Shown here: piece by piece, positions 1-64,000 of the stretch
Numbering within the stretch: the stretch's first letter is position 1
Layout: each line of letters opens with the position of its first letter
Source of the DNA: Rhodospirillales bacterium
Lineage (GTDB): Bacteria; Pseudomonadota; Alphaproteobacteria; JAJFIK01
Length of the DNA: 64,000 bases
NCBI GenBank assembly: GCA_021775005.1
Contig: JAJFIK010000045.1
Location: forward strand, 1 to 64,000
Direction of reading: 5' to 3'
Made by a program: the position numbers and the translations under genes
The notes under the pieces: model-generated
Seen by the model: the letters and a program-made list of their open reading frames with translations, nothing else
Told to the model about the DNA's origin: nothing
Database searches by the model: none

Positions 1-136
1 AATGGGTGCCTCCGGTTTGAGGCCAAGCCTCACCCGACTTTCCGCGCCCGCAAAATGCGGCGCGATACGGCTCCTCAACGCTAGGTGCGAGTGGTGAACA
101 GAACCCTAACTGACTCGGCGGCAAACTGGCAGTCAG

Positions 137-1549
137 CTACATCTGCATGGCCCAGCCTTCAACATTCATGGCGGCCTGACGCACCGCTTCCGTGAGCGTC
201 GGGTGCGGATGACAGGTGCGGGCGATGTCTTCGCTTGAAGCGCCAAACTCCATAGCCAGGGCGCATTCAGCAATCATTTCGCCGGCATTCGGGCCAATGA
301 TATGTACGCCAAGTACGCGATCCGTGCCCTCTTCAGCCAGGATTTTCACCAAGCCCTCGGTGGTATCGTTGGTCTTGGCGCGACTGTTAGCGGCAAAGGG
401 AAACTTGCCAACTTTGTATTTGAGCCCGGCTGTTTTGACCTGTTCCTCGGTCATGCCCACGGTCGCCACTTCGGGGTAGGTGTAAACCACCGCCGGAATG
501 ACATCGTAGTTCACATGACCCGGCTGCCCGGCAATGCGTTCCGCGCAACCCACGCCTTCGTCTTCGGCCTTGTGCGCCAGCATAGGCCCATCGATGACAT
601 CGCCGATGGCCCAGATGCTTGGCACATTGGTGCGCCATTGGCTATCGGTTATCACCCGGCCCTTGTCGTCCATGGCAACGCCAACCGCATCGAGACCGAG
701 ACCGTCTGTGTGGGGTTTGCGCCCGATGGAGACCAGCACCACATCGGCCTCAAGGGTTTCTGCGTCCCCGCCGCTCGCGGGTTCAATAGAAACCTTCAAA
801 GTTTCGCCGGAGCTGTCGACGCCGGTCACTTTGGTGCCGAGTTTGAATGTGAGACCTTGCTTGCCAAGGATACGGTGGAATTGTTTGGTGATCTCCCCAT
901 CAAGGCCGGGGGTGATGCGATCAAGAAACTCAACCACGGTAACCTCTGCGCCCAGGCGGCGCCACACGGAACCCAATTCAAGCCCGATGTATCCGCCGCC
1001 AACGACAATCATCTTCTTTGGCACTGAGGCAAGCGCCAGCGCGCCGGTGGAGGAAACCACGCGGGTTTCATCAATCTCAACGCCGGGAAGCGGTATGATT
1101 TCGGACCCCGTGGCGATCACAATGTTCTTGCCTTCAAGGGTTTGCGTATCCCCATCAAGGGTCAGCACTTCGACTTTGCCTTGGGCGACAATCTTGCCGG
1201 CCCCGAAGACATGATCGATCTTGTTCTTCTTGAACAAGAACTCAATGCCTTTGGTGAGGCCGTCCACGGCTTTGTCTTTAAAGCCAAGCATAGTGGGCAG
1301 ATCAACTTCGACACCGCCGGTCTTGATGCCCATCTTGGCAAAGTTCACTTCCGCTTCTTCCACCAGCTCCGTGGCATGCAAAAGCGCCTTGGACGGTATG
1401 CAGCCAACATTTAAACAAGTGCCGCCAAGGGTTTTGGTGCCGCGTTTTTCCACCACAACAGCCTTGAGGCCCAATTGCGCGGCGCGAATGGCGCAGTTAT
1501 AGCCGCCAGGCCCTGCGCCGATAATGATGACGTCGTATTGTTCGGCCAT
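137..1549 (-). CDS. lpdA: Dihydrolipoyl dehydrogenase (E3)
   Basis: Flavoprotein E3 subunit that reoxidises dihydrolipoamide on the 2-oxoglutarate dehydrogenase complex, passing electrons through FAD to NAD. The protein has 470 residues, normal for the family. It shows the FAD-binding GAGPGG at residues 11-16, the redox disulfide CLNVGC (C45/C50), a second Rossmann segment [10 protein letters not shown] near residue 185 that binds NAD, and the C-terminal HPHPTLTE (H449, E454) that forms the catalytic His-Glu pair across the dimer. It is the last gene of the mdh-suc-odh run, 23 nt behind odhB, so it most likely serves the neighbouring odhA/odhB products. Identity is very secure. Confidence 0.97.
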
Positions 1550-1572
1550 GTGCCGTTTCCTTCCCTTAAACC

Positions 1573-2787
1573 TTAGAGATCGAGGACGATCCGTTCAGGA
1601 TCCTCAAGTGTTTCTTTCACGCGCACCAAAAATGTGACCGCGCCTTTGCCGTCGACGAGACGGTGATCATAGGAAAGCGCCAGGTACATCATGGGGCGGA
1701 TGACAATTTCGCCTTCCACCACGACCGGGCGCTGTTCAATTTTGTGCATCCCCAGAATACCAGCCTGCGGCGGGTTGAGAATGGGCGTTGACATGAGCGA
1801 GCCATATACGCCGCCATTGGTAATGGTGTAGGTGCCGCCTTGCATTTCTTCCAGCTTCAACTTGCCATCGCGCGCGCGCGCGCCATAGTCACCGATGGAG
1901 GCTTCAATTTCTGCCAACCCAAGCCGATCCGCATTGCGCACTACGGGAACCACAAGGCCTTTTTCTGTGCCTACGGCGACGCCGATATCGTAGTAGTCTT
2001 TGTAGACAAAATCCGTGCCGTCGATTTCCGCGTTCACATCCTGCACTTCCTGCAAGGCGTGAATGCAGGCCTTCACGAAAAAGCCCATGAAGCCGAGTTT
2101 GACCCCGTGGCGTTCCTGAAACGCCTGCTTGTGGCGGGCACGGAGCTCCATAATGCCGCTCATATCCACTTCGTTGAACGTTGTGAGCATAGCGGCGGTA
2201 TTCTGCGCATCCTTCAAACGCTGCGCGATAGTACGGCGCAACCGGCTCATGGGAACGCGGCGTTCTTCATCTGCCCGATGGCGGGGCACGGATGATGGCT
2301 CCGGCAATTTCGCTTTGGGCACTGCGCGCATTTCAAGTGCGGCAAGGGCGTCTGCTTTGGTGATGCGGCCATCCTTGCCTGACCCAGCGATCGTGGCGGC
2401 ATCAAGCTTATTGGATTCAATAATGCGTTGCGCCGACGGCGCAGGTGGATGCGCCGCCCCTGAGGGGGTTGCCGACGTTGGTGCTGCTTGGGGCGCGGGC
2501 GTTGCTGCTGCTGCCGGCACAGGACTTGAAGTGGTCGCCCCCACCTCTGCTGTCTCATCAATGCGGCCGAGCACCGCGCCCACTTCTACGGTGTCGCCAT
2601 CTTGCGCGACAATTTCCGTCAGCACGCCGCTCAGGGGCGCAGGAACTTCCAGCGTCACCTTGTCGGTTTCCAGTTCCACCAAAGGTTCATCGGCGCGCAC
2701 TATCTCGCCCGCTTTCTTCGCCCAGTTGGCTACCGTTGCCTCTGTCACAGATTCGCCTAACTGCGGCACCGTGATTTCCGTGGCCAT
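1573..2787 (-). CDS. odhB: Dihydrolipoyllysine-residue succinyltransferase (E2 of 2-oxoglutarate dehydrogenase)
   Basis: Core E2 subunit of the 2-oxoglutarate dehydrogenase complex, moving the succinyl group from lipoate to CoA. The start is the ATG giving [13 protein letters not shown], because an AAGGAAGGA ribosome site lies just upstream; an in-frame codon 42 nt earlier is less likely. The protein has 404 residues: an N-terminal lipoyl domain with the lipoylated lysine in ETDKVTLEV (K43), an Ala/Pro-rich linker, a peripheral subunit-binding domain ([20 protein letters not shown]) and a C-terminal acyltransferase domain ending with the active-site SYDHRLVDG. One lipoyl domain is usual for OdhB. 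It lies between odhA and lpdA in the operon. Confidence 0.97.
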
Positions 2788-2835
2788 GATCTGTCCTTCC
2801 TTCATCGGCGTGGGCTCTTGCCGCGCCAAATAGTC

Positions 2836-5811
2836 CTAAATTGTCAGCGCTTCTGTGAGGAAACTCTCAAGTGTCTTTTTGTGGTGGCTCATAAGCCCGG
2901 TGGCAGTGGACGCCATGGCATTGCGACCGACATATCGCGCGCGCCGGTTCTTGGCTTCGATTTTGTCGAGCACCCACTCGATATTCGGTTCCATGAAAGC
3001 CCAGCCGCCCATGTTCTTTGGTTCTTCCTGACACCAGACAATCTCGGCCTCAGGAAAGCGCGCCATCTCGTTGATCAGTGATTTGGCCGGGAAAGGATAG
3101 AACTGTTCTACCCGCAGGATTTGGATGTCATTGATCCCAAGGGCTTCACGCTCGTCATACAAGTCGTAATAAACTTTGCCGGAGCAAAGGATCAAGCGAC
3201 GTATCTCGTTGTCAGGCTTAAGCTCAACAGAGGCGCCGGGAAACCGCTCTGCATCATCCCAAAGCACTCGATGAAATGATGAACCCGGTGCCATGTCTGC
3301 CAATGACGACACTGCGCGCTTGTGGCGCAACAGCGACTTCGGCGTCATGATGATCAAAGGTTTGCGGAAATTGCGATGAACCTGCCGCCGCAGAATATGG
3401 AAGTAATTCGCGGGCGTGGTGCAGTTCGCCACCTGCATATTGTCTTCGGCGCACAGCTGCAAAAAGCGCTCAAGCCGCGCGGAGGAATGCTCCGGGCCCT
3501 GACCCTCGTATCCATGTGGCAACAACATCGTGAGGCCTGACATGCGCAGCCACTTGCGCTCGCCCGATGAGATGAACTGATCGATGATCACTTGCGCGCC
3601 ATTGGCAAAGTCGCCGAACTGGGCCTCCCACATCACCAAGGCGTTAGGCTCGGCCAGGCTGAAGCCATATTCAAACCCGAGCACGGCAAATTCTGAGAGA
3701 AACGAGTCGATCACCTCATACTCAGCCGTTTGACCCGGCTTAAGATGATTGAGCGGGTGGTGGCGCTCTTCGGTTTTCTGATCGACAAAATAGGAATGGC
3801 GCTGGGAAAACGTGCCGCGGCCCGAGTCCTGCCCTGACAAACGCACGTATTTGTTTTCCATGATCAGCGAGCCAAAGGCCAATGCCTCTGCCGTGGCCCA
3901 ATCGAACCCCTCACCGGTCTCAAACATCTGCTCTTTGTTTTTGAGAATACGCTTGAGGGTGCGATGGGCAGTGAACCCATCGGGTACTTTGGTGAGCGCT
4001 GTACCGATGGCCTGCAAGGTATCAGTTTCAACCGCCGTCTCGCCGCGGCGATCATCACCTGATGCTTTGCCAAATCCGGACCAGCGTCCATCAAGCCAAT
4101 CGGCTTTGTTCGAGCGGTAGTCATCGGCGGCCTCAAAGTCGCGCTGCAGACTTTCCTGACACCCGGTGATCGCCGCGTCCACTTCCACACGCGTCATATG
4201 CCCTTCACTCACAAGCCGTTCGCCATAGAGCCGCAACGTTGTAGGGTGCTGCTTGATACGTTTGTACATAAGCGGTTGGGTAAACGAGGGCTCATCGCCT
4301 TCGTTGTGGCCAAAGCGGCGATAGCAGAACATATCGATGACCACATCCTTGCGGAATTTTTGCCGGAACTCTGTCGCTACTTTCGCGGCATAGACCACCG
4401 CTTCGGGGTCATCGCCGTTCACGTGAAAAATCGGCGCTTGCACAATCAACGCGACGTCCGACGGATATGGCGAGGAACGGCCAAAGCGCGGCGCGGTGGT
4501 AAAGCCGATTTGATTGTTCACAACTATATGGATGGTCCCGTCGGTGCGATGGCCCTTCAAGCCCGACATGGAAAAACATTCCGCGACAACACCCTGGCCG
4601 GCAAAGGCCGCATCCCCATGAAGCAAAACGCCGAGCACCCGGCCCCGGTCCGGCGCGACTTCGATTTTCTTGTCGGGCTCGTATTGGCTTTGCTTGGCGC
4701 GGACCTTGCCCAGCACCACCGGGTTGACAGCTTCCAGGTGCGAGGGGTTTGCGGTGAGCGAGAGATGCACGCGGTTGTCGTCAAACTCCCGATCAGATGA
4801 CGCACCGAGGTGATACTTCACATCGCCGGAGCCTTCCACATCATCAGGGTGGGCCGCACCGCCTTTAAACTCGTGAAAGATCGCCTGGAACGGCTTTGCC
4901 ATCACGTTGGCGAGCATATTGAGCCGGCCCCGGTGGGGCATGCCAAGAATGATTTCTTTCACTCCCAGCGCGCCGCCGCGCTTGATGATCTGTTCCATGG
5001 CGGGCACCAACGCTTCGCCGCCATCAAGGCCAAAGCGTTTGGTGCCGGTGTATTTGAGCCCCAGGAAGCGCTCAAAGCCTTCGGTCTCTACAAGTTTGTT
5101 GAAGATGGCGCGCTTGCCTTCAGGGGTGAAGGCGATTTCCTTGTCCGGCCCTTCGATGCGTTCTTGAATCCAGGCTTTTTCCTCCGGGTCGGCAATGTGC
5201 ATGAACTGCACGGCAAATGTGCCGCAATAGGTGCGCTTCAGGATTTCAAGGATTTCATTGATGGTGGCAAATTCAAGCCCCAAAACATGATCAATGAAAA
5301 TGGACCGATCATAGTCATCCGCGGTAAAGCCATAGGATAGCGGATCAAGTTCAGGATGCGGGGTCGGCGGGTCGAGCTGCAGCGGATCAAGATTGGCAAT
5401 CAAATGCCCGCGAATGCGATAGGCGCGAATGAGCATCAGCGCGCGAATGGAATCCACCGTGGCCGCTTTTAGCGCTGTATCTGAAATCCCGCCACTACGG
5501 CGCTGCGCAATGCGTGCACGCAGCAGGGCCGCCGATGGCTCGCCATCAACGGGCGTATCGTCATTGTCATGAGCCCCGAGCAAATCAGAATATTCCGGGA
5601 TGGTGACTTCAAGATGCGCAGCGCCTTGTTTGGTCTGGGCAAGAATGTCAGCGGCGTTGTCACCAAACTCATCGAAGATGCCGCGCCAGGAGGCATCCAC
5701 CGACGCAGGATCGCGCGCGTAATCTTCATACAGTTTCTCAATGAAGACCGCGTTCGTCCCGCTCAGGAACGAGGTCAAATCGAAAATCTGGTTCTGCGTT
5801 TCGTTTGCCAT
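2836..5811 (-). CDS. odhA: 2-oxoglutarate dehydrogenase E1 component
   Basis: Thiamine-diphosphate-dependent E1 that decarboxylates 2-oxoglutarate and succinylates the lipoyl arm of OdhB. The protein has 991 residues, as expected for the homodimeric SucA/OdhA type. It begins with the E2-binding region (FLSGTNAVFIEKLYEDYARD). The middle holds the ThDP segment GDAAFAGQGVVAE followed by NNQIGFTT, and FGHNEGDEPSFTQP lies near residue 490. The C-terminal part has GYEGQGPEHSSARLERFLQL and the ending SATGLMSHHKK typical of the family. The gene is 134 nt downstream of sucD and 48 nt upstream of odhB. Nothing odd was seen. Confidence 0.97.
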   Translation of the reverse strand: MANETQNQIFDLTSFLSGTNAVFIEKLYEDYARDPASVDASWRGIFDEFGDNAADILAQTKQGAAHLEVTIPEYSDLLGAHDNDDTPVDGEPSAALLRARIAQRRSGGISDTALKAATVDSIRALMLIRAYRIRGHLIANLDPLQLDPPTPHPELDPLSYGFTADDYDRSIFIDHVLGLEFATINEILEILKRTYCGTFAVQFMHIADPEEKAWIQERIEGPDKEIAFTPEGKRAIFNKLVETEGFERFLGLKYTGTKRFGLDGGEALVPAMEQIIKRGGALGVKEIILGMPHRGRLNMLANVMAKPFQAIFHEFKGGAAHPDDVEGSGDVKYHLGASSDREFDDNRVHLSLTANPSHLEAVNPVVLGKVRAKQSQYEPDKKIEVAPDRGRVLGVLLHGDAAFAGQGVVAECFSMSGLKGHRTDGTIHIVVNNQIGFTTAPRFGRSSPYPSDVALIVQAPIFHVNGDDPEAVVYAAKVATEFRQKFRKDVVIDMFCYRRFGHNEGDEPSFTQPLMYKRIKQHPTTLRLYGERLVSEGHMTRVEVDAAITGCQESLQRDFEAADDYRSNKADWLDGRWSGFGKASGDDRRGETAVETDTLQAIGTALTKVPDGFTAHRTLKRILKNKEQMFETGEGFDWATAEALAFGSLIMENKYVRLSGQDSGRGTFSQRHSYFVDQKTEERHHPLNHLKPGQTAEYEVIDSFLSEFAVLGFEYGFSLAEPNALVMWEAQFGDFANGAQVIIDQFISSGERKWLRMSGLTMLLPHGYEGQGPEHSSARLERFLQLCAEDNMQVANCTTPANYFHILRRQVHRNFRKPLIIMTPKSLLRHKRAVSSLADMAPGSSFHRVLWDDAERFPGASVELKPDNEIRRLILCSGKVYYDLYDEREALGINDIQILRVEQFYPFPAKSLINEMARFPEAEIVWCQEEPKNMGGWAFMEPNIEWVLDKIEAKNRRARYVGRNAMASTATGLMSHHKKTLESFLTEALTI

Positions 5812-5945
5812 TGTGCCTTGGGCGCGTTAACTGCGCCCTCATACCGGTTGAGGCGTTCGGACGATCCCGAACGTCTTATTGCCCCCACCATTTCAACGCA
5901 TCACCGAGCGGGCTCTCCCCGGGCCCCTCCGGCTACCTACTTCTC

Positions 5946-6821
5946 TTAGCCCTTAAGGAGATCCATAAGGGTTGAGCCCAACGCTGCAGGGCTATCAGCC
6001 ACCGCAATGTTTGCTGACTTCATGGCTTCGATCTTGTCGTCCGCGCCGCCTTTGCCGCCGGAAATGATCGCGCCCGCATGGCCCATACGGCGCCCTGGAG
6101 GCGCGGTGACGCCAGCGATAAATCCAACGGTTGGTTTTTTGACTTTGTTTTGTGCCAGAAAGGCAGCGGCATCTTCTTCGGCGGAACCACCGATTTCGCC
6201 GATCATGACAATGCTTTTTGTTTCGTCATCGGCGAGGAACATCTCAAGCACGTCGATGAACTCAGTGCCCTTCACCGGATCGCCGCCAATGCCCACGCAC
6301 GTTGACTGGCCAAGGTTCACAGCCGTTGTTTGCGCCACGGCCTCGTAAGTGAGGGTGCCGGACCGCGATACGATGCCGACCGAGCCTTTTTTGTGAATGT
6401 GACCCGGCATGATGCCGATCTTGCATTCGTCGGGCGTAATCACGCCAGGGCAGTTGGGGCCCACAAGGCGCGTCTTTGAGCCTTCAAGGGCGCGGCGCAC
6501 TTTGACCATGTCGAGCACCGGAATGCCTTCGGTAATGCAAACCGCCAATTCCAATTCCGCATCGATGGCTTCCAAAATGGCATCCGCCGCAAATGGCGGC
6601 GGCACGAAAATCATGGAAACAGTTGCGCCGGTGGCTTCGGCGGCGCCCACTACTGTGTCAAACACCGGGCGATCCAAATGGGTCATGCCGCCCTTGCCGG
6701 GGGAAACCCCGCCCACCAGCTGGGTGCCATAGGCGATCGCTTGCTCAGAGTGAAACGTGCCCTGGCTTCCCGTGAAGCCTTGCGTGATGACTTTAGTATC
6801 TTTGTTGACGAGGACCGACAT
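5946..6821 (-). CDS. sucD: Succinyl-CoA synthetase (ADP-forming) alpha subunit
   Basis: Alpha subunit of succinyl-CoA synthetase, which binds CoA and carries the phosphohistidine intermediate while converting succinyl-CoA to succinate with ATP formation. The 291 residues open with [21 protein letters not shown], carry the CoA-binding VSPGKGG region, and have the active-site histidine in [10 protein letters not shown] near residue 248. The start codon overlaps the stop of the preceding unknown gene as TAATG, which implies translational coupling to that gene rather than directly to sucC. Identity is secure; the unusual point is only its separation from sucC. Confidence 0.97.
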
Positions 6822-7615
6822 TATGCAGCTCCATCAATTTCGAGTGGTAGAACCAAGTTACCATCATGAATTGCGAAAATGCCAAACTTCTTGCAAAATT
6901 TGCCGAACAACAATGTGGCTTCTAGCAACTTGGTGCCGACTTCGTTCAGTAGTTCGTCTACATACGCGCTTGCAAACTCATGAGCGGCGGACATGTCGGC
7001 CAAGACTATTGCTTTTGACCCAAAGTAGTGACTACGGGGATCGAACTCTGATTGCCCAAACAAAATCGAATCCAATGTTTCAACGATTTTCAATGTATCA
7101 ATACTGAAGTTCGTCTCGTTCCACTCGTGGACATGCTGCCCGCGAGATTGAATATATTTCTTTAGCCCCTTGTCGAGTTTCTTCAGCTGGCGGCTAGTTT
7201 CGTCCGATTCAATTCTCACTCTAAAATACCCGCAGGCTTCCGTCGCACGATTCAGCAGGTGCTTGGTTTTCGTTTCCAGAAGGTAGCAGTGATTCAAGAA
7301 TTGAAACCAAGAGAAACGAAGATGATCAGATTTGGAAATCCCCATGCCATGCCACCGGTACTTGTTGGTCATTATGCAGACTTTCTCCAAATCCTCGATA
7401 AGGCCTTTAAGTTCCGACATGCTGCGCAGCGCTGCCTGCAAGTGCCATCGCACAAAACGAGCTGCTTGAAGGTGATCTTCTCGCGTCGTCGAGGTGCCTT
7501 CTAGTTCTCCAACTGTCAGCAAATGATGTCCTGTAAACATAATCTTTGAGTGAATGTCGGCGTCCAACGTTCTGGCAAGCGATTCTTGTTCAATCGTATG
7601 GTCCGGCAACGTCAT
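6821..7615 (-). CDS. Unrecognised helical protein encoded between sucC and sucD
   Basis: A 264-residue soluble protein that I do not recognise. It has no signal peptide or membrane segment and reads as mostly alpha-helical. A patch with R-x4-H character (RGQHVHEWN, about residue 157-165) is reminiscent of HEPN-type helical domains, but this is too weak to assign. The gene fits with no spare bases: its ATG overlaps the sucC TGA as ATGA and its TAA overlaps the sucD ATG as TAATG, so it should be translated in step with both. Its composition differs from its neighbours; for example bases 6841-6900 contain only 23 G or C of 60, and its codon use is AT-rich. This suggests acquisition into the operon. 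No function is proposed. Confidence 0.8.
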
Positions 7616-8778
7616 GCTCCCTTCACGGCGGCGACGACTTTTTTCGCCGCATCGCCGAGATCGTCGGCAGGGATGATGGCAAGCCCGCTGTCGGCCATGA
7701 TTTTTTTGCCCTCAGCGACATTGGTGCCTTCAAGGCGCACCACCAGCGGCACCGTGACACCGAGTTCTTTCACGGCAGCGATAACGCCTTCCGCAATGAT
7801 GTCGCAACGCATGATGCCGCCAAAGATGTTGACCAAAATGCCTTTGACGTTGGGGTCGTTCAAAATGATCTTGAACGCCGCGGTTACTTTTTCCGTGGTC
7901 GCGCCGCCGCCCACGTCGAGGAAGTTTGCAGGCTCGGAGCCATAGAGCTTGATGATGTCCATGGTGGCCATGGCAAGGCCGGCCCCGTTCACCATGCAGC
8001 CGATTTCCCCATCAAGTTTGACGTAAGAAAGGTCGTAGTTGCTGGCCTCGATTTCCATGGGGTCTTCTTCGGTGAAGTCCCGCAGCTCAACAATATCTTT
8101 GTGACGATAGAGCGCGTTGGAATCGAAATTTACCTTCGCATCAAGACAGAGCAATTGATCATCGGCTGTTACCACCAGCGGATTGATCTCAAGCATGCTC
8201 ATGTCTTTTTCCGTGAATGCCGCATAAAGCTTTGTGATCATGGCAACGCATTGCTTGACCAGCGCCCCTTCGAGGCCGAGCGCTTTGGCGATGCGCCGCC
8301 CGTGGTGCGGCATCACGCCGGTGACAGGATCGATGATCAGGGTTTGAATTTTCTCTGGCGTCTTGGCCGCCACGTCTTCGATGTCCATGCCGCCTTCGGT
8401 GGAGCAAATGAATGCTACGCGGCTGGTGTCGCGATCCACTAAGGCTGAGAGATAAAGCTCGCGCGCAATGGCTGAGCCTTCTTCGATATAAAGGCGATGA
8501 ACTTCTTTGCCTTCGGGGCCGGTTTGATGTGTCACCAGGGTGGAGCCCAAAATGCGCGTGGCTTCGGTGCGCACATCGTCGATGGATTTCACCACCTTGA
8601 CGCCGCCCGCTTTGCCGCGCCCGCCAGCGTGGATTTGCGCTTTGACGACCCAGACGGGTCCGCCAAGGGTTTCAGCCGCTTTTACCGCCTCATCGACACT
8701 GAGCGCGGGAAGGCCATTGCCCACGGGCACGCCAAATCCTTTGAGGACGTCTTTCGCCTGATATTCGTGAATGTTCAT
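7612..8778 (-). CDS. sucC: Succinyl-CoA synthetase (ADP-forming) beta subunit
   Basis: Beta subunit of succinyl-CoA synthetase, holding the ATP-grasp nucleotide site and the succinate-binding part. The protein has 388 residues and begins [20 protein letters not shown], the standard N-terminus. [10 protein letters not shown] lies near residue 52, and the C-terminal half has the signature [17 protein letters not shown] plus the glycine-rich [13 protein letters not shown]. It is downstream of a GNAT gene with a 152-nt gap and overlaps the next, unrecognised gene as ATGA. Identity is secure. Confidence 0.97.
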
Positions 8779-8930
8779 GCCGTCTCTTCCGATATGCCCA
8801 TGGCTGGAGGATCAAAGCGCGAGGCCGGGCGCCTGCGCAGGACGGCGCGGTTATAGCACCGGGCCCCCAGCGTTCAAGGCCGCTTTTTGCGAAGCTTGGA
8901 TGCCGCCCCTCCCTTCAGGTTCCTAAAGGG

Positions 8931-9451
8931 TCAGCCGATCAATTTGTCCTTGTCGAGTCGATAAATCTGACACGGCATATCCCAGAGCTGAAAGTCCCGG
9001 TCATAGACCTCTCCCAGCTTGGCTGCGACCCCTTTGGAAGCGTGGTTATCTTCATGGATGATAGAGATGACATGGTCGAGACCCAGATGCTCAAAAGCCC
9101 AGCGAGCGGCGACGGCCCCCGCTTCAGTGGCATAGCCGCGCCGCAGGAACGGCAGGGCAACGCCCCAGCCTACCTCAATCTCTGGCCAGCCATGGGGGTA
9201 CCAGACGCCCGCGCGACCTGCGAACGCGCCGGTCGCTTTGTCTTCCATGACCCAAAGGCCATAGCCCCGGAGCTGTTGATGCCCGATGAAGGCTGCCAGC
9301 AGACGCCAGCTTTCCTCGCGGGTCTTTTGACCGCCGATATATTGGGCGTGGTCCGCATCTGCCATCATGGCGGCCAAGCCATCAAGATCGCTCTCCCGCC
9401 ATTGCCGCAGGATCAGGCGATCTGTCTCGATGATGGTGTCGTCCGTTGCCA

Positions 9452-9452
<1 letters not shown>
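8931..9452 (-). CDS. GNAT family N-acetyltransferase (RimJ/RimL-like)
   Basis: A 173-residue acetyl-CoA-dependent acetyltransferase of the RimJ/RimL-like branch. The N-terminus ETDRLILRQWRESDLDGLAAMM is the usual first strand and helix. The core has EIEVGWGVALPFLRRGYATEA, where the RRGYATEA loop binds the acetyl-CoA pyrophosphate, followed by NHASKGVAAKLG. The substrate cannot be told from sequence. Its ATG overlaps the mdh stop codon as TAATG, so it is translationally coupled to mdh and sits between mdh and sucC in the TCA operon. Confidence 0.9.
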
Positions 9453-10639
<1,187 letters not shown>

Positions 10640-10641
10640 TC

Positions 10642-11430
10642 ATGCCTCGATACAGACATGCAAGCCGCCCGCTTTGGCGTCGGGCGTTGCCTTTGACCAT
10701 GGTGCTCGCCAGCACCATCGCCCTTTCCGGCTGCGCCACAGCCGTAGTGGGCTCGATAACAGTGAGCCAACTTTCCACCGCTGTGGGTATCGCCTCTGCC
10801 GCCACCACGGGCAAAGGCCTGCAAGATCACGCCCTTTCCATTGTTACCGGCCAGGACTGCCGTTTGCTTGAGGGCATTTTCCGCACCAATCGCAACATTT
10901 GCGAAGAGCCCGGCTCCCCAGCGACGGAAGACGATTTCCCTGGTGTCGTGGTGATGCTGTTTGGCGAACCCGATGACGTGGATGCCGCGCCAGGTGAGCC
11001 TGAAGTGATTTATGCCGGGCTATCGAGCACCTATCGCCCGGCGCTCACCCGGCGCGCACGGCAACAAGGGGCCATCGGCGCAGCCATTGAGGTGCAAACC
11101 GCCGCCTACATTCCAGAGGCCCCAACACGTGCAACACCGGATCAACCGCTGCGGCCCACACCCATATCAGCGGCGGTTTTACGCGCGAGCAATTTCGCCG
11201 TCGCGCGGCCAAGCCTCAGGCCCGGGCATTTGAGCGATACCCCTGACCCGATTGTGCAGCAGGCGGCACTTGAAACGCCCACGTTGATCCGCACCACAGC
11301 CCGGCGCACCGGAAGTACTGCGACGGTTCAAATGGCAGCGAATGAAGGCGAAACGCTTCCCGCGCTGACAGATTGGGCGGATGCCCAGCCGACGCCTACC
11401 ATCACAACGGTACGCCTCGCCCTCGACTAA
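10642..11430 (+). CDS. Putative lipoprotein, unknown function
   Basis: A 262-residue exported lipoprotein. The start giving MPRYRHASRPLWRR is preferred over a GTG ten codons earlier because it places a basic stretch, a hydrophobic core and the lipobox IALSGC (Cys31) in the usual order. The mature N-terminal part has GLQDHALSIVTGQDCRLLE and RTNRNICEEP, a Cys-containing pattern I have seen in uncharacterised alphaproteobacterial lipoproteins. The remainder is Pro/Ala/Thr-rich and probably disordered. It is divergent from mdh, and its stop overlaps the convergent zapE stop by four bases. Cellular role unknown. Confidence 0.75.
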   Translation: MPRYRHASRPLWRRALPLTMVLASTIALSGCATAVVGSITVSQLSTAVGIASAATTGKGLQDHALSIVTGQDCRLLEGIFRTNRNICEEPGSPATEDDFPGVVVMLFGEPDDVDAAPGEPEVIYAGLSSTYRPALTRRARQQGAIGAAIEVQTAAYIPEAPTRATPDQPLRPTPISAAVLRASNFAVARPSLRPGHLSDTPDPIVQQAALETPTLIRTTARRTGSTATVQMAANEGETLPALTDWADAQPTPTITTVRLALD

Positions 11431-12572
11431 GCAGCACCCTTATGCGGTGTTGCCAGATACTCATCGGATTGCATTTCAATCAGACGTGACGCTGTACGCG
11501 CAAACTCAAAAGAGCCATCGCCCTTTGGATATAAGACATCGGGTTCGGTTGCTGCAGAAAGCACGAGCTTCACTTTGGCTTCATAGAGCGCGTCAATCAG
11601 CGTCACAAATCGTTTCGCCTCGTTGCGCTTGTCAGGGCCTAGCTGCGGCACGCCGTCAAGGAAAAATGTGTGAAACTTATCGGCAATGGCGAGGTAATCC
11701 GCCGGCCCCAAGGGTTTGCCGCAAAGGGCCGCAAAACTGTCGCGACCGTGGCCCCTGTTGCATTGCGCAATGGTAAGCTTGCGCCCCTGGACACTGAGAT
11801 CGCAAGGCGGCGCACCGCCGCCACCTGCGAGCGCGCGCCATAGGCTGTCCGCCTTCGGCGAGGTCTCATGGGAGGCACCAACAAAATAGACTTGAGTGCC
11901 GCGCATTTGCCCGCGGCGATAATCCGTTGCCGCATCAAGGTGCAAAATATCCAGGTTCGACTGCATGAGCGCAATGAAGGGCAGGAAGAGCTGCCGATTT
12001 ATGCCGTCGCGATAAAGCTCATGAGGCGGGCGGTTGGAGGTGGCCACGACGATGACACCAAAGGATAACAGCGCCTCAAAAAGACGCCCCAGGATCATGG
12101 CGTCGGCCACGTCGGAGACTTGAAACTCGTCAAAGCAGAGAACAAACGCGCGATCGGCGATTTCCTTTGCCACCGGGGGGATCGGGTCATCGGGCCGACC
12201 CTTCAGCTTGCGCGCCTTGAGCAATGCTTTTTGCTCCGCTGTAGGCAAGTCGCGCCAGCGTTTGATGGCTCCGTGGACCTCTTGCATGAAGGCGAGAAAA
12301 TGAACGCGGCGTTTGAGTTTGACCGGCGCAGTGTCAAAGAAAAGGTCCATCAGCATGGACTTGCCGCGGCCGACGTCGCCGCAAATATAAATCCCGCGCG
12401 GGGCCGCTTTGCGTTGAAAGACGGATAGAAGGCTGCCGCGTTTCTCATATCGCAATAGCTCCCCGTGGAGGGCCTGGAGCCACTGGGCAGCTTCAATTTG
12501 TGCTGGATCGGAGGTGATTTGCCCACCCGCCACCAGGCGTTCATATCCGGCCAAAGGCCCTGCTTTTGCCAC
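11427..12572 (-). CDS. zapE: Cell division protein ZapE (AFG1-like ATPase)
   Basis: AFG1/ZapE family P-loop ATPase. E. coli ZapE acts on the Z ring, and mitochondrial AFG1 is linked to turnover of respiratory-chain subunits. The 381-residue protein has Walker A in GDVGRGKSMLMDLFF near residue 70, Walker B in AFVLCFDEFQVSDVADAMIL near 155, and an arginine-containing ATSNRPPHELYRDGINRQLFLPFI segment, all in AFG1 order. A GTG start is chosen because GGGGAG lies seven bases upstream; a TTG five codons earlier is the alternative. It stands alone, downstream of no obvious partner, and converges with the lipoprotein gene. Confidence 0.93.
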   Translation of the reverse strand: MAKAGPLAGYERLVAGGQITSDPAQIEAAQWLQALHGELLRYEKRGSLLSVFQRKAAPRGIYICGDVGRGKSMLMDLFFDTAPVKLKRRVHFLAFMQEVHGAIKRWRDLPTAEQKALLKARKLKGRPDDPIPPVAKEIADRAFVLCFDEFQVSDVADAMILGRLFEALLSFGVIVVATSNRPPHELYRDGINRQLFLPFIALMQSNLDILHLDAATDYRRGQMRGTQVYFVGASHETSPKADSLWRALAGGGGAPPCDLSVQGRKLTIAQCNRGHGRDSFAALCGKPLGPADYLAIADKFHTFFLDGVPQLGPDKRNEAKRFVTLIDALYEAKVKLVLSAATEPDVLYPKGDGSFEFARTASRLIEMQSDEYLATPHKGAA

Positions 12573-12690
12573 GCTTAAGCTCCCCAAAAATCGCTGAAAA
12601 CAGTTCTAGCGTCCTCGTTGAGGCGCGCAATGCTTGACGGGGCAGATAGTTTATCATATAGTAAGCTACTACTTACCAATAGAGAGTGAT

Positions 12691-13293
12691 ATGGCCAACC
12701 TTGTGAGCCTTGTATCGATTTTCTTTGCCGCATTGATCGGAGGAGCCGCCATGGCAACCGAAGCCCCCGCCCCCATTACCTACACCATAGAAGTACCTGC
12801 GAGTATTGATGAGGCTTGGTCGCTTTGGAGCACCAAGGACGGCCTGCAGACGTTCTTTGCGCCCTATGCGGAAATTGAGCCCGAAACCCTTGGCGCATTC
12901 GAGATTTGGTTTTTTCCCGATGAGGAACCTGGGCAGCGCGGCGCGGAAGGCATGAGGGTGCTCGCCTTTGAACCCAACGATCGGCTGGTTTTCACCTGGA
13001 ACGCCCCACCCCATTTGCCCCACGCGCGGGCGCAAATGGCAGCGGTGGAAGTGACCTTTGATGAAGTGGCTGAGGGCACAACGCGGGTAACGCTGACCCA
13101 CTCATTGTTTGGGCGGCACAACGAATGGCATATGACTCGCGTTTACTTCGAAGGGGCTTGGGCCGTTGTCATGAATCGCTTTGCGTACGCTGCTGACGTT
13201 GGCCCCGTAGATTGGCAGAACCCGCCCGAAGGGTTGATGTACATTTCGCCAAGTCGCGCTGAGCTTGATGAAGCGGTCGGTAGATCGGACTAA
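12691..13293 (+). CDS. Exported SRPBCC/AHSA1-like domain protein
   Basis: A 200-residue protein of the START/Bet v1-like (SRPBCC, AHSA1) fold. The ATG at the start of MANLVSLVSIFFAALIGG is used because it begins a clean signal peptide ending AAMA with cleavage before TEAPA; the frame is open 19 codons further upstream. After it come ITYTIEVPASIDEAWSLWST, the RLVFTWNAPP strand and TRVTLTHSLFG, all typical of AHSA1-like ligand-binding domains. Export is less common for this family but seen in proteobacteria. Ligand and role are unknown. It is divergent from zapE. Confidence 0.82.
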   Translation: MANLVSLVSIFFAALIGGAAMATEAPAPITYTIEVPASIDEAWSLWSTKDGLQTFFAPYAEIEPETLGAFEIWFFPDEEPGQRGAEGMRVLAFEPNDRLVFTWNAPPHLPHARAQMAAVEVTFDEVAEGTTRVTLTHSLFGRHNEWHMTRVYFEGAWAVVMNRFAYAADVGPVDWQNPPEGLMYISPSRAELDEAVGRSD

Positions 13294-13320
13294 GTTTCCT
13301 AACGCCGTGGGACGAACAAT

Positions 13321-14112
13321 CTATTGCGAGGTAAAATAGTCTCGCACGGGGGCAAAGCTGTCTTCGTCGTAGCCCACATAGGTCATCCACTCCCCGTCCT
13401 GCTGCCAGAGCAAGGTTGGGATAGCGAGGTCAATACCTTCTGCGGCATAGAGGTCAGCCAATGTGTCCACAAGCGCGCGGGCTTCTTCCACCGCCGCGCT
13501 GCGCACGGGGTCTTCTTCGGCCACCGGCGGCAACTGTTCGGTCACATAATAGGTATCCGGATCGGTGTAGAACCAATCCTGAAACAGATGCCAGTCGCGC
13601 GTGAGCCAAAGTTCCGCCTGTACCGCGCGCTCTTCGGTGCTTGAGCGCTCACGACCTTCCCGATCGCGGCGCGCGTAGATGATCCAGCGAATATCAACAC
13701 CCGCTTCGATCAGCGCGTCTTGCTCCCCCGCCTTGAAGGCCAAACATGTGGGGCAAGTGCGAAATGAAATCACGTAGAGCGGCGGACCACCGCGACCGGC
13801 GCTGACCCATGGTGCGTTTTCAAACAGCGCGACAATTTCGTCGCCATGGGCGGTAAATCCCATCGCTTCGGGGATCGGCTCTTCTTCCTCTTCTGCAGCC
13901 GCCATTTCCTCTTCGGTGGATGCAGAAGAGGGTTCCGCCGCCATTTCTTCTGCGACAGAATCAGTGGGAGCGGCCTCATCGGCTGCGTCCTCGGCAGCTT
14001 CAGTAAATTGATCCTCCACAGCGTCTTCGCCGCTGCGCGGGTCTGGCCGCATGATGAACCAAGCAATAAAGGCTATGATGGAAATGCCGAGAATGATCCC
14101 TAACGCACGCAT
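13321..14112 (-). CDS. Membrane-anchored thioredoxin-fold protein with acidic linker
   Basis: A 263-residue protein with one N-terminal membrane segment (residues 3-20, ALGIILGISIIAFIAWFI). A strongly acidic Ala/Glu linker of about 60 residues follows, then a thioredoxin-like domain. That domain has strand VISFRTCPTCLAFKAGE, with CPTC as the likely redox pair near residue 118, and later the IPTLLW segment that matches the cis-proline loop. A periplasmic disulfide exchange role, perhaps DsbC/G-like, is an inference. The order of TFY aromatic and WFYTDPDTYYV segments after CXXC fits an all-helical insert. It is 22 nt downstream of mmsA on the same strand. Confidence 0.75.
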   Translation of the reverse strand: MRALGIILGISIIAFIAWFIMRPDPRSGEDAVEDQFTEAAEDAADEAAPTDSVAEEMAAEPSSASTEEEMAAAEEEEEPIPEAMGFTAHGDEIVALFENAPWVSAGRGGPPLYVISFRTCPTCLAFKAGEQDALIEAGVDIRWIIYARRDREGRERSSTEERAVQAELWLTRDWHLFQDWFYTDPDTYYVTEQLPPVAEEDPVRSAAVEEARALVDTLADLYAAEGIDLAIPTLLWQQDGEWMTYVGYDEDSFAPVRDYFTSQ

Positions 14113-14134
14113 GATAGATGTCCCCCTAAAACCT

Positions 14135-15631
14135 TTACTTCATGGTCGGAATAACAAAGCTTGAGCCCTCGCGCACGCCCGTCGGCCAGCGAGAAGTAAC
14201 CGTCTTGAGCTTGGTATAAAACTTCACACCTTCGGGCCCGTGTTGATTGGTGTCACCAAAGGCTGAGCGTTTCCAGCCGCCAAAGGTATGATACGCCAGC
14301 GGCACCGGAATGGGAACATTGATCCCCACCATGCCCACATTCACGCGATCAGCAAACTCCCGCGCGGCATCCCCGTCGCGTGTGTAGATCGCAACACCGT
14401 TGCCGTATTGATGGGTAGACGGCATGGCAATGGCTTGCTCAAAATCATCCGCGCGGGCAATGCTCAGCACGGGGCCAAAAATCTCTTCTTTGTAGATGTC
14501 CATCTTAGTAGTGACGTTGTCAAACAAGCATCCGCCCATATAGAAGCCGTCTTCATAGCCCTGCAGTGAAAACCCGCGGCCATCCACAACCAAGTCCGCG
14601 CCTTCCTTAACGCCGATATCCACATAGCCCAGCACTTTCGCGCGATGTTCCGCCGTCACCATGGGGCCAAAATCTGCGTCCGGGTCGGTTGATGGGCCCA
14701 CGCGCAATTCTTCCACGCGAGGGATCAGCCGTTTTACCAGCTCGTCGCCGACAGCCTTTGTAACCGGCACCGCAACAGGAATGGCCATGCAGCGTTCCCC
14801 GGCTGAGCCGTAACCGGCACCAATCAAATCATCCACCACCCGATCAAGGTCAGCATCAGGCATGATGATGGCATGGTTTTTTGCCCCGCCCATGGCTTGC
14901 ACGCGTTTGCCGTTGGCTGCGCCGGTTTCATAGATGTATTGCGCAATGGCTGACGAGCCCACAAAGCTCACCGCTTTCACGCGCGGGTCGGTGAGGATGG
15001 TATCGACGGCTTCCTTGTCGCCCGTAACCACATTGAGCACGCCTTCAGGGCCGCCCGCTTCCATAAACAATTCTGCGAGGCGCACCGGCACAGAGGGGTC
15101 TTTCTCAGATGGTTTGCAGACAAACGTGTTGCCGCACGCCACCGCCACGCCAAACATCCACATGGGGATCATGGCAGGAAAATTAAACGGCGTGATGCCT
15201 GCCACAACGCCCAAGGGCTGGCGCATAGAATACATGTCGATGCCCGGGCCTGCCCCTTGGGTGTATTCACCCTTGAGCAAATGCGGAATGCCGCAAGCAA
15301 ATTCGATCACTTCCAGGCCCCGTTGCACATCGCCTTTTGCATCCGCCAGCACCTTGCCGTGTTCTGAGGAAAGTAGCGCCGCCAGATCATCCATATTTTG
15401 TTCGAGTAGGTCCTTGAATTTGAACATCACTCGCGCACGGCGCTGGGGGTTCACTGCTGACCATGCGGGAAAGGCCTTTTGCGCCGCATCAATGGCACTG
15501 CGCACTTCGTCAGCCGAGGCAAGCGGTGACTTGGCCTGCACTTCGCCGGTTGAGGGATTATAGACGTCGAGGGTCCGCCCCGATGTCCCGGCGACCAACT
15601 TGCCGTTAATAAAATGCTGGATTTCGCGCAT
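14135..15631 (-). CDS. mmsA: Methylmalonate-semialdehyde dehydrogenase (CoA-acylating)
   Basis: NAD- and CoA-dependent aldehyde dehydrogenase that turns methylmalonate semialdehyde into propionyl-CoA in valine and thymine breakdown; the same family also makes acetyl-CoA in inositol catabolism. The ATG giving MREIQHFINGKLV is chosen for its upstream GGGAAG; the product has 498 residues, normal for MmsA. Visible features are TPFNFPAMIPMWMFGVAVAC, the NAD-binding FVGSSAIAQYI, and the catalytic cysteine in GSAGERCMAIPVAV near residue 282, followed by GVKFYTKLKTVTSRWP. The propionyl-CoA it would make could feed the ethylmalonyl-CoA-type enzymes encoded about 8 kb away. Confidence 0.95.
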   Translation of the reverse strand: MREIQHFINGKLVAGTSGRTLDVYNPSTGEVQAKSPLASADEVRSAIDAAQKAFPAWSAVNPQRRARVMFKFKDLLEQNMDDLAALLSSEHGKVLADAKGDVQRGLEVIEFACGIPHLLKGEYTQGAGPGIDMYSMRQPLGVVAGITPFNFPAMIPMWMFGVAVACGNTFVCKPSEKDPSVPVRLAELFMEAGGPEGVLNVVTGDKEAVDTILTDPRVKAVSFVGSSAIAQYIYETGAANGKRVQAMGGAKNHAIIMPDADLDRVVDDLIGAGYGSAGERCMAIPVAVPVTKAVGDELVKRLIPRVEELRVGPSTDPDADFGPMVTAEHRAKVLGYVDIGVKEGADLVVDGRGFSLQGYEDGFYMGGCLFDNVTTKMDIYKEEIFGPVLSIARADDFEQAIAMPSTHQYGNGVAIYTRDGDAAREFADRVNVGMVGINVPIPVPLAYHTFGGWKRSAFGDTNQHGPEGVKFYTKLKTVTSRWPTGVREGSSFVIPTMK

Positions 15632-15740
15632 GATGAAGCTTCCCTTGAATAGATGCATTGCCTCGCTTGGGCGGAGGCTTTGGTTGGCAGTTATCTATCA
15701 GAGGGAGGCCGGATCCGGCAAGCAATGGGTCGTGCGGCGC

Positions 15741-16406
15741 TTAGGCGGATTTTGCCGGGTCTCGCAGAAGCCAGGCCATAAGAGCCACAGCCAGCGCGGC
15801 ACCGGCTAGCTGCATCACGATAAAGACCGGCGCGTGGCCCGGATTGATGCCCGAGAAAGTGTCAGAGAACGAGCGTCCGATCGTCACAGCTGGATTGGCG
15901 AAAGATGTGGACGATGTCCACCAATAGCCTGCTGTGATCACGAGACCCACCGCATAGGGCACAGCGTCAGGGCGATACTTGAGAGTTGCCAATATGGTGG
16001 CGACCAGTGCGAAAGTGGCAGCAACTTCACCCACCCATTGCCCCGCACCTATGCGGTCATGAAGAGAGACCTGCAGAAGAGATTGCTCAAACATAAAATG
16101 GGCCAGCACAACGCCCGCAATACCGCCTGCAATCTGCACCGCTGCATAAAGAAGAGAATCGCGCGCGCTGATCTCACGCTTGAGCCAGAACGCAAACGTC
16201 ACCGCCGGGTTGAAATGCGCACCCGAGACGGGCGCCAGCATCAAAATGAGCACTACAAGGATGGCGCCGGTGGCAATCGTATTACCTAAAAGCGCCACAG
16301 CCACATCGTCCGCCAGCGTTTCAGCCATAATACCGGACCCAACCACAACTCCCACCAGCATCATGGTGCCGAGGGCTTCTGCAACTAAACGCCGGGACAG
16401 GGTCAT
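15741..16406 (-). CDS. aqpS: Aquaporin/glycerol-facilitator family channel, probably arsenite channel
   Basis: A 221-residue major intrinsic protein with six hydrophobic segments. The two pore motifs are both intact: GAHFNPAVTFAF near residue 65 and SFANPAVTIGRSFSD near residue 170, the second followed by the arginine of the selectivity filter. The gene overlaps arsC as ATGA and lies in an arsR-arsC-aqp unit. In Sinorhizobium meliloti AqpS in such a unit lets arsenite leave the cell after ArsC reduction. No ArsB or Acr3 pump is seen here, so the same job is inferred. A general water or small-solute channel remains possible. Confidence 0.85.
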   Translation of the reverse strand: MTLSRRLVAEALGTMMLVGVVVGSGIMAETLADDVAVALLGNTIATGAILVVLILMLAPVSGAHFNPAVTFAFWLKREISARDSLLYAAVQIAGGIAGVVLAHFMFEQSLLQVSLHDRIGAGQWVGEVAATFALVATILATLKYRPDAVPYAVGLVITAGYWWTSSTSFANPAVTIGRSFSDTFSGINPGHAPVFIVMQLAGAALAVALMAWLLRDPAKSA

Positions 16407-16918
16407 GCTTCAGGCTCTTGCGCGGTGCCGATCTCGCTGATCCGCCGTTTCAGCGACAACTCATCCAGTGCGGAAAAAGGCAAATTGATGAAAATGTCGA
16501 TGCGCCGCTCGATCTGTCCAAAGACGTCCGCGAACACCGCCGCCACTTGCGCTTCGCTGCCCCTGGCTGCCGCGGGGTCGGGAAACCCCCAATGGGCCGA
16601 CAAGGGATGCCCCGGCCAGATCGGACAAACTTCACCGGCGGCGTTGTCACAAACGGTGACAACAAAGTCCATCGCGGGCGCGCTCTGCAATGCAAATTCG
16701 TCCCAACTCTTGGATCGAAGGCCGCCTGTGTTGAACCCCAGATTTGAGAGCAGCCGCAAGGTATTGGGGTTGACCGCGCCACTTGGGTGGCTGCCCGCGC
16801 TATAGGCCTTGAAACGCGGCGCCCCTTTACTGTTCAACAGCACTTCAGCCATCACCGAGCGCGCGGAGTTTCCGGTGCACAGAAACAAGACATTGTAGAA
16901 GTCGTGTTCGGCATTCAT
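16403..16918 (-). CDS. arsC: Arsenate reductase, low-molecular-weight phosphatase family
   Basis: A 171-residue ArsC of the low-molecular-weight protein tyrosine phosphatase fold, reducing arsenate to arsenite. The P-loop is CTGNSARS starting at C14. A second cysteine pair appears in VTVCDNAAGEVCPIWPG near residues 90-98, positioned like the resolving cysteines of thioredoxin-coupled ArsC. HWGFPDPAAARG supplies the conserved aspartate loop. It follows arsR by 12 nt and overlaps the aquaporin gene by four bases, so the two are likely cotranslated. Confidence 0.93.
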   Translation of the reverse strand: MNAEHDFYNVLFLCTGNSARSVMAEVLLNSKGAPRFKAYSAGSHPSGAVNPNTLRLLSNLGFNTGGLRSKSWDEFALQSAPAMDFVVTVCDNAAGEVCPIWPGHPLSAHWGFPDPAAARGSEAQVAAVFADVFGQIERRIDIFINLPFSALDELSLKRRISEIGTAQEPEA

Positions 16919-16930
16919 TGATTTGCTCCC

Positions 16931-17194
16931 TCAGGCGATGCAAGCCAGTTGCTTCGCACGCACACCGCAAAGCACCGGCCTGCCCTTACAGCAATTCTGT
17001 GACAGATATTCCATGAGGCCCGCCGCCAACAGAGCCTTGAGGTGAAACCACAGGGTCGCCGGGGGCGTTTTGAGCGGCGCGGCGATACCTCCCGCAGGCA
17101 TCGTTTCCCCCTTGGCGTCGAGGCGGGGAAAGATCGAAAGCCGCATTTCCTGAGCAAGGGTGGCGAGGGCTTGTGCGGCTGTATCTATTTTCAT
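16931..17194 (-). CDS. arsR: ArsR-family arsenic repressor with an apparent internal deletion
   Basis: Only 87 residues, against about 105-120 for ArsR repressors. The N-terminal helix region MKIDTAAQALATLAQEMRLS and the recognition-helix region PPATLWFHLKALLAAGLMEY are family-like, and the C-terminal NCCKGRPVLCG resembles the end of this ArsR subgroup. The stretch that should form the wing and next helix, normally 20-30 residues between AAGL and NCC, is missing in frame, leaving GLMEYLSQNCC. The reading frame is intact, so translation is likely, but DNA binding or dimerisation may be lost. The downstream arsC and aquaporin genes look whole. No Shine-Dalgarno is evident before the ATG. Confidence 0.7.
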   Translation of the reverse strand: MKIDTAAQALATLAQEMRLSIFPRLDAKGETMPAGGIAAPLKTPPATLWFHLKALLAAGLMEYLSQNCCKGRPVLCGVRAKQLACIA

Positions 17195-17207
17195 ATTTTT
17201 ACAGTTA

Positions 17208-17220
17208 TCAAACTATTTGA
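17208..17220 (-). promoter_or_regulatory. Possible ArsR operator
   Basis: TCAAACTATTTGA is a 5-bp inverted repeat (TCAAA/TTTGA) with a 3-bp centre, 14-26 nt upstream of the arsR ATG. Its AT-rich dyad resembles SmtB/ArsR-type operator half-sites. It is placed where it would block arsR-arsC-aqp transcription. Binding is inferred only from position and symmetry. Confidence 0.4.
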
Positions 17221-17226
17221 GCAAAG

Positions 17227-17258
17227 AAAAGAGGCGCCTCGCACAAAGCGCCTCTTTT
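17227..17258 (-). terminator. Rho-independent terminator
   Basis: AAAAGAGGCGC (17227-17237) pairs perfectly with GCGCCTCTTTT (17248-17258) around a 10-nt loop. Read on the minus strand the stem ends in TTTTC-TTTG. It lies 25 nt after the stop of the DUF1579-like gene, whose transcript it should end, and just before the arsR promoter, isolating the two units. Confidence 0.8.
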
Positions 17259-17282
17259 CGCACACGCCGGGTTGGCTGTCCC

Positions 17283-17816
17283 CTAGCCTTCCACGCGCGA
17301 ATACATGATGTGCCATTGATCAACCCAGGTTTCGCCTTCGTCCTGGCTTGCTTGCCAATGCCAATCAAACCCATCTTCGGTAATATTGCGGAATATCATG
17401 CGCAGATGAGGCGCCGCTTCCACCGGGCGTTCCATTGTGAAATGAAAGCCCTCGTCATCCGGGCCGCCGGAGAAATCGAGATAGCCGCCGGAATTGTCCA
17501 TCCAAATCTGTTTCCAATGGCCCATGCGGCCCACATACATGGAGATGCTGTGACCGATCAGCGGATTACCGGGGCGACCATCGAACTGTTCCAAAATCAT
17601 GCAGCTGTCGAGTTCGCGGGAAATGTTGTTCGTGCCATGCATTTCGGTGCCATCCGCATCAATCCAAGTTGCATTCCAACTGCCGACCCAAAAATCGAGT
17701 TGGCGATACTCATCGCTCGAGCACGGCGGCGGGGTTGCATCATCTTGCGCCATAGCTACCCCACTTCCCATTGCGGCAGCGACCAGAGCCGCGCCAATAA
17801 GTCTTGCAAATTTCAT
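17283..17816 (-). CDS. Exported DUF1579-like protein
   Basis: A 177-residue protein with a clear signal peptide: MKFARLIGAALVAAAMGSG ending AMA, with cleavage before QDDATPPP. This ATG is taken because GAGGAGGGG lies upstream; the open frame extends five codons further. The mature part has LDFWVGSWNATW, then strands such as GYLDFSGGPDDEGFHFTMER, matching the tryptophan-rich beta-barrel style of DUF1579-like proteins, some of which are thought to bind ligands. Real function is unknown. It has its own terminator and lies between the ars and sdh units. Confidence 0.75.
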   Translation of the reverse strand: MKFARLIGAALVAAAMGSGVAMAQDDATPPPCSSDEYRQLDFWVGSWNATWIDADGTEMHGTNNISRELDSCMILEQFDGRPGNPLIGHSISMYVGRMGHWKQIWMDNSGGYLDFSGGPDDEGFHFTMERPVEAAPHLRMIFRNITEDGFDWHWQASQDEGETWVDQWHIMYSRVEG

Positions 17817-17923
17817 CTCGCCCCTCCTCAAAGACCGCGGCCCATTGATGGCCGCTCTCCGGCCCTAGAATAGCGGACAGAATGCGCGAGTTTTATCACG
17901 ATGATGCGAGACACACGCGCCAG

Positions 17924-18715
17924 TTAGACCACTCTTTCCGCCATCATGCGCTTGATCTCACCAATGGCTTTGGCCGGGTTCAGCCCCTTGGGGCAAGTGG
18001 TGGCGCAATTCATGATGGTGTGACAGCGGTAAAGCCGAAACGGGTCTTCCAGATTATCAAGGCGCGCGGCTGTTGCCTCGTCGCGGCTATCGGCAAGCCA
18101 TCGATAGGCCTGCAACAATGTAGCCGGCCCCAAATACTTATCACTGTTCCACCAATAGCTCGGGCAAGACGTGGTGCAGCAAAAACAAAGGATACACTCA
18201 TAAAGCCCGTCGAGTTTTTCGCGTTGCTCGATGCTTTGCTTCCACTCGTCTTGCGGCGCGGGGGTCTCAGTTTTGAGCCAGGGCTCAATGGATTGGTACT
18301 GCGCGTAAGCTCCCGTAAGATCCGGCACCAGATCCTTCACCACATCCATGTGAGGTAAGGGATAGATAGCGACCGCGCCGGAGACATCATCCGTCGCCTT
18401 GGTGCAAGCAAGGGTATTGCGCCCATCCACATTCATGGCGCATGAGCCGCAAACCCCTTCGCGACATGAGCGGCGGAACGTCAGCGTGGGATCAACTTTG
18501 TTTTTGATCCAGATCATGGCGTCCAGCACCATGGGGCCGCAGTCATCGAGATTCACATGATAGGTATCAAGGCGCGGGTTGGCGTCGCCGTCGGGATCAT
18601 AGCGATAGATGCGGAACGCCCGCGTGTTCTTTGGCTTTTTGCCATCCACAAGCGGGGCCTTCCACGACTTGCCCTTTGCGACCTTGCTGTTCTTTGGCAG
18701 AACTAACTCAACCAT
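17924..18715 (-). CDS. sdhB: Succinate dehydrogenase iron-sulfur subunit
   Basis: Iron-sulfur subunit of complex II, carrying electrons from SdhA flavin to ubiquinone. The 263-residue protein has the plant-type 2Fe-2S ligands in [16 protein letters not shown] and the nearby TLAC, the 4Fe-4S ligands in [16 protein letters not shown], and the 3Fe-4S ligands in [15 protein letters not shown]. It is last in sdhCDAB, 25 nt after sdhA. Nothing unusual is visible. Confidence 0.97.
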
Positions 18716-18740
18716 TTGGATTCAAGCCTCGTCTCGCGCT

Positions 18741-20525
18741 TCAGTACACGCGCGCTTTGGGTTCGATGTAGTCAATCTCATCAGACATGGTGTAGTTGTG
18801 CACCGGGCGGTAGTTGAGCGTCGTGTTATGCCCGTCATACCAAGCCAAGGTGTGCTTCATCCAGTTTTCGTCGTCACGATCAGCGAAGTCTTCCCGCGCA
18901 TGGGCACCGCGACTTTCATGGCGATTGGCAGCGCCGTCCACAGTGACGATGGCCTGACCGATCAAGTTGTCAAACTCCAGCGTCTCCACCAGATCGGAAT
19001 TCCAGATCATGGAACGATCTTTGACGCCAATGTCAGCCATGCGGGCGTGCACCTCACGAATGTGCCTTTGACCTTCTTCCAGCACCTCGCCGGTGCGGAA
19101 CACAGCACAATTGTTTTGCATGGTGCGTTGCATGTCATCACGCAAGGACGCCGTGGATGTCGGCCCGTCGGCATTGCGGAAACGGTCCAGGCGCGCCAGG
19201 GCGGTGTTTCCTGTGTCGCTGGTAAACTCAGGCTGCGCCGCGCCCGCATCAAGGGTTTCAGCGCAACGCTCACCAATGGCGCGACCAAACACAACCAGAT
19301 CAATAAGCGAGTTAGAGCCCAGGCGATTGGCCCCGTGCACAGAAACGCAGGCCGCTTCGCCCACCGCCATCAGGCCCGGCACCACATAGTCTGGATCGTC
19401 CTCTTTCAGCGTCAATACCTCGCCATGATAATTGGTCGGGATGCCGCCCATGTTGTAGTGCACCGTGGGCAACACAGGGATCGGCTCCCGCGTTACATCC
19501 ACGCCAGCAAAAATCTTTGCGCTTTCGGAAATGCCCGGCAGGCGTTTGTGAATGACTTCCGGGTCCAGATGATCCAAATGCAAATAGATGTGATCTGTGT
19601 TCGGGCCGACACCGCGGCCTTCGCGAATCTCAATAGTCATGGAGCGCGAGACCACATCGCGGCTAGCGAGGTCTTTGGCGCTGGGGGCATAGCGTTCCAT
19701 AAAACGCTCGCCTTCTGAATTTGTGAGATAGCCGCCTTCCCCGCGCACCCCTTCAGTGATGAGCACGCCTGCGCCATAAATTCCCGTTGGGTGGAATTGC
19801 ACAAACTCCATATCCTGCAAAGGAAGCCCGGCGCGGAGCACCATGGCATTGCCATCGCCGGTGCAGGTGTGCGCAGAGGTGCATGAGAAATAGGCGCGGC
19901 CATAACCCCCCGTTGCGAGCACAACTTTCTGCGCGCGGAAGCGATGGATCTTGCCATCATCCAGGTTCCACGCCATCACCCCGCAGCACGCACCATCATC
20001 ATCCATGATGAGATCAAGGGCGATGTATTCGATAAAGAATTCCGTCTTGTGACGGAGCGATTGGCTATAAAGCGTGTGCAATATGGCGTGGCCGGTGCGG
20101 TCAGCTGCCGCACAGGTGCGTTGCACGGGGCCTTCGCCATAGTTCTTGGTCATGCCGCCAAAGGCGCGCTGATAAATCTTGCCGTCATCAGTGCGGGAAA
20201 ACGGCACACCCCAGTGCTCAAGCTCAAACACGGCGGCGGGTGCGTTTTTGCAGAGATACTCGATGGCATCCTGATCACCGAGCCAGTCTGACCCCTTCAC
20301 GGTGTCGTACATATGCCAGCGCCAATCATCCTCGCCCATGTTGCCCAGTGAGGCGGAGATGCCCCCTTGGGCGGCGACGGTGTGCGAGCGCGTGGGAAAC
20401 ACTTTTGAGATACAAGCGGTTTTCAGGCCCGCTTCGGCGCATCCCAGTGCTGCTCGCAAGCCGGACCCACCGGCGCCCACAACAACCACGTCATAAGTAT
20501 GATCGACAATTTCGTAGGAGGTCAT
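18741..20525 (-). CDS. sdhA: Succinate dehydrogenase flavoprotein subunit
   Basis: Catalytic flavoprotein of complex II, oxidising succinate to fumarate. The protein has 594 residues. [18 protein letters not shown] binds the FAD dinucleotide, and [19 protein letters not shown] contains the histidine that covalently carries FAD. Substrate-site residues appear in [22 protein letters not shown] and in [11 protein letters not shown], and the C-terminal [20 protein letters not shown] is standard. It sits between sdhD (7 nt) and sdhB (25 nt). Confidence 0.98.
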
Positions 20526-20532
20526 TGAAGGC

Positions 20533-20868
20533 TTATCCCGCCGTGAAAATTCTGAATAATGAGAACAGCGCCGCTATCCCTGCGCCAAAAGCGAGGGCAT
20601 TTGTCAAAAGCAGCAGCAGGGCCCGCGAACGCTCTTTGTGGATGTAGTCCACAATCACCTCTTGCATCCCAAGGCGCGCATGCCAGAACCCGGCAATAAT
20701 CAGCAGCGCCAAACCAATGGCCATAAAGGGGCTGGCCAACTGGGCGTGCACAACATCATAAGGTTGCCCCGCCATGGCGAGGACGCCATAGAGCAAAAGC
20801 AAAACCAGCGGCACAAGAGCAATCGCCGTCACGCGCTGTATGATCCAATGGCCTGAGGCTTTCTTCAT
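20533..20868 (-). CDS. sdhD: Succinate dehydrogenase membrane anchor subunit
   Basis: A 111-residue membrane subunit with three hydrophobic segments that helps bind haem b and ubiquinone. The N-terminus [20 protein letters not shown] contains the conserved WIIQRVTAI with an arginine close to the quinone pocket, and [15 protein letters not shown] holds the haem-ligand histidine region. It starts 3 nt after sdhC ends and precedes sdhA by 7 nt. Confidence 0.93.
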
Positions 20869-20871
20869 AAT

Positions 20872-21276
20872 CTAAAACCCCATAGTGCCTGGCGCGAGGT
20901 ACCAAATACCTGCAGCCAGGACGGCGCTAAGAAGAATATTGAACCAGCTCCAGAACGCAGCGACCGGCAACGCAAATCCCCGACCCCCGTCCCAGAACAG
21001 ATGCCGGATGCCATTGAGCAGGTGAAATGAGATGCTGAGGGTAAATCCGAACAAGACCAGTTGCCCGACCGGGTGGCTCACAAAGGCCGAAAAAGTGCCA
21101 TAGGCCTCCGGCCCCATCGCCACCGCGACCACAAACCAGGTCACGAGCAGCAGGCCAAAGGCGCTTGCAACCCCGGTGGCGCGATGGAAAATGGAGGTCG
21201 CCATGGTGGAAGACCATCGCCAAATGCCCAAATGTGGAGAAAGAGGCCGCGCTCGCACCTCCCTATTGGTCGCCAT
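20872..21276 (-). CDS. sdhC: Succinate dehydrogenase cytochrome b556 subunit
   Basis: A 134-residue complex II membrane subunit. RPLSPHLGIWRWSSTMATSI is the SdhC signature, with serine and arginine at the quinone site, and SFHLLNGIRHLFWD provides the haem b histidine in the second membrane helix. Three hydrophobic segments are visible. I use the ATG giving MATNREVRARPLS, preceded by AAGGGG; an in-frame codon eight residues earlier is weaker. It is the first gene of sdhCDAB, divergent from carbonic anhydrase across about 180 nt that should contain both promoters. Confidence 0.95.
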   Translation of the reverse strand: MATNREVRARPLSPHLGIWRWSSTMATSIFHRATGVASAFGLLLVTWFVVAVAMGPEAYGTFSAFVSHPVGQLVLFGFTLSISFHLLNGIRHLFWDGGRGFALPVAAFWSWFNILLSAVLAAGIWYLAPGTMGF

Positions 21277-21455
21277 TTGATCCCCTTTCACGCGGAACAT
21301 CCGCTGATTGCTCGCCGAATGTACGCTGGGCCACTAGCGACGGGCAAGTCAAATGCCTCGCCCCATATGGCCCCCGCTTGCACTTTTCGCCTTCATTTCC
21401 ACTCGAATCCATCTACCTATGATCCGGGTGGTCTGACGGGATGGGAAAAGGTGCC

Positions 21456-22100
21456 ATGTCTTACGAGAAACTGCTGGGGGGATACCGAAAGTTCCGCAAG
21501 TCCGTCTACCCCGATCTGGCGATCCTCTACAAAAATCTCGCCCTTGAGGGCCAGCGCCCCAAAGTGCTGATGATTAGCTGTTCTGACAGCCGCACGGACC
21601 CTTCAACGCTTCTATGTGCTGACCCCGGCGACCTGTTCGTTTTGCGCAATGTGGCCAATATCGTACCGCCCTATACTCCGGATGGCGGCCACCACGGCAC
21701 CGCGTCCGCCATCGAGTTCGCGGTGCTGTCCCTTCGCGTGGAGCACATCATTGTCATGGGGCATGCGGGCTGCGGCGGTATTGAAGCGTTGATGGATCTT
21801 TCCACCGCTGATGCTGGCAAGAGCGACTTCCTGCATGGCTGGGTCACTTTGGCCGAAGACGCGCGCGCGCGCGTCCTTAATCGCCATGGTGATGCATCAC
21901 GGGGTGAGCAGTTGGTGCGTCTGGAAGAAGAAAATGTGCGTCAAAGCCTGATGGCGCTGGAAACCTATCCGTGGATCAAGCAAGCCATCGCTGGCGGCAC
22001 ATTAAATTTACACGGCTGGCGCTTTGATGTGGAGCACGGTGCGCTGACGCTGTTTGATCCCAACACAGGCGGCTTTGAACTTGTGCCGGCCGAGGAATGA
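21456..22100 (+). CDS. Beta-class carbonic anhydrase
   Basis: Zinc enzyme interconverting CO2 and bicarbonate. The 214 residues have the zinc ligands in order: Cys and Asp in ISCSDSRTDPSTL near residue 37-44, and His and Cys in VMGHAGCGGIEAL near 100. The ATG giving MSYEKLLGGYRKF is preferred because GGGAAAAGG lies just upstream; an ATG five codons earlier (21441) is possible. Carbonic anhydrase can supply bicarbonate to carboxylases such as those of propionyl-CoA and ethylmalonyl-CoA metabolism, whose relatives are encoded next door. That link is inferred. Confidence 0.93.
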   Translation: MSYEKLLGGYRKFRKSVYPDLAILYKNLALEGQRPKVLMISCSDSRTDPSTLLCADPGDLFVLRNVANIVPPYTPDGGHHGTASAIEFAVLSLRVEHIIVMGHAGCGGIEALMDLSTADAGKSDFLHGWVTLAEDARARVLNRHGDASRGEQLVRLEEENVRQSLMALETYPWIKQAIAGGTLNLHGWRFDVEHGALTLFDPNTGGFELVPAEE

Positions 22101-22106
22101 TCGCCG

Positions 22107-23156
22107 CTAGCGCGGCACAATAGCCCAATAGTCAAAATCAAGAATGACGCTGGGATGATCCTTGCCTGCGTCGTCTTTCAGCGGGAAATCATCGGGGACG
22201 TGATCTTTCGTAGCCACAAGGCGCAAGCGCAACGCGCCGCAGTCCGTGCGCCCCGGCAATTCCGCTGTGTCCAAAATTTCCGACCAGGCGTAGACCGTTT
22301 CCCCGGCAAAGAGCGGTGCCACATGGCGCCCGCCATTGATCGCTGCCAGCATAGCCGCATTGCCAAGACCATTGAATGACAAGGCCCGCGCAAGGGAAAT
22401 CACATGGCCGCCATATATAAGCCGCCGCCCGAAGCGGCCTTGGCCTTCGGTATGCTGATTGAAATGTACCTTTGCCGTGTTTTGATACGCCCGCGTGGCC
22501 AGTTGATGCTCGGCTTCTTCCACCGTCATCCCGTCCACGTGGTTGATCTGCTCGCCGACTTTGTAGTCGCCCCAGCGATACGGGCTGCCCGCAAGATTGT
22601 CATTCCATTTTGAGAAATCAACGCCGTCGGGTACGGCCAAATCACCGACGCTCACCTGACTGGCGAGATCCGGCACAACAGGGTCCGGCGCAGGCGATGC
22701 ACTATCGCGCTTGCGCACCATCACCCAACGTACATAGCTGAGCACAACCTCATTGCGCTGATTGCGCCCGGTGGTGCGCACATAAACAACGCCGGTCTTG
22801 CCGCTGGAGTTTTCCTTCACTCCTATGACAACAGATTGCGCGCTAAGGGTATCGCCGCTGTAGACGGCGCGCAGAAACTTGCCTTCCGCGTACCCAAGGT
22901 TGGCCACCGCATTGAGCGATAGATCAGCCACGGTTTTGCCAAACACAATGTGAAACGCCAGCAAGTCATCAAGGGGCGCGCGGGGGAACCCTAACGTCCG
23001 GGCAAATTCATCAGAGGATTGCAAAGCAAAGCGCGAGCCATAAAGCGCGGTGTAGAGCGTTTGATCCGCTGCTGTGACCGTGCGCGGCGTGGCGTGCTCC
23101 ATTACCTGTCCGACGGCATAGTCCTCAAAGAAATTGCCGAGGTTGGTTTTGGACAT
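22107..23156 (-). CDS. mch: Mesaconyl-CoA hydratase (beta-methylmalyl-CoA dehydratase), MaoC family
   Basis: A 349-residue double hot-dog protein of the MaoC family. The length and the paired segments match mesaconyl-CoA hydratase, which interconverts mesaconyl-CoA and beta-methylmalyl-CoA in the ethylmalonyl-CoA pathway. First domain: FFEDYAVGQVMEHATPRTVTA then DQTLYTALYGSRFALQSS. Second domain: VGEQINHVDGMTVEEAEHQL followed by RLIYGGHVISLARALSF. It is last in a tight run with the SemiSWEET and malyl-CoA lyase-like genes (3-nt gaps), which supports the pathway assignment. A different enoyl-CoA hydratase specificity cannot be excluded. Confidence 0.87.
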   Translation of the reverse strand: MSKTNLGNFFEDYAVGQVMEHATPRTVTAADQTLYTALYGSRFALQSSDEFARTLGFPRAPLDDLLAFHIVFGKTVADLSLNAVANLGYAEGKFLRAVYSGDTLSAQSVVIGVKENSSGKTGVVYVRTTGRNQRNEVVLSYVRWVMVRKRDSASPAPDPVVPDLASQVSVGDLAVPDGVDFSKWNDNLAGSPYRWGDYKVGEQINHVDGMTVEEAEHQLATRAYQNTAKVHFNQHTEGQGRFGRRLIYGGHVISLARALSFNGLGNAAMLAAINGGRHVAPLFAGETVYAWSEILDTAELPGRTDCGALRLRLVATKDHVPDDFPLKDDAGKDHPSVILDFDYWAIVPR

Positions 23157-23159
23157 GAG

Positions 23160-23456
23160 CTACCCCACCTCTTTTACCTGGGCGCGCGCCAGGCCACGGT
23201 GTTCGCTGATCTTCAAACCCAAAATAGTCAGAACCAGTGCAATGGTTACGCTGTTTGCCACAATCACCGGCCAAGAAACAATCAACACGCCATAAATAAA
23301 CCAAAGCATGAGACCAGCGACGAATGTGCCAAGCCAAGCAAAAGATATGTCCCCTGCCGACCGGGTCTGCCACGTGCGCAGGACCTGAGGCAAAAAGGCG
23401 ATAGTGGTCAATACCCCGGCCAGCGCGCCAATAATTTCCGTCGTGAAAGCATACAT
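23160..23456 (-). CDS. SemiSWEET-family small transporter
   Basis: A 98-residue protein with three hydrophobic helices and the PQ-loop motif in IAFLPQVLRTWQTRSAGDIS near residue 23, followed by WLGTFVAGLMLWFIYGVL. This is the bacterial SemiSWEET half-transporter architecture, which works as a dimer and usually moves sugars. It sits 3 nt after the malyl-CoA lyase-like gene and 3 nt before mesaconyl-CoA hydratase, so it is almost certainly in their transcript. That makes a small organic acid or sugar linked to C2/C3 assimilation a plausible cargo, by context only. Confidence 0.9.
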   Translation of the reverse strand: MYAFTTEIIGALAGVLTTIAFLPQVLRTWQTRSAGDISFAWLGTFVAGLMLWFIYGVLIVSWPVIVANSVTIALVLTILGLKISEHRGLARAQVKEVG

Positions 23457-23459
23457 GGC

Positions 23460-24344
23460 CTACCCCGCCTCACGGGCAGCAATGGCATCGGCCATGGCGA
23501 CAAGGCGGGCGGCCTCTTCCGCATGGAGCCGCTCCACCATTTTGCCTTCGATTTTGAGCACCCCCACGCTTGCGTTTTCCGGAGCGTCAAACGCTGTCAA
23601 AATTTTTCGCGCCCATGTGATTTCGTCATCGGGGGGTGAGAACGCATCATTGCAAGGCGCAATCTGGCTTGGATGGATGATGGTCTTGCCGTCAAACCCG
23701 AAATCCACGCCCTGGTGGCAAGAGGCGGCAAACCCGGCATCATCACCAATGCCGTTAAAGACCCCATCAATCATAGAAAGACCGTAGCTGCGGCCCGCCA
23801 GCATGGCCCAGGAAAGGCTAGTCTGCATCGGCGCACGATCAGGGGTCTGGGCGCAGCCAAGCTCCAACGCCAAATCATTGGTGCCCATAACGAAACACTC
23901 AAGCCGCGTTGCGGTGGACATGGAGGCGATTTCTTCAGCGTGAAGGATCGCCAGCGGAGTTTCGATCATGGCCCATATTTTGGTTTTAGGGACGGCACCA
24001 TTGTCGCGCAGTAATTTGTTGGCGGTGATGACCATCTGGCCGCTAAAGACCTTCGGGATCAAAATCGCATCTGGTTCTGCCGCCGATGCTGCCACCACAT
24101 CGTCATAGCCCCAGGCGGTCTCAAGACCATTGACACGGATGACAACCTCGCGGTGGCCATATTCGCCAGATTTGACAGCCGCGCAGGCGATCTCGCGCGC
24201 GCTTTCTTTTGCCTCCGGCGCCACGGCATCTTCTAAATCGAAAATCACCGCGTCTACGGGAAGGGTTTTGGCCTTCTCCAAGGCGCGTTCATTGGAAGCC
24301 GGCATGTAAAGAACGCTGCGGCGCGGGCGAATGGGGCTCGTCAT
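23460..24344 (-). CDS. HpcH/HpaI aldolase/CitE-family CoA ester lyase, likely malyl-CoA lyase or thioesterase
   Basis: A 294-residue CitE-like TIM-barrel protein. RRSVLYMPASNERALEKA opens the barrel, DAVIFDLEDAVAPEAK carries the metal-binding Asp-Glu-Asp region, IWAMIETPLAIL contains the conserved glutamate, and GKTIIHPSQI is the family end motif. The length fits Mcl2, the (S)-malyl-CoA thioesterase of the ethylmalonyl-CoA pathway in Rhodobacter (about 285 residues), better than the 318-residue lyase Mcl1. Mcl1-type activity is the alternative. GGAGAG lies before the start. It is the first gene of the operon with SemiSWEET and mesaconyl-CoA hydratase. Confidence 0.85.
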   Translation of the reverse strand: MTSPIRPRRSVLYMPASNERALEKAKTLPVDAVIFDLEDAVAPEAKESAREIACAAVKSGEYGHREVVIRVNGLETAWGYDDVVAASAAEPDAILIPKVFSGQMVITANKLLRDNGAVPKTKIWAMIETPLAILHAEEIASMSTATRLECFVMGTNDLALELGCAQTPDRAPMQTSLSWAMLAGRSYGLSMIDGVFNGIGDDAGFAASCHQGVDFGFDGKTIIHPSQIAPCNDAFSPPDDEITWARKILTAFDAPENASVGVLKIEGKMVERLHAEEAARLVAMADAIAAREAG

Positions 24345-24515
24345 CTGGTCTCTCCGAAAGTGTCTGAGGCGACCGTAGCGCCACGGCGGCGGGGATCAAG
24401 TACAAATGCCAGACAATCAAAATCATCAAGTCATTGCGATGAACCCAAACATGCGGCATCAATGGCATTGCCCTCGCGCCATGCGGGCACGAGGCGCTGA
24501 CGGCGATTGAGGCCC

Positions 24516-26138
24516 ATGGCCCGCATTCTTTCGATCCAAAGCCAGGTTCTTTACGGCCACGTGGGCAATTCCGCGGCGGTTTTTGCGCTTGAGCGCCTTG
24601 GGCACGAAGTGATTTCTGTCCCCACCACCTTGCTTTCGTTCCACCCCGGTCACGGCAAACCAAGCGGTGAGGCGGTAAGCGCCAAGCAAATCGGCGCTTG
24701 GCTCGGCTCCCTCAAAAAGCAAGGCGTGCTGGCCAAGTGCGACGCGGTTCTCACCGGCTATTTTGCCAAGGCCGACCAAATTGCACCCGTCGCAGAAGTG
24801 ATCTGGGAGCTGAAGAAATCTCTCCCAGACCTCATCTACTTTTGCGACCCGGTTTTTGGTGACGAGAAGACCGGCCGCTTTCTGCCACGCGATGTGGAAA
24901 AAGCCATTGCGAAACATCTGTTGCCCATCGCCGACTTCGCCGCGCCCAATCGCTATGAGATGGCGGAGCTCACCGGCAAACCCGTGCGCGACGCCGATAG
25001 TGCCTCCAAGGCGGCCGGCCAATTGGGGCCGGGCAACGTCTTTGTTACCTCGGTACCCATTGCAGGCCAGCGCAACGAAGTAGAGCTCGGCACGCTTTAC
25101 TGGCAGCGCCCCGGTGAATGGCAGCGCATGGGCGGCGCACAGAAACATGGCTCCTGGCTCGCGGGCGCCCCGAAGCATAAATCCGCGCCGCACGGGGTGG
25201 GTGATCTATTCGCCGCTCTGGCCTTGGGGCACATGCTCAACCAAGTGCCCGTGCCCGCCGCCCTGCGCCGCGCCACCGCCGCTGTTGGAGATTTTCTCGC
25301 CACAGCAACATCGGAAAATCTGGATGAGCTACCCCTGGTGCGCCATCAATCATCTTTCGCCGCGCCCAATACCCATGTCAGCCTGACGCCGCTGGGGGCC
25401 GGGCCCGAAGGCCAATGGGTTGCAGGAGTTGATGGCTGCCCGGAGGGCTGGCTCGTGGTGCTGAAAGATGTGGCCGGGCACATGGCACCCCGTTGGCGCG
25501 TCTGCAAAACCATCACGGAGGTTTTCTCGCTGCAGGAACGCCCCGCCGTCATTGCGGTGGATGCACCCATCGGTATTCCCAATGTGGCAGCCCGTGGCGG
25601 GCGGGTTTGTGACCGGGCCGCGCGCGCGTGTATTGGCGAGCGCCGCTCCAGCGTTTTCACGCCACCGGCGCGACCGGCGCTGACGGAGAACAATTTTCAT
25701 GCGGCGTGCGAGATCAACCTCAAGCACTCCATCCCACCGCGCAAAGTTTCCAAGCAGGCGTTTGGCATTTTCCCGCAAATTCGGGAAGTGGATGCCGCCA
25801 TTACGCCGGCCGATCAGTCGCGCATTTTTGAATGCCACCCCGAAGTGGCGTTCTGGGTCATGAACGGGGAGCGCCCCCTTCACGAGCCAAAGAAACTGCG
25901 CAATGCGCCGCACCCTGACGGGCTGGCGCTGCGGCGCGGATTGTTGGTGTCAGCGGGATTTGATGTGCGCTTTATCGCCAGTTTCGACATGCCCCGCGCC
26001 AAGGCGGCTCAGGATGATTTTCTTGATGCCTGCGCTTGCGCCATGACCGCAGAACGCATTGCCAAGGGCGAGGCAATCCAACTGCCGGATGACCCGACCC
26101 GTGATCCGCGCGGGCTCCGAATGGAGATTTGGGGTTAG
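24516..26138 (+). CDS. pdxY: Pyridoxal kinase fused to a DUF429 domain
   Basis: A 540-residue two-domain protein. Residues 1 to about 290 form a PdxY-type ribokinase-fold pyridoxal kinase: ILSIQSQVLYGHVGNSAA at the N-terminus, CDPVFGDEKTGRF, and the catalytic-base loop APHGVGDLFAALALGH. From about 310 to the end is a DUF429 domain: WVAGVDGCPEGWLVV, then VIAVDAPIGIPN, an Arg-rich PPARPAL loop and IFECHPEVAFW, ending DDFLDACACAMTAERI. These acidic motifs resemble an RNase H-like fold, but activity of DUF429 is unknown. The frame is continuous with no start or stop between domains, so it is a true fusion. I take the ATG before GCCCGC; a TTG three codons earlier is not needed. Confidence 0.9.
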   Translation: MARILSIQSQVLYGHVGNSAAVFALERLGHEVISVPTTLLSFHPGHGKPSGEAVSAKQIGAWLGSLKKQGVLAKCDAVLTGYFAKADQIAPVAEVIWELKKSLPDLIYFCDPVFGDEKTGRFLPRDVEKAIAKHLLPIADFAAPNRYEMAELTGKPVRDADSASKAAGQLGPGNVFVTSVPIAGQRNEVELGTLYWQRPGEWQRMGGAQKHGSWLAGAPKHKSAPHGVGDLFAALALGHMLNQVPVPAALRRATAAVGDFLATATSENLDELPLVRHQSSFAAPNTHVSLTPLGAGPEGQWVAGVDGCPEGWLVVLKDVAGHMAPRWRVCKTITEVFSLQERPAVIAVDAPIGIPNVAARGGRVCDRAARACIGERRSSVFTPPARPALTENNFHAACEINLKHSIPPRKVSKQAFGIFPQIREVDAAITPADQSRIFECHPEVAFWVMNGERPLHEPKKLRNAPHPDGLALRRGLLVSAGFDVRFIASFDMPRAKAAQDDFLDACACAMTAERIAKGEAIQLPDDPTRDPRGLRMEIWG

Positions 26139-26146
26139 ATGAAAGT

Positions 26147-26222
26147 TCGACGTCCCACGGCTTGACCGGGGGACCCAGTCTGACTCTGATCTGGGCACCC
26201 CGGCTAAACCGGGGCGCGTCGA
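26147..26222. repeat. Palindromic cloverleaf-like intergenic element
   Basis: The 90-nt gap between convergent pdxY and asd is almost filled by nested inverted repeats. The outer stem TCGACG (26147-26152)/CGTCGA (26217-26222) encloses three hairpins: CCACGG/CCGGGG with one mismatch, CCCAG/CTGGG (26174-26195) and CCCCGG/CCGGGG (26198-26214). It looks like a palindromic repeat element that may also end transcription from both sides. It lacks a T run, so a rho-independent terminator is not clear. Confidence 0.5.
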
Positions 26223-26228
26223 GATTCG

Positions 26229-27251
26229 TTAAGCCGCTTTCCCCAAATATCGGTTCACCAGGCTCTCAGCAATTTGCACCGCATTGAGCGCGGCGCCCTT
26301 GCGCAAGTTGTCTGACACCACCCACATGTTCAGGCCATGCTCAACCGTGGGGTCTGTGCGCAAGCGGCTGATGTAGGTGGCATAATCGCCCACGCATTCC
26401 ACCGGCGTGACATAGCCGCCGTCTTCGCGCTTATCCACGAGCAAGATACCAGGGGCTTCGCGCAGGATTTCCCGCGCTTCGTCATCAGTGATGGGGTTTT
26501 CAAACTCCACATTGATGCTTTCCGCATGACCCACAAACACCGGCACGCGCACGCAGGTGGCTGTTACTTCGATCTTAGGGTCGAGAATCTTTTGCGTCTC
26601 CACCTTCATCTTCCACTCTTCGCGGGTGTCGCCATCACGCATGAAGCTGTCGATGTGCGGGATAACGTTAAACGCGATCTGTTTGGTGAGGTGATGCTTT
26701 TCAGCTTCGTCGCCCACAAAAATGCCGCGGGTCTGATTGAAAAGCTCATCCATGGCGTCTTTGCCCGCGCCGGAAACACTCTGATACGTCGACACCACAA
26801 CGCGTTTGATCTTGGCATGATCATGGAGCGGCTTTAGCGCCACAAGCATTTGCGCGGTAGAACAATTGGGATTGGCGATGATATTGCGCTTGGTGTAGCC
26901 GCCGATTTCATCTGCGTTAACCTCCGGCACGATAAGCGGCACGTCGGGCTCCATGCGGAAAGCACTGGAATTATCGATCACGATGACGCCCGCTTTTGTG
27001 GCCTTGGGCACAAATTCCCGCGCCACATCCACGCCTGCAGCGAAGAGGGCAATGTCAGTGCCGGTAAAATCAAAACTGTCGAGCTCTTTGCATTTCAGCG
27101 TGTTGTCACCGTAGGAAACCTCCCGTCCCAATGAACGGCGCGAGGCCAATGCCACAACTTCACTTGCGGGGAAGTCGCGCTCGCTGAGAATATTCAGCAT
27201 CTCCTGGCCCACGGCACCGGTGGCGCCCACAACTGCAATTTTGTAACTCAT
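26229..27251 (-). CDS. asd: Aspartate-semialdehyde dehydrogenase
   Basis: NADPH-dependent enzyme making aspartate semialdehyde for lysine/diaminopimelate, methionine and threonine synthesis. The protein has 340 residues. VVGATGAVGQEMLNIL binds NADP, the catalytic cysteine is in IIANPNCSTAQMLVAL near residue 130, and the acid-base histidine lies near 260 in NVEFENPITDDEAREIL/GH region. The start is the second methionine of MMSYKIAVV, because the first codon is TTG. The lysine-pathway enzyme gene dapF lies 13 kb away. The gene is 84 nt upstream on the same strand from the end of rplS's partner block, with no visible overlap. Confidence 0.96.
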   Translation of the reverse strand: MSYKIAVVGATGAVGQEMLNILSERDFPASEVVALASRRSLGREVSYGDNTLKCKELDSFDFTGTDIALFAAGVDVAREFVPKATKAGVIVIDNSSAFRMEPDVPLIVPEVNADEIGGYTKRNIIANPNCSTAQMLVALKPLHDHAKIKRVVVSTYQSVSGAGKDAMDELFNQTRGIFVGDEAEKHHLTKQIAFNVIPHIDSFMRDGDTREEWKMKVETQKILDPKIEVTATCVRVPVFVGHAESINVEFENPITDDEAREILREAPGILLVDKREDGGYVTPVECVGDYATYISRLRTDPTVEHGLNMWVVSDNLRKGAALNAVQIAESLVNRYLGKAA

Positions 27252-27334
27252 CAATTATTTCCCTTGGGCCAGACGAATTGCGGCCCACCTTTGTGAGGCA
27301 GGCCGCGATCAAAAATATGGCAAGCGGCCTTAAA

Positions 27335-27727
27335 CTAGGCGTCGCCGTCTTTCTTGGCCTTGCTACGGTCCTGCTTCTTTTCAGCAATCCGCGCTGATTT
27401 ACCGGTGCGGCCGCGCAAGTAATAAAGTTTGGCACGACGGACCCGGCCCCGGCGCACAACCTTGATGTTATCAATCAACGGGCCGTAAAGCGGGAACACC
27501 CGCTCAACACCTTCGCCGTTAGAGATCTTGCGTACGGTGAAACTTTGGTTGAGGCCGCCGCCCATACGCGCAATGCAAACCCCTTCATAGGCCTGGATGC
27601 GCTCCCGGGTGCCCTCAACAACTTTCACATTGACGCGCACTGTATCACCGGGGGCAAATTCTGGAATCTCTTTGCCTTCGGTGACCCGCGCGATTTCTTC
27701 TTGGTTCAACTGGTCAATCAGGTTCAT
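27335..27727 (-). CDS. rplS: 50S ribosomal protein L19
   Basis: Ribosomal protein at the 30S-50S interface. The 130 residues carry the L19 signature [22 protein letters not shown] and [23 protein letters not shown], and end [18 protein letters not shown] with a basic tail. I take [12 protein letters not shown] as the start, with AAGG eight bases upstream. An ATG five codons earlier overlaps the trmD stop as ATGA and is also possible. It closes the ffh-rpsP-rimM-trmD-rplS block. Confidence 0.96.
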
Positions 27728-27738
27728 GGCTTTTGCCT

Positions 27739-28452
27739 TCATTCATCTTTTTTGTCCCTTTGATAGGCTGCCCAGAGGTCAGGGCGGCGTTCCCGGGTTG
27801 TTGCTTCTGCTTCTGCTTTCCGCCAGGCGGCAACTTTGCCGTGATGCCCTGACATGAGAACCTCTGGGATCTCGCGCCCCTCCCAAACTTGCGGTCTGGT
27901 ATAATGCGGGTACTCAAGAAGTCCGTTCTCAAAACTCTCTTCGGCCCTACTGGCCTCTGCGCCCATGACACCCGGCAATAGCCGAACACATGCATCAAGG
28001 AGCGCCAATGCCGCAGGCTCACCGCCCGACAGCACAAAATCTCCGAGGCTAATTTCCTCCAGCGCGTGCGCCTCAATCACACGTTGGTCGATGCCTTCAA
28101 ACCGGCCGCAGAGAATAACTGCGCCTGGCCCCGCTGCTAACTGCCCAACGCGATATTGCGTCAGAGGGCGCCCGCGCGGCGTTAGATAAATCGCCGGTCG
28201 CGCATCGCCTTTGGGCATTGCCGCCTCAAGCGCGGGGGCCAATACATCGGCCCTCAGCACCATACCGGGGCCGCCCCCAGCGGGGGTATCGTCCACAGCG
28301 CGGTGCTTATGACGCGAAAAGTCCCGGATGTCGAGAGCGTCCAGGCTCCAAACCCCGTCCCCAAGCGCTTTTCCTGCCAAAGAGCAGCCCAAAGGCCCCG
28401 GAAACATCTCCGGGAACAAGGTCAGGATACTGGCCGCCCAAGGGGTCGTCAT
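27739..28452 (-). CDS. trmD: tRNA (guanosine(37)-N1)-methyltransferase
   Basis: SPOUT-family enzyme that methylates G37 of tRNAs, preventing frameshifting. The 237 residues show [19 protein letters not shown] at the N-terminus, [17 protein letters not shown], and the trefoil-knot AdoMet-binding [15 protein letters not shown] with [19 protein letters not shown]. It lies 9 nt after rimM and meets rplS with an ATGA overlap or short gap. Identity is secure. Confidence 0.97.
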
Positions 28453-28461
28453 ATTCAGCCT

Positions 28462-29028
28462 TTACCTTTTTTGGCCCTTTTGGCCCGTCTTGGCCGTTTT
28501 AGCCTCATCCTGGCCATCGTCCGGCGTGCCGCCTTTATCCCAAAGACCAAGCGGCGGGTTCACTTCCAAGCGGCCAGCCGCCAAATCCAACACCGGAACG
28601 GCTTCTTTGGTGAACGGCAACAGCACCGTTCCTTTGGCAGCGGTCAAAGCAATCTCGAGTAAGTCGCTGGCGCCAAAGTTTTGCACCGCCGTCACCTTAC
28701 CAATGACCCCATCATCGCCGCGCACCACATCAAGGCCGATCAAATCCGCGTGGAAGAATTCGTCTTCTTCCACTGCGCCCAATTGATCGCGGTCGACGTA
28801 AAGGCCGATGCCTTTCAGCGCTTCGGCACCATTGCGATCATTGACCCCTTTGAGCTTTGCCGCAAAGCCGCCCTTCACAGGCGAAAGCCGATTGATCACA
28901 ACTTTGACCGCCCCGTCTTCACTTTGCAGCGGGCCATAATTGGCGATGGCCTCTGGGGACTGGGTGAACGATTTCAGGATCACCTCCCCCTTAAGGCCGC
29001 GCGCACCGGTGATGGCGCCAAGCAGCAC
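28462..29028 (-). CDS. rimM: Ribosome maturation factor RimM
   Basis: 16S rRNA processing protein that acts in 30S head assembly and binds S19. The 188 residues start at a GTG, the only in-frame start near the rpsP stop, and open LLGAITGARGLKGEVIL, the RimM N-terminal barrel motif. FHADLIGLDVV and the PRC-barrel part ending FTKEAVPVLDLAAGRLEVNPP follow. The C-terminal tail is Lys/Gln-rich and longer than usual. No strong Shine-Dalgarno is visible, so coupling to rpsP (13 nt upstream) is likely. Confidence 0.93.
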   Translation of the reverse strand: MLLGAITGARGLKGEVILKSFTQSPEAIANYGPLQSEDGAVKVVINRLSPVKGGFAAKLKGVNDRNGAEALKGIGLYVDRDQLGAVEEDEFFHADLIGLDVVRGDDGVIGKVTAVQNFGASDLLEIALTAAKGTVLLPFTKEAVPVLDLAAGRLEVNPPLGLWDKGGTPDDGQDEAKTAKTGQKGQKR

Positions 29029-29041
29029 AAGACGGCTCTGC

Positions 29042-29527
29042 TTACTCAGTTTTGGCCTCTTCTGCTTCCTTAGGGGCTTCTTCCGCAGCCGCCTCTTCTT
29101 TAGGAGCTTCTGCTTCTTCGGCTACGGCCTCTTCAGCGGGCGCTTCTTCTACTGCTTCTTCTTTGGGCGCTTCAGCAGCAGCCTTAGCGGCTTCTGCTTT
29201 CTCACGCTGTTCTTCCAGACGCTCCACGGCTTTGGTGCCGGGCTTGCCCTTATTGGGGTTGTTGCCGTGCTTCCATTCCACTAATCCCTCAGTCGAGAGG
29301 AACCGCGCCACGCGATCAGTTGGCTTGGCACCAACAGAGAGCCAATATTTTGCGCGCTCAGCATCAAAGCCCAAACGCTTTTTGTCGTCTTTGGGAAGCA
29401 TCGGGTTGAAGTGGCCAATTTTTTCCTTAAAGCGGCCATCGCGCGGTGAGCGGCTGTCTGCAATAACAATATTATAATACGGGCGTTTCTTGGTGCCGCC
29501 GCGAGCCAGTCTGATTTTCAAAGCCAT
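29042..29527 (-). CDS. rpsP: 30S ribosomal protein S16 with long acidic tail
   Basis: Ribosomal protein S16, needed for 30S assembly. The first about 85 residues are the normal protein: [35 protein letters not shown] and [16 protein letters not shown]. The protein then continues for about 70 residues of Ala/Glu repeats such as [16 protein letters not shown]. Extended tails occur in some alphaproteobacterial S16 proteins, but this one is long and almost purely Ala/Glu/Pro/Lys. It is 57 nt downstream of ffh and 13 nt upstream of rimM. Confidence 0.95.
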
Positions 29528-29584
29528 GTTTTTAGTCTTTCTTGCTTGTTGAATAGGTCCGCCATGTGGCGGGGTTTCATTGAA

Positions 29585-31084
29585 TTACTTCTTACGCTTT
29601 TTCTTTGAGCCGCCGCGCGGGCCCGGCATGCCGGGCATCCCCAACCCTGGTAAGCCCATACCCGGAGGCACGCCTGCGCCCATGCCGGGGGGTTGGCCGG
29701 GGAGACCCGGTGCCGCTGAGGGTAATTCCCCCGCTGGCATCTCATCCAACTGCGCGCCGGGGTCGCCAAACATTTGTTTCATGCCGCCCTTGCCCACCTT
29801 CTTCATCATGTCGGCCATCTGGCGATGCATTTTGAGGAGCTTGTTGATCTCAGGCACGGCCGTCCCCGACCCCGCCGCCACACGGCGCTTGCGCGAGGCA
29901 TTGAGCAGTTTGGGATCGCGGCGCTCTTTTTTGGTCATGGACGAAATGATCGCTTCTTGATGCTTGAAGACATCTTCGTCGATATTGGCGTGCTGGATTT
30001 GCTTGCCCATTTTGCCCATGCCCGGCAGCATGCCCATGAGGCCTTGAATGCCGCCCATGCGTTTCATCTGGCGCAGTTGTTCGGCGAGATCATCAAGATC
30101 AAACTCGCCCTTGCGCATTTTTTTGGCGATTTTTTCCGCTTGCGCCTGATCGATGGTGTCAGCGGCTTTTTCCACCAGGCTGACCACGTCGCCCATGCCG
30201 AGGATACGCCCGGCGATGCGCTCTGGATGGAAATCCTCAAGGGCATCCATCTTTTCGCCGACGCCCAGCAGCTTGATAGGCTTGCCGGTAACCGCGCGCA
30301 TGGAAAGGGCTGCGCCGCCGCGCCCGTCGCCATCGATGCGCGTGAGCACCACGCCGCTGATGTCGAGCCGCCCGCCAAAGGACTGCGCCACATTCACAGC
30401 GTCTTGCCCGGTGAGGCTATCCACCACCAGCAGCGTTTCTGATGGCGAAGCGGCATTATAAATCTCGCCCACCTCATGCATCAGCGCTTCATCAACATGA
30501 GTGCGCCCGGCGGTATCAAGGATCAGCACATCAAAGCCGCCAAGACGGGCCGCTTCTATGGCGCGGGCGGCAATGCTAACCGGGTTTTGGCCTTCGATAA
30601 TGGGCAGGGTGGCGACGCTTACTTGTTCACCAAGGATCTTCAGCTGCTCCATCGCGGCCGGACGACGCGTATCAAGCGAGGCCATCAAGACTTTCTTCTT
30701 CTGGCGGTCTTGCAGGCGCTTGGCAATTTTCGCCGTTGTGGTGGTTTTACCGGAGCCCTGCAGGCCCACCATCATGATGATGGCAGGGGGGGCGTGATCC
30801 ACATTGAGCGGCGCAGGGTCGCGGCCCAGCGTCTCCACAAGTTCGTCATGGACAATCTTGACCACTTGCTGACCGGGGGTGACGGAACGCACCACATCCT
30901 GGCCCACCGCTTTGACGCGAACGCGCTCAATAAAGTCTTTGGCCACAGGCAAAGCGACATCGGCTTCAAGCAGCGCCACGCGCACTTCGCGCAGGGCTTC
31001 CACCACATCGCTGTCGGTGAGTGCACCGCGGCCCCGGAGGCCGTCAAAAACTTTGCCTAAGCGATCACTTAACGTGTCGAACAT
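29585..31084 (-). CDS. ffh: Signal recognition particle protein Ffh
   Basis: SRP GTPase that binds signal sequences and SRP RNA and delivers ribosomes to FtsY. The ATG giving MFDTLSDRLGKVFDGLRG is chosen as the family N-terminus; the open frame runs 90 codons further upstream without support. Of 499 residues, the N and G domains hold the P-loop GLQGSGKTTTTAKIAKRL near residue 108, DTRRPAAMEQL, the G3 motif ILDTAGRTHVDE and TRIDGDGRGGAAL. The M domain holds MRKGEFDLDDLAEQLRQMKR and a Met-rich groove, ending in a Gly/Pro/Met-rich stretch and KKKRKK. It pairs with ftsY encoded 11 kb away. Confidence 0.97.
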   Translation of the reverse strand: MFDTLSDRLGKVFDGLRGRGALTDSDVVEALREVRVALLEADVALPVAKDFIERVRVKAVGQDVVRSVTPGQQVVKIVHDELVETLGRDPAPLNVDHAPPAIIMMVGLQGSGKTTTTAKIAKRLQDRQKKKVLMASLDTRRPAAMEQLKILGEQVSVATLPIIEGQNPVSIAARAIEAARLGGFDVLILDTAGRTHVDEALMHEVGEIYNAASPSETLLVVDSLTGQDAVNVAQSFGGRLDISGVVLTRIDGDGRGGAALSMRAVTGKPIKLLGVGEKMDALEDFHPERIAGRILGMGDVVSLVEKAADTIDQAQAEKIAKKMRKGEFDLDDLAEQLRQMKRMGGIQGLMGMLPGMGKMGKQIQHANIDEDVFKHQEAIISSMTKKERRDPKLLNASRKRRVAAGSGTAVPEINKLLKMHRQMADMMKKVGKGGMKQMFGDPGAQLDEMPAGELPSAAPGLPGQPPGMGAGVPPGMGLPGLGMPGMPGPRGGSKKKRKK

Positions 31085-31440
31085 GCGCCGTCCCGGCCTT
31101 TCGCCATAACCCAAAGCCCAAACGAGGTTCGCACCCACGGGCGATACTCGCTGGTGGGTGGCGATCCTCTGATCCTCAGAGGACCGGACGGGTCTGGGCC
31201 TGTCCGTAATTTCGGCGGTTATGAGGGAGGGGCAGAGAGAAGTCAAGAATGGGCTGCCAGGCCGGACAATGGGGCGCAGCGGCGGGGATAACCTTGCCTG
31301 CGGGAAAATTCTTTGCCAGCCCGCCCAACACCTTGGCAATCCCCAAGCCACCAAGGCTGCTGGGTAAGTTGCGTGAGGTCTTTTATACTCTCAAAACGGG
31401 CTTATCTAAGGAGGGATGAAACCTGAACTTGGAGCTACAT
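31085..31440. other. Intergenic leader region with one strong hairpin
   Basis: These 356 nt separate ffh from the divergent tagged-protein gene. They contain a perfect 8-bp hairpin TCCTCTGA-TCC-TCAGAGGA at 31165-31183, about 80 nt before the ffh start, and a GGAC/GTCC pair after it. Promoters for both directions must lie here, but no clear -35/-10 pair was found. No RNA gene was recognised. Confidence 0.4.
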
Positions 31441-32034
31441 ATGACCCTCTATAGAGGCGACACTTTGCACGAAGCCATGCCCAAAGCTGTGTGGGGCGAA
31501 AACTATGAGACCAAAAAGGGCGGCCCAAAGTCGCGCACTGGAAAGTTCGGCAGCAAGCCCTCCGCCAGTAAGATATTTAACGGCCGAGCCTCTGGGTCAT
31601 TAGATCAAGCGGTTCGTGCCGCTGTGAGGTCCGTGCGAAATGTTGAACGAAATTCCGGTCGCGGGTCCGAGAGCCACGGCACGATCATTTATAGAAACCT
31701 CATTGGCAGGTACACTTGGCAATTACCAAATGATAGTGCCGGAGACACACGCGGGATTGCTTTTGCCGATGGCTTTTCGCAGGCATTGGCTTACGTAAAG
31801 GGACAAGGGTTTGCTGGGCAACGACCATTTGAAGCAAGCCAAATGGCCCGAAGCCGCATGCCGCCCAGTTCGTTTAGAACGGTGATCTCACGCCTCGCTG
31901 GTCGAATGGATAACTCCGAATTCAAAGGGTATTGGGTTACTCATAGTACTAACCATGCCGCAAACCGAAGCGATCGGTTTCCAGCTAGCGTTTTTGAAGT
32001 TTCGGCCGGTGGAACCGTCAGATTGTGGGGATGA
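31441..32034 (+). CDS. N-terminal-tagged protein of unknown function (tag copy 1)
   Basis: A 197-residue protein that I do not recognise as a whole. The ATG preceded by GGAG is used; a TTG four codons earlier is unlikely. Residues 1-15 (MTLYRGDTLHEAMPK then AV) share spacing and several identities with the starts of two other local proteins (35605 and 39516). After a basic linker, the body has HGTIIYRNLIGRYTWQLPN followed by GIAFADGFSQAL, and ends GYWVTHSTNHAANRSDRF. The GTIIYR...G.YTW..P style is loosely like DUF4329/JAB-type domains of polymorphic toxins. This is suggestive only. It is followed after 3 nt by an exported protein gene. Its GC content is lower than the core genes. Confidence 0.7.
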   Translation: MTLYRGDTLHEAMPKAVWGENYETKKGGPKSRTGKFGSKPSASKIFNGRASGSLDQAVRAAVRSVRNVERNSGRGSESHGTIIYRNLIGRYTWQLPNDSAGDTRGIAFADGFSQALAYVKGQGFAGQRPFEASQMARSRMPPSSFRTVISRLAGRMDNSEFKGYWVTHSTNHAANRSDRFPASVFEVSAGGTVRLWG

Positions 32035-32037
32035 GAG

Positions 32038-32457
32038 ATGAAATACAGTTTTGTAGTCAGCACGCTCGCGCTCGCCATTAGCCTACTTGCTGCGGGCTAC
32101 GTCTGGCAGACTGAAACCAAACAACCACCATTGTATTCGACGGTTGTTGACTTTGTCGCGCACGGGCGAGCCTATGATGGAGATCGCACCGCCGTTTTTG
32201 GCTTCGCGACATTTGCGCCCTTCGCTGAATTCAGCGCGCTGTACATGAATTGTGACGCGCTGCTTAACCAAGAACGTGGCCAAGCAGTAAGATTGGTCCT
32301 CCTACGAGATCAATTCTCATATGACTTTCTTGAGAGCTTGAACGGAAAGTATGTCCTGGTGTCCGGCACCTATGAACATCCACTCACGCTCGCGGATATT
32401 GAGGTCATCGAGATTCCAGAAATCGAGTTTGGGCGCCCGACATGCTTCGATGAATAG
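32038..32457 (+). CDS. Exported or anchored OB-fold-like protein
   Basis: A 139-residue protein with an N-terminal hydrophobic segment (MKYSFVVSTLALAISLLAAG, residues 1-20) that should export or anchor it. The rest resembles a small family with an OB-fold-like pattern: a strand pair in YDGDRTAVFGFATFAPFAE, a surface LYMNCDALLN, and LNGKYVLVSGTYEHP near residue 100. Many proteins of that family are uncharacterised. It begins 3 nt after the first tagged gene, so cotranslation is likely. A role as its partner, for instance immunity, is an inference. Confidence 0.7.
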   Translation: MKYSFVVSTLALAISLLAAGYVWQTETKQPPLYSTVVDFVAHGRAYDGDRTAVFGFATFAPFAEFSALYMNCDALLNQERGQAVRLVLLRDQFSYDFLESLNGKYVLVSGTYEHPLTLADIEVIEIPEIEFGRPTCFDE

Positions 32458-32474
32458 GACGGGATGAAACGGTT

Positions 32475-32660
32475 GTGGATGCGATTGGGGTTGATACGAG
32501 CGTTTTCACATTGCTGGATTTGGAGCAATTGGATTCTGCCGCAATTATTGCAGCGGCACCCTGCGAGCAACTGGCAGAGGACATCTCCCAGGTGGACCCG
32601 GCGCTATCGCCAAGCGATGTCGTGCCGGCCATGCCGGCCCTATTGGCTTGTCGTCCATGA
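32475..32660 (+). CDS. Small open frame, possible protein
   Basis: A 61-residue frame starting with GTG and ending with the TGA of an ATGA overlap with the next gene. Its codon use looks coding-like (VDTSVFTLLDLEQLDSAA). No ribosome site is strong; a competing ATG at 32464 in another frame has AGGACGGG before it but encodes an implausible Trp/Arg-rich peptide. It could be a small gene or the remnant of a larger one. Confidence 0.35.
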   Translation: MDAIGVDTSVFTLLDLEQLDSAAIIAAAPCEQLAEDISQVDPALSPSDVVPAMPALLACRP

Positions 32661-33067
32661 CTTTTGAGGAGATGCCTGAAGAGGAATGGAGCCAGATCCC
32701 CGATATCCTCTACGCCACTTGGCTTGAAAGCGTTGAAGAGAGGTGCCTCATCAAAGCCCAAGCAGTTGCCCGGTTTTCGGAGGCGCTCAGTGAGGATGAT
32801 CAAAACAGCAACAGCTTTGAAGTTCTGCATCGCATTGCGATTCGGAGGACGCAATACGGCGTTCCATTTGCGGACCATGTTATATACAACGACATCATGG
32901 TTGCAGCACTTAGTGATCATTGCGACCGGAGGCAGGAAGCGCGGGGCTTTCTGTCTAGATATTGGATCGACAACCACGGAGCTGATCTCGCAATAGCAGA
33001 AGTTCAAATCGTCACATCAGTCGATGGCCTTACCATTCGTGACCTGGAATTCATTTCCTTGCGCTAG
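32657..33067 (+). CDS. Hypothetical protein
   Basis: A 136-residue protein with an acidic N-terminus (MTFEEMPEEEWSQIPDILYA) and mainly helical content; no signal peptide or membrane segment. I do not recognise it. The ATG overlaps the stop of the preceding 61-residue frame as ATGA; a TTG three codons earlier is an alternative. It is the last of four plus-strand genes downstream of the first tagged gene and converges with the paralogous anchored repeat protein, 17 nt away. Confidence 0.6.
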   Translation: MTFEEMPEEEWSQIPDILYATWLESVEERCLIKAQAVARFSEALSEDDQNSNSFEVLHRIAIRRTQYGVPFADHVIYNDIMVAALSDHCDRRQEARGFLSRYWIDNHGADLAIAEVQIVTSVDGLTIRDLEFISLR

Positions 33068-33084
33068 ACTTTTCGGCGCGGGCA

Positions 33085-34455
33085 CTATTCTGCAACGACC
33101 TCTGCACCTGAATCAGACTCTGCTTCTGTATTTGGCCCTGGCTCGCTTTCCGCAACTACTTCTGCATCCACTTCGGTAGCGACTGCATCGCCGGCTCCAT
33201 CGGTTGCACCCAGCGCATCATCCTGGCCAATATCCTCACCAATGATCTCGTCACCGATTTGCGCGCCCGGCTTTGTGGGGGCGGGTATGGGCGCCCCATT
33301 GGGGTCTTCCAAACGACAGTGAAAGCCGCCAGCACCTGGGTCTTGCGGTAAATAGGCCTGGATGAGGTCGAACTCACCCTTTTCAACCGCTTCCAGCGCC
33401 GCTGCAATGCGCTCACTGGCGGCCGCATCAAGGTCGTGATGATCCTCAGTCGCCTCGGTTTCGGCCTCAGTTTCGGCAAACGCCGCTGTGGCGCGCGACC
33501 AGAACAGCGCCGCTTCCGGGCTGGCCTCGATAAATTCCCCATCGCTGTAGAGCGCCACCAACCGATGGCCAGACCCTTCATGCCTGCGGCCCACAAGCAA
33601 TTCAGCCCAAGTCGCGGCACTGTTTGCCATTTGTGTGGCGCGGGCATTGGGAAGTCGTCGCTCACACGCGGTGGCATATCGCCCGCGGCCCATTCTGAGC
33701 TCAAGATCAACCTGCTGGCTCAAGGCTTCGTTCGCAATATCGCCGTCATCACCGGTGAAGTAGATCGAATACAGATTATCAGCGAAACCAAACGCCGCTT
33801 CAATTTGATCTGCGTCGCTCAGCCCATAGACAACTTCCGCTGCAGTTTGGGCCAGCATCAATTGGCGCGCCGCGCATTCCCACTCACGTGCTTCCCATGC
33901 GGATGAGACATATGCCGCATCGTCCAAGTGCGCCGCGATTTGATTGAGCATGCTGTAGAGGGTGCTCTGTTCATAGGTGGCCCCATCGCACCGTAGATTG
34001 TGGGCCGTAAGTCGCAGCCAAAACAACCACGGATACGCGACGCCCAGTTCATCTAGCGAGTCCCATTCGGTCGAGCCGTAGTTCGAATTGACAAGACGCG
34101 TAAGCCAGCCTTGGGGGGCGTTGCCATAGAACGTGTCATATCCATAGCTCGCCGATTCCACGGCATACCCAAGATACTCGGCCTCCGTGTCTGGGGCGCT
34201 CAACTTACATGGCGGGTCCGCAAGAAACGCCGCAGAGGCCGCAAGAGAGTCTTCATCGCCCTCATAATTCAAATTCGAGATCACCGAATAAGCGAGATCG
34301 CATTCCCCGACCTCCAAAAGGTCAGCCGACGCTTGGCGCCAATCCAGTTCCAACCGCGGCAGAGGCCAAAATGCCCACGCAATTGCAACGCTTGCCGCCA
34401 CAGCCAATGCACCGCATGCAGCCAAGAGACCAAGTATCAATCGCACCCAAGCCAT
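33085..34455 (-). CDS. Membrane-anchored helical-repeat protein (Cys-spaced paralogue A)
   Basis: A 456-residue protein with one N-terminal membrane segment (MAWVRLILGLLAACGALAV). It continues as an alpha-helical repeat-like domain outside the membrane and ends with an acidic, Glu/Ala-rich tail after residue 360. The ATG preceded by GGGGG is chosen; a GTG 11 codons upstream is possible. The exported part shares a pattern with the lipoprotein at 36260-36997: WR, then 14 residues later a Cys, then 31 further to the next Cys. A third pair, RCDG with a Cys 38 residues on, also matches. The Cys pairs are probably disulfides in the periplasm. Function unknown. Confidence 0.72.
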   Translation of the reverse strand: MAWVRLILGLLAACGALAVAASVAIAWAFWPLPRLELDWRQASADLLEVGECDLAYSVISNLNYEGDEDSLAASAAFLADPPCKLSAPDTEAEYLGYAVESASYGYDTFYGNAPQGWLTRLVNSNYGSTEWDSLDELGVAYPWLFWLRLTAHNLRCDGATYEQSTLYSMLNQIAAHLDDAAYVSSAWEAREWECAARQLMLAQTAAEVVYGLSDADQIEAAFGFADNLYSIYFTGDDGDIANEALSQQVDLELRMGRGRYATACERRLPNARATQMANSAATWAELLVGRRHEGSGHRLVALYSDGEFIEASPEAALFWSRATAAFAETEAETEATEDHHDLDAAASERIAAALEAVEKGEFDLIQAYLPQDPGAGGFHCRLEDPNGAPIPAPTKPGAQIGDEIIGEDIGQDDALGATDGAGDAVATEVDAEVVAESEPGPNTEAESDSGAEVVAE

Positions 34456-34638
34456 CGCACACCCCCATCCCATAACCCGTCTGTTCACTTATTGTTCTAG
34501 TCGCAAACATAGTATAATGGCAGTGTACACGCAAGAGCTGGTTGCCCGGCACGCCCTATGCGACGCAGACGAAAAATGTTAGGTGCTGTGCCGCTTTGGG
34601 GCGCGAAGTGCCTCTTAATCCTGGCTGATGAGTGAAAA

Positions 34639-35502
34639 ATGAACCGGCAAGAACGGCGTAAAGCTGAAAAAGAATGGGCTCAAAACAACAAAGAGCTCGA
34701 CTGGAAACGCGGCGTGAATGAAGAATTCAATGCCGCCAAGGAAATGCATCAGCAAGGCCGCCTGGCCGAGGCGGAGGCCGCCTATAAGGCCGTCCTCAAA
34801 AAAGTGCCGGGACAGCCGGATGTCTTGTTTGCCTTGGCCATGCTCGCCAATCAGTTGGAGCAATTAGGTGAGACGGAACATTATCTTCGTCTGTCGCTCG
34901 CCTCAGAAGCCAAGCAACCGCACGTGTTGCAAGAACTTGGCGCGCTGCTTCACAAGACCAAACGCTTTGCTGCGGCTGAGGAATGTTTCCGCGACGGGCT
35001 GAAGCTCAAGCCGGACTCCGGGAGCCTTTGGTTCAATTTGGGCATCAGCCAAATGCAGCAAGGCAAGCTTGACGATGCCATTGAGGCCTTCGACGAGACC
35101 TTGAAGTACGAAAAAGACTTTGCCATGGGGGTTTATTACATTGGGCGGTGTCAAGCGGCCAAAGGCGATCATGAATTGGCCCTCGCCAAGTTTCGCGAGG
35201 CCCTCAAGATTATGCCCGAGGCCTATCCCCCAAGTCTCGACATCGCCACTTCCCTGGGCAAGCTAGAGCGCTGGGATGAAGCGCTTGAGGCTGCGCAAGC
35301 CGTCAACGATCAGCACCCCGGTGTTGCCGAGGCCATGTATGTGCTGGGCTGGGCGCAAGAGGGCGGCGGCAACGATGAAGATGCGGCTGAAACCTATCGC
35401 GATATCCTCGATCGGGAGCCCGGTCACACCCAAGCGCAACAAAGTCTCGCGCGGCTGACCGGGGAAGATCCAAGCGGCGCAGGCGGCGGCGCGGCGGCTT
35501 AA
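34639..35502 (+). CDS. TPR-repeat protein
   Basis: A 287-residue cytoplasmic protein with tetratricopeptide repeats and no signal peptide. Repeat units include AKEMHQQGRLAEAEAAYKAV, LKKTKRF-like blocks with AAAEECFRDGLKLKPDSG, QQGKLDDAIEAFDETLKYE and EDAAETYRDILDREPG. The first 30 residues are charged (MNRQERRKAEKEWAQNNKEL). The tail is Gly/Ala-rich. TPR domains bind partner proteins; the partner is unknown. No clear ribosome site lies before the ATG. It is encoded between the two Cys-paralogue/tag clusters, so a role there is possible but unproven. Confidence 0.85.
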   Translation: MNRQERRKAEKEWAQNNKELDWKRGVNEEFNAAKEMHQQGRLAEAEAAYKAVLKKVPGQPDVLFALAMLANQLEQLGETEHYLRLSLASEAKQPHVLQELGALLHKTKRFAAAEECFRDGLKLKPDSGSLWFNLGISQMQQGKLDDAIEAFDETLKYEKDFAMGVYYIGRCQAAKGDHELALAKFREALKIMPEAYPPSLDIATSLGKLERWDEALEAAQAVNDQHPGVAEAMYVLGWAQEGGGNDEDAAETYRDILDREPGHTQAQQSLARLTGEDPSGAGGGAAA

Positions 35503-35604
35503 GGCGGCGACCTGCTCTCAGAAATCAATCCCCCTTTAATTCCCACTCTCTGAGGTGGGCGCAAAATGCTTCCTGGACCACAACCCCCCAGGAGGCATTC
35601 CCCC

Positions 35605-36255
35605 ATGATCTACAAAGGCAGAACAACCCGCGAAGCCATCGCCAAGGCCGTGCGAGCGGGGCGGAGCAAACAAACAACTTCACAGAATACATGCACAAGC
35701 CTGGAGCGTCAGCTTCAGGATGCGCTCCGCGAGGTGCGGCGGCGTGCAAGCGAGTTCGAGCGATTGATTGAACGCGCGAGAGACGCGATCGCTGAGTTGG
35801 GGCAAAGTCAACGCGACAGCGACGCTGCTCAGAAAATCGCTGATCACATTGCTCTTGTGGATTCATATGCATTGGGGCCGGGAACTATCCATTCAATCAT
35901 GAGGGCAAGTGATCCTGGCCGGTTTCGCCCGCGGGCGAATCGCAATTGGTATACCGAAACCATAGGCGTTCTTGAGGGAATCGTGTTCCCCGACCGGCGG
36001 GCAAGGTTTGCAAGGCAAGTTCTCGGCCGGTCTGAAGGGCGGTTGGAAACATTTCATAATGAATCAATTATCGCGAGGCGTGCTCTCAATGTGGCGCGAG
36101 ACCGCGCGGTGGATATCGGTACGCGCTTACTGGCATGCCAAATACTGAACGAACAACCCGATCCCGAACTTCCCGCGCATTCGGTGCCAAGCATATTCGA
36201 TGTTCCCAGATCAGCAATTGGTGGGCCGGAGCGATCTCGACCTAAGAAGAAATAG
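35605..36255 (+). CDS. N-terminal-tagged coiled-coil protein (tag copy 2)
   Basis: A 216-residue protein starting MIYKGRTTREAIAKAVRAG, preceded by AGGAGG; an earlier in-frame codon would add 13 residues with no support. The first 19 residues match the start of the proteins at 39516 (TTREAIxKAV) and, less strongly, 31441. A Ser/Thr/Gln linker follows, then a coiled coil from about residue 30 (LERQLQDALREVRRRASEFE, then RLIERARDAIAEL), then a body I do not recognise. It ends in a basic KKK tail. No membrane segment is clear. It converges with the lipoprotein gene at 36260, with a 4-nt gap. Confidence 0.72.
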   Translation: MIYKGRTTREAIAKAVRAGRSKQTTSQNTCTSLERQLQDALREVRRRASEFERLIERARDAIAELGQSQRDSDAAQKIADHIALVDSYALGPGTIHSIMRASDPGRFRPRANRNWYTETIGVLEGIVFPDRRARFARQVLGRSEGRLETFHNESIIARRALNVARDRAVDIGTRLLACQILNEQPDPELPAHSVPSIFDVPRSAIGGPERSRPKKK

Positions 36256-36259
36256 AATC

Positions 36260-36997
36260 TCAGGGCGACCACGATCCCGCAAGAATGCGAAGGGTCACTT
36301 GGAATTCCCCGAGCGTATCTGCAACGAGTTCAATTGCCTCAGCGCGCGCCTGTTGCGCCAACAGATTTTCATAGTGCTGCGCCAAATCGGCACCAATGGG
36401 TATGCATTGGGAAATCCGCTCATCCCACTCCGGAATGAGGTATTGATCATCATTGAGCTCGGACGCCATCAATTGTCGCAAGCGATAGGCGTTGCCTGTG
36501 CGCAGCTCAAGCGGCCCCTCGCAATGGGCTACCCAATGGCGTTCAGCCGAACGAAGCCGATCAGACAGCACAACTTGCAAGTCTCTGTACTGTTGAATTT
36601 GAAACGCGCGCGCCGTTGGTGTTCCTACAAAGTCACGAAGGCGTCGAATGTCCTGGTGCGCGCTGAATGGATCACTATCTGCGCCTTCACGAAGCGAGGC
36701 CGCTGTTTGCGCATACAGGCCTGGCATGGCCTCTCCGCAAGGGGCCAGCGCTTCCAAGTCGTTGGCGTAGTCAGCGGCGGCGCGCGCGTCTTTGAGCTGC
36801 ATTAGCGTAAGAATCGGCCATATCGCACCACATGGCCCCTCTTCAAATAGCTGTTCAACAATGGGCCGCCACTCGATGTTCGGATCCGGCAGCGGATCGT
36901 ATGTAACGGGGGCCTCCTCCGCTGGACCGTCACAGGCGGCAAGCAGCAGGGCCGCTAACAGCGTAAAAGCACATGCATTTGCCTTTTCGTGAAACAT
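36260..36997 (-). CDS. Lipoprotein (Cys-spaced paralogue B)
   Basis: A 245-residue lipoprotein: a basic N-terminus, hydrophobic core and lipobox ALLLAAC at Cys22. The mature protein reads DPNIEWRPIVEQLFEEGPC, then 31 residues to LAPC, then HCEG with another Cys 39 residues later. The protein at 33085 has WR...C at the same 14-residue distance, the same 31-residue gap and nearly the same final pair, so these are paralogues. Both are exported and helical, with likely disulfides. It is 24 nt downstream of the prolyl oligopeptidase gene on the same strand, likely in one transcript. Confidence 0.75.
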   Translation of the reverse strand: MFHEKANACAFTLLAALLLAACDGPAEEAPVTYDPLPDPNIEWRPIVEQLFEEGPCGAIWPILTLMQLKDARAAADYANDLEALAPCGEAMPGLYAQTAASLREGADSDPFSAHQDIRRLRDFVGTPTARAFQIQQYRDLQVVLSDRLRSAERHWVAHCEGPLELRTGNAYRLRQLMASELNDDQYLIPEWDERISQCIPIGADLAQHYENLLAQQARAEAIELVADTLGEFQVTLRILAGSWSP

Positions 36998-37021
36998 ACC
37001 CTCACTCCATTGGATAAGCCG

Positions 37022-39304
37022 TTACTCCGCCAATTCGCGCCAGAGATAAGTGTATTCCAGCGCCACCCGTTCGGCCGATTGCGCAAGGTTCGCCCCGGCG
37101 GAGTGCCCACCTTCAATGCGCTCAAAATAATAAATATCGTGGCCTTGCTCAAGCATGCGCGCGGTGAACTTGCGCGCGTGCGCCGGGTGCACCCGGTCAT
37201 CCCGCGTAGAGGTGTACATAAAGACCCGCGGATAGTCGGCTTCGGGATCAAGCAACTGATACGGTGAATAGGCGGCGATGTATTCGCGCTGTTCAGGAAC
37301 ATCAGGGTCGCCATATTCCCCGATCCAGCTCGCGCCGGCGAGCAGCAGGTGATAGCGCATCATATCGAGCAACGGCACTTGGCAGATGACCGCGCCAAAC
37401 AAATCCGGCCGCTGCACCAATACCGCACCAACCAAGAGCCCGCCATTGGAGCCCCCTTGGATGCCAAGATGGTCGGGCGAGGTCACGCCGGTCTCGATCA
37501 AGTGTTCCCCGACCGCGATGAAATCATCAAAGGCCCGTTGGCGGTTCTCAAACAATGCCGCCTGATGCCATGCGGGGCCAAACTCACCGCCGCCGCGAAT
37601 GTTGGCCAAGGCATAAGCACCGCCGCGCGCAAGCCACAAGCGGCCCACGTTGCCGGAATAAAACGGCGGGTATGAAATCTGAAATCCGCCGTAGCCGTAA
37701 AGCAGCGTGGGTGTTGAGCCGTCTAATTCAATGTCTGCACGATGCACAAGGAAGTAAGGCACTCGCGTGCCATCGGTGCTGACAACTTCATGTTGCGTGA
37801 CCGTAAGACCTTCAGCGTCAAACCATGTTGGCAGGGAGGCCACTAGCGTGGGCGCATCCCCGCTTTGGGAGAAGTAAACGCTTTCAGGAATGAGAAAATT
37901 CTCATAATTGAAAAAGACCTGGTCGGACATGTCGTTGGTTGAAGCAATGCCAATGGTTCCGTTTTCAGGCAAATCTACTTGCTGCAGGTCCCAAGACCCG
38001 TCCTCGAACGTTGCGCGAAGTATTTTACCCACGACATTTTCCGACACCGATACATAAAGCGCGCCGCCAGATGGGGAGGCGCTTTGGAGTGCAGAGCGCG
38101 CGTCAGGCTGGTAGATCACATGCACAGCGTTCAACGCGCCCGCAAGAGCATCCTCAAGGGCGTATGAAACAAGCGCACCGGACGGATAGGTTTGTTCTTC
38201 GCCGGCGACTTCCACCGTCCAATCTTCATTTAGGCCGAAGATCGCTTGCCCGGCGTGAAAGCCTTGCAAGTCCGAGCGCAGGGGCGCAGGAAGCGCCGTC
38301 AATGTGCCGTCGTCGGCGACGTGATAATTGAGATACTCAAAGAACGTAACAGCGCGAACAACGACGGCATATTCGCCTTCCGGCGTTGAATAGCCGCTTG
38401 CGAAGGAGCCCACATCGTCAAGCTCCCCAGCGAAAATCTCGGTTGCATCGGCAAGGGAGTCGCCCCGGCGCAAAAGAACCACCGTGTTGGCATAGCCTGA
38501 ACTGGTCATGGTGCCTTCACCGCGATCGGTGTTCACGAGCAGGGTGTTTTCATCAAGCCAAGCGACGTCTTGCTTTGCTTCACCAAGAGTAAACCCGTCT
38601 GCAACGAAGCTGCGGGTTTCCAAATCAAATTCGCGTAAGGTGTCAGCATCAGAGCCGCCCGGCGAAAGCGAGACAAGACATCGCGATGAGCCGTGCAAAC
38701 AGTTTGACCCGTGCCAAACCCAATTTACTTCTGCATCTTCACCGCGCTCTGCAACATTGAGCGCATCAAGATCGATGAGCACATCCCATTCCGGTGTGCC
38801 GACGAGATACCCTTCCAGCGGCGCGCGACGCCAAATCCCCTGGGCGTGTTCTGCATCCTGCCAGAAGTTATAGAGAAATCCGTCGCGCGGTTCCCCCAGC
38901 GCCAACCGATCAGTGCTGGTGTAAACTTCCAGCGAAGCTTCATAGAGCTCGTTGTAAATGGGATCAGACTGCAGCGCCGCGAACGTCAAATCGTTTTGCG
39001 CGCGCACCCAGGTAAGCGCTTCATCGCTTTCAACTTCCTCGAGCCAGAGGTAAGGATCCTCAGGGGCAATGTTATCCACGGTTTGCTCATCAGTTCCGGC
39101 TTCTTGGTCAACTAATCCATCGGATGCCATTTCAGCAATTTCGCTTGATATCGGGTCTCCCGACGTCCTTGAATTAATCCACGCGCGATTGGAAAAACCC
39201 AGACCCACTATGATAGCCAAAAACAAAGCGGCTAGGATTACTCCCTTAATAGAGCCCAATTTGCCGGTCGATTCATTCGCATTCTCTTCATTTCCGTTGC
39301 TCAT
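37022..39304 (-). CDS. Membrane-anchored prolyl oligopeptidase (S9A)
   Basis: A 760-residue serine peptidase of family S9A. One membrane segment (about residues 20-36, ILAALFLAIIVGLGF) puts the catalytic part outside the cytoplasm, which differs from the common cytoplasmic prolyl oligopeptidases. An acidic spacer is followed by the beta-propeller, beginning PYLWLEEVESDEALTWVRAQ. In the C-terminal hydrolase domain the catalytic serine is in GGSNGGLLVGA, the aspartate in TSTRDDRVHPAHARK and the histidine in EGGHSAGAN. It would cleave short proline-containing peptides. It is upstream of the exported lipoprotein on the same strand. Confidence 0.92.
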   Translation of the reverse strand: MSNGNEENANESTGKLGSIKGVILAALFLAIIVGLGFSNRAWINSRTSGDPISSEIAEMASDGLVDQEAGTDEQTVDNIAPEDPYLWLEEVESDEALTWVRAQNDLTFAALQSDPIYNELYEASLEVYTSTDRLALGEPRDGFLYNFWQDAEHAQGIWRRAPLEGYLVGTPEWDVLIDLDALNVAERGEDAEVNWVWHGSNCLHGSSRCLVSLSPGGSDADTLREFDLETRSFVADGFTLGEAKQDVAWLDENTLLVNTDRGEGTMTSSGYANTVVLLRRGDSLADATEIFAGELDDVGSFASGYSTPEGEYAVVVRAVTFFEYLNYHVADDGTLTALPAPLRSDLQGFHAGQAIFGLNEDWTVEVAGEEQTYPSGALVSYALEDALAGALNAVHVIYQPDARSALQSASPSGGALYVSVSENVVGKILRATFEDGSWDLQQVDLPENGTIGIASTNDMSDQVFFNYENFLIPESVYFSQSGDAPTLVASLPTWFDAEGLTVTQHEVVSTDGTRVPYFLVHRADIELDGSTPTLLYGYGGFQISYPPFYSGNVGRLWLARGGAYALANIRGGGEFGPAWHQAALFENRQRAFDDFIAVGEHLIETGVTSPDHLGIQGGSNGGLLVGAVLVQRPDLFGAVICQVPLLDMMRYHLLLAGASWIGEYGDPDVPEQREYIAAYSPYQLLDPEADYPRVFMYTSTRDDRVHPAHARKFTARMLEQGHDIYYFERIEGGHSAGANLAQSAERVALEYTYLWRELAE

Positions 39305-39515
39305 GGAGTCTGCCTTTGAGTTTTGGCCAAGTTGGTTCTGACGAATTCAATTGGCTCATTTAATTTCGTGCTGCGAAGTATATTGGCTGCAAGGTAACGA
39401 ATCAAATCGGCCATTGCTGAGCCGGCCGAGGACCACCTCGCAAAAAATCGCTCCCCGTTTTTTCCTCCCCCTTTGCGGGGGGCTTAAACTCCAAGACTTC
39501 AGAAAGGAGTTTCAA

Positions 39516-40067
39516 ATGAAATTTACCGGAAAGACGACTAGAGAGGCCATAAGCAAGGCCGTAAATCATGGCCGAAAGTCAACTAGACGATCCCCATCCG
39601 ACTGTGACGACATTGAGTCTCGCCTGCGGAAAATGGAGATCCAAATTGAGGAGATGCGCAAGAGATATTCGGGATTGCGCAGTCAAATCTCAAACCTTCG
39701 AAGAGATCAAAGACAGGTAAGCGCTAGGATCGGATTGGAGGTTTCACTAATGATATTTGCCATTGGGCGTCTTGCCAAAGCCGGAAGAATTGCTGCCCGC
39801 ATCCGGCAACTGTTACGCCGACAAGACCAACTTGGACAAATTGGATTGGTCTTGGTTTTAATTGGCGAAGTCTTCGGCGCTATGGATGTTATCGAACTTG
39901 CGCAAGAATCTGCAGACATTGATAATCAATTGCGCCAGATCGTGCGGGAGAACAACAGCCTCGGAGCCAGCATGTACAAACTTGGTCTTGTTGTAGAGGA
40001 CCTCCAGCGGAGGTACAAAGAAAGTGATTGCTTTCGCGCGCTTAGTGACCGCGAGGCAATGTCCTAA
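39516..40067 (+). CDS. N-terminal-tagged coiled-coil and hydrophobic-helix protein (tag copy 3)
   Basis: A 183-residue protein starting MKFTGKTTREAISKAVNHG, with GAAAGGAG just upstream of the ATG; the open frame upstream has no support. The tag is nine-for-nine identical over TTREAI-KAV to the copy at 35605, apart from one intervening residue, yet most of those codons differ. A Lys/Arg/Ser linker leads into a coiled coil (DDIESRLRKMEIQIEEMRKR and onwards). Two hydrophobic helices follow, VSLMIFAIGRLAKAG and IGLVLVLIGEVFGAM, which could insert in membranes, then a polar C-terminus. It directly precedes dapF by 46 nt. Function unknown. Confidence 0.72.
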   Translation: MKFTGKTTREAISKAVNHGRKSTRRSPSDCDDIESRLRKMEIQIEEMRKRYSGLRSQISNLRRDQRQVSARIGLEVSLMIFAIGRLAKAGRIAARIRQLLRRQDQLGQIGLVLVLIGEVFGAMDVIELAQESADIDNQLRQIVRENNSLGASMYKLGLVVEDLQRRYKESDCFRALSDREAMS

Positions 40068-40088
40068 TACCCCCACCTTTCCAATCCT

Positions 40089-40117
40089 CCATGGGGCGCT
40101 TATATAGAGCCCCATGG
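40089..40117 (+). promoter_or_regulatory. Inverted repeat over the dapF start and presumptive -10
   Basis: CCATGGGGC (40089-40097) pairs perfectly with GCCCCATGG (40109-40117). The 11-nt spacer contains TATATAG, a good -10 ending seven bases before the dapF ATG at 40114. No ribosome site precedes that ATG, so dapF may be leaderless. The dyad could be an operator. No good -35 was found. Confidence 0.4.
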
Positions 40118-40962
40118 AGATGCCCTTTTCAAAGATGAACGGCCTGGGGAATGACTTTGTCGTTCTTGATGCCCGCGCAGGCGGCGGCGCGCCAAGCGCA
40201 GCGGCCATTGCCGCCATGTCTGATCGCCGCCAGGGCATCGGCTTTGACCAGCTGATCCTGCTTGAACCCCCACGCGGGTCTGAAGATGTCTATATGCGCA
40301 TCTTCAACAGCGACGGCTCAGAGGTTGAAGCCTGCGGCAACGCTTCGCGCTGCATTGGCAAAATGCTCATCGACGAAAAAGGCATTGAGCAAGCCACCAT
40401 CGCAACGGTGGCAGGTGCCATTGGTGCGCGCGCGTCTGCGGGGGGGCTTTATACCGTGGACATGGGCAAGCCGCGCCTTGGGTGGGAGGACATCCCCCTC
40501 AGCACTGAGATGGATACCCGCAGCCTTGATCTCAGCATCGGGCCCGCCGGTGATCCGGTGCTGTCAAAGCCTGGCGCGGTGAACATGGGCAACCCCCACT
40601 GCGTCTTCTTTGTGGACCGCGTGCCCACAAATGACATTGAAGCCTTTGGCCCGCTGATCGAGCATCATGAATTATTCCCGGCACGCACCAATGTGGAGTT
40701 CGCCGAAGTGCAAGGCCCCCACAAAATCCGTCTGCGCGTATGGGAGCGCGGCACCGGGGTCACCCGCGCTTGCGGCTCGGGTGCCTGCGCCACCGCCGTC
40801 GCCGCCCACCGCCGGGGGCTCACCGCACGCAATGTGACAATTGAGCTTGACGGCGGCGAGCTGCAGGTGGAGTGGCAGGAAGGCACCGATCACGTGCTGA
40901 TGACGGGCCCAGCGGCAACGAATTTCACCGGCACGCTCGACCTCAGCGCTTTTGGCGACTAG
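40114..40962 (+). CDS. dapF: Diaminopimelate epimerase
   Basis: Interconverts LL- and meso-diaminopimelate for lysine and peptidoglycan. The 282 residues start MEMPFSKMNGLGNDFVVLD, the usual N-terminus; the third codon is another ATG. The two catalytic cysteines are in EVEACGNASRC and RACGSGACAT, and GNPHCVFFV and NVEFAEV are also conserved. It heads a tight dapF-mtaB-ftsY-ispZ run, 12 nt before mtaB. asd, in the same pathway, is 13 kb away. Confidence 0.97.
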   Translation: MEMPFSKMNGLGNDFVVLDARAGGGAPSAAAIAAMSDRRQGIGFDQLILLEPPRGSEDVYMRIFNSDGSEVEACGNASRCIGKMLIDEKGIEQATIATVAGAIGARASAGGLYTVDMGKPRLGWEDIPLSTEMDTRSLDLSIGPAGDPVLSKPGAVNMGNPHCVFFVDRVPTNDIEAFGPLIEHHELFPARTNVEFAEVQGPHKIRLRVWERGTGVTRACGSGACATAVAAHRRGLTARNVTIELDGGELQVEWQEGTDHVLMTGPAATNFTGTLDLSAFGD

Positions 40963-40974
40963 AACCAGCCTCCC

Positions 40975-42261
40975 ATGACCAAAATGCCCCTCGCCTTCAA
41001 GGCCGACCCGACCCACAACGGGCCTGAGATCCTAACTTTTGGCTGTCGGCTCAATGCCTATGAGTCCGAGGTGATGCGCAACCACGCGCGGGCGGGCGCC
41101 ATGGAAGACGCCATCATCATCAACACCTGTGCGGTGACAGGCGAAGCGGTGCGTCAAGCGCGCCAGGCCATTCGCAAGTCGCGCCGGGAGCGGCCTGAGG
41201 CAGAAATTATCGTCACGGGCTGCGCCGCGCAAATTGAGCCCGCAAGCTTTGCCGCCATGCCAGAAGTGACCCGTGTCATCGGCAATGACGAAAAGATGCG
41301 TAGCTCAAGCTTTCGCCCTCGCATCAACGCACGGGTTGACGTGGGCGACATTATGCAAGTGACCCACCCCCAGGCCCCCATCGTCGATGGGCTCACCGGT
41401 CGCGCGCGGGCATATGTGCAAGTTCAAAACGGCTGCGACCACCGTTGCACCTTTTGTGTGATCCCCTTTGGGCGCGGCAATTCCCGCTCCGTCCCCGTCG
41501 CCGATGTCATCGCCCAAGTGCAACGCTTGGTGGAGAACGGCTATATCGAGGTCGTTCTTACGGGCGTTGATCTTACCTCCTATGGCCCTGACTTAGAGGG
41601 CGGCGCGACGCTCGGCAGCTTATGCACAGCGTTGCTCCGCGCGGTACCGGGTCTGCCGCGCTTGCGCCTTTCCTCCATCGATTCCATTGAAGTTGATGAG
41701 GCGCTGTTTGAGCTTATCGCTCATGAACCCCGCCTGATGCCGCATCTGCATCTCTCGCTGCAATCAGGCGATGACATGATTTTAAAGCGCATGAAGCGGC
41801 GGCACTCCCGCGCCGCATCCATTGCCTTTTGCGAAAAAGTGCGCGCGGTGCGCCCTGACATTGTATTTGGTGCTGATATCATTGCGGGCTTCCCGACGGA
41901 AACCGATGCGATGTTTGGAAACTCGCTGAAGCTGGTGGAAGAATGCGGGCTTACATTTCTGCATGTGTTTCCTTATTCCCCCCGGCCGGGAACACCTGCG
42001 GCGCGCATACCCGCAGTGGATGGTGCTTTGATCAAGGCGCGCGCGCGCCGCCTGCGAGAGGCGGGCGCATCTCGCCTCGCCGCATATTTGGCATCTCGCG
42101 TGGGCGCTGAAGAAGATGTGCTGATGGAACGCCCAAGCCTGGGCCGCACGGAAGCCTTCGCGCAGGTCCAATTTGAAACACCGCAAACCCCCGGCACCAT
42201 TGTCAGGGCACGTATGACCAACGCCACTGCCGCTCACCTGCGCGCCGAGGTGATGTCTTGA
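40975..42261 (+). CDS. mtaB: tRNA N6-threonylcarbamoyladenosine (A37)-C2-methylthiotransferase MtaB
   Basis: Radical-SAM methylthiotransferase modifying t6A37 of tRNAs decoding ANN codons. The 428 residues contain the UPF0004 N-terminal domain (TFGCRLNAYESEVMR, with Cys ligands also in NTCAVTGEA and VTGCAAQ), the radical-SAM CDHRCTFCVIP loop near residue 150, and FGADIIAGFPTETD, ending with a TRAM-like region. The Arg-Leu-Asn pattern GCRLN rather than GCQMN distinguishes MtaB from MiaB. Its stop overlaps the ftsY start. Confidence 0.93.
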   Translation: MTKMPLAFKADPTHNGPEILTFGCRLNAYESEVMRNHARAGAMEDAIIINTCAVTGEAVRQARQAIRKSRRERPEAEIIVTGCAAQIEPASFAAMPEVTRVIGNDEKMRSSSFRPRINARVDVGDIMQVTHPQAPIVDGLTGRARAYVQVQNGCDHRCTFCVIPFGRGNSRSVPVADVIAQVQRLVENGYIEVVLTGVDLTSYGPDLEGGATLGSLCTALLRAVPGLPRLRLSSIDSIEVDEALFELIAHEPRLMPHLHLSLQSGDDMILKRMKRRHSRAASIAFCEKVRAVRPDIVFGADIIAGFPTETDAMFGNSLKLVEECGLTFLHVFPYSPRPGTPAARIPAVDGALIKARARRLREAGASRLAAYLASRVGAEEDVLMERPSLGRTEAFAQVQFETPQTPGTIVRARMTNATAAHLRAEVMS

Positions 42262-43202
42262 GTGAAGACAAAACAGATCGCAAAGGCTTCTTCGCGCGGC
42301 TGACCCAGGGGCTCACCAAGTCCACGACCCGCGTCTCCGATGGTATCAGCGGGATCTTCACCAAGGCCAAGCTGGATGAAAATACTCTGCAGGACCTGGA
42401 AGATCTGCTGATCACTTCTGACCTTGGCGCGGAAACCGCCGCAGAAGTAACAACAGCGCTGGCGAAGGATCGCTTTGACAAAGAGGTCACCGCCGCTGAC
42501 GTAAAAACGGCGCTGGCGGAGATCGTCGCAACCAAATTAGAGCCCATTGCAAAACCGCTCGTTCTAGACGCCGATGCCAAGCCCCATGTGATTTTGATGG
42601 TGGGTGTCAATGGCACCGGCAAGACCACCACCATCGGCAAACTGGCGCATCAGTTCAAAACCGACGGCAAACGCGTTGTGCTCGCTGCCGGTGATACGTT
42701 TCGCGCCGCCGCCGTAGAGCAGCTCAAAATATGGGGGACGCGCACAGGCTGCGATGTCATTGCCGGCGACGTTGGGGCGGATGCGGCGGGGCTTGCCTAT
42801 GATGCGCTGGCCAAAGCCAAGGCCGACAATGCGGATGTTCTTCTGATCGATACCGCCGGACGGCTTCAAAACCGCCGCGAGTTGATGGATGAGCTGGCGA
42901 AAATAGTCCGCGTTATCAAGAAACTCGACCCGGCCGCCCCCCACTCTGTGCTGCTGGTGCTCGATGCCACCACGGGGCAGAACGCTTTGGGCCAGGCGGA
43001 CGCTTTCACCGAGATTGCCGGTGTCACCGGCCTTGTGATGACCAAGCTTGATGGCACCGCGCGGGGCGGCATACTGGTGGCATTGGCGGCGCGCACCGGA
43101 TTGCCCATCCACGCCATCGGCATTGGCGAAGCGATCGATGATTTGCGGCCCTTCGCAGCGGATGAATTTGCAAAAGCGCTGGTTGGCGCCCAAATGTCTT
43201 GA
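42258..43202 (+). CDS. ftsY: Signal recognition particle receptor FtsY
   Basis: SRP receptor GTPase that takes the ribosome-Ffh complex to the Sec translocon. The 314-residue protein starts at a TTG that overlaps the mtaB TGA; it lacks the long acidic A domain, as is common outside enterobacteria. The N domain is followed by GVNGTGKTTTIGKLAHQF near residue 115, the DTFRAAAVEQLKIW motif, LLIDTAGRLQNRRELM and MTKLDGTARGGILVALAA. It partners with ffh of the same window. Confidence 0.97.
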   Translation: MSEDKTDRKGFFARLTQGLTKSTTRVSDGISGIFTKAKLDENTLQDLEDLLITSDLGAETAAEVTTALAKDRFDKEVTAADVKTALAEIVATKLEPIAKPLVLDADAKPHVILMVGVNGTGKTTTIGKLAHQFKTDGKRVVLAAGDTFRAAAVEQLKIWGTRTGCDVIAGDVGADAAGLAYDALAKAKADNADVLLIDTAGRLQNRRELMDELAKIVRVIKKLDPAAPHSVLLVLDATTGQNALGQADAFTEIAGVTGLVMTKLDGTARGGILVALAARTGLPIHAIGIGEAIDDLRPFAADEFAKALVGAQMS

Positions 43203-43215
43203 AGAAAGAAGTCAG

Positions 43216-43767
43216 ATGAACCCGAAAATCAAAATGGCGGTAGATTTTGGACCGCTCCTGATATTCTTGGTCACATATTATATCTTCGGCATTCTTGCAG
43301 CCACGGGTGCCATTATGGCGGCGACTTTGGTGTCGCTGACCGTTTCTTATGGCCTTGAGCGGAAAATAGCGCCCATGCCCTTGGCGAGCGCCATTTTGAT
43401 CGGCATTTTTGGCGGTATAACGCTAATTCTCAAGGATCCCATCTATTTGGTCCTGAAAACGACGATATTCTACGTTCTGGCCTCTTCAGCGCTCGGTGTC
43501 GGCCTGATCATGGACAAACCGTTCTTGCGATATGTCATGGGCACGGCCTTCCGCCTGCCGCACGCGGCGTGGCGCAATCTCACCTATCGCTGGATCGGGC
43601 TCTTTATCTTTCTTGCCGTGGCAAACGTATTGGTCTGGGCGGTCTGGGGCCTTGATATATGGGTCAATTTCAAGGTTTGGGGCGTGATGGGAGCGATCTT
43701 CATATTCACCATGGCGCAAATGCCTTTCATCATAAAAAATCAGATCGAACCCGAAACAACCGACTAA
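43216..43767 (+). CDS. ispZ: Inner-membrane intracellular septation protein A (IspZ/YciB)
   Basis: A 183-residue integral membrane protein with five or six hydrophobic segments, beginning MNPKIKMAVDFGPLLIFL and containing KPTIFY-like segment LVLKTTIFYVLASSALG and WRNLTYRWIGLFIFLAVANV, characteristic of the IspZ/YciB family. The family influences septation and envelope shape in some bacteria, mechanism unclear. It is 13 nt after ftsY. Its stop overlaps the end of the convergent Nudix gene by four bases. Confidence 0.93.
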   Translation: MNPKIKMAVDFGPLLIFLVTYYIFGILAATGAIMAATLVSLTVSYGLERKIAPMPLASAILIGIFGGITLILKDPIYLVLKTTIFYVLASSALGVGLIMDKPFLRYVMGTAFRLPHAAWRNLTYRWIGLFIFLAVANVLVWAVWGLDIWVNFKVWGVMGAIFIFTMAQMPFIIKNQIEPETTD

Positions 43768-44336
43768 TCTATTGGCGGTTTTGTTAATGGAAAACCGAAG
43801 CGCCCCTCCGGTGGATTGCCCATCGGTGCGAAGTTTTCCGCATTCCAGGTTTGCCGCAGTGCAGCAAGTGTCCACACAACGCTAGGAAACGCAAGCTCTT
43901 TCCAGGGAATATTTTGCCAACTAAAGAGCGCTACTTCCAAACTTTCAGGGCCCGCTGCGAAGCGTTCGGTTTTCAATTTTGAACGAAACATAACTTGCAC
44001 TTGAGAGATGTGCGGCAGTGAAAAAACGCCAAGCACACCATCATGTTCGATTTCAATGCATGCCTCTTCCCATGCTTCGCGTTTTGCACCGTCTTCCAAA
44101 GTTTCACCAAGTTCCATGTAACCGGCAGGTAGTGTCCAAAAACCTGCGCGCGGCTCAATGGCGCGTTTGCACATTAATATCTTCTCACCATGTCGCACAG
44201 CGGATCCAATCACGACTTTTGGGTTTTGATAGTCGATAAAGCCGCAATGGCCGCACTGGGACCGCTTCAAGGAATCCCCGTCTACATCACGTTTGGTGAA
44301 GTTCGGGTTTTTTGAGAACTGATTTGTCTTGTTCAT
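43764..44336 (-). CDS. Nudix hydrolase with N-terminal zinc-ribbon-like CxxC
   Basis: A 190-residue Nudix protein. The Nudix box reads GYMELGETLEDGAKREAWEEACIEI near residue 73, with the Glu ladder intact. The N-terminus has QCGHCGFIDYQNPKVV, a CxxC plus NPKVV combination found in a Nudix subgroup that may bind zinc and hydrolyse nucleotide-sugar-like or NAD-like substrates. The exact substrate is not readable. It is convergent with ispZ and divergent from the MarR-H1 gene. Confidence 0.9.
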   Translation of the reverse strand: MNKTNQFSKNPNFTKRDVDGDSLKRSQCGHCGFIDYQNPKVVIGSAVRHGEKILMCKRAIEPRAGFWTLPAGYMELGETLEDGAKREAWEEACIEIEHDGVLGVFSLPHISQVQVMFRSKLKTERFAAGPESLEVALFSWQNIPWKELAFPSVVWTLAALRQTWNAENFAPMGNPPEGRFGFPLTKPPID

Positions 44337-44368
44337 GGCTGTTGCAGCTCGTTGTTAGCACATGGGTG

Positions 44369-44560
44369 TTCGCGCGTTCGATTTGCGTGTGCATGCGCAT
44401 TGTAATTTAACGCGTAGTTAACAAAGTTCGCGCGTTTAGAGTTCCAATTGCCTAACTTTTTTGGCAACACGTTGAGTGAAACAGTTGCAATTTGTGCGGT
44501 ATATAGATAATCCGCATTGCAACTGTTGAAATATTTCGTATGTTTTGTGACGCGCGAATC
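44369..44560. promoter_or_regulatory. Repeated TTCGCGCGTT motif and 12-bp inverted repeat upstream of the MarR-H1 gene
   Basis: The 260-nt gap between the Nudix and MarR genes holds two direct copies of TTCGCGCGTT (44369-44378 and 44427-44436) and a near-copy in reverse (GACGCGCGAA, 44549-44558). Nested between is a perfect 12-bp inverted repeat: AACAGTTGCAAT (44480-44491) and ATTGCAACTGTT (44516-44527), with TGCGG/CCGCA inside and GATAAT at its centre. This placement would suit a MarR-type operator over a promoter. Binding is inferred. Confidence 0.4.
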
Positions 44561-44596
44561 ACTTTCGCGCATACCATTGACCTCCGGAGGGATACA

Positions 44597-45172
44597 ATGG
44601 CTCGGACAGTAAAGTTCAAATTGGATGACACGCCAGGTCATCTTCTTCGGCGGGCGTCACAGTATGCGTACGACTTGTTCACGAGTGAAGTTGGTACCGG
44701 GGGGCTGACCCCGCGCCAGTTTACTGTGTTGGTGGCCGTTAGTCAGAACGAGGGTCTTACGCAGACAGACCTTGTGACGTTGACGGGCATTGATCGATCA
44801 ACGCTGGCAGACATGATCAGCCGCATGATTGGTAGCAAGCTTCTTGCCCGGCAACGGACCAAGAACGATGCTCGGGCCAACTCTGTATCATTATCAGCGA
44901 AGGGGCGGACTGCACTTAACCGTGCGCTCTCGAAAGCTGCCGCCGCTGAGAAGAAAATTCTCAGTGCGGTTCCTGCCGCCCATCGAAAATCTTTTATGGC
45001 CGCTTTGAGAGCAATTGCGGCAGCGACATCAGAAGAGGGGGATTCTCGACCCGCCAAGAAAGCAACCAAAAGAAAGGTTGCCGCCAAGGCAAAGAAGAAA
45101 TCTGCCAAACGCAAGACCGCCAAGAGGGTTGCAAAACGACCTTCTAAGAAGGCGGCGAAAAAGAAACGATAG
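44597..45172 (+). CDS. MarR-family regulator with histone-H1-like basic tail
   Basis: A 191-residue protein. Residues 1 to about 140 are a winged-helix MarR domain: LTPRQFTVLVAVSQNEGLTQ, TGIDRSTLADMISRMIGSKL and NDARANSVSLSAKGRTAL. From about residue 152 to the end the protein is nearly all Lys, Arg and Ala, with AKKKSAKRKTAKRVAKRP, as in eukaryote-like histone H1 tails of bacteria. The ATG is preceded by GGAGGG. A MarR domain followed by such a tail suggests a regulator that also coats DNA. The next open frame continues the same KRKT theme in the -1 frame. Confidence 0.9.
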   Translation: MARTVKFKLDDTPGHLLRRASQYAYDLFTSEVGTGGLTPRQFTVLVAVSQNEGLTQTDLVTLTGIDRSTLADMISRMIGSKLLARQRTKNDARANSVSLSAKGRTALNRALSKAAAAEKKILSAVPAAHRKSFMAALRAIAAATSEEGDSRPAKKATKRKVAAKAKKKSAKRKTAKRVAKRPSKKAAKKKR

Positions 45173-45198
45173 GTAGCAAAGAAAGCGAGAAAGAGGCT

Positions 45199-45984
45199 GT
45201 GAAAAAAGCGACTAAGAAACGTGTCGTCAAGAAAGCTGCAAAGCGAAAGACGGCGAAACGTAAGACTGCCAAGAAAGCGACGAAACGGAAAACCGTGAAG
45301 CGCAAGACGGCGAAGAAAGCAACCAAGCGTAAGACGGCGAAGCGGAAGACCGCGAAGAAAGCCACGAAGCGCAAAGCTGCTAAGAAGAAGACCGCTAAGA
45401 AAACCACGAAGCGTAAAACTGCTAAGCGCAAAACCGCAAAGCGGAAAACGGCCAAGCGTAAAACTGCTAAGCGCAAAACCGCAAAGCGTAAAACTGCTAA
45501 GCGCAAAACCGCAAAGCGCAAAACCGCAAAGCGTAAAACCGCCAAGCGGAAAACCGCCAAGCGGAAAACAGCTAAGCGCAAAACCGCCAGGCGGAAAGTC
45601 GCGAAGCGGTCGACCAAAAAGGCTGTAAAGCGGTCTGCAAAACGCAAAACCGCCAAAAAGGCGACAAAGCGTAAGACTGCCAAGCGCAAGACGGCAAAGA
45701 AGGCCACGAAGCGGAAAACTGCTAAGCGTAAAACCGCAAAGCGTAAAACCGCAAAGAAGGCCACTAAGCGTAAAACCGCTAAGCGCAAAACTGCTAAGCG
45801 GAAAACGGCCAAGCGCAAAACGGCCAAGCGTAAAACGGCTAAGCGGAAAACGGCTAAGCGGAAGACCGCGAAGAAGGCCACTAAGCGCAAAACTGCAAAG
45901 CGTAAGGCCGCTAAGAAGGCGACAAAGCGTAAAACTGCTAAGCGTAAAACCGCTAAGCGGAAGACCGCTAAACGCAAGAAATAG
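45199..45984 (+). CDS. Histone H1-like Lys/Arg repeat protein
   Basis: A 261-residue protein of only Ala, Lys, Arg, Thr and a few Val/Ser, made of tandem AKRKT units with occasional AKKATKRKT units. Each unit is 15 nt, so the DNA is a coding tandem repeat from about 45240 to 45980. The composition is that of bacterial histone H1-like proteins such as HctB or AlgP tails, expected to bind and condense DNA. The start is uncertain: the GTG at 45199 has no good ribosome site, and the frame is open back to the -1 frame of the MarR gene end. It may therefore be translated as a fusion. A strong terminator follows. Confidence 0.72.
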   Translation: MKKATKKRVVKKAAKRKTAKRKTAKKATKRKTVKRKTAKKATKRKTAKRKTAKKATKRKAAKKKTAKKTTKRKTAKRKTAKRKTAKRKTAKRKTAKRKTAKRKTAKRKTAKRKTAKRKTAKRKTAKRKTARRKVAKRSTKKAVKRSAKRKTAKKATKRKTAKRKTAKKATKRKTAKRKTAKRKTAKKATKRKTAKRKTAKRKTAKRKTAKRKTAKRKTAKRKTAKKATKRKTAKRKAAKKATKRKTAKRKTAKRKTAKRKK

Positions 45985-46001
45985 CACTCACAAAATCCAA
46001 C

Positions 46002-46032
46002 AAAGCCCCGGCCGTCGCGCCGGGGCTTTTTT
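46002..46032 (+). terminator. Rho-independent terminator after the H1-like gene
   Basis: AAAGCCCCGGC (46002-46012) pairs with GCCGGGGCTTT around a short loop and is followed by six T. It ends the MarR/H1-like transcript. It lies 18 nt after the stop codon. Confidence 0.88.
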
Positions 46033-46048
46033 ATAGGGCACTGTTATT

Positions 46049-46597
46049 TTAGGGAGAGGCGATGACGCGCGCTTCATCGATGGCGGGCCTTATGGTTCGC
46101 CGGATGGCATCCGGCGTCAGCGCACCCACATGTTTGGCAACAATGGTGCCATCGCCCGCAACCACGAAGGTCTCTGGCGGGCCAGTAACGCCCCAATCGA
46201 AACTCGCGCGTCCATCCAGATCTAATCCCAATCGTGCAAACGGATTGCCGCGGGCAGCAAGAAAGCCTTGCGCATCCTCCCGCTCATCACGAAAGGCGAT
46301 GCCCACCACTTGAATACTGGGGTCACGTGCGAGCTCCATAAGCAGGGGATGCTCGACAATGCACGGCCCGCACCATGACGCCCAGACATTGACAATCGTG
46401 GGCCGCCCGCCCATGAGGTCAGCGCGGGTTAATCCAATGCCGTCCGCCGCATCAAGTGCGGGCAGTATAAATTCCGGCGCCGGCGATCCGACCAGCGCAA
46501 AAGACCCTTCGGTGGGGCGTTCGGTGAGAATGCGAAGCGCGAACATCGAAAGCAGCACCGCAATGCCGATGAGCGGCAGCCAGCGTGCCCAGGTCAT
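46049..46597 (-). CDS. ccmG: Cytochrome c biogenesis thiol-disulfide protein CcmG/DsbE
   Basis: Membrane-anchored periplasmic thioredoxin that keeps apocytochrome c cysteines reduced for haem attachment. The 182 residues have one N-terminal membrane segment (IGIAVLLSMFALRILT), the active site in VNVWASWCGPCIVEHPLL near residue 75, and the family PPETFVVAGDGTIV. Its start overlaps the ccmD stop as ATGA. It is the last gene of ccmABCD-ccmG; ccmE, F and H are not in the window. Confidence 0.95.
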   Translation of the reverse strand: MTWARWLPLIGIAVLLSMFALRILTERPTEGSFALVGSPAPEFILPALDAADGIGLTRADLMGGRPTIVNVWASWCGPCIVEHPLLMELARDPSIQVVGIAFRDEREDAQGFLAARGNPFARLGLDLDGRASFDWGVTGPPETFVVAGDGTIVAKHVGALTPDAIRRTIRPAIDEARVIASP

Positions 46598-46743
46598 TTC
46601 CCTGCCACCGAATCAGCCTCGCGCTTGGCTTTGGCGTAGTCCGCCGCGAACCAAATCGCGATGCCTGCAAATGCAATCACTGTTGCCCCCCAAGCGGGCC
46701 AAACAAACCCGGCATAGCCGCCCATTGCAAACCATTCAGCCAT
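46594..46743 (-). CDS. ccmD: Haem exporter protein CcmD
   Basis: A 49-residue single-span protein, MAEWFAMGGYAGFVWPAWG and onwards, with the tryptophan/glycine-rich start and a membrane segment ATVIAFAGIAIWFAAD ending in a charged tail. CcmD stabilises CcmC with haem-loaded CcmE. The start at this ATG is chosen because the longer open frame has no CcmD-like sequence. It overlaps the ccmC end by 8 nt and the ccmG start by four. Confidence 0.88.
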   Translation of the reverse strand: MAEWFAMGGYAGFVWPAWGATVIAFAGIAIWFAADYAKAKREADSVAGK

Positions 46744-47497
46744 TGGTGCTCTCCGCGGTTTGGGGGGAGGGCCGCTCGCTTTCAACGGCCTGACGCCGCG
46801 CCGCAGCACGGGTTTGCTGCTGCCATATCTCGGTCCGCATACGCATCAAAAGTAATGTCACATAAAGCGCCATATACCCCAGCGCCATCATTAGGAGCGG
46901 GTAAAGAAACACCGTATCCAACGAGGGCCCATCGACGCGCAACACGCTGGTACCTTGATGAAGCGTATTCCAAAAGTCGACAGAAAATTTGATAACCGGC
47001 AAATTAATTGCGCCAACAAGAGCAAGGATGGCGGCGAGGCGACCGGCGCGGATGCGATCATCAATGGCTGACCAAAGCGCCATGTAGCCCAAGTAAAGGA
47101 AAAATAGTACGAGCACCGACGTCAGTCGCGCGTCCCACACCCACCATGCGCCCCAGGTTGGCTTGCCCCACAAGGATCCCGTGACAAGCGCCAAACCTGT
47201 GAAGGTGGCCCCGAGGGGAGCTGTGGCTTTTGCGGCAACATCCGCAAGCGCATGTCCCCAAATGAGCGAAACAAAGCTCGCCCCTGCCATAGCGGCGTAA
47301 CATGCCATTGCCATCCAGGCGGCCGGAACATGCACATACATGATGCGCACCGTGTCGCCTTGCTGGTAATCGGCAGGCGAAAGGACCAAGCCCCACACAG
47401 CCGCGACGCCGAGAAGGATCACCGTTACCGCCGCCACCCAGGGCAGCGCTGCGCCCGAGAAGCTCATAAAGCGTTGAGGATTCGCAAAACCAAACAT
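46736..47497 (-). CDS. ccmC: Haem exporter protein CcmC
   Basis: Integral membrane protein with six hydrophobic segments that presents haem to CcmE. The tryptophan-rich haem-handling loop GTWGAWWVWDARLTSVL is visible near residue 115, and HVPAAWMAM near residue 48 supplies a conserved haem-facing histidine. Residues number 253. An in-frame methionine ten codons later could also serve as start. It is 47 nt after ccmB and overlaps ccmD. Confidence 0.95.
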   Translation of the reverse strand: MFGFANPQRFMSFSGAALPWVAAVTVILLGVAAVWGLVLSPADYQQGDTVRIMYVHVPAAWMAMACYAAMAGASFVSLIWGHALADVAAKATAPLGATFTGLALVTGSLWGKPTWGAWWVWDARLTSVLVLFFLYLGYMALWSAIDDRIRAGRLAAILALVGAINLPVIKFSVDFWNTLHQGTSVLRVDGPSLDTVFLYPLLMMALGYMALYVTLLLMRMRTEIWQQQTRAAARRQAVESERPSPQTAESTNG

Positions 47498-47544
47498 GGA
47501 GTGGATTTACCTTTGTAGGGGCGTTGCGACAAGACAAGAGTGGG

Positions 47545-48183
47545 TCATGAGACGTGAAGCCGCAGGGCGGCGGCGGAGGCAAACGGGCTGATGGCGGCGC
47601 TCAGAAGCGTTACCGCGCCTAAGAACGCCAACCCCTCCCCACTTGAAGCGGCGCTGGCGGCACCAAAGATCAAGGTGGGAACAAAAAGCGGCAATACCAA
47701 AATGGACAGCAAGGGCCCACCGCGGCGCTGCCCTGCCGTCATCGCTGCCGCAATGGAACCAATGAAGCTAAGTGCAGGGGTTCCCACAGCCAGCGAAATG
47801 GCCAGTGCCCACAAGGCTTGCCCTTCCAGGTTCAGCATCACCCCGAGCAGGGGTGCGACTATAACAAGGGGTAGGATTGTTGTTAGCCAGTGGGCCGCGA
47901 CTTTGCCGAGAACAAGGACCTCAAGCGGCATGCCCGACAGTAGTAATTGATCGACGGAGCCGTCTTCCACATCGGCCTGATAGAGCCGATCAAGTGAGAT
48001 CAGCGTGGCCAGTGCGGCCCCGAGCCAGATCATCCCCGGGCCGAGCTGGCGCAGCACTTCAAGATTAGGCCCCACCGCCAAGGGCATCAGCGTGACAAAG
48101 AGCGCAAAGAACCCAAGCGCGAGCCCCCACCCTTGGCGCGCCAACCCCATGTCCCGCGCAAGAATGGCAAAGAGCGCTTTCAT
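47545..48183 (-). CDS. ccmB: Haem exporter protein CcmB
   Basis: Six-segment membrane permease of the CcmAB(CD) ABC transporter. The 212 residues start MKALFAILARDMGLARQGWG and contain RLYQADVEDGSVDQLLLSG, a conserved CcmB cytoplasmic segment, near residue 67. Its start overlaps the ccmA stop as ATGA, so the two are coupled. Confidence 0.95.
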   Translation of the reverse strand: MKALFAILARDMGLARQGWGLALGFFALFVTLMPLAVGPNLEVLRQLGPGMIWLGAALATLISLDRLYQADVEDGSVDQLLLSGMPLEVLVLGKVAAHWLTTILPLVIVAPLLGVMLNLEGQALWALAISLAVGTPALSFIGSIAAAMTAGQRRGGPLLSILVLPLFVPTLIFGAASAASSGEGLAFLGAVTLLSAAISPFASAAALRLHVS

Positions 48184-48785
48184 ATTTGCACGCCCTCGCC
48201 CAAGCGAATCTCCAGCGCATTGCCAATGGCAAGATCAAGGTGGGTGGCGACCGCAACAATGCCGCCCTTACTACGGTACGTGGCCACTTGATCGATAAAG
48301 ATTTTTGACGCCGCCCGATCCAGCGGCGCGGTGGGCTCATCCAAAACCCACAGGTCCCTCTCCGCCACCAGCAAGCGCGCCAGTACAAGACGGCGACGTT
48401 GACCGGCAGAGAGAACGCCGCAAGGCAGATTGGCAATGGCGGTGAGACCCCAAATGGCCAGCGCCTCGTCGACATTGCCGGGACCGTTCAGGAGATTTGA
48501 CCAGAAAGAGAGATGTTGCCGGGCGCTTTGCGAGGCCTTTAAGCCATCGCTGTGCCCAACAAAGTGAATCCGGTCTGCGCGATCAGCCGGTGTTTCGCCA
48601 TCAATCAATATTGTCCCGGCGCTGGGGCGAAGAAACCCGGGCAGCATCCGCAATAAAGAGGTCTTGCCCACGCCATTGGCCCCCCGCACCAAAAGCGCAC
48701 CGCCCGGCTCAAGATCAAAGGAGAGAGCTTGAAACAGCGCGGCATCACCGCGAACGCAGGAAAGCCCGTCACATTCAATCAACAC
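48180..48785 (-). CDS. ccmA: Haem exporter ATPase CcmA
   Basis: ATP-binding subunit that powers release of haem-CcmE from CcmC. Walker A is GANGVGKTSLLRML near residue 35, the ABC signature LSAGQRRRLVLARLL, and Walker B WVLDEPTAPLD. The 201 residues are typical. It is first of the ccmABCD-G set. The upstream 226 nt to acnA presumably hold the divergent promoters. Confidence 0.95.
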   Translation of the reverse strand: MLIECDGLSCVRGDAALFQALSFDLEPGGALLVRGANGVGKTSLLRMLPGFLRPSAGTILIDGETPADRADRIHFVGHSDGLKASQSARQHLSFWSNLLNGPGNVDEALAIWGLTAIANLPCGVLSAGQRRRLVLARLLVAERDLWVLDEPTAPLDRAASKIFIDQVATYRSKGGIVAVATHLDLAIGNALEIRLGEGVQI

Positions 48786-49011
48786 AGCCTAGATTTCCTG
48801 CACATTTTGCAGCCAGGGCGGAAAAATTGAGCCATTAGCAAACTTTCCTCCATAGCCATCTCCAAATTTCAAACTACATCGTGTATACGAACGCCATTAT
48901 AGCACCCCACGGCGCTGCGGCGAGCCGGATTGCCAAAATTCGACCTCGTCCCCATGCGGCACACCGCACGGCGTCCCTATCGCTAGATCCAAACGACAGG
49001 AGACCGCACCC

Positions 49012-51714
49012 GTGCGCACTATAGGACAAGACAGCCTTAAAACCCGCCGCAAACTGACCGTCGGCAGCAAGACATATTCATATTTTAGCATCAAGGCAGC
49101 TGAGAAGGCCGGTATCGAGGGGGTCTCGCGCCTGCCGTTTTCGCTCAAGGTGCTGCTGGAAAATCTGCTGCGATTTGAAGATGGCCGCTCGGTGACCGTC
49201 AAAGATATTGAGGCCATGGGCGCGTGGCTCACGAAGCGCAAAAGCAAGAATGAGATCGCCTTCCGCCCGGCGCGGGTTCTGATGCAGGACTTCACCGGGG
49301 TGCCGGCGGTGGTGGACCTGGCCGCCATGCGCAATGCCATGAGCGCGCTTGGCGGTCGCCCGGATCAAATCAATCCGTTGACGCCAGTGGATCTTGTCAT
49401 CGATCACTCTGTGATGATTGACGAGTTCGGCACACCTTCGGCGTTCAAGGCCAATGTGAAGCGTGAGTATGAACGCAATGGCGAGCGCTATGGGTTTTTA
49501 CGTTGGGGCAAGGATGCGTTTGAAAACTTCGCCGTGGTCCCCCCCGGCACGGGCATTTGCCACCAAGTAAATCTTGAGTATCTCGCGCAGACAGTGTGGT
49601 CGAGCAAAGTAAAGACCGACAAAGGCATGGTGGAATTTGCCTATCCTGACACCTTGGTCGGCACCGATAGCCACACCACCATGGTCAATGGCGTTTCGGT
49701 TTTGGGCTGGGGTGTCGGCGGCATCGAAGCGGAAGCGGCCATGCTCGGCCAGCCGATCTCCATGCTGATCCCTGAGGTGATGGGTTTTAAACTCTCTGGC
49801 AAACTTAAAGAGGGCGTCACCGCTACAGATCTTGTCCTCACCGTGACGCAGATTTTGCGCAAGAAGGGCGTGGTGGGCAAATTTGTTGAGTTCTTCGGCA
49901 AAGGCCTCGACCACATTTCCCTAGAAGACCGCGCCACCATTGCCAATATGGCACCGGAATATGGTGCCACTTGCGGCTTCTTTCCCATCGATGCCGACAC
50001 TTTGCGCTACTTAAGGGCCACCGCACGCAAACCAAGCCGTGTTGACCTGGTGGAAAAGTACGCCAAGGCGCAAGGGCTTTTCCGCACCTCCCGGACCCCG
50101 GATCCCGAATTCACAGAGGTGATGGAGCTTGACCTTAGCAGCGTTGAGCCTTCCCTCGCAGGCCCCAAGCGGCCGCAAGACCGTCTTGCGCTGCGCGATG
50201 CCAAAACCAGTTTCGCCGGCTCTCTCGCCAAAGAATACGGCAAGACCGGCAAAGAAGCTGACAAACACGTTGCTGTGCAAGGCACCGACTATGCGCTCAA
50301 TCACGGCGATGTGGTGATCGCCGCCATCACCTCATGCACCAACACATCAAACCCCTCGGTGATGCTGGCGGCAGGACTATTGGCGCAGAATGCGCTGGCC
50401 CGTGGGCTCATGACCAAACCCTGGGTCAAAACATCGCTCGCCCCAGGCAGCAAGGTTGTCACGGACTATTTGACCAAAAGCGGAACGCAAAAAGCCCTCA
50501 ATAAACTTGGATTCAATTTGGTGGGCTATGGCTGCACCACCTGTATCGGTAATTCCGGACCGCTACCGGGCCCCATTACAGATGCCATCTTGAAAGGTGA
50601 CCTGGCTGTCGCCTCGGTTCTTTCGGGGAACCGCAATTTTGAAGGCCGTGTCAGCCCGCTCACCCGCGCAAACTACCTGGCGTCGCCACCGCTTGTGGTG
50701 GCCTATGCCCTTGCAGGCACCATGACCATTGATTTGATGCGCGAGCCCTTGGGCACCGACAAACAAGGCAACCCGGTTTACCTGCGCGAGCTATGGCCGA
50801 CATCAAGTGAAATTGCTGATGCCATGCGCAGCTCAATCAACACCAAGATGTTCCGCGATCGTTATGCCGACGTTTTCACAGGCGATCAGGAGTGGCGCAA
50901 AATCAAAGTCACGGGCGGGCTGACCTATGACTGGGACTCAACCAGCACTTATGTGCAGCACCCGCCATTCTTTGAGGGCATGAAAGCAAAAGCGGACAAA
51001 CCGCAGGACATTGTTTCGGCGCGCGTGCTGGGCCTTTTTGGCGACTCCATTACGACTGACCACATCAGCCCCGCAGGGTCGATCAAGAAAGATAGCCCGG
51101 CTGGGAAATATCTGAGCAAGAACGGCGTTGAGCATCTGGATTTTAATTCCTATGGCTCTCGGCGGGGCAACCATGAAGTGATGATGCGCGGCACGTTCGC
51201 CAATATTCGCATCAAGAACGAAATGGTTCCCGGCGTGGAGGGCGGCGTCACTGTGCATCACCCCTCTGGTAAGCAAATGTCGATCTATGATGCGGCTATG
51301 AAATACGTCAAAGGCGGCGTCCCTCTGGTGGTGATCGGCGGCAAAGAATATGGCACCGGATCATCACGCGATTGGGCTGCAAAAGGCACCCGCCTGTTGG
51401 GCGTCAAAGCCGTGATCGTGGAATCCTTTGAGCGTATTCACCGCTCCAACCTTATTGGCATGGGTGTGTTGCCGCTGCAGTTCAAATCCGGCACGGATCG
51501 CAAGACCCTTGGCCTTACCGGTGAGGAATCTGTGTCTATCGCGGGCCTGGCAAAATTCCGCCCAGGCGGCACACTCAAGGCGACCATCAGCTACCCCGAT
51601 GGGCGGGAAACCGTTGTGCCATTGAAAGTGCGCATCGATACAACTGATGAGCTGGACTATTACCGCAATGGCGGAATTTTACACTACGTGTTGCGAAATC
51701 TGGCCAATGGCTAG
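49012..51714 (+). CDS. acnA: Aconitate hydratase A
   Basis: TCA-cycle aconitase interconverting citrate and isocitrate through a 4Fe-4S cluster. The 900 residues match the AcnA/IRP-like type. The cluster ligand cysteines are in [13 protein letters not shown] near residue 440 and [14 protein letters not shown] near 506, and the swivel domain ends with [20 protein letters not shown]. It starts at a GTG with AGGAGA upstream. It is divergent from ccmA and has a hairpin after its stop. Confidence 0.97.
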
Positions 51715-51725
51715 GCCCCTTACCG

Positions 51726-51747
51726 CCCAATTGGCCGATCAATTGGG
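51726..51747 (+). terminator. Hairpin after acnA
   Basis: CCCAATTG (51726-51733) and CAATTGGG (51740-51747) form a perfect 8-bp stem with a 6-nt loop, 12 nt past the acnA stop. No T run follows, so it may be a weak or rho-assisted stop. Confidence 0.4.
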
Positions 51748-51823
51748 TGCCCGATTTAGGGATTGTTAACGTGCAGCAGCGTCACCTCAAAGTGACTCTG
51801 ATTCCGGCACGGGACAGGCTAGG

Positions 51824-52606
51824 ATGCGCGGAATGATTTGGGGAACTTTGAGATACATCGCTGTGGTGGCGCTGGCCGCTGCAAGCCCGGCTTTGGCGCA
51901 GGAAAGCTTGCCCGAAGCACCGACGCGTGCGCCTGTGGTGGTGGAACTCTTTACCAGCCAGACCTGTCCGGTGTGCCCGGCCGCTGACGAGCTGCTGTCA
52001 GAACTCGTGCATGAACCGGGCGTTATCGCCATTAGCTGGCCGGTCAATATCTGGGACTATCTTGGTTGGGAAGACACTCTCGCCTCGGCAGAAAACACCC
52101 GGCGGCAAGCGCAGTACAATGGGCGCTTCGGCCTGCGCTGGCCCTATACGCCTGAGATCGTAATCAACGGGCGCACTCATGTGGCGGGAAATCAGCGCGA
52201 AGACGTGGCAGCTATGATTGCCGCGCAACGATCAGACAATCCGGTGACGGTGCCGGTGCGGGTTCGACTGGGCGAGCAACGACTTGTCATCAACATTGGG
52301 TCGGGATCTGATGAGTTAGACTCGCAATTGGGATCCGTATGGCTGATCCCCTATCGCACCCATGAAAATATATCGGTTGAGCGGGGGCCCAATGCTGGGC
52401 GCGAGCTTACCTACATCAATGTCGCCGATGGCTATGAGCTGATTAGCCAATGGGCCGGAACGCCCGTTGTTATACGCCAGGAGTTGTCTTATGCCCCTGG
52501 CACCATGCCTGACGGATTCGCCGTTTTGCTGCAGCAACATAGAAACGGCCCCATACTTGGGGCCGCTCAAATTCGATTACAAATGGTCGGCGCTGCCGCC
52601 GAGTAA
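51824..52606 (+). CDS. Exported DUF1223 protein with CxxC
   Basis: A 260-residue protein with a signal peptide (hydrophobic core ending SPALAQ, cleaved before ESLPE). It has the DUF1223 hallmark VVVELFTSQTCPVCPAADELL, where CPVC is a thioredoxin-like pair near residue 46, then GWEDTLASAENTRRQAQY and a later YTPEIVINGR segment. The family is exported and of unknown function; the CxxC suggests redox activity. An ATG three codons later is an alternative start. Confidence 0.85.
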   Translation: MRGMIWGTLRYIAVVALAAASPALAQESLPEAPTRAPVVVELFTSQTCPVCPAADELLSELVHEPGVIAISWPVNIWDYLGWEDTLASAENTRRQAQYNGRFGLRWPYTPEIVINGRTHVAGNQREDVAAMIAAQRSDNPVTVPVRVRLGEQRLVINIGSGSDELDSQLGSVWLIPYRTHENISVERGPNAGRELTYINVADGYELISQWAGTPVVIRQELSYAPGTMPDGFAVLLQQHRNGPILGAAQIRLQMVGAAAE

Positions 52607-52621
52607 GCTACCCAACAAAAA

Positions 52622-52939
52622 TTATTGCTGGCTTGCAGCGTCGGTGTTGTTGCGACCAAGGGTTTCTTGGTGCTGGATATTTTCGCGACCGCGCTCAGAC
52701 TCAGCAGTCCACTGCGATTGCGTCATGCAAACCCGCTGGACACGATGGGAACCAGTGATGCGAATACGGCGACAGACCGTACGATCTTCGTCAACAGCAG
52801 CTTCTGTCTCCGTGTCGCCTTCGTTCGTGGCGACTTCAAATGTGCTCGCGGCATTGGTGCTTACTTCTTCGGCATTAGCCACAAAAGAAAATGTCGACAA
52901 GGCAACGATTGCCAATGCGCCAGTAATTACTCGAAACAT
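52622..52939 (-). CDS. Small exported protein with CRR-TGSR motif (copy 1)
   Basis: A 105-residue secreted protein with a signal peptide MFRVITGALAIVALSTFSF ending ANA. The mature part has VCRRIRITGSHRVQRVCMTQSQW, which contains two cysteines flanking a basic TGS loop. The protein at 53208 has the same CRR, TGS, R-C, T-Q, W sequence order, so these are paralogues. The motif recurs in uncharacterised alphaproteobacterial secreted proteins. Role unknown. Confidence 0.75.
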   Translation of the reverse strand: MFRVITGALAIVALSTFSFVANAEEVSTNAASTFEVATNEGDTETEAAVDEDRTVCRRIRITGSHRVQRVCMTQSQWTAESERGRENIQHQETLGRNNTDAASQQ

Positions 52940-53161
52940 CAAATTCCCCTTCTGATCAATCTTACGCCCGCCCAGGCGAAACGATTTTGTACCGTAATTA
53001 GGCTAGGGTCAGCAAGAGTGAAAAGGAACCGGCGGGAGCAAAATGATACATCCGTCACTCTTCACGTTTATGTGAATGCGTTAACGCGGTGTGTGTAACC
53101 GCCCTGCGCTCACCTGGGTCGGCCAGCGAATCCGCCCTGAGCGACCCTCAGAGCCCGCAGC

Positions 53162-53197
53162 TGTAATCAGGAGGCGGCAATCAATCCCCTGATTACA
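53162..53197. repeat. 10-bp inverted repeat
   Basis: TGTAATCAGG (53162-53171) and CCTGATTACA (53188-53197) form a perfect stem with a 16-nt loop, 11 nt past the end of the second CRR-TGSR gene on the minus strand. There is no T run. It may end that transcript or be a regulatory dyad. Confidence 0.4.
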
Positions 53198-53207
53198 CTA
53201 TGCTCGG

Positions 53208-53564
53208 CTATCGCAGGGTAGGGCTTGGATCTACAGGCCCCGTGGCCCCCACGCGAAGGGGTGGACCATCATTGGTCTGGACCTGGCCATCACGAATGAT
53301 CTCCTCCAGGTCCTGGCGATCCTGCTCCCTCACCTCTGCCCATTCTTCTTGCGTAAAACAGTAGCGGTGAATGCGCCGGCTGCCTGTAACTTGCATACGG
53401 CGGCAAACGAGACGTTCTGGTTCAGGCGCCGCATTTTCATCCGCAAGCGCCACTGCCATAGGCGCAGACGGATCACTTTCACTATTGGTGTCAGCCCCCT
53501 GCGCCCAACTCGGCGCTGACATCAAACCAAAGACACAAACTATCAATCCAACTTTATGTAGCAT
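53208..53564 (-). CDS. Small exported protein with CRR-TGSR motif (copy 2)
   Basis: A 118-residue secreted protein starting MLHKVGLIVCVFGLMSAPSW and cleaved after WAQ; the ATG is preceded by AGGAA. The mature part has LVCRRMQVTGSRRIHRYCFT and QEEW, paralogous to the gene at 52622. A charged coiled stretch (EVREQDRQDLEEIIRDGQ) follows. About 270 nt without a gene separate the two copies; they are on the same strand. Function unknown. Confidence 0.78.
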   Translation of the reverse strand: MLHKVGLIVCVFGLMSAPSWAQGADTNSESDPSAPMAVALADENAAPEPERLVCRRMQVTGSRRIHRYCFTQEEWAEVREQDRQDLEEIIRDGQVQTNDGPPLRVGATGPVDPSPTLR

Positions 53565-53726
53565 CTCAAAATTCCTGTTCTTTCGCGTGAAAACCCCCCA
53601 CATCACGCTATCGCGATCAGTGTAGGGCGGCAATGAACAGCGCTGGGTTGCGGGCGCGATTGCCCCGGAATCCGTGTAACATTTCCGTGAATTGAACCGT
53701 GGGGATCAGAAACCCGCAGCCATGCC

Positions 53727-54842
53727 CTATGGCGCGGCCGTTTGGCTTGCCTCGTCTGGCAGGGGGCGCAGCAGGGAGTCACGCGCAAGAGTCATTTGCC
53801 GTACCTGGTAGTCCGGTAGCAAAAAGGCCCAGCCATCGGCCAGCAGATTGATATTGGCTGCTTCCTCGGCAATGGCCACAGCCTCTTCTGGCTCAGAGTT
53901 GGGCAGTCCCGTAAAGCGCGCAAACAAGGTTGCCCAGCGCCGCTCCTGATCATCGGGGGCACTAAACCGAAAGGTCAATTCCAAGCCATCGAAGGTGCGG
54001 TAGACCACCTGATCAGCGTTGGTAAAATCATGCGCAGCTTCGGGCGCGACATCGTCGGCATCCACATCGGTTATCACCGTGGCGATGCCATTGACGATAA
54101 ACCGGCTGAGGGCCTCTCGGCCGACCGGCAGATCCTCCAGCGTGAAATCACTCAGCTCGGCAGAGGCGCGCGCGATGGTAAAGCTCTCGCTCCCCGCCAA
54201 ATTCACTGTCGTGGATTGAATCCGTGAGCGCTCAATTTCCATCAGCCGCGTTGCAAGCCAATCGGTGATCTCCGTGCGCAAGGTCAGCGATCCGCGCGCG
54301 AGCCAGGTCTGATCCTCATCGGGGCGACGCACATGGATGCGCCCACGCCCATCTTGCTCCACCGCTTGCCCTTCGGGTTGATTGCCCACAATGACCGCTG
54401 CTACCACATCGCCGCTTGCCGAGGTTAATTCAATGGCAATGCCTTCACCGCCATCTTCGGGGCTCACAAGACCAAGAAAGTGATGCCAATCATCGCGCAA
54501 AGTTTTAGCTTGAATAAGCTCAAGTTCGCTGAGGCCCACCAGCGTCTGGCGCACCAGATCAGGATTTGCCGGAAACCCGGCCCGCGCCGGTACGACCCAA
54601 TTGCCGCCGTCGTCATGGGTAATGTAGATCTCGCTCCCGGCTGATCGAATGGTGAACGCCGTGGCCTCCCCGATAGTCTCAAACAAACCTGGAAACATGG
54701 GCATGGGCTCAATCGCGCCGGAAAACCGCTTTGCATCGCCGAGCACAACAGCGCTCGCTGCCGCCACCGCCACAAGGGTCACAAGCGCAAAAATGAACAA
54801 GCGCCGCGTGGAGCGGTCAATACGCTCGACAAACCCCGTCAT
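53727..54842 (-). CDS. DUF4340 protein, last gene of the Gld-like ABC set
   Basis: A 371-residue protein with one N-terminal membrane segment (FIFALVTLVAVAAASAVVLG). It then has the DUF4340 pattern: FTIRSAGSEIYITHDDGGNW, RQTLVGLSELELIQAKTLR and a second repeat with VGREALSRFIVN. DUF4340 proteins are commonly encoded next to GldG/GldF/GldA-type ABC genes. Its start overlaps the previous gene's stop as ATGA. Substrate of the system is unknown. Confidence 0.85.
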   Translation of the reverse strand: MTGFVERIDRSTRRLFIFALVTLVAVAAASAVVLGDAKRFSGAIEPMPMFPGLFETIGEATAFTIRSAGSEIYITHDDGGNWVVPARAGFPANPDLVRQTLVGLSELELIQAKTLRDDWHHFLGLVSPEDGGEGIAIELTSASGDVVAAVIVGNQPEGQAVEQDGRGRIHVRRPDEDQTWLARGSLTLRTEITDWLATRLMEIERSRIQSTTVNLAGSESFTIARASAELSDFTLEDLPVGREALSRFIVNGIATVITDVDADDVAPEAAHDFTNADQVVYRTFDGLELTFRFSAPDDQERRWATLFARFTGLPNSEPEEAVAIAEEAANINLLADGWAFLLPDYQVRQMTLARDSLLRPLPDEASQTAAP

Positions 54843-56821
54843 GACGCCACCCGGCGCAAACGCCGCGCACGTGCGGTACGGTGGACGACCACAAGACCAA
54901 GCGCCAACAAGGCAATAAGGATCGGCATCAACACGATATTGATCGCCTTGACCCAGGTCCCCAACTGCTCAATTTCTGCCCGCAAGGAGCGTTGCACTTC
55001 GCGCAACTGGGTACGGGTGAGCTGTTGCTCATCTTGAAAGCGCAAAAGTTCTTCACGGCGGCGCTCATCAAGCTCAGGCCGCACATCGCTGCCCAGCCCC
55101 CTGGTTTGTCCACGCAATTCCCGCAGACGCGCTTCAACTTCAGAAAGGCGGGTTTGCAATTGCTCCTCAGCAGCAAGGAAGCGTTCTTCTGCACGGCGGC
55201 GCAGGTCTTCAACCACCAGGAACGGGCGATCAGACACAGCCCGCGCGCGCAAAGACAGCAGGTCATTGGATCCCATGAGAAAATCGACCGCATTCAATAC
55301 AAAGGCGTCGTTGTCTTTGGTGGGCACTCTTTGCGCGCCGCTGCCAAAATCCACCGCGGCCACATAAAATGCATCATCAAAAATATCTGTATCGGTCATA
55401 ACAATGACATTGATAGAGCCTTCGGCAAGATGATTTGCAGGCAGCGCTGAGATGATGCTGTTCTCATTGCCCGCATCATCAACCTCAGACGCAGGCGGGC
55501 CATCAGGAAATGCCGATGCCACCGCGCCGGTAATCCGCGCCGCGATGGTGTAGCTCTGCCCACTGGGGACAAACTCACGTAACAGCCGATCCATGTCCGG
55601 GCCGTAGCGCACTTCGTCAACCGGGATCAGCATGGCGTCATCAGACGAAAGCACCATGGGGGACATTTCTGTCGTCGCGTCTTCGATCTGTACCAGCGCA
55701 CCGACGGTACCCAAATTCAGCCCGCGCTGGAGCGGCTCGGTGACCAACTCGCTGGGATTCATGTGCTCGGGTCCAAGCGCTAACCACGCCACATAGGTGA
55801 TAACACCGCGGCGCGGATCAAAATTCGCCGGCACCTGTTCCCCGGCGCCGCGATCAGCAATCACCAGGTCGCTGTCCATGGTGACGCCCCAAGACGTCAT
55901 CAAGCGTTCAAACTGCGAGCTTTCGGTGGCCCCGCGCATGGGCTGCCCGTCCGGGCCCGCTTGCATGCTGACCTCAGAATAGGGGTCAACAAAGAGCAAG
56001 ATACGCCCCCCGCCCAGAACGAACTGGTCGATGGCATAAAGCGTTGCGTCACTGAGATCGCGCGGATGGGCAATCATCAGCACATCAATTTCGTCAGGGA
56101 CGGTTTCAATCTCTTGCTCAAGAAACTCAAGTTCAAACGCCAGTAACAGCTGCTCATAGACATAATAGGGTTGTGCGCGAGCGCCTTGTTCAATCGCGCC
56201 CAGGCCCACCGGGCCCGTATCCAAACTGAGGTTCGTAATGATCCCCAACACGGGGCGATGGGTTTGGTTGAGTCGGCTGACAATCTGCGTGAGGTCATAT
56301 TCCAAAAACTCTTCGCGACTAGGTACGAAAAACGGCACAATTTCCTGGCCGTCGATGGAGTTAGTCCCCACAAGGCCAAAAAAGATTTGATCGCCGCCCA
56401 CTTGCGCGCGCGCAAGGCCCAATGCCACCGCCTCGTCTTCCCGCTCAGTAAACGGTTCGGGATCAATGACTTCCAAAATCAGGTTGCCGCCAGCATGAGC
56501 GACATATTCCTCAAGCAAATTGCGCACCCGCGCGCCATACGTTGTGAGGAACTGGCTGTCGGACACGAGACTTTCAGAGAAGTAGAACCTAAGCGTAATG
56601 GGCTCCTCAAGCGCCGCCAATGTTCCGATGGTGCCTTCGCTGAGGGTGTAGAGGTGCTGCTGGGTCAGATCGAGGCGCGCTGAGCGAAACGCCACTGACG
56701 CGAACACATTGACCGCCAAAAATAATATCACGCCAGTTACGATCGCCGCGGCGGCATAGCCCGTGGGCGACCACCCCAATGTGATTTGGCCCAATGTGAT
56801 GTGTTTGTCTTGATCTGTCAT
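54839..56821 (-). CDS. GldG-like ABC-type exporter substrate-binding/auxiliary component
   Basis: A 660-residue membrane protein. A first membrane segment (AAAIVTGVILFLAVNVFASV) is followed by a large outside domain with LDLTQQHLYTLSEGTIGTL, then IDVLMIAHPRDLSDATLYAI and a coiled-coil region (QLQTRLSEVEARLRELRGQ) before a C-terminal membrane segment. This is the layout of GldG/YbhS-linked auxiliary components. The ATG with GTGAGG upstream is chosen; an in-frame codon 11 residues earlier is weaker. It lies 4 nt after the permease gene. Confidence 0.85.
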   Translation of the reverse strand: MTDQDKHITLGQITLGWSPTGYAAAAIVTGVILFLAVNVFASVAFRSARLDLTQQHLYTLSEGTIGTLAALEEPITLRFYFSESLVSDSQFLTTYGARVRNLLEEYVAHAGGNLILEVIDPEPFTEREDEAVALGLARAQVGGDQIFFGLVGTNSIDGQEIVPFFVPSREEFLEYDLTQIVSRLNQTHRPVLGIITNLSLDTGPVGLGAIEQGARAQPYYVYEQLLLAFELEFLEQEIETVPDEIDVLMIAHPRDLSDATLYAIDQFVLGGGRILLFVDPYSEVSMQAGPDGQPMRGATESSQFERLMTSWGVTMDSDLVIADRGAGEQVPANFDPRRGVITYVAWLALGPEHMNPSELVTEPLQRGLNLGTVGALVQIEDATTEMSPMVLSSDDAMLIPVDEVRYGPDMDRLLREFVPSGQSYTIAARITGAVASAFPDGPPASEVDDAGNENSIISALPANHLAEGSINVIVMTDTDIFDDAFYVAAVDFGSGAQRVPTKDNDAFVLNAVDFLMGSNDLLSLRARAVSDRPFLVVEDLRRRAEERFLAAEEQLQTRLSEVEARLRELRGQTRGLGSDVRPELDERRREELLRFQDEQQLTRTQLREVQRSLRAEIEQLGTWVKAINIVLMPILIALLALGLVVVHRTARARRLRRVAS

Positions 56822-56825
56822 CGCC

Positions 56826-57566
56826 TCACCCATTTCGTTTGAGTTCGATGACAATCACATTGATCATCAGCCACAGCCCGATCACCGAGCCAAAGAAAAT
56901 CAAGTCGCGCAAGTCGATCACACCGTCCATAATGGATTCGAAATGGCCAAGGAATGAAAACGAGGCAATGGTTGAAACCACCGCCGTTGACATGAACGGG
57001 ATTAGCGCTGCGGTATCTGCGATAATTGGCAAACCCGCAACGGTGAACAAAAAGCACACCACCACGCTCAAGACAAAGGCGATGACTTGGTTTGAGGTCA
57101 GCGCGGACAACGACGAGCCGATGGCGAGATAACCCCCTGCCATCAGAAAGCTGCCCACATAAGACGCGATGATTACGCCGTTATCGGGGTTGCCCAGGTA
57201 ATTGACGGTAATCCAGATGGGAAACGTCAGCGCAAGGGCGATGCCCGTAAACAGCCACGCCGCCATGAATTTTCCAAGCACACTCGCCCATGTGGGAATG
57301 GGCAGGGTGAGAAGAAGTTCCAGCGTGCCGGTTTTGCGTTCTTCCGCCCAAAGCCGCATGGAAACCGCAGGGATTAAAAACAAATAGAGCCAGGGATGAA
57401 ACAAAAAGAACGCCTGCAGGTCAGCAGAGCCCGCTTCAAACCAACCCGCCAGTTGAAATGTGATGAGCCCCGTTGCGAAGAGAAAGATCACAATGAAGAC
57501 GTAAGCCAAGGGCGTGATAAAATAGCCGAGCAATTCGCGGCGCAAAATAGGAAGGAAGTAGTTCAT
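56826..57566 (-). CDS. ABC-2-type permease (GldF-like)
   Basis: A 246-residue permease with six membrane segments and RLWAEERKTGTLELLLTLPI, the conserved cytoplasmic loop of the ABC-2 family. In gliding bacteria GldF/GldA/GldG form a transporter, but related systems occur in non-gliding bacteria. It overlaps the ATPase gene end as ATGA. Confidence 0.88.
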   Translation of the reverse strand: MNYFLPILRRELLGYFITPLAYVFIVIFLFATGLITFQLAGWFEAGSADLQAFFLFHPWLYLFLIPAVSMRLWAEERKTGTLELLLTLPIPTWASVLGKFMAAWLFTGIALALTFPIWITVNYLGNPDNGVIIASYVGSFLMAGGYLAIGSSLSALTSNQVIAFVLSVVVCFLFTVAGLPIIADTAALIPFMSTAVVSTIASFSFLGHFESIMDGVIDLRDLIFFGSVIGLWLMINVIVIELKRNG

Positions 57567-58591
57567 TCGAAACTCGCCCCCACCCCTTGATTTGCGTCAT
57601 CGCCCCGTGCCTCGTCCTCGGGTTCATCGATTGCCTCAACAGCGGTATCCGCCGTGGTAATTTGGCGAAACACTTGTTCCAGGCGACCGGCTTCGGCGTA
57701 AAGGGCACGTACATCCCAGCTGAGATTAACCAGCAGCGCGCTCACATCTTCGATCAGAAGTTTGTCGCGATCAGCGGGGAAAAGTGTGAATTTGCAGGCG
57801 CCATCAATTTTTTCTTCCTGCAACCCGGCGATAGAGTTCACAGCTTCAAACTCTGTACGCGCCGCTGCCACATCAGTTTCACCAACAACGATGGTGACGG
57901 CGTTGTGATAGCGCGACTGGCTAATCATTTCATCGGGCTTGCCGTCAGCAACCACCCGGCCCCGATCAATGATCATGGCGCGGCTGCACACAGCATCAAC
58001 TTCTTCAAGAATATGCGTTGAAATCACAATAGCCTTTTCGGATGCCATTTCTTTGATGAGATTGCGCACAGCGAATTTCTGGTTTGGGTCAAGCCCGTCC
58101 GTGGGTTCATCCATAATCAAGACCGGCGGATTGTGGAGAATAGCCTGGGCGATACCAACCCGGCGCGTAAAGCCTTTGGACAGGGTTTCGATTTGCTGAT
58201 CCATCACCGCCTGAAGCTCGGTTTTGGCCACCGCGTCATCAATGGCGGCGCGTGCTGCCGCACCTCTGATCCCGCGCGTATCCGCTATGAAATTCAAAAA
58301 CTGCCGCGGGGTCATGTCGCCATAGGTCGGCGCGCCTTCGGGCAAATAGCCGATCGCTGATTGCGCCTTGAGCCGCTCGGTTTCCACGTTGTGGCCGCAA
58401 ACCTCTATGCGGCCTGCGGTCGGCGCCAAGAACCCCGTGATCATTTTCATGGTGGTGGATTTGCCCGCCCCATTGGGGCCAAGAAAGCCCAGCACCTCGC
58501 CTTTGTTGACGCTGAAACTGAGACCGTCAACGGCAGTGAATGGGCCAAAGCGTTTTACAAGGCCATCGATCTTTATAAAGCAGTCGCTCAT
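57563..58591 (-). CDS. ABC transporter ATPase (GldA-like)
   Basis: A 342-residue ATPase. Walker A is GPNGAGKSTTMKMI near residue 40, the signature LSKGFTRRVGIAQAIL, and Walker B LIMDEPTDGLD. A C-terminal extension of about 100 residues ends with an acidic tail. The ATG giving MSDCFIKIDGLVKRFG is chosen; a 32-codon open extension upstream is not ABC-like. First gene of the ATPase-permease-GldG-DUF4340 operon. Confidence 0.93.
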   Translation of the reverse strand: MSDCFIKIDGLVKRFGPFTAVDGLSFSVNKGEVLGFLGPNGAGKSTTMKMITGFLAPTAGRIEVCGHNVETERLKAQSAIGYLPEGAPTYGDMTPRQFLNFIADTRGIRGAAARAAIDDAVAKTELQAVMDQQIETLSKGFTRRVGIAQAILHNPPVLIMDEPTDGLDPNQKFAVRNLIKEMASEKAIVISTHILEEVDAVCSRAMIIDRGRVVADGKPDEMISQSRYHNAVTIVVGETDVAAARTEFEAVNSIAGLQEEKIDGACKFTLFPADRDKLLIEDVSALLVNLSWDVRALYAEAGRLEQVFRQITTADTAVEAIDEPEDEARGDDANQGVGASFE

Positions 58592-59033
58592 AGATATTCC
58601 AAAGTGGCGGGTCCCCGCGAGGTGTTTAGCAAATCTGATCTTCCACGCAAGCGCTGTATAGGCCCAAAGAAGAACGCCCGGCCCCAATCTCCCATCAGAG
58701 AGGCGGAACCGGGCGTCCTAGGTCGTGCTTTGACCAAAAGCATGTGCTGAGGGGCACATTTTACGCCAGTGCCATTTGGCATCAATTACGCCGATGCAAA
58801 GCGGCACATAGGGACTTTACGCGTTGGTGAACCGGCCCGACCCTCCATTGGCCCGTCGGTAGGGGGCTGGGGGGCTGTTTAACGAAGGGCCAGCAGAGCT
58901 GCCGGACCGGCTTCCAACAGTGTTAAGGTGGGAATTCACTAGGGCGCACAGGCGGCGAGATCAGGGCAACTTTGCGGCACCGATCACGCCTGCGCTAGCC
59001 ATGTTAAATTGATGTAATTCAAGGAGTTATCCT
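58592..59033. other. Gene-free stretch with dense inverted repeats
   Basis: These 442 nt separate the ABC ATPase and the divergent O-methyltransferase. A terminator-like hairpin, ACGCCCGG (58674-58681)/CCGGGCGT (58709-58716) with nested TCTC/GAGA, is followed on the minus strand by TTCTTCTTT. Upstream of it on that strand lie more complementary blocks (GTTGG...CCAAC, GCCGG, CAGC...GCTG). It may be a structured leader of the ABC operon or an unrecognised small RNA. No known RNA family was matched. Confidence 0.4.
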
Positions 59034-59693
59034 ATGGGCAAGGGTGTCGAACAAACGGATCAAGTGGTGGCCTATCTGGCTGAAACGGGGCTTCGTGATC
59101 ATGCTGCCTTGGCCCGTTGCCGAGCGGAGACCGCTGCCCTTGAGTGGGCCATGATGCAGATCTCGCCGGAGCAAGGGGCCTTCATGCAAATGCTGGCGCG
59201 GTTGATCAACGCCAAACGCTGTATCGAAGTGGGGGTCTTCACCGGCTACTCATCACTGGCGGTGGCGTTGGCCTTGCCGTCGGACGGGCGGATCGAAGCC
59301 TTCGATATCAGTGAAGAGTGGACCAGCAAAGCACGCGCGTATTGGGCAGACGCCGGTGTCGCTGATAAAATAAATCTCCACATCGGCCCCGCTGGCGAAG
59401 GACTTGAAGCCCTGCTGCGCGATGGCGGTGAAGGCCAATATGACTTTGCCTTTATCGATGCCGACAAGACCGGCTATGACGCTTACTATGAGGCCTGCCT
59501 CAGGTTGCTACGGCCCGGTGGCCTTATCGCCATCGATAACGCGCTTTGGTCCGGCAAGGTGGCAGACCCCACCGATCAGGGCGAGGACACAATCGCGCTT
59601 CGGGCACTCAATGCGAAAATCCACAAAGACACCCGCGTTGAGATGGCGCTCGTACCCCTTGCCGACGGCATCATGCTGGTCCAAAAACGTTAG
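59034..59693 (+). CDS. SAM-dependent O-methyltransferase (caffeoyl-CoA OMT family)
   Basis: A 219-residue class I methyltransferase. The AdoMet-binding loop is CIEVGVFTGYSSLAVALAL near residue 63, followed by the acidic EAFDISEEW. YDFAFIDADKTGYDAYYEAC carries the catalytic metal-binding aspartates, and GGLIAIDNALWSGKVADP is the family motif for catechol-like substrates. The actual substrate is not clear. AAGGAG lies upstream of the ATG. It stands alone from its neighbours. Confidence 0.92.
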   Translation: MGKGVEQTDQVVAYLAETGLRDHAALARCRAETAALEWAMMQISPEQGAFMQMLARLINAKRCIEVGVFTGYSSLAVALALPSDGRIEAFDISEEWTSKARAYWADAGVADKINLHIGPAGEGLEALLRDGGEGQYDFAFIDADKTGYDAYYEACLRLLRPGGLIAIDNALWSGKVADPTDQGEDTIALRALNAKIHKDTRVEMALVPLADGIMLVQKR

Positions 59694-59746
59694 AGAACTG
59701 CCACGAAAGCCTTGCAATCAGTGCGTTTCAGGTCCACGATTTTGTC

Positions 59747-60115
59747 ATGACGGATTTTGATCCTGCCGCACAGCATTTCGCGGGCGCAGAGCACCGCTCT
59801 CGCCCGCGCCCTCTCAGTCAGGTGTTTTTTCAGCGTCGAGAACTCGATGCCATTTTGTCGGTTTATGGCCGCAAAGTTGCTGCTGGGGAATGGCGCGACT
59901 ATGCCATTGACGGACAGAGAGAAGAATCGATCTTTTCCATATTTCGCCACGCCTCTGAGATGCCCATCTATCGCGTCATCAAACGCCCCAAGCTGGCCAA
60001 GAAGCAAGGCATGTACGCGGTGATCAGCGCCACCGGACAGGTGCTCAAGCGCGGGCATGACCTTTCCCAAGTCTTGCGCATATTTGAGAAGCGCAAACTC
60101 AAACTCGTCGACTAA
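59747..60115 (+). CDS. DUF2794 protein
   Basis: A 122-residue protein of the DUF2794 type seen mostly in Alphaproteobacteria: VFFQRRELDAILSVYGRKVA and GEWRDYAIDGQREESIFSIF, then RHASEMPIYRVIKRPKLAKK with KRGHDLSQVLRIFEKRK near the end. Function unknown. Gap to the GST gene is 31 nt. Confidence 0.88.
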   Translation: MTDFDPAAQHFAGAEHRSRPRPLSQVFFQRRELDAILSVYGRKVAAGEWRDYAIDGQREESIFSIFRHASEMPIYRVIKRPKLAKKQGMYAVISATGQVLKRGHDLSQVLRIFEKRKLKLVD

Positions 60116-60146
60116 TTTCCCCAGACAAACAGAAAGGTAGAGGTCC

Positions 60147-60779
60147 ATGATCCGGCTACATCACCTCAACGACTCCCGATCTCAGCGTATTCTGTGGCTG
60201 TTGGAGGAATTGGGCCTAGAATATGAAATCGTCAGCTATGTCCGCAACAAGGACACAAGTCTGGCACCGCCCGAATTGAAAAAAATTCATCCCTTGGGTA
60301 AGTCGCCTGTGCTGGAAGATGGTGGCAAGATCATCGCGGAATCTGGCACCATCATTGAGTATCTGATCGACACCCACGGCAAGGGGGATTTCAAGCCAAC
60401 CGTCGGCACAGATGACTATTGGCGTTACAATCACTTTCTTCATTTCGCGGAAGGCTCAGCCATCTTGCCGGTGATGCTGATGATGTACACAAGCCGCCTG
60501 GGAGAGGCCGCGGCACCATTGCAGCCGCGCATTCAAGAGCAGCTCGCCAGCCACTTTGGTTATCTTGAAAGTGAAATCGGCAGCAAAGACTTCCTTGTGG
60601 GCGATGATCTTACCGGCGCTGACATCCAGATCGCGTTTGTGCTCGAGGGTCCAAAGGCTTTTGGGTTGATTGCGGACTATCCAAATCTTTGTCGCTATGT
60701 GGACAAGCTCCAATCCCGCAATGCGTATCTCCGCGCGCTGGAAAAAGGTGGCGCCTACGCTTATGGGCCGCAAGGCTAG
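60147..60779 (+). CDS. Glutathione S-transferase
   Basis: A 210-residue GST. The N-terminal thioredoxin-like half reads LHHLNDSRSQRILWLLEELG, where the Ser/Arg near residue 8-12 belongs to the glutathione-activating site, and HPLGKSPVLEDGGKIIAESG supplies the cis-proline and ES pair. The C-terminal helical half has FLVGDDLTGADIQIAFVLEG. GSTs conjugate glutathione or act as reductases; its substrate is not readable. AAGGTAGAGG precedes the ATG. Confidence 0.93.
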   Translation: MIRLHHLNDSRSQRILWLLEELGLEYEIVSYVRNKDTSLAPPELKKIHPLGKSPVLEDGGKIIAESGTIIEYLIDTHGKGDFKPTVGTDDYWRYNHFLHFAEGSAILPVMLMMYTSRLGEAAAPLQPRIQEQLASHFGYLESEIGSKDFLVGDDLTGADIQIAFVLEGPKAFGLIADYPNLCRYVDKLQSRNAYLRALEKGGAYAYGPQG

Positions 60780-60814
60780 GGCCAAAGAAAAACGCCCCGG
60801 TTTGGCGCACAAAT

Positions 60815-61984
60815 TCAGCTTGCGTTTTGTCGGTTGAGGAAGTCTCCAAACATGGGAACTGTGAAATCAATGTCGCCGTGTCCAGGGCTATAGATCATTC
60901 CCTTCCGTATTATTTTTGCCCTTCGCGTGCCCAATGTTTGAATTGATTCGCCTAGAGCTTCGGCTACATCGGATGACCTATACGGACTGTTGCCCAATTG
61001 GGCCATTGCGATGACGTATTCCTTTTCTTTTGGCGTTAGCCGGTCATACCTGACTCTAAAGAACCCTTCATCCAATCGCTTGAGCGCTCTTGCAGATGCG
61101 TCTTCAACGTCATGCATTGTGATCGGTGCTGCTTCAGCAACGAGCCAAGCCTGATAGCCCCATTCTTGCAGAAAATAGGGGTAGCCGCGCGTACGTTCAA
61201 CAATCATTTCCAGCGCATCTTGATTTATGGACTCACCCTCACCAATAATTGGCTGCTCGATGGCTTCACTGGCTGCCTTTCTGCCTAGCGCACCAACGGG
61301 CGGAAATTTGAATAGACGCTCTGCATAAGATTTGGCATCACCGGTGAGGCCCGCTATCTGTGGCAGCCCTGCGCCAAAGAAAATCACCGGCAGTTGTTTC
61401 TGGCTCGCGCGATGGAGCGCAACAATCAATGCAGACAGATCCTTGCTTGATAGATACTGAACCTCGTCCAGCAAAAGCGCCCATCCCTTGCCAGCGGCAG
61501 CGGCGGCTTCGCCAACTCGTACGAACAGATCACTTAGGTCGTACTCAAGAATGCCGCTGTCCGCGATTCCAGATTCTGGATCGACCGACAAGGACACATC
61601 CCCAACGGTAATCTTGAAAACACTGGCGAAGCTCCGAAGTGCACGCATCGCTTCATGCGTCTTGGCTTTCGCGCCATCAACAAGCGAAAGCTTGCGAAGA
61701 ACGTGAAAGACTTTTGGGTAAAGTAATTCCGCCAGCACCTTGTCTTCTGGGGCTTCAATGAATGCGGTCAGATAGTGGTTTTCCAGCGCCAGGTTTTCGA
61801 TTCTGTTCAACAACACGGTTTTTCCTGTGCCGCGTAGCCCCAACAGGATTTGCGATTGCTCATGGCGGCCAAGTAATATGCGCTGAATGGCGATTGAAGC
61901 GCCTTCAATTATTTCGTCTCTACCAGCTAGTTCAGGCGGAGGGGAGCCCGCGCCGGGCGCGAAGGGGTTTCTAACTGGGTCCAT
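60815..61984 (-). CDS. AAA/Orc1-like ATPase
   Basis: A 389-residue ATPase. The P-loop is LLGLRGTGKTVLLNRI near residue 50, and Walker B follows in WALLLDEVQYLSSKDLSAL. ELAGRDEIIEGASIAIQRIL is the Orc1-like N-terminal segment. The C-terminal half reads as a winged-helix-like domain (RLTPKEKEYVIAMAQLGNSP, RAKIIRKGMIYSPGHGD). Such orphan STAND-like/AAA proteins are common accessory genes, sometimes horizontally acquired. GC content appears below the neighbours. It has a near-consensus promoter and seems leaderless. Function unknown. Confidence 0.85.
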   Translation of the reverse strand: MDPVRNPFAPGAGSPPPELAGRDEIIEGASIAIQRILLGRHEQSQILLGLRGTGKTVLLNRIENLALENHYLTAFIEAPEDKVLAELLYPKVFHVLRKLSLVDGAKAKTHEAMRALRSFASVFKITVGDVSLSVDPESGIADSGILEYDLSDLFVRVGEAAAAAGKGWALLLDEVQYLSSKDLSALIVALHRASQKQLPVIFFGAGLPQIAGLTGDAKSYAERLFKFPPVGALGRKAASEAIEQPIIGEGESINQDALEMIVERTRGYPYFLQEWGYQAWLVAEAAPITMHDVEDASARALKRLDEGFFRVRYDRLTPKEKEYVIAMAQLGNSPYRSSDVAEALGESIQTLGTRRAKIIRKGMIYSPGHGDIDFTVPMFGDFLNRQNAS

Positions 61985-61990
61985 GGCAAC

Positions 61991-62019
61991 TATATACCAA
62001 TATTACCGTTGTATGTCAA
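61991..62019 (-). promoter_or_regulatory. Near-consensus sigma-70 promoter of the AAA ATPase gene
   Basis: Read on the minus strand, TTGACA (62019-62014) is followed by a 17-bp spacer and TATATA (61996-61991), seven bases before the ATG at 61984. This is close to an ideal sigma-70 promoter, and the start codon lies where the transcript should begin, so the mRNA is probably leaderless. Confidence 0.75.
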
Positions 62020-62022
62020 TAA

Positions 62023-62062
62023 ATAGGTATATATAGGTATACATAGGTAAATATGGTATATA
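62023..62062. repeat. Four tandem 10-bp repeats upstream of the AAA ATPase promoter
   Basis: Four units in phase: ATAGGTATAT (62023-62032), ATAGGTATAC (62033-62042), ATAGGTAAAT (62043-62052) and ATGGTATATA (62053-62062). They abut the -35 box. A spacing of 10 bp puts all units on one face of the helix, suggesting cooperative protein binding, for example by a regulator of this gene. Confidence 0.65.
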
Positions 62063-62064
62063 TG

Positions 62065-62096
62065 AAAACGCCCCGGCCCTAAGGCCGAGGCGTTTC
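62065..62096 (-). terminator. Rho-independent terminator after yccA
   Basis: On the minus strand GAAACGCC and GGCC pair across a small loop with their complements and are followed by TTTT. It lies 21 nt after the yccA stop codon and overlaps the edge of the repeat block. Confidence 0.75.
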
Positions 62097-62117
62097 AAAT
62101 GCTCCAAGATCGACAGG

Positions 62118-62888
62118 TTAGCCGCGGCTTGAGCCGAACAAGCGCAGCAGCATCAAGAACAAGTTGATGAAGTCGAGATAGAGCCGCAAAGCGCCAAAAA
62201 TGGCGAGCTTGGCAGTGCTGGCTTCATCTTCCCTTGAGCCAAGGTAGAGGTTCTTGATCATCTGCGTGTCATAGGCCGTAAGCGCGGTGAAGATCAGCAC
62301 CCCAATACCGCCGATGATGTAGGACATCAGGCCCGATTGCAGAAAGATGTTCACTACCATCATCACAATCAGCCCGATCACGCCCATCATCAGGAATGAA
62401 CCCATGCCTGAGAGGTCACGCTTTGTGGTGTAGCCATAAAGGCTCATGGCGCCGAACATGGCCGAGGTAATCAAGAAGACCTTGGCAACGCTCTCCCCGG
62501 TGTAGACCACCAGCACCGAGGACATGAAGACGCCCATAACGGCGGCGTAAGCCCAGAACAAAAGCTGGGCCACCGGCGTTGAAACGCGGTTGAGGCCCCA
62601 ACTGAGGGCAAAGATAAAAATGAGCGGCGAAAACATCACAACGTAAAACAGCGGCGCGCTGAAAAGCGTTGCGCCAAATTGGGTAAATACCGGCGATCCA
62701 TCGCCAGCAAAGCCCACAACCGCAGCGTCAAACACCAACCAGGCGACGATGCCTGTCAGCGCCAACCCCAGCCCCATGTAATTGTAGACCTGCAGCATGT
62801 GTGCACGCAGGCCTTCGTCGACGGCCGCAGACTGAGCGCGGGTGCCCGCGCCATAGGTCATCTGTCCGCGAGGAATTTGATTGGCCAT
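62118..62888 (-). CDS. yccA: Bax inhibitor-1/YccA family membrane protein
   Basis: A 256-residue protein with seven hydrophobic segments and the end segment FGALRLYLDFINLFLMLLRL. FTALTAYDTQMIKNLYLG is the BI-1/YccA motif with the aspartate thought to sense pH or calcium. In E. coli YccA modulates FtsH on membrane proteins, and others leak calcium. It is followed by a terminator, divergent from the aldo/keto reductase gene. Confidence 0.93.
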   Translation of the reverse strand: MANQIPRGQMTYGAGTRAQSAAVDEGLRAHMLQVYNYMGLGLALTGIVAWLVFDAAVVGFAGDGSPVFTQFGATLFSAPLFYVVMFSPLIFIFALSWGLNRVSTPVAQLLFWAYAAVMGVFMSSVLVVYTGESVAKVFLITSAMFGAMSLYGYTTKRDLSGMGSFLMMGVIGLIVMMVVNIFLQSGLMSYIIGGIGVLIFTALTAYDTQMIKNLYLGSREDEASTAKLAIFGALRLYLDFINLFLMLLRLFGSSRG

Positions 62889-63088
62889 AAATGTGCCCTT
62901 TCGTTAGACAAACCAGTTCGCGCCCGCGACAGGAACATCGCGGGCCGTTGCCATAGATATTGGCAGAAACGCATCCAACTTCAAGACCGCTATGGTGGGA
63001 ATATGGCGCATTAATAGTTGAAAACTCTCAGGTTTTGCTTATTCCTGTGGCCAGATTTCGATCATTTTACCTTTCACGAGGGCGTTTA

Positions 63089-64000
63089 GTGGAATATCGC
63101 GAATTGGGCACCACCGGCTGGAAGGTGAGCCAAGTGTGCCTGGGCACCATGACCTGGGGCGAACAGAACACCGAAGCCGATGGTCATGCCCAGCTCGACT
63201 ATGCCATCGAGCAAGGCGTCAACTTCATCGACACCGCCGAAATCTATGCCGTGCCGCCGCGCGCTGAAACCGCCGGGGCCACGGAACGCATCCTCGGGTC
63301 GTGGCTCAAAGGCCGTAGCGATCGCGATAAGCTTTTTGTGGCAAGCAAAATTGCCGGACCCAATCCGAATATGACTTGGCTCTCAAAAGACGGCTCCCCG
63401 CGGCGTCATACAGCCAAGCACATCACCGAAGCGGTGGACCAAAGCCTGGTGCGGCTGCAAACAGACTACATCGACCTCTATCAGCTTCACTGGCCCGACC
63501 GGCCCGTGGTGCTGTTCAATCAAGAACCGAACCACAGCAATGAAACCCCCAGCGAAGAAATCCTGCGCGCGCTTCAGGATGTGGTAGCGGCGGGCAAGGT
63601 GCGCGCCGTGGGCGTATCCAATGAAACGCCCTGGGGGGTGATGTCGTTTCTCCGCGAAGCAGACCGCCATGGCTTGCCGCGCATGCAGTCCATCCAGAAC
63701 GCCTATAGCCTGGTTATTCGCGGCTTTGAGAACGGCCTTTCGGAAGTGGCCATGCGCGAGAAGGTCAGCCTGCTTGCCTACTCTCCGCTCGCCCAAGGCT
63801 ACCTCACCGGCAAGTATATGGACGGGGCAACGCCCAAAGGCTCGCGCAAGGAGCTTTTCAACCGTTTGCAGCGCTATGAGGGTGAGGGAACGCTGGAGGC
63901 CGTGAATGCCTATGTGAACTTGGCGCGGGATTGCGGTCTTGATCCGGCGCAAATGGCGCTTGCTTATGTGGATCGCAAACCGTTTGTGACCTCTACCATC
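63089..64000 (+). CDS. tas: Aldo/keto reductase, Tas-like (cut by window end)
   Basis: NADPH-dependent aldo/keto reductase of the Tas subgroup. The window ends after 304 codons of an expected about 345. The start is a GTG with GAGGG seven bases upstream: VEYRELGTTGWKVSQVCLG. Visible are GTMTWGEQNTEADGHAQLDY, the catalytic Asp-Tyr in FIDTAEIYAVPPR, and the lysine in KLFVASKIAGP. The histidine is in LYQLHWPDRP and the NADPH-binding end begins near SLLAYSPLAQGYLTGKY. No sign of damage in the part seen. Confidence 0.93.
   Translation, partial: MEYRELGTTGWKVSQVCLGTMTWGEQNTEADGHAQLDYAIEQGVNFIDTAEIYAVPPRAETAGATERILGSWLKGRSDRDKLFVASKIAGPNPNMTWLSKDGSPRRHTAKHITEAVDQSLVRLQTDYIDLYQLHWPDRPVVLFNQEPNHSNETPSEEILRALQDVVAAGKVRAVGVSNETPWGVMSFLREADRHGLPRMQSIQNAYSLVIRGFENGLSEVAMREKVSLLAYSPLAQGYLTGKYMDGATPKGSRKELFNRLQRYEGEGTLEAVNAYVNLARDCGLDPAQMALAYVDRKPFVTSTI

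Follow-up and report, generated by a model that had tools for sequence, protein, structure and literature searches.

Two genes for exported proteins with the same cysteine spacing lie among genes that share a short N-terminal tag in the window, a stretch of 64,000 nucleotides of a Rhodospirillales contig (JAJFIK010000045.1, positions 1 to 64,000). Are the two proteins, P0001 and P0002, true paralogues, and do they form one exported system with the tag proteins and with the TPR protein encoded between them, as the first-pass annotation proposed? The features concerned are collected in Table 1.

Table 1 Features of the tag gene region in the window
Feature	Coordinates	Strand	Description
Tag protein	31441..32034	+	KPS-type linker; other, unassigned C-terminal domain, weak resemblance to JAB class
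Exported protein	32038..32457	+	139 aa, hydrophobic N-terminus, 3 nt past the 31441..32034 gene; presumed partner
Apparently broken ORF	32463..33067	+	Two frames, cysteine-bearing; between exported gene and P0001
P0001	33085..34488	-	467 aa; membrane-anchored four-Cys domain, about residues 40-225
TPR protein	34639..35502	+	Cytoplasmic; neighbour, outside the system
Putative tag effector, coiled-coil class	35605..36255	+	MIYKGRTTREAIAKAVRAG, then helical region between Cys30 and Cys178; presumed P0002 partner
P0002	36260..36997	-	245 aa lipoprotein (LAAC-DG lipobox) with four-Cys domain
Putative tag effector, coiled-coil class	39516..40067	+	Cys30, Cys172, hydrophobic stretch 111-129

P0001 and P0002 can be written in one register, W-13-C-31-C-72/73-C-38/39-C, plus WxxRxxxC. 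The residues are W50, R51, C63, C94, C167(DG), W198xxR and C205 in P0001 and W43, R44, C56, C87, C159(EG), W191xxR and C198 in P0002. The W-to-C1 (13), C1-C2 (31) and C1-C4 (142) distances are each equal in the two proteins and the offset of 7 is constant (W198/W191, C63/C56, C94/C87, C205/C198); the sole shift is that of the CDG/CEG motif, by one residue, with a gap around the motif. The pairwise identity is only about 25%, as might be expected of a chance resemblance, and BLASTP alone aligns 26% over 35 aa (E=0.003, one comparison). The local alignment score of 54 was reached by 4 of 1000 shuffles (32 ± 5), and the end-free alignment score by none of 1000. An HMM made from six further members of the family, with P0001 and P0002 left out, was searched against 2705 six-frame stretches and matched P0001 with an E value of 9e-11 and P0002 with 4e-9; the homology is real because both are matched. 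In addition, W, C, C, C, WxxR and C are invariant across nine aligned rows of the family. Chance as the source of the common spacing is thus refuted by the profile search and retains a negligible probability, and the cysteine and tryptophan spacing that had been noticed by eye is borne out by residue positions, alignment and leave-out HMM alike.

The two had also been taken for exported paralogues, one anchored by a transmembrane (TM) segment and one by a lipid, which agrees with the hydrophobic N-termini, the LAAC-DG lipobox and the profile homology. The P0001 reading frame starts at GTG 34488 or ATG 34455, and its C-terminal extension comprises 240 aa with an acidic tail. AlphaFold models of P0001 and P0002 are all-helical, but with a mean pLDDT of only 51 and 49, respectively, and the best Foldseek match with these low-pLDDT models had an E value of 0.6.

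The four-Cys family has 13 members in five alphaproteobacterial genomes. None of the 13 matched Pfam, NCBIfam or PADLOC; a wider search of genome contigs gave no loci beyond those already found, and no member was found on plasmids. The proteins are mostly about 190-260 aa long and predicted helical, and every complete member from the window's own genus, as well as that on contig C369 of genome G227, carries an anchor in the form of a hydrophobic N-terminus or a lipobox. In both lipoproteins Asp stands right after the lipid Cys, a position at which Asp acts as an inner-membrane retention signal in E. coli. Sel1-like/TPR helical repeat proteins include the disulfide-closed Helicobacter cysteine-rich proteins with short-spaced Cys pairs. 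The four-Cys proteins resemble these repeats in being predicted all-helical and in having cysteines at both ends of a predicted helical hairpin, but differ from them in a spacing of 31 and 37-41 instead of short pairs, and neither Sel1 (PF08238) nor TPR families in Pfam matched P0001, its extension or the G227 members. The C-termini of the G227 and G124 members look repeat-like by eye. Equating the P0001 extension with these repeats was rejected, as the profile match spans the N-terminal Cys region only.

The search for further copies near tag genes in other genomes, proposed in the first-pass annotation, was rewarded: eight four-Cys genes at six loci in four MAGs adjoin a gene for a coiled-coil tag protein (P0002, a triplet at C88, two in G001, and those in G002 and on G227 C369). 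P0002 and its neighbour lie tail to tail with their ends 4 nt apart. This orientation is shared by both lipid-anchored copies (2/2), and the TM-anchored copies are head to head with the tag gene at all four of their loci; at the C88 locus three tandem copies face one tag gene. Two coiled-coil tag genes, at 39516 in the window and at 3528 of L109, have no adjoining four-Cys gene. G001 has a four-Cys gene before dapF, and the corresponding place in the window, that of the 39516 gene, has none. No coiled-coil tag gene adjoins P0001 or the G227 C300 and G124 orthologues, so the four-Cys domain also occurs as a stand-alone envelope protein. On G227 C587 a gap of 9 nt separates a Cys protein from a coiled-coil protein that has two Cys but a different N-terminus; the pair therefore travels apart from the tag. 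The TPR protein, which had been suspected of being part of the system, turned out to be a bystander: it has no signal sequence, the gene order ffh-TPR-S9 peptidase is kept in G002 (L109) with no Cys gene adjoining, and it is 52% identical between congeners versus 27% for the lipoproteins.

The tag consists of 16-19 residues (MxFxGxTxxEAxxKAVxxG), and many tag proteins have a KPS-FGK linker. Its profile (A5) finds 16 such sites among three congeners, and the C-termini there are coiled-coil, JAB-like, SAA or unassigned. The tag bears a weak similarity to Jag_N (PF14804) over the first 15 of 50 positions; with an E value of 0.02 this falls short of the cut-off and is not significant. In the coiled-coil class C29 and C177 are invariant and almost no other Cys occurs, a pattern which suggests that these proteins are bound for an oxidising destination. 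Their coiled-coil domain matched no known toxin family and gave only broad coiled-coil matches; a match of the coiled-coil profile on G227 C11 was a false positive, a sensor kinase. Membrane insertion of the coiled-coil region is uncertain because its hydrophobicity varies (19-residue maximum 0.8 to 2.0). The JAB-like proteins (L070-L074 and L076) were recognized by the motif HSHP...D only, with no Pfam match, and those ending in SAA, in G001 and G002, match PF00277 (E 1e-23 and 4e-24).

Almost every tag gene that could be read has an exported partner beside it, the exceptions being 39516 in the window and 3528 of L109; L073 reaches the end of its contig. Where the contig continues, a different exported cysteine protein comes after each JAB-like and SAA tag gene, a small and Cys-rich one in the case of SAA. 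At L072, as happens in polymorphic loci, the exported partner runs on into a relic of the JAB-like type. In the window, the exported protein at 32038 has no family match, and the broken stretch beyond it, in which the ORF 32648-33067 lies, is likely a relic. We do not claim the 31441 gene product as a JAB protein or that of 32038 as an OB-like partner, as the profile scores are too weak. Tag genes with varied C-termini and different exported partners constitute, at the level of sequence, a polymorphic toxin/immunity architecture.

JAB toxins with a lipoprotein immunity protein (Imm65) have been described among the polymorphic toxins (Zhang et al. 2012, PMC3482391). The tag loci resemble those systems in having a common, putative N-terminal sorting region, varied C-termini and, beside almost every readable tag gene, an exported immunity candidate. 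Unlike the sorting regions of those systems, the tag is very short, matched no trafficking domain in our searches, sits on small proteins (about 160-250 aa) and turned up in one genus and one further MAG. Prok-SAA (Lipocone) is likewise described as a tip of polymorphic toxins, with TM proteins or lipoproteins for immunity, one type of which has four conserved cysteines (eLife 2025, PMC12419801). The PF00277-ending tag proteins with their small exported Cys-rich neighbours resemble these Lipocone systems, and the four-Cys proteins resemble Lipocone immunity proteins in being membrane-anchored and predicted periplasmic. In contrast to the latter, the partners of the four-Cys family are coiled-coil tag proteins with no SAA match, and its predicted helical build and usual length differ from a helix plus four strands. 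The presence of the tag on SAA and JAB-like domains, both described toxin tips, and the duplicated and relic cassettes at the loci argue against a fast-evolving cell-envelope or adhesion complex of tag and Cys protein devoid of toxin function. Such a complex would account for two proteins that likely meet in the periplasm, and coiled coils, to which the matches found were only broad ones, are common in envelope scaffolds; nevertheless, we give it little credence.

Between congeners, Cys and tag genes are 22-38% identical and the flanking genes 64-88%. Because the family changes fast and most copies lie beside a tag gene, the Cys proteins most likely guard the cell against a toxin-like partner of its own making. 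We thus favor, as the reading that is probably correct, immunity proteins at the periplasmic face of the inner membrane, directed against a disulfide-bracketed helical effector with a new N-terminal sorting tag. As to the single exported system proposed earlier, the tie between Cys proteins and tag genes holds, but the proteins look like toxin/immunity partners and not like subunits of one machine. Adjacency and co-divergence would fit equally well if the Cys proteins were periplasmic chaperones or export partners that take over the coiled-coil tag protein once it has crossed the inner membrane and aid its folding or onward passage, with no toxicity involved; the helical look of the Cys domain in the low-pLDDT models would suit such a role, and orphan copies occur. 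A single export route, however, should use one common partner, whereas each tag class has a different and unrelated one, and three tandem copies opposite a single tag gene are also hard to reconcile with chaperones, which we consider unlikely.

According to the immunity model, a TM segment or a lipid would keep the four-Cys proteins at the outer face of the inner membrane. The adjoining coiled-coil tag protein would be the toxin, directed out of the producer by its 16-19 residue tag, and would fold as a helical hairpin-like domain closed by the two invariant cysteines. Its target would be the envelope, and probably the inner membrane of a competitor or sibling cell, approached from the periplasmic side; there the Cys protein would bind and block it.

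The G227 C587 pair is flanked by a portal gene (phrog_12082, 4e-155) on one side and a major head gene (phrog_9953, 2e-71) on the other, a setting that would fit Cys proteins acting against phages or other mobile elements by superinfection or surface exclusion; the coiled-coil protein would then be the component that is injected. A search of phages gave no match to the coiled-coil protein of G227. A portal of the phrog_12082 type is absent from the three genomes of the genus, where the pairs sit among housekeeping genes, and this role is very improbable. Phage-capsid delivery was rejected on the same absence. Type VI delivery was rejected since a search of the three genomes gave no TssC, contractile injection or a tailocin since no contractile sheath was found, and type IV delivery since VirB4 occurs in G000 only, one genome of the three.

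A wider reading, less probable than not, takes the tag as the mark of a new delivery route. Very small effectors, with an N-terminal sorting signal of 16-19 residues and often a KPS-FGK linker, would exit through some machine other than a type VI or contractile one, and at the inner membrane each would meet its own exported cysteine protein and be neutralised. On this view the four-Cys family would represent a new immunity fold of the periplasm that arose from a stand-alone envelope protein, of which the orthologues in G124 and G227 are examples, and the coiled-coil domain would be a membrane toxin of a new, disulfide-closed kind.

The by-eye spacing of a few cysteines sufficed to detect a family absent from standard libraries. 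If the interpretation is true, a compact toxin/immunity system, with a new immunity family and a new putative membrane-active toxin, would be present in a group of uncultured alphaproteobacteria that yielded neither type VI nor contractile machinery, and the short sorting tag could be used to track down the missing delivery machine.

The cysteine and tryptophan residues of the membrane-anchored protein P0001 and the lipoprotein P0002 lie where the first-pass annotation placed them. Residue comparison shows that the two proteins share a single register, with an offset of 7, from the tryptophan preceding C1, the first of four fixed cysteines (C1-C4), through the last cysteine. The lone exception is the CDG/CEG motif, which is shifted by one. 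The alignment score was rarely or never matched by shuffled sequences. BLASTP by itself yields a weak match between the pair, and an HMM built only from six other members recovers P0001 at 9e-11 and P0002 at 4e-9. As this HMM recovers both despite the weak BLASTP match, P0001 and P0002 are, judged from their sequences, homologues.

Thirteen members of this four-Cys family were located. The window's genome, G000, has five, namely P0001, P0002 and three arranged in tandem on contig C88; its congener G001 has three (one truncated at a contig end) and its congener G002 one. The others come from G227 (three) and G124 (one), two genomes of another family within the same class. The C1-C2 spacing is 31 in 11 of the 12 members examined residue by residue and 32 in the other. 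An export signal, either a lipobox or a hydrophobic anchor at the N-terminus, is present in all complete members of the genus and in the G227 member on contig C369. In E. coli, Asp following the lipid cysteine retains a lipoprotein in the inner membrane; both family lipoproteins carry Asp at this position. Pfam, NCBIfam and PADLOC contain no match to the family, PHROG none to P0001 or P0002, and none of the solved structures searched is related. The named records are MAGs labelled Alphaproteobacteria and no further. AlphaFold models of the two proteins, computed with six sequences as input, are all-helical, with mean pLDDT of 51 for P0002 and 49 for P0001; pLDDT exceeds 55 only in P0001 residues 1-97 and parts of 167-220. 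In this low-confidence model, C63 and C94 bracket a predicted helical hairpin within residues 1-97. Foldseek searches with these low-pLDDT models found nothing.

The tag genes, whose small protein products share a short N-terminal tag, are likewise real. A 19-residue profile, A5, recovers sites in all three genus genomes (6, 6 and 4), and among 289 class relatives searched outside the genus only G227 has clear sites. Behind this one tag the C-terminal domain is swapped: it is a coiled coil in which two cysteines, near positions 30 and 173, are invariant (class i), a JAB-like domain with an HSHP...D signature, assigned by motif only with no Pfam match (class ii), a serum-amyloid-A (SAA) domain matching Pfam PF00277 at 1e-23 and 4e-24 (class iii), or, in the window protein at 31441, an unassigned domain (class iv). 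Most members of classes ii and iii contain a KPS- and FGK-rich linker. For nearly all tag genes whose contig continues, an exported cysteine-bearing partner of a class-particular type adjoins the tag gene: arrays of 'C.V..LY..P..Y.E.VICTEG' units for the JAB-like proteins, a small Cys-rich protein for the SAA proteins, and the four-Cys family alongside the coiled-coil proteins.

Features of the four-Cys and tag loci and of the surrounding DNA
Feature	Location	Strand	Observation
P0001, membrane-anchored four-Cys protein	window 33085-34488	-	
P0002, four-Cys lipoprotein	window 36260-36997	-	
TPR protein	window 34639-35502	+	between P0001 and P0002
Class iv tag protein	window 31441		
Broken ORF	window 32463-33067	+	open frames resembling one cysteine-bearing gene split by a frame change
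Histone-H1-like lysine-rich protein	window 45199-45984		long AKRKTAK/KKATKRKT repeat run
Its G001 counterpart	L022:18511-19482	listed on other strand	similar run
Coiled-coil tag gene, G001	L022:13024-13566		frame break directly after tag; assembly error or pseudogene
SAA (PF00277) tag proteins	L069:4878-5363; L075:4184-4675		four cysteines; small exported Cys-rich protein after each
Exported 'C.V..LY..P..Y.E.VICTEG' repeat proteins, G000 contig C8	L072:2591-9949		clustered around JAB-like tag gene
Repeat protein of this cluster	L072:3542-4270		continues into JAB-like relic; apparent cassette recombination
CsgG/HfaB-like secreted lipoprotein gene, G001	L071:2315-3337		near JAB-like tag gene; named by eye only
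Phage-gene region, G227 contig C587	L106:1-11000		portal and major head genes

A search for further copies near tag genes, an idea of the first-pass annotation, showed that eight four-Cys genes in six loci directly adjoin a coiled-coil tag gene. The arrangement is tail to tail for P0002 (4 nt apart) and the G001 lipoprotein (25 nt), and head to head for the C88 triplet (126 nt), the G002 gene (116 nt), the G227 C369 gene (143 nt) and the G001 anchored gene, whose tag gene carries a frame break in the assembly. Given about six tag genes in some 2,800 genes, we estimate that a four-Cys gene would touch one by chance in under 1% of cases. A ninth gene (G227 C587) lies 9 nt from one encoding the same two-cysteine coiled-coil layout with a different N-terminus, and phage portal and head genes flank this pair. 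These phage genes also enclose proteins with repeated SLDELALLALxxAP motifs; the enclosed proteins, this pair among them, may be packaged in a capsid or in a domesticated phage particle. A tenth (G001 C222) lies opposite a possible coiled-coil relic. As exceptions, P0001 abuts the broken ORF, possibly what is left of a different partner gene, and orthologous copies in G227 (C300) and G124 stand alone beside a transporter gene, the latter about 1.5 kb from dapF. Thus, the four-Cys domain also occurs without a toxin-like neighbour, and an envelope protein may have been co-opted for the putative immunity role.

The TPR protein, previously proposed as part of the exported system, has no signal sequence, and the gene order ffh-TPR-S9 is kept throughout the three genomes of the genus, even in G002, which has no four-Cys gene beside it. 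The TPR gene is a fixed neighbour outside the system.

Between G000 and G001, the flanking genes (asd, trmD, ffh, S9 peptidase, dapF and mtaB) are 64-83% identical, the TPR protein 52%, the two lipoproteins 27% and the tag proteins 22-30%. The corresponding values for the C88/G002 site are 86-88% for the flanks, 38% for the four-Cys proteins and 29% for the tag proteins. Such strong local divergence, together with the paralogue triplet and relic cassettes, fits an arms race.

We consider it reasonably probable that the coiled-coil tag protein and the four-Cys protein constitute a toxin and periplasmic immunity pair, for which toxicity, binding and delivery are presumed. The immunity candidates would sit on the periplasmic side of the inner membrane, and this is therefore where the toxin should act. 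The two invariant cysteines of the candidate toxin point to an oxidising destination and to closure by a putative disulfide, and its middle region, hydrophobic in several members, suggests that it may insert into the membrane. A parallel in the literature is provided by prok-SAA toxin tips, against which TM proteins or lipoproteins confer immunity, one type of these having four absolutely conserved cysteines (PMC12419801), and by a JAB toxin clade accompanied by a lipoprotein immunity protein (PMC3482391). As for delivery, neither TssC nor a phage/eCIS sheath was found in the three genus genomes, VirB4 occurs in one of the three only, and the G227-type portal is absent from the genus. These genomes are 91-98% complete, so the three-genome absence of a conserved machine is informative, not final.

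The initial observation of paired cysteine proteins beside tag genes therefore holds and is extended, and its interpretation as one exported system was right in part. The immunity-like four-Cys family is real, is missing from the libraries searched, and probably belongs to a polymorphic effector system that is compact and uses a new, short tag.
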